Source of the DNA: Planctomycetia bacterium
Lineage (GTDB): Bacteria; Planctomycetota; UBA11346
Assembly (NCBI GenBank): GCA_005801395.1
Contig: SYDV01000018.1
Coordinates: 1-7,025, forward strand
Direction: 5' to 3'
Length of the DNA stretch: 7,025 nt
Shown here: positions 1 to 7,025 of the stretch, one piece after another
Layout: each line of letters opens with the position of its first letter
How positions within the stretch are numbered: the stretch's first letter is position 1
Program-made: the position numbers and the translations under genes
Notes under the pieces: model-generated
What the model was told of the DNA's origin: nothing
Database searches by the model: none
The model's input: the letters and a program-made list of their open reading frames with translations, nothing else

Positions 1-44
1 ACGGCGGCGGCGGTGGACGCGGCGGCGGCGGATACGATCGCTAA
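1..44 (+). CDS. C-terminal end of a glycine-rich protein, probably an RRM-type RNA-binding protein (partial)
   Basis: Only the last 13 codons are inside the window. Read from base 3, they give five Gly, Arg, four Gly, then Tyr-Asp-Arg and a TAA stop at 42-44. A Gly/Arg-rich tail ending in an aromatic-acidic-basic tripeptide is typical of small bacterial RRM proteins (cold-shock-like RNA chaperones). That assignment is family knowledge, because the RRM itself lies upstream of the window and cannot be seen. The strong terminator 27 bases after the stop fits the 3' end of a separate, well-expressed transcript. A low-complexity glycine tail of some other protein remains possible. Confidence 0.6.
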   Translation, partial: GGGGGRGGGGYDR

Positions 45-70
45 TTAGCGATTAAATTATCAGCTTCAAT

Positions 71-107
71 AAAACCGATCTAGCGCCATGCGCTGGGTCG
101 GTTTTTT
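71..107 (+). terminator. Strong intrinsic terminator of the glycine-rich protein gene
   Basis: Bases 71-86 (AAAACCGATCTAGCGC) pair with 90-105 as a continuous 16-bp stem. It contains two G·U wobbles (79/97 and 81/95) and a CAT triloop at 87-89. The 3' strand runs into six T residues at 102-107. An A-tract, a stem and a U-tract make this a textbook rho-independent terminator. The triloop contains an ATG at 88 that opens a long reading frame, but a start codon inside a terminator loop is implausible. Confidence 0.93.
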
Positions 108-131
108 GTTTTTGGGCTCTGCCCCCAGACC
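107..131 (+). repeat. GGGCTCTGCC repeat, copy 1, after a terminator
   Basis: Directly after the terminator U-tract comes G, TTTTT and GGGCTCTGCCCCCAGACC. A small hairpin forms between GGGC and GCCC around a TCT loop (114-124). A diverged copy sits at 2365-2386 after the end of rlmF, again behind a T-rich stretch. The shared core is TTTTGGG plus GCTCTGC followed by a C-rich tail. From memory, similar GGGGCTCTGCCCC motifs occur in many bacterial genomes. Two copies in 7 kb suggest a dispersed 3'-end-associated repeat. The function is unknown. Confidence 0.5.
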
Positions 132-177
132 TTGCTTGCCGCTTGCGAATGGCTCAAGGAACAATTACGTCGCACAC

Positions 178-1206
178 ATGCGTTTTTTACCTGCTGCTGA
201 TCCCTTACTATCGTATTTTTGTCCGTTGCCGGTTGATCGCGCCTTGCCTGCCGTGCGCTTAGAGCGATTTCCGCGTTCAGCTTATGAGGCTGTGAACGGA
301 CAAATTGGACCGTTAGCGAATTTGCGTTCCTCAGCTGGATGTGCCATCGTATTCAGCACGGATTCACCGAGAATTACCGTGGTTTTGGAACGTTTACGTC
401 ATCATCAACCCATCGCTTGTGGAATTACTTTAGAAATCGAACGCGATGATGGCTGGCATCAGGTGTCTAGCGCTGATATTCGTGAATTGGATGGCGATGT
501 GAGTATTGGTTTACCGACGGGGCTCGAACGCGGCGGGCCGGTACGAACCGTGTGGGTGTGGTTACCACTGATAAGTACCTGTGCCGTCGCCGGCATAAAA
601 ATAACCGAAGGGGCGCAAGTCGCTGTGGCGAAATTACCGGAACCACGCTGGCTAGCGATCGGTGATAGTTTGACCCAGGGTTTTAGTGTTCAATCGCCTG
701 TCCAAAATTGGGTGCATCGCCTGAGTCGACGCTGGTCTATGCCTGTTTATAATATGGGTGTTGGCGGAATTAAGATTGAACCAGCGGTTTTTTCTCCGGC
801 ATTGACTGAGCGGCGATACGATTTGGTGACGATAGCACTGGGCAGTAATCATTCGTGGCGCGAATCGGATGTCGAAACTGCGGTGCTTGCGGCAAAATCT
901 ATGGTTGAGCTAGCCCTAGCGGGCGGACATGGTCGTGTGGTGTGGTTGCTACCACCGTGGAAACCGTGCGAAGAGGGGAAAGGTCCGTCGGATTTTGCCG
1001 GTGTGCCATTAGATCGAGCAGCAGGGCAACGCGTCGGTCGTGTTCGCGAAGCGTTACGCGAATGTCTTAATCGTGTAGTCCCGGCATTGACCATCATCGA
1101 CGATTTAATGCCTCATGATCACAGATTATTACCAGACGGTTTACACCCACAGGCTCTCGGATTTGCCAAATTCGCAGATAACGTAGCGAATAAATTGGGC
1201 GGTTAA
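178..1206 (+). CDS. SGNH/GDSL-family esterase with N-terminal beta-sandwich-like domain
   Basis: This 342-residue protein is probably an acyl- or acetyl-ester hydrolase acting on a carbohydrate or lipid ester. The C-terminal half carries the SGNH blocks. Block I is WLAIGDSLTQG, with the nucleophile Ser in GDS around residue 163. Block II is the Gly in NMGVGG, block III is Asn in LGSNHS, and block V is PDGLHP with the catalytic Asp and His. The N-terminal 155 residues, with FSTDSPRITVVL and a later VWVWLPL stretch, resemble the jelly-roll-like domain that precedes the hydrolase domain in SGNH_hydr_N/CE2-type proteins. I see no signal peptide, so it is probably cytoplasmic. The frame is open back to an ATG at 88, but that codon lies in the terminator loop, so I use ATG 178. 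No good Shine-Dalgarno lies at standard spacing (AAGGA at 156-160 is 17 bases upstream). The substrate cannot be predicted. Confidence 0.85.
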   Translation: MRFLPAADPLLSYFCPLPVDRALPAVRLERFPRSAYEAVNGQIGPLANLRSSAGCAIVFSTDSPRITVVLERLRHHQPIACGITLEIERDDGWHQVSSADIRELDGDVSIGLPTGLERGGPVRTVWVWLPLISTCAVAGIKITEGAQVAVAKLPEPRWLAIGDSLTQGFSVQSPVQNWVHRLSRRWSMPVYNMGVGGIKIEPAVFSPALTERRYDLVTIALGSNHSWRESDVETAVLAAKSMVELALAGGHGRVVWLLPPWKPCEEGKGPSDFAGVPLDRAAGQRVGRVREALRECLNRVVPALTIIDDLMPHDHRLLPDGLHPQALGFAKFADNVANKLGG

Positions 1207-1281
1207 TTTTGTTTATGGGTTAATCTAACCAAGACGGAGGGGCGTTAGGTATTTGGCAGAGCGTCATTACGCTGATGGCCT

Positions 1282-2364
1282 ATGCCACGTCCTTCATCAA
1301 CATCAGCCATCACTTCTCCTCGCGCTAAAGCGGTTATTCCCGCAGCTGTGTCCGCCGCGAAGAAGAAATCCCCAGCAAAAGAACCCCAGACGAGCCCGGA
1401 GTCGGCAGACGTTTTGCAGGATGGATTGCACCCACGTAGTCGACATCACGGATCGTATGATTTTGTCGCGTTGACGAAAATATGCCCTGACTTGAAGCGT
1501 TACGTGATGACTAATCGTTTTGGTAATCGTTCGATTGATTTCGCCATGCCGGTGGCAGTCAAAACGTTAAATCAAGCGCTGATGCTTAGTTTTTATAATA
1601 TCAAAGCGTGGGATATTCCGGCGGGATATCTATGTCCTCCGATTCCTGGGCGAGCTGATTATCTACATCACCTCGCGGATTTATTAGCTACCGGACATAG
1701 TGGAAACATGCCGAAAGGAGAAAAGATTTCGGCGCTAGATATTGGCGTTGGCGCAAGTGCAATTTATCCATTAATTGGTCATCGTGTATATGGATGGCGA
1801 TTTGTTGGCAGTGATTGCGATGCGAAAGCGACTGAATCGGCACGGCGAATTGTGCGCGCCAATGAGGGTTTGGATAAGGTCATTACGATTCGCACGCAAC
1901 AATCTACACAAAAGATTTTTAACGGAGTCGTAAAGCCGGACGAACATTTCGACGTGTCGATGTGTAATCCGCCATTTCATACATCGGCAGAGGAAGCAGC
2001 GGCTGGTACGCGGAGAAAATGGCTGCAATTGGGGAAAACCGCTGCGTTGCGCAATAGTGACAAACCCGTTTTAAATTTCGGAGGAAAAGAAACCGAGTTA
2101 TGGTGCCCAGGCGGCGAAGTCGGTTTCATCAGTCGTATGATTCAAGAAAGTGCGGAATATAACAATCTCTGTATGTGGTTTACCTCATTGGTGTCCAAAG
2201 AAACCAGCATGCCGGCAATTGTACGCGCTCTCAAGCAAGCCCATGTCCGCGAACGACGTGTTATCGAATTAGTCCACGGGCAAAAACGTAGTCGTATTGT
2301 TGCTTGGACTTTCCTAGATGAACGTCAACGCAAGACGTGGCGCGACGCGCGTTGGGGTTTTTAG
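1282..2364 (+). CDS. rlmF: 23S rRNA (adenine(1618)-N6)-methyltransferase RlmF
   Basis: This 360-residue, SAM-dependent enzyme methylates N6 of A1618 of 23S rRNA in the cytoplasm. From about residue 47 it follows the E. coli RlmF sequence as I recall it. Landmarks are LHPRSRHHGSYDF, WDIPAGYLCPPIPGRADY, the SAM-binding LDIGVGAS-IYPLIG, the catalytic NPPF in CNPPFHTSAEEA, LNFGGKETELWCPGGEVGFI, MWFTSLVSKE and the C-terminal SRIVAWTFLDE. The first ~45 residues are a Ser/Pro/Ala/Lys-rich, probably disordered basic tail absent from E. coli RlmF. ATG 1282 is the first start after an in-frame stop at 1273-1275. It has no clear Shine-Dalgarno, as the GGAGG at 1236-1240 is about 40 bases away. The gene lies 75 bp after the esterase on the same strand, but a functional link is not evident. 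Confidence 0.95.
   Translation: MPRPSSTSAITSPRAKAVIPAAVSAAKKKSPAKEPQTSPESADVLQDGLHPRSRHHGSYDFVALTKICPDLKRYVMTNRFGNRSIDFAMPVAVKTLNQALMLSFYNIKAWDIPAGYLCPPIPGRADYLHHLADLLATGHSGNMPKGEKISALDIGVGASAIYPLIGHRVYGWRFVGSDCDAKATESARRIVRANEGLDKVITIRTQQSTQKIFNGVVKPDEHFDVSMCNPPFHTSAEEAAAGTRRKWLQLGKTAALRNSDKPVLNFGGKETELWCPGGEVGFISRMIQESAEYNNLCMWFTSLVSKETSMPAIVRALKQAHVRERRVIELVHGQKRSRIVAWTFLDERQRKTWRDARWGF
2326..2362 (+). terminator. Possible intrinsic terminator overlapping the 3' end of rlmF
   Basis: CAACGC at 2326-2331 can pair with GCGTTG at 2349-2354. Within this, GCGC-GAC-GCGC forms an internal hairpin (2340-2350). GGG and TTTTT follow at 2358-2362, running into the stop codon. The stem is short and lies inside coding sequence. 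It is therefore a weaker candidate than the one at 71-107, but its position just before the GGGGCTCTGC repeat mirrors that arrangement. Confidence 0.35.
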
Positions 2365-2386
2365 TTTTGGGGCTCTGCTCCAGGCC
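2365..2386 (+). repeat. GGGCTCTGCC repeat, copy 2, after rlmF
   Basis: Immediately after the rlmF stop comes TTTTGGGGCTCTGCTCCAGG and then CCCCG. It aligns with copy 1 at 107-131. GGGGC and GCTCC (2369-2373 / 2377-2381) still pair, through a G·U wobble, around the same TCT loop. The hairpin is therefore conserved although the bases differ slightly. Confidence 0.5.
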
Positions 2387-2580
2387 CCGCGTCCCTTTGT
2401 CGCACCTTTTTTTCCTTCGCTACGTAAAAAATCATCGGGCGGTCGCTTTGCTCCCATTTTGCCCTATGATCGGTGCTCGGCGGGCGTGTTTTTTCAGCCA
2501 TGTTTTTCGTTCGCCATTATTTTTTTTCGGACATCTGTTCGGAGAACAAAACGAAGGTATCGATAAAATAAATTAATATT
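2387..2580. other. Convergent intergenic region between rlmF and the histidine kinase gene
   Basis: About 190 bases with no convincing gene. The sequence is T-rich on the + strand, with runs of seven to eight T at 2407-2413 and around 2520-2527. It includes a small hairpin TGTTC-GGA-GAACA at 2536-2548. Reading frames that cross this region from inside rlmF translate to hydrophobic, low-complexity peptides without recognisable motifs. I treat them as chance frames. Confidence 0.6.
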
Positions 2581-2586
2581 TTATCG
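2561..2586 (-). terminator. AT-rich hairpin at the 3' end of the histidine kinase gene
   Basis: CGATAAAATA (2561-2570) is perfectly complementary to TATTTTATCG (2577-2586) around a 6-base loop. The structure overlaps the kinase stop codon (complement of 2581-2583). It lacks a clean U-tract on the minus strand, so it may be only a weak terminator or a 3'-end stabiliser. Confidence 0.4.
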
Positions 2587-3795
2587 CACGCGTAAAATAA
2601 ATCGCGCTCCGCCAATGGGCGCGTCTTCAACGCTCAATGATCCGCCATTCAATGCCGCAATGGTGTGCGCGATGGCGAGGCCTAATCCCGTACCGTGATC
2701 TTTGGTGGTAAAGAATGGGGTAAATATGCGTTGGCGTTCGTCTTTGGGTACACCTGGGCCGTTGTCATCAATGGTGTAGATGAGGTGGTCAGCCTCTCTG
2801 CTTACGGTAATAATGACCTGTCCATCAGTTCGACTCGTACCTTGCACTGCCTGAATGGCGTTTTGAACTAAGTTGAGTAAAACTTGTTTTAGTTGCATCC
2901 CATCAAGGGGAATGGCGGTTTTTCCCGCGTGATCGTGGAGCGTGAGCGCGACAGAAATTTCATCTGGCTGAACGGCTTCACCAGCTTTGGTAAGTTCAAG
3001 ACATGACCGCGCTAAATCCCCAGGGATCGCTGGTCGGCGTTCAATGCGGCGTGGATTGGTAAATTCTAATAAGGCACTGACGGTGCGATTCAGCGTTCGC
3101 ACGCCTTCGACAATATGATTGGCGAAGGCGTGACGTTTGTCATCGTTGGGCAAATCACGAACTAATAAACTGGCGAAGCCTTCGATGCCATTTAATGGAT
3201 TGCGAATTTCGTGGGCCACGCCGGCGGCCATTTCGCCGAGTTGTTTTAAGCGATCCGCGCGTTCGACGGATTCTTGCAGGCGACGTACTTCGGTGACGTC
3301 TTCAAAAACCTCAACCGCTCCGATGAGGGTGCCGTCTTGACTGAGCAGGGGATTTGCCTGAGCGGATAATATACGCGGGCGACCGTCGCGACCGCGGATG
3401 TGGTGTTCATAGGCGCCGGTTGGTATGCCATTGAGTAGTGCTAACAGTGGGCTGTCGGGGAATGTGGCGCGCCAGTCGGCGCCAATCGGATCTGGTACCA
3501 TCCCTGAGAGTAATAATTCTGCGGCGCGATTACAGGTCGTGACGATGCCTTCGCGGTCGATGGCGACCACTCCACTGGCCACTGATTCCATGACTAAATT
3601 GAGCCAGGCCGTCGTGCGGTCGAGTGCTGCTACGTTTTCGCTGAGTTTATGATTGGTGGCGACCAGCTCTTGCTGCTTCTGTACTAATACCTGTTCTAAG
3701 CGGTTAATACGCGCCGACAGTGCTGCGGTGGTTTCGTCAAACAGACGTAAAGCCGCCTCTATTTCAGCAAGTTTTGGCGGTTGGGGTTCCGGCAC
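2581..3795 (-). CDS. Soluble PAS-domain sensor histidine kinase (NtrB/AtoS/FlgS-like)
   Basis: This 404-residue kinase would autophosphorylate and pass phosphate to a response regulator. Residues ~8-65 are a heptad-like coiled coil. A PAS domain covers ~65-170 and ends in the typical VEVFEDVTEVRRL. The HisKA H-box GVAHEIRNPLNGIEGF carries the phospho-acceptor His195. The ATPase domain has an N-box (LLNLVQNAIQA, Asn312), G1 (DNGPG, 344-348), an F-box (IFTPFFTTK) and G2 (GTGLGLAIA, 368-375). No transmembrane segment or signal peptide is visible, so it should sense a cytoplasmic cue or partner. The family most resembles kinases that pair with NtrC-type sigma-54 activators. No response regulator lies beside it, because both flanking genes are on the opposite strand. 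I take the GTG start at 3795. It lacks a Shine-Dalgarno, and the frame is open back to 3858, so the N-terminus is uncertain. Confidence 0.92.
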   Translation of the reverse strand: MPEPQPPKLAEIEAALRLFDETTAALSARINRLEQVLVQKQQELVATNHKLSENVAALDRTTAWLNLVMESVASGVVAIDREGIVTTCNRAAELLLSGMVPDPIGADWRATFPDSPLLALLNGIPTGAYEHHIRGRDGRPRILSAQANPLLSQDGTLIGAVEVFEDVTEVRRLQESVERADRLKQLGEMAAGVAHEIRNPLNGIEGFASLLVRDLPNDDKRHAFANHIVEGVRTLNRTVSALLEFTNPRRIERRPAIPGDLARSCLELTKAGEAVQPDEISVALTLHDHAGKTAIPLDGMQLKQVLLNLVQNAIQAVQGTSRTDGQVIITVSREADHLIYTIDDNGPGVPKDERQRIFTPFFTTKDHGTGLGLAIAHTIAALNGGSLSVEDAPIGGARFILRVR

Positions 3796-3910
3796 AGGAG
3801 TTAGATTAGAGGTATTTGGCAGGTGGGGAAGGTCTGAGGAGGTCGGAATTTCAAATCATCCACAATCACATACTGGAAGTCTGCCACAAACCGCTAAAGC
3901 TCTGCTTTCC
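3796..3910. promoter_or_regulatory. Divergent promoter region between the kinase and the AraC-family gene
   Basis: These 115 bases must hold the promoters for both divergent genes. I cannot point to convincing -35/-10 pairs on either strand. A perfect Shine-Dalgarno, AGGAGGT, lies at 3837-3843 on the + strand. It is not placed to serve the ATG at 3911, but it sits five bases before an in-frame ATT at 3848. Confidence 0.5.
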
Positions 3911-4723
3911 ATGACGGCCAACGCTTTTCCTATTCGCATCGACAGCCTATTTTATCGTGAGGCCGGTTTGGCCTACCATACGGGAGCCCATGAACATCGG
4001 GTGCACCAGTGGATCTATTGCATGCATGGTGGCATGACGATTTCAATTAACGGCAGCTTCTTTGAATTGCATCCGGAAGAATCTCTGATCATTCCACCAA
4101 AAGCGAATCGTGAAACGTGGTGTCGACAAAAGGCACCCGGGTATTTGGTGTGTATTTTTGACGCTGCGCGTTTGGATATGACATCATTGGAGAGTCGAGT
4201 CTTAAAATTACCGAGCGAAATGCGCGAAGACATTCAAGCCTTGGTTCGTGAATTGCGCCAGCCGCGTGGAAATGAATCGCCATTTTTAACCAGCGCTTTA
4301 GTCGTTCGTTTATTAATTGGCCATTCACGTACGATTGAATTAGGCACTCCGCAACCGACATCGTCCTTGTCGTCGCTTAATGCTATTCGCCATCAAGAAG
4401 TGGTGGAACAGGCCGAAGTGTTCATGAAGAAAAATTTACATCGGCAATTATTGCGTCATGAAATTGCCACATCTGTCAATGTCAGCGAACCGCATCTGGC
4501 AAGATTGTTTCGTGCGGCGACCAACAAAACGGTGCTACAACGTCTCACTGATATGCGAATTGTTCAAGCGAAGTCGTTACTGCTTGAGAGCACCTTATCA
4601 GTTACGCAAATCGCGGGCGAGGTCGGTTTAAGTTCCTTCAGTCACTTTACGCGAATTTTCAAACGCGCCGTAGGCGTAGCGCCATCAGATTATCGCCGGT
4701 CGGGTGGACAGTCGTGGGCGTGA
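3911..4723 (+). CDS. AraC-family transcriptional regulator with N-terminal cupin sensor domain
   Basis: This 270-residue protein has the standard AraC layout. A cupin-like ligand-binding half comes first (residues ~10-90), with HTGAHEHRVHQWIYCMHGGM near the start and ELHPEESLIIPPKANRETW. A linker follows, then two helix-turn-helix motifs. HTH1 is around 182-205 (LRHEIATSVNVSEPHLARLF) and HTH2 is around 229-262 (TQIAGEVGLSSFSHFTRIFK, then GVAPSDYRR, the AraC signature). AraC proteins of this size usually activate nearby sugar-use genes when they bind a small ligand. The co-directional oxidoreductase 155 bp downstream is the obvious candidate target, which is an inference. ATG 3911 is the first Met before the cupin. 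The open frame extends much further upstream, but that part is antisense to the kinase gene. Its weak ribosome site leaves an upstream non-ATG start possible. Confidence 0.9.
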   Translation: MTANAFPIRIDSLFYREAGLAYHTGAHEHRVHQWIYCMHGGMTISINGSFFELHPEESLIIPPKANRETWCRQKAPGYLVCIFDAARLDMTSLESRVLKLPSEMREDIQALVRELRQPRGNESPFLTSALVVRLLIGHSRTIELGTPQPTSSLSSLNAIRHQEVVEQAEVFMKKNLHRQLLRHEIATSVNVSEPHLARLFRAATNKTVLQRLTDMRIVQAKSLLLESTLSVTQIAGEVGLSSFSHFTRIFKRAVGVAPSDYRRSGGQSWA

Positions 4724-4878
4724 GCGCAAAGCACTCAAAGCAGATCGAATACAGAACCTGAATTGATCGCGTCTGGCTAGATTTAAATCGCTGGGCTATC
4801 TAGGATACCAAGCCAGCGTTCTGCTAAAGCGTCCGTTTTGCCGTTTCATCTTTGTCCATTTCCGTTTAAAGGATCTCC
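4724..4878 (+). promoter_or_regulatory. Regulatory region upstream of the oxidoreductase gene, with inverted repeats
   Basis: This 155-base gap has no reading frame worth calling. It holds a perfect 10-bp palindrome GATTTAAATC (4780-4789). Around that is a wider inverted arrangement: CTGGCT (4773-4778) pairs with AGCCAG (4811-4816), and TAGAT (4778-4782) with ATCTA (4798-4802). These could be operator half-sites or an RNA fold. AraC proteins more often bind direct repeats, so assignment to the neighbouring regulator is tentative. No clear sigma-70 promoter was found. Confidence 0.4.
4868..4873 (+). promoter_or_regulatory. Ribosome binding site of the oxidoreductase gene
   Basis: AAAGGA ends five bases before the ATG at 4879. 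It is a good Shine-Dalgarno at normal spacing and fixes the start. Confidence 0.8.
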
Positions 4879-6060
4879 ATGAGCACTTCTCCTTCAAAAA
4901 TTCTTCGCATCGGTGTTGTTGGCATTGGCAACATGGGCTCGAGTCACGTGACGACCATCAATGACGGCAAAGTAAAACGCTGCCAGGTGACGGCGGTTGC
5001 TGACGGCGATGCCGAGCGCACTGGCCGTTTCCCGAAAGCGAAAGCATTTAAAACGGGTAAAGAATTAGTGGAGTCGGGTGAAGTCGATGCCGTGATCATC
5101 GCGACCCCACATTTCGATCACACGACGTTAGGGACAGCCGCTTTAGCCGCTGGTCTGCACGTGTTAGTCGAAAAACCATTGTCTGTTCATAAAGCTGACT
5201 GTGAGCGATTGATTGCTGCCTATCATGCGCGTCCTAAGAAAGAGCAAATTTTTGGCGCTATGTTTAATCAGCGTACTGACCCACATTATGCTAAAGTGCG
5301 TGAGTTAATTGTGAGTGGTGAATTAGGCGAAGTTCGTCGAATTAATTGGATCGTAACCGATTGGTTCCGTACGGAAGCTTATTATGGCAGCAGCGGTTGG
5401 CGCGCGACCTGGAAGGGTGAAGGCGGTGGGGTATTGGTTAATCAATGTCCCCATAATTTAGATTTAATTCAATGGATGTTTGGGATGCCGACTTCGGTGC
5501 GTGCATTTTGTGAATTTGGAAAATGGCATGATATTGAGACGGAAGATGCGGTGACTGCGTACTTGGAATTTCCTAATGGCGCGACCGGTGTCTTTATAAC
5601 CTCGACGGGTGAAACTCCTGGTACCAATCGTTTAGAAATTGCTGCCGAACGTGGTCGTATTGTTATTGAAAATGGTAAGGTTCAGTGGACGCGTAATACC
5701 GTTGCGATGACTGAATTTAGCAAGACCACGGATTCAAGTTTTGGTCGCCCTGACGTGTGGAACATTGATATTCCCATCGACGGTAGTGGTGGTCAGCACA
5801 TCGCCATTTTACAAAACTTTGTCGACGCTGTTCTGGATGGTGTGCCGTTGATCGCACCTGCTGTCGAATGCATGAATTCGGTAGAAATCGCTAACGCGTG
5901 CATCTATTCGAGCCTCACGAATGCCACCGTGCAATTCCCGCTGGATGGCGCGAAGTATGAGCAAGCCCTGCAAAAGCTCATTACCGAATCTAAGTTCGTG
6001 AAAAAAGTGGTCAAACGTACCGCGAGTGCGGATGATTTTGCGAAGTCGCATCAGAAGTGA
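4879..6060 (+). CDS. Gfo/Idh/MocA-family NAD(P)-dependent oxidoreductase
   Basis: This 393-residue cytoplasmic dehydrogenase or oxidoreductase acts on a sugar, inositol or related polyol. The N-terminal Rossmann fold has GVVGIGNMGSSH (Gly15, Gly17, Gly20) and an ADGDAERT stretch after beta-2. The family signature EKP is at 98-100, with Lys99 the likely catalytic or substrate-contacting residue. The C-terminal domain carries GGGVLVNQCPHNLDLIQWMFG (182-202), which includes the conserved His192 and Asp195. In this stretch Asn188 stands where many family members have Asp, a variant I associate with the GGGxLxNQxxHxLDL clade. Length is normal and the protein looks intact. No twin-arginine or other export signal is visible, unlike many relatives in PVC bacteria. 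It is followed on the same strand by an isomerase-like gene, a pairing common in sugar and inositol catabolism. The exact substrate is unknown. Confidence 0.93.
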   Translation: MSTSPSKILRIGVVGIGNMGSSHVTTINDGKVKRCQVTAVADGDAERTGRFPKAKAFKTGKELVESGEVDAVIIATPHFDHTTLGTAALAAGLHVLVEKPLSVHKADCERLIAAYHARPKKEQIFGAMFNQRTDPHYAKVRELIVSGELGEVRRINWIVTDWFRTEAYYGSSGWRATWKGEGGGVLVNQCPHNLDLIQWMFGMPTSVRAFCEFGKWHDIETEDAVTAYLEFPNGATGVFITSTGETPGTNRLEIAAERGRIVIENGKVQWTRNTVAMTEFSKTTDSSFGRPDVWNIDIPIDGSGGQHIAILQNFVDAVLDGVPLIAPAVECMNSVEIANACIYSSLTNATVQFPLDGAKYEQALQKLITESKFVKKVVKRTASADDFAKSHQK

Positions 6061-6071
6061 AATCCTTAGGA

Positions 6072-6322
6072 GTGTCAGGAAGTCCTTTGGAGGGTCCGGA
6101 AGTCCGGAAGTCCTGGGTCTTCGGGCATTTTTCTCCGTTGGGCGTTCTTTTTTGCGACGGCTATAAGGACTTAACGTCTAATTCAATTTCAATGGCCCCA
6201 GCCTTTCTGTAGTCGCAATTGTGACGCCCGCCGTTTCATGCAGTATGTCTCACGCCAGGCTTCCGGACTTTCGGACTTCCGGACTTCCGGACCCTCCAAA
6301 GGACTTCCGGACTTCCGGACAC
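6072..6322. repeat. Long imperfect palindrome of tandem GGAAGTCC/GGACTTCC units (MITE- or REP-like element)
   Basis: Bases 6078-6113 are perfectly complementary to 6273-6308: 36 bp with no mismatch, separated by 159 bases. The left arm reads GGAAGTCC, then TTTGGAGGGTCC, then GGAAGTCC twice. The right arm is its reverse complement, plus one extra outer GGACTTCC (6309-6316) and imperfect inner units at 6261-6272. If that extra unit is skipped, the ends also match, with GTGTC (6072-6076) opposite GACAC (6318-6322). Within the loop, GGGCGT (6140-6145) pairs with ACGCCC (6224-6229), TGCGAC (6153-6158) with GTCGCA (6212-6217), and GGCT (6159-6162) with AGCC (6200-6203). The whole element is therefore an imperfect palindrome. 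I see no clear target-site duplication and no reading frame in it. It fills almost all of the gap between the oxidoreductase and the isomerase. Confidence 0.85.
6212..6225. repeat. Short imperfect palindrome inside the element loop
   Basis: GTCGCAATTGTGAC is a 14-bp near-palindrome centred on CAATTG, with one mismatched pair. It lies inside the larger element. It could form its own small hairpin or compete with the long-range GTCGCA/TGCGAC pairing. Confidence 0.45.
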
Positions 6323-6342
6323 AATTAAGTCCGGATTCTCCC

Positions 6343-6350
6343 AAAGAGGA
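6343..6350 (+). promoter_or_regulatory. Ribosome binding site of the isomerase-like gene
   Basis: AAAGAGGA ends five bases before the ATG at 6356. It is a good Shine-Dalgarno at normal spacing, just outside the palindromic element. Confidence 0.8.
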
Positions 6351-6355
6351 CCATT

Positions 6356-7025
6356 ATGCGTTTGAATCAAGTCGCGCTTCAGCTCTACACGTTACGTGAT
6401 TACACTAAGACCGCATCAGATTTGGCTGTTACGGTGCGTAAGGCACGGGCCATCGGTTATGAATCCGTGCAAATTAGTGGTGTGGGACCGATTCCAGATG
6501 TGGAATTAGCAGCAATTTGTCGTGGCGAAGGTGTGCGTATTTGTGCCACCCATGAAAGCGGTAAAGTTATTGTTGAAGAACCACAGAAGGTCATTGATCG
6601 TCTGGGTTGTTTAGGTGCGACGTATACGGCTTATCCGCATCCACACGTGTCGCTGACCACAGTTGAAGAAGTTCTCGCCTTGGCGAGTGCGCTCGACAAA
6701 GCTGGAAAAATCTTGCGTAAAGCAGGGATCGTACTGACTTACCATAATCATGCTTTAGAATTGCGTAAATTTGATCGCACCACCATGTTGGATTTATTTT
6801 TCGATAATACCAATAAACAAAATGGGCAGGCCAGCATTGATACATATTGGATTCAGGCCGGCGGCGGTGATCCAGTGGAGTGGTGCCGCAAATTGAAACG
6901 TCGTTTACCCATGATTCATATGAAGGACTTCGGTGTGAGTCGCGATAATCGAACCGCGACGATGATGGAAATTGGCAATGGTAACCTGAATTGGCCAGCG
7001 ATCATTCAAGCAGCAGAGAAAAGCG
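6356..7025 (+). CDS. Sugar phosphate isomerase/epimerase-like TIM-barrel protein (3' end beyond window)
   Basis: The frame starts at ATG 6356 and is open to the window edge, giving 223 residues without a stop. It matches the xylose-isomerase-like AP_endonuc_2 barrel family (IolE/IolH-type isomerases, epimerases and dehydratases). Seen motifs are VALQLYTLRD at the N-terminus (strand 1), TYHNHALEL (128-136), IDTYWIQAGGGDPVEW (161-176), MIHMKDFG (186-193) and EIGNGNLNW (205-213). In this family the metal and substrate ligands sit in these strands; here the candidates are His130/His132, Asp162, His188 and Glu205. About 30-60 residues are probably missing. With the oxidoreductase it forms a likely two-step oxidise/isomerise pair on the same strand. 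The 295-bp gap filled by a palindrome raises the question of whether they are still co-transcribed. The substrate is unknown. Confidence 0.9.
   Translation, partial: MRLNQVALQLYTLRDYTKTASDLAVTVRKARAIGYESVQISGVGPIPDVELAAICRGEGVRICATHESGKVIVEEPQKVIDRLGCLGATYTAYPHPHVSLTTVEEVLALASALDKAGKILRKAGIVLTYHNHALELRKFDRTTMLDLFFDNTNKQNGQASIDTYWIQAGGGDPVEWCRKLKRRLPMIHMKDFGVSRDNRTATMMEIGNGNLNWPAIIQAAEKS

Follow-up and report, generated by a model that had tools for sequence, protein, structure and literature searches.

Long terminal inverted repeats of short tandem repeats, enclosing variable loops, characterize the foldback (FB) elements of eukaryotes, and tandem heptamers are found in cyanobacteria as STRR. 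The intervening sequence (IVS) in the 23S rRNA of Coxiella has a 28-bp terminal stem with two to three tandem heptamers before the S23p gene, and its excision from RNA by RNase III is reported in the available part of the source (PMC4990558), which gives no known function for the 23S-intervening-sequence protein family. According to the accessible portion of PMC10053308, PF05635, a four-helix bundle, resembles Avd. In two Xanthomonas species, heptamer arrays form closely spaced inverted pairs (70 and 75); the available sections of PMC4692102 treat these repeats as quadruplex-forming and make no mention of four-helix proteins. REP sequences are defined, in the part of PMC3733652 at hand, as 20-40-bp palindromes with a GTAG or CGTC tag and form dispersed paired palindromes.

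The locus described here is an intergenic repeat tract of about 240 bases (positions ∼6074-6320) between two sugar-metabolism genes, in a stretch of 7,025 nucleotides that was analyzed as a whole and is called the window. Like the 23S IVS with its S23p/IVP gene, the element has terminal inverted repeats that form a long stem, and its coding relatives carry the same protein family; it differs in that the window copy lies between protein genes and not within 23S rRNA, lacks a PF05635 (IVP) gene, and has tandem arrays as arms. The inverted arrays of Xanthomonas and STRR are likewise intergenic but consist of tandem 7-mers, whereas the unit here is an octamer; heptamer arms do occur on the same core in the sister genome. 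It shares with FB elements terminal inverted repeats built from a variable number of short tandem units, and differs from them in being far shorter and bacterial, with no transposase known for it. Dispersed intergenic palindromes paired in opposite orientation are also typical of REP/BIME sequences and their RAYTs, from which the element is set apart by the missing tag motif, the tandem-unit arms, and the lack of a linked RAYT. As with a MITE, there are many dispersed copies, counted in relatives and not in the host, and the search for a cognate transposase, which covered the Y1 family, found none linked to the same ends. The likeness to diversity-generating retroelements lies in Avd, which PF05635 resembles.

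Results

Structure of the Element and Its Setting

The locus closest to the window is L001 (MAG CH-Jul18-104), with 98% amino-acid identity in the oxidoreductase, followed by L002 with 85%; the genome of L001, sister of the window, is called G001 and that of L002 G002. Judged by these closest loci, the window DNA is planctomycete. Pfam identifies the two neighbors of the element as an oxidoreductase and a TIM-barrel gene (Table 1), in keeping with the sugar-use gene pair that the original prediction had named as the setting.

The predicted perfect inverted repeat of 36 bp with a 159-bp spacer is real, and it can be widened to 6074-6113 / 6273-6312 (40 bp, 98%). Direct comparison of the arms confirmed that both consist of GGAAGTCC octamers and one 12-bp insert, complementary between the arms; on the left a single unit (6078-6085) precedes the insert and two (6098-6113) follow it. 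The right arm does carry extra units and is the longer of the two, with two degenerate units (6257-6272), two perfect ones, the complementary insert, and two more units. The insert itself was found nowhere else in the loci compared for loop similarity. No ORF of at least 60 amino acids overlaps the element, which had been described as having no reading frame.

Table 1. Positions of the element's parts and of the flanking genes in the window
Feature	Position	Strand	Composition or evidence
Left arm, 36 bp	6078..6113	+	GGAAGTCC, 12-bp insert, GGAAGTCC x2; perfect complement of 6273-6308
Left-arm 12-bp insert TTTGGAGGGTCC	6086..6097	+	Complement present in right arm; both without counterpart in L001
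Loop with degenerate nested palindrome	6114..6256	.	Alignable with 26 dispersed G001 cores and the L001 orthologue
Conserved core half TGGCCCCAGCCTTTCTGTAGTCGC	6193..6216	+	Match to pattern TGGCCCCAGCCTTTCTGCAGC in relatives
Right arm	6257..6320	-	Direct-repeat family D1; tandem-repeat row 6260-6320
Right-arm 12-bp insert, complement of the left one	6289..6300	-	Sequence comparison of arms; absence in L001
Upstream neighbor, Gfo/Idh/MocA oxidoreductase gene, outside the element	4879..6060	+	Pfam PF01408, PF22725, PF02894
Downstream neighbor, xylose-isomerase-like TIM-barrel gene, outside the element	6356..7024	+	Pfam PF01261; runs off the window

The Same Site in the Nearest Relatives

The window and L001 share ∼88% DNA identity over 4.5 kb, and L001 has an element at the same position, with perfect arms of 27 bp and with the 12-bp insert missing from both arms. 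The insert has thus apparently been gained or lost in both arms between the window and L001, which is most simply explained by arm-to-arm copying, and this comparison is the best evidence for such copying. The original prediction held that the arms must be kept identical by recent duplication or gene conversion and that the element looks as if it grows and shrinks by unit slippage; the concerted change of both arms and the variation in unit number are observed, and copying and slippage would be the processes behind them. In L002 the two genes stand in the same order with no such element between them.

The loop of L001 departs from that of the window at 12 of 144 aligned bases (8%), compared with 107 of 290 fourfold sites (37%; Fisher P 3e-11). 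Conservation is likewise seen in the AraC-oxidoreductase intergenic region (17 of 139 bases differ, 12%), so that part of the loop conservation may be general to non-coding DNA. Folding of 6061-6356 as RNA gave -146.5 kcal/mol against a shuffle mean of -91.3 (z -10.3), and none of 200 shuffles reached a value this low. A conserved cis-regulatory RNA or attenuator of the gene pair would account for the strong predicted fold and for the low divergence of the loop. We nevertheless consider it quite improbable, because the core recurs at many other places in G001, no such element lies between the same genes in L002, the nearby intergenic region is conserved as well, compensatory changes in the core are few, and Rfam gave no match up to E 1 in the window from 5900 to 6500.

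Elsewhere in the window, positions 100-125 and 2356-2381, 2.3 kb apart, form a 26-bp direct repeat (GGTTTTTTGTTTTTGGGCTCTGCCCC, 88% alike). A repeat at 2356-2580 (GGGGCTCTGCTCC plus a long tail), after a methyltransferase gene, is missing at that place in L001, which has copies similar to the GGGGCTCTGCTCC stretch after its isomerase gene (12171-12416); by this comparison, the stretch is another dispersed repeat with a filled/empty difference.

A Foldback Family Dispersed in Related Genomes

The search for other copies, which covered the genomes of relatives and not that of the host, found many, and all copy numbers below are to be read accordingly. The arm motif CCGGAAGTCCGGAAG has 113 matches in G001 and 60 in G002, with 0 for the reversed control. 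The 19-mer GTCCGGAAGTCCGGAAGTC matches 104 times in G001, 54 in G002, 265 in G004, 29 in G006, and 122 in G013, the five matching genomes among 40 relatives; in a sample of the phylum 6 of 392 genomes match, the sixth only once. The stretches read contain 94 distinct paired elements whose arms are built of octamers or GTCCGAT-type heptamers (window 1, G001 42, G002 20, G004 17, G013 12, G006 2), where pairing demanded equal arm types. The family is thus dispersed in the relatives, and each member has a loop flanked on either side by an array of 7-8-bp tandem units, the two arrays being inverted. The heptamer pattern GTCCGATGTCCGATGTCCGATG (at most one mismatch) has 57 matches in G001 and 181 in G002, with 0 and 27, respectively, for its reversed control; GTGCGAC, a third unit, is matched 23 times in G002 and 30 times in G013. 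A search of IMG/VR returned one related locus.

Many loops of G001 have a common core with a nested palindrome. The half-core pattern TGGCCCCAGCCTTTCTGCAGC (at most three mismatches) matches 47 times in G001, once in G002, and not at all in G004, G006, or G013, and 62% of 820 loop pairs in G001 lie above the 99th percentile of shuffles, compared with 7% of 91 in G002, 3% of 120 in G004, and 9% of 55 in G013. The loops of the latter three genomes are therefore mostly unrelated, and the copies there do not derive from one master sequence. When the arms in G001 were counted again by core sequence alone, with no demand for equal arm types, the 26 cores had octamers on both sides in 16 cases, heptamers on both sides in 8, and a single recognizable arm in 2. 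Each two-armed element has a single arm type, and since mixed cores number 0, both arms of an element seem to be swapped or rewritten together. Alignment A1 contains 28 of 32 loops (125-175 bp; L056:1521, L059:5287, L063, and L185 omitted, L050 reversed in direction); two of its 16 predicted pairs show double changes, both in the arms (octamer versus heptamer units), and in view of this weak covariation we make no claim of RNA structure for the core. Rfam gave no match at gathering scores for 14 related loci.

A local origin without mobility, in which short hairpins form at any position and template switching and slippage then extend them and make them perfect, with the similarity of units at many places due to sequence bias or to gene conversion between hairpins, would suit the concerted arm change between the window and L001, the unrelated loops just described, the many unpaired one-unit arrays in G002, and the many different units at IVP loci (see below). 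We judge this explanation rather unlikely, given that five genomes have 29-265 matches each to the octamer motif and a sixth of the 392 sampled has a single one (reversed control 0), that G001 loop pairs so often exceed the shuffles, and that 26 cores of G001 can be aligned with the loop of the window.

Gene context was assessed by crude ORF calling, which excluded 60 of the 94 elements as overlapping an ORF of at least 100 amino acids and 4 more with no neighbor on one side. The 30 placed elements, the window included, lie between tandem (21), convergent (3), or divergent (6) genes, compared with 190, 58, and 53 adjacent ORF pairs, respectively. That the element is a mere transcription terminator or mRNA-stabilizing hairpin, as a small terminator-like site at 6112-6125 might suggest, is exceedingly improbable, since elements are not enriched between convergent genes and the region has 2 terminator-like sites against a shuffle mean of 0.8.

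Some further arrangements were observed in the stretches read. At 3470-3760 of L059 (G001), the left part of one core element is followed directly by a whole second element, which may represent a tandem or nested insertion. At 3646-3913 of L070 (G002), the loop of an octamer foldback contains a second foldback of GAGAGCACA-type units. Extra GCCGAAC-array stretches in G002 (L269-L280) have the unit in one direction only in 11 of 12 cases, and GCCGAAC is also the unit of several IVP loci of G002; some of these arrays begin at or just past a stop codon, and in L269, L272, and L273 the contig end falls in the array.

PF05635 Genes in Foldbacks

An octamer foldback of G006 (L165, G006:C79) encloses a full ORF with a PF05635 match, and in G004 (L209, G004:C632) a PF05635 gene lies between GGAAGTCC arms; the arms of the window element are thus also found around an IVP gene. 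Both loci are at guaB-guaA and count as one independent case. The sole PDB relative of the L165 protein at E ≤0.001 is 2GSC, identified as Xcc0516 of Xanthomonas campestris in the available parts of PMC4990558 and PMC10053308. PF05635 matches number 9 in G002, 6 in G004, 3 in G006, and 8 in G013, and octamer arms are present at only 2 of these 26 IVP genes of arm-bearing genomes, both at guaB-guaA. Inspection of the flanks by eye revealed that nearly all 26 have short tandem arrays, of many different units, on one side or both. G001 (2.6 Mb) has no PF05635 match, which is weak evidence of absence as this genome also has no guaA match and looks incomplete. In the phylum sample, 77 of 149 genomes have PF05635, 72 of them over the family cut-off.

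For flank tests, 56 IVP loci (L189-L244) were assembled and 17 with incomplete flanks excluded, which left 39; the phylum-wide part (30 loci, 27 usable) was taken from among the best matches, one per genome, and is not a random draw. The 300 bp upstream were aligned to the reverse complement of the 300 bp downstream, with a threshold score of 16 and a period of 6-9 bp. Inverted flanks were found at 28 of the 39 IVP loci, 19 of which were periodic at 6-9 bp, and were missing at 11; the phylum-wide subset gave 22 of 27 inverted and 14 of 27 periodic. Only 4 of 3000 random positions reached the threshold. At Y1-transposase loci (15 with complete flanks from ten related genomes), flanks were inverted in 9 and periodic in none. 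With 600-bp flanks and a mismatched-pair threshold, 25 of 39 IVP loci scored as inverted and 10 as direct (direct score above inverted in L199, L212, L213, and L220), and 13 of 15 Y1 loci were also inverted, so that it is periodicity, and not inversion alone, that is specific to IVP genes. An earlier, looser array test (at most one mismatch) had detected inverted same-unit arrays at 6 of 14 IVP loci; none of the 15 Y1 loci had them, and of 2000 random positions 3 did. Because some array was present on a given side at roughly half of these random positions, the 300-bp flank alignment was used instead. These data suggest a general, though not strict, tendency of IVP genes to lie within foldbacks of this kind, the 11 loci lacking inverted flanks and those with a direct flank relation speaking against a strict rule.

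An expanded REP/BIME-type repeat was among the leading ideas of the original prediction, and its movement by a RAYT (Y1 transposase) would suit the presence of Y1 genes in all five arm-bearing genomes and the resemblance of oppositely oriented intergenic palindromes to BIMEs. This reading is highly improbable, however, as the flanks of Y1 genes are REP-like and never composed of periodic tandem units, the 20 Y1 loci scanned for a transposase gene with the same ends gave as their sole octamer-arm match one ∼1.3 kb from the gene, and the element, read directly, contains no GTAG/CGTC-tagged palindrome of 20-40 bp. The partner that does have the same arms is a PF05635 gene and not a transposase. 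A search for PF01797 in ten genomes yielded no RAYT with the same repeat, and REP/RAYT membership was rejected. The REP-like, non-periodic inverted flanks are those of L109, L111-L113, L117, L118, L121, L123, and L127.

Outside the phylum, tblastn with the L165 protein matched 28 plasmid records, mostly cyanobacterial. Six of 12 plasmid IVP genes examined score at least 16, 4 of them periodic (≥0.75); L263 scores 14 and L268 12, L264 and L267 show none, and L261 and L262 show, by eye, an array on the left with roughly one unit on the right. Random windows in these short loci reach 16 in 8% of cases, many of them overlapping the element, and the plasmid sample is therefore taken as no more than supportive. 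In two cyanobacterial plasmids (L257 and L263), the IVP genes lie in CRISPR-cas operons in the orientation of the operon, between cas6 and cas4 and between cas10 and cmr3; 18 genes of the PF05635 family in cas loci are noted in the accessible part of PMC3936711.

Seven IVP loci (L197, L199, L204, L207, L211, L212, and L214) have, by eye, a similar GC-rich leader that lies between the left array and the start codon (GTGCTCGC..CAAGG / CTGCGCGCG). The leader is a candidate structured RNA; Rfam gave no match for these loci (all but L214 searched).

Variation at guaB-guaA

The site of the octamer-armed IVP genes of G004 and G006 is occupied in G002 by a short gene-free foldback of GTCCGAT heptamers and in G013 by a gene-free foldback of GTGCGAC heptamers, and the arm units of both are also dispersed in the same genomes. 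Reading of the sequence showed no foldback at this site in G003, G005, G008, G009, or G010; the survey excludes G007, whose guaA is split over two contigs with the upstream side unread, and G001 with its lack of a guaA match. Gene-bearing and gene-free foldbacks with different units thus occur at one site, by replacement or repeated insertion.

The presence or absence of foldbacks therefore varies at two orthologous sites, the gene pair of the window and guaB-guaA; no insertion event was seen as such. The original prediction had suggested a non-autonomous mobile element, against which a lack of other copies and strict conservation between the two genes would have spoken. What was found, many dispersed copies in relatives and absence between the same genes in L002, favors dispersal in those relatives, and transposition would be the step that leads to it.

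Discussion

The tract at 6074-6320 is, in our view, probably a non-coding copy of a lineage-specific foldback family of Planctomycetota that is linked to IVP genes. Our confidence in this reading was lowered slightly by the location of both octamer-armed IVP genes at one site. Against it also weigh the missing PF05635 match in G001, the IVP loci whose flanks lack an inverted relation or show a direct one, the single-direction GCCGAAC arrays of G002, and the mostly unrelated loops of G002, G004, and G013. A non-autonomous element fits the pattern of copies, and we infer transposition from it; that IVP genes drive the mobility is possible, and we put it forward tentatively.

Template switching and slippage are known for quasi-palindromes and tandem repeats. 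By such processes, arm identity in the foldback family might be maintained through template switching in the foldback, and unit number altered by slippage during replication. The element would spread as DNA, with help in trans from IVP or from a partner bound to it, perhaps of the kind that Avd has in diversity-generating retroelements, and IVP or its partner would recognize the hairpin and not a fixed sequence. In the transcript, the arms could form a long duplex that RNase III might cut, as in 23S IVS elements; for the window element, such excision is suggested by the predicted stem. Cutting of this kind would let insertion between co-transcribed genes be tolerated.

A broader proposal, which we regard as doubtful at present but worth stating, is that IVP genes define a widespread class of minimal mobile elements, with ends determined by structure and not by sequence, namely by inverted arrays of any short tandem unit. 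An Avd-like protein would act on the hairpin, as DNA or RNA, and spread coding and non-coding copies, and the short tandem repeats dispersed between bacterial genes (in Planctomycetota, cyanobacteria, and xanthomonads) would, together with the 23S rRNA IVS, all stem from one system. Xanthomonas was already known for inverted pairs of heptamer arrays, and the Coxiella IVS for tandem heptamers before its gene. No earlier mention of a link between IVP genes, inverted tandem arrays, and numerous non-coding foldbacks turned up in the open-licence literature searched; among the matches listed there, a collection that leaves subscription papers and most preprints outside, no report connects IVP genes with inverted short tandem arrays.

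The association brings an orphan protein together with intergenic repeats that were themselves an orphan class; the two become one testable system, and the foldback family supplies natural examples of concerted evolution of arms. If the broader proposal is true, the 23S IVS and the dispersed intergenic tandem repeats of bacteria would be the products of one system.
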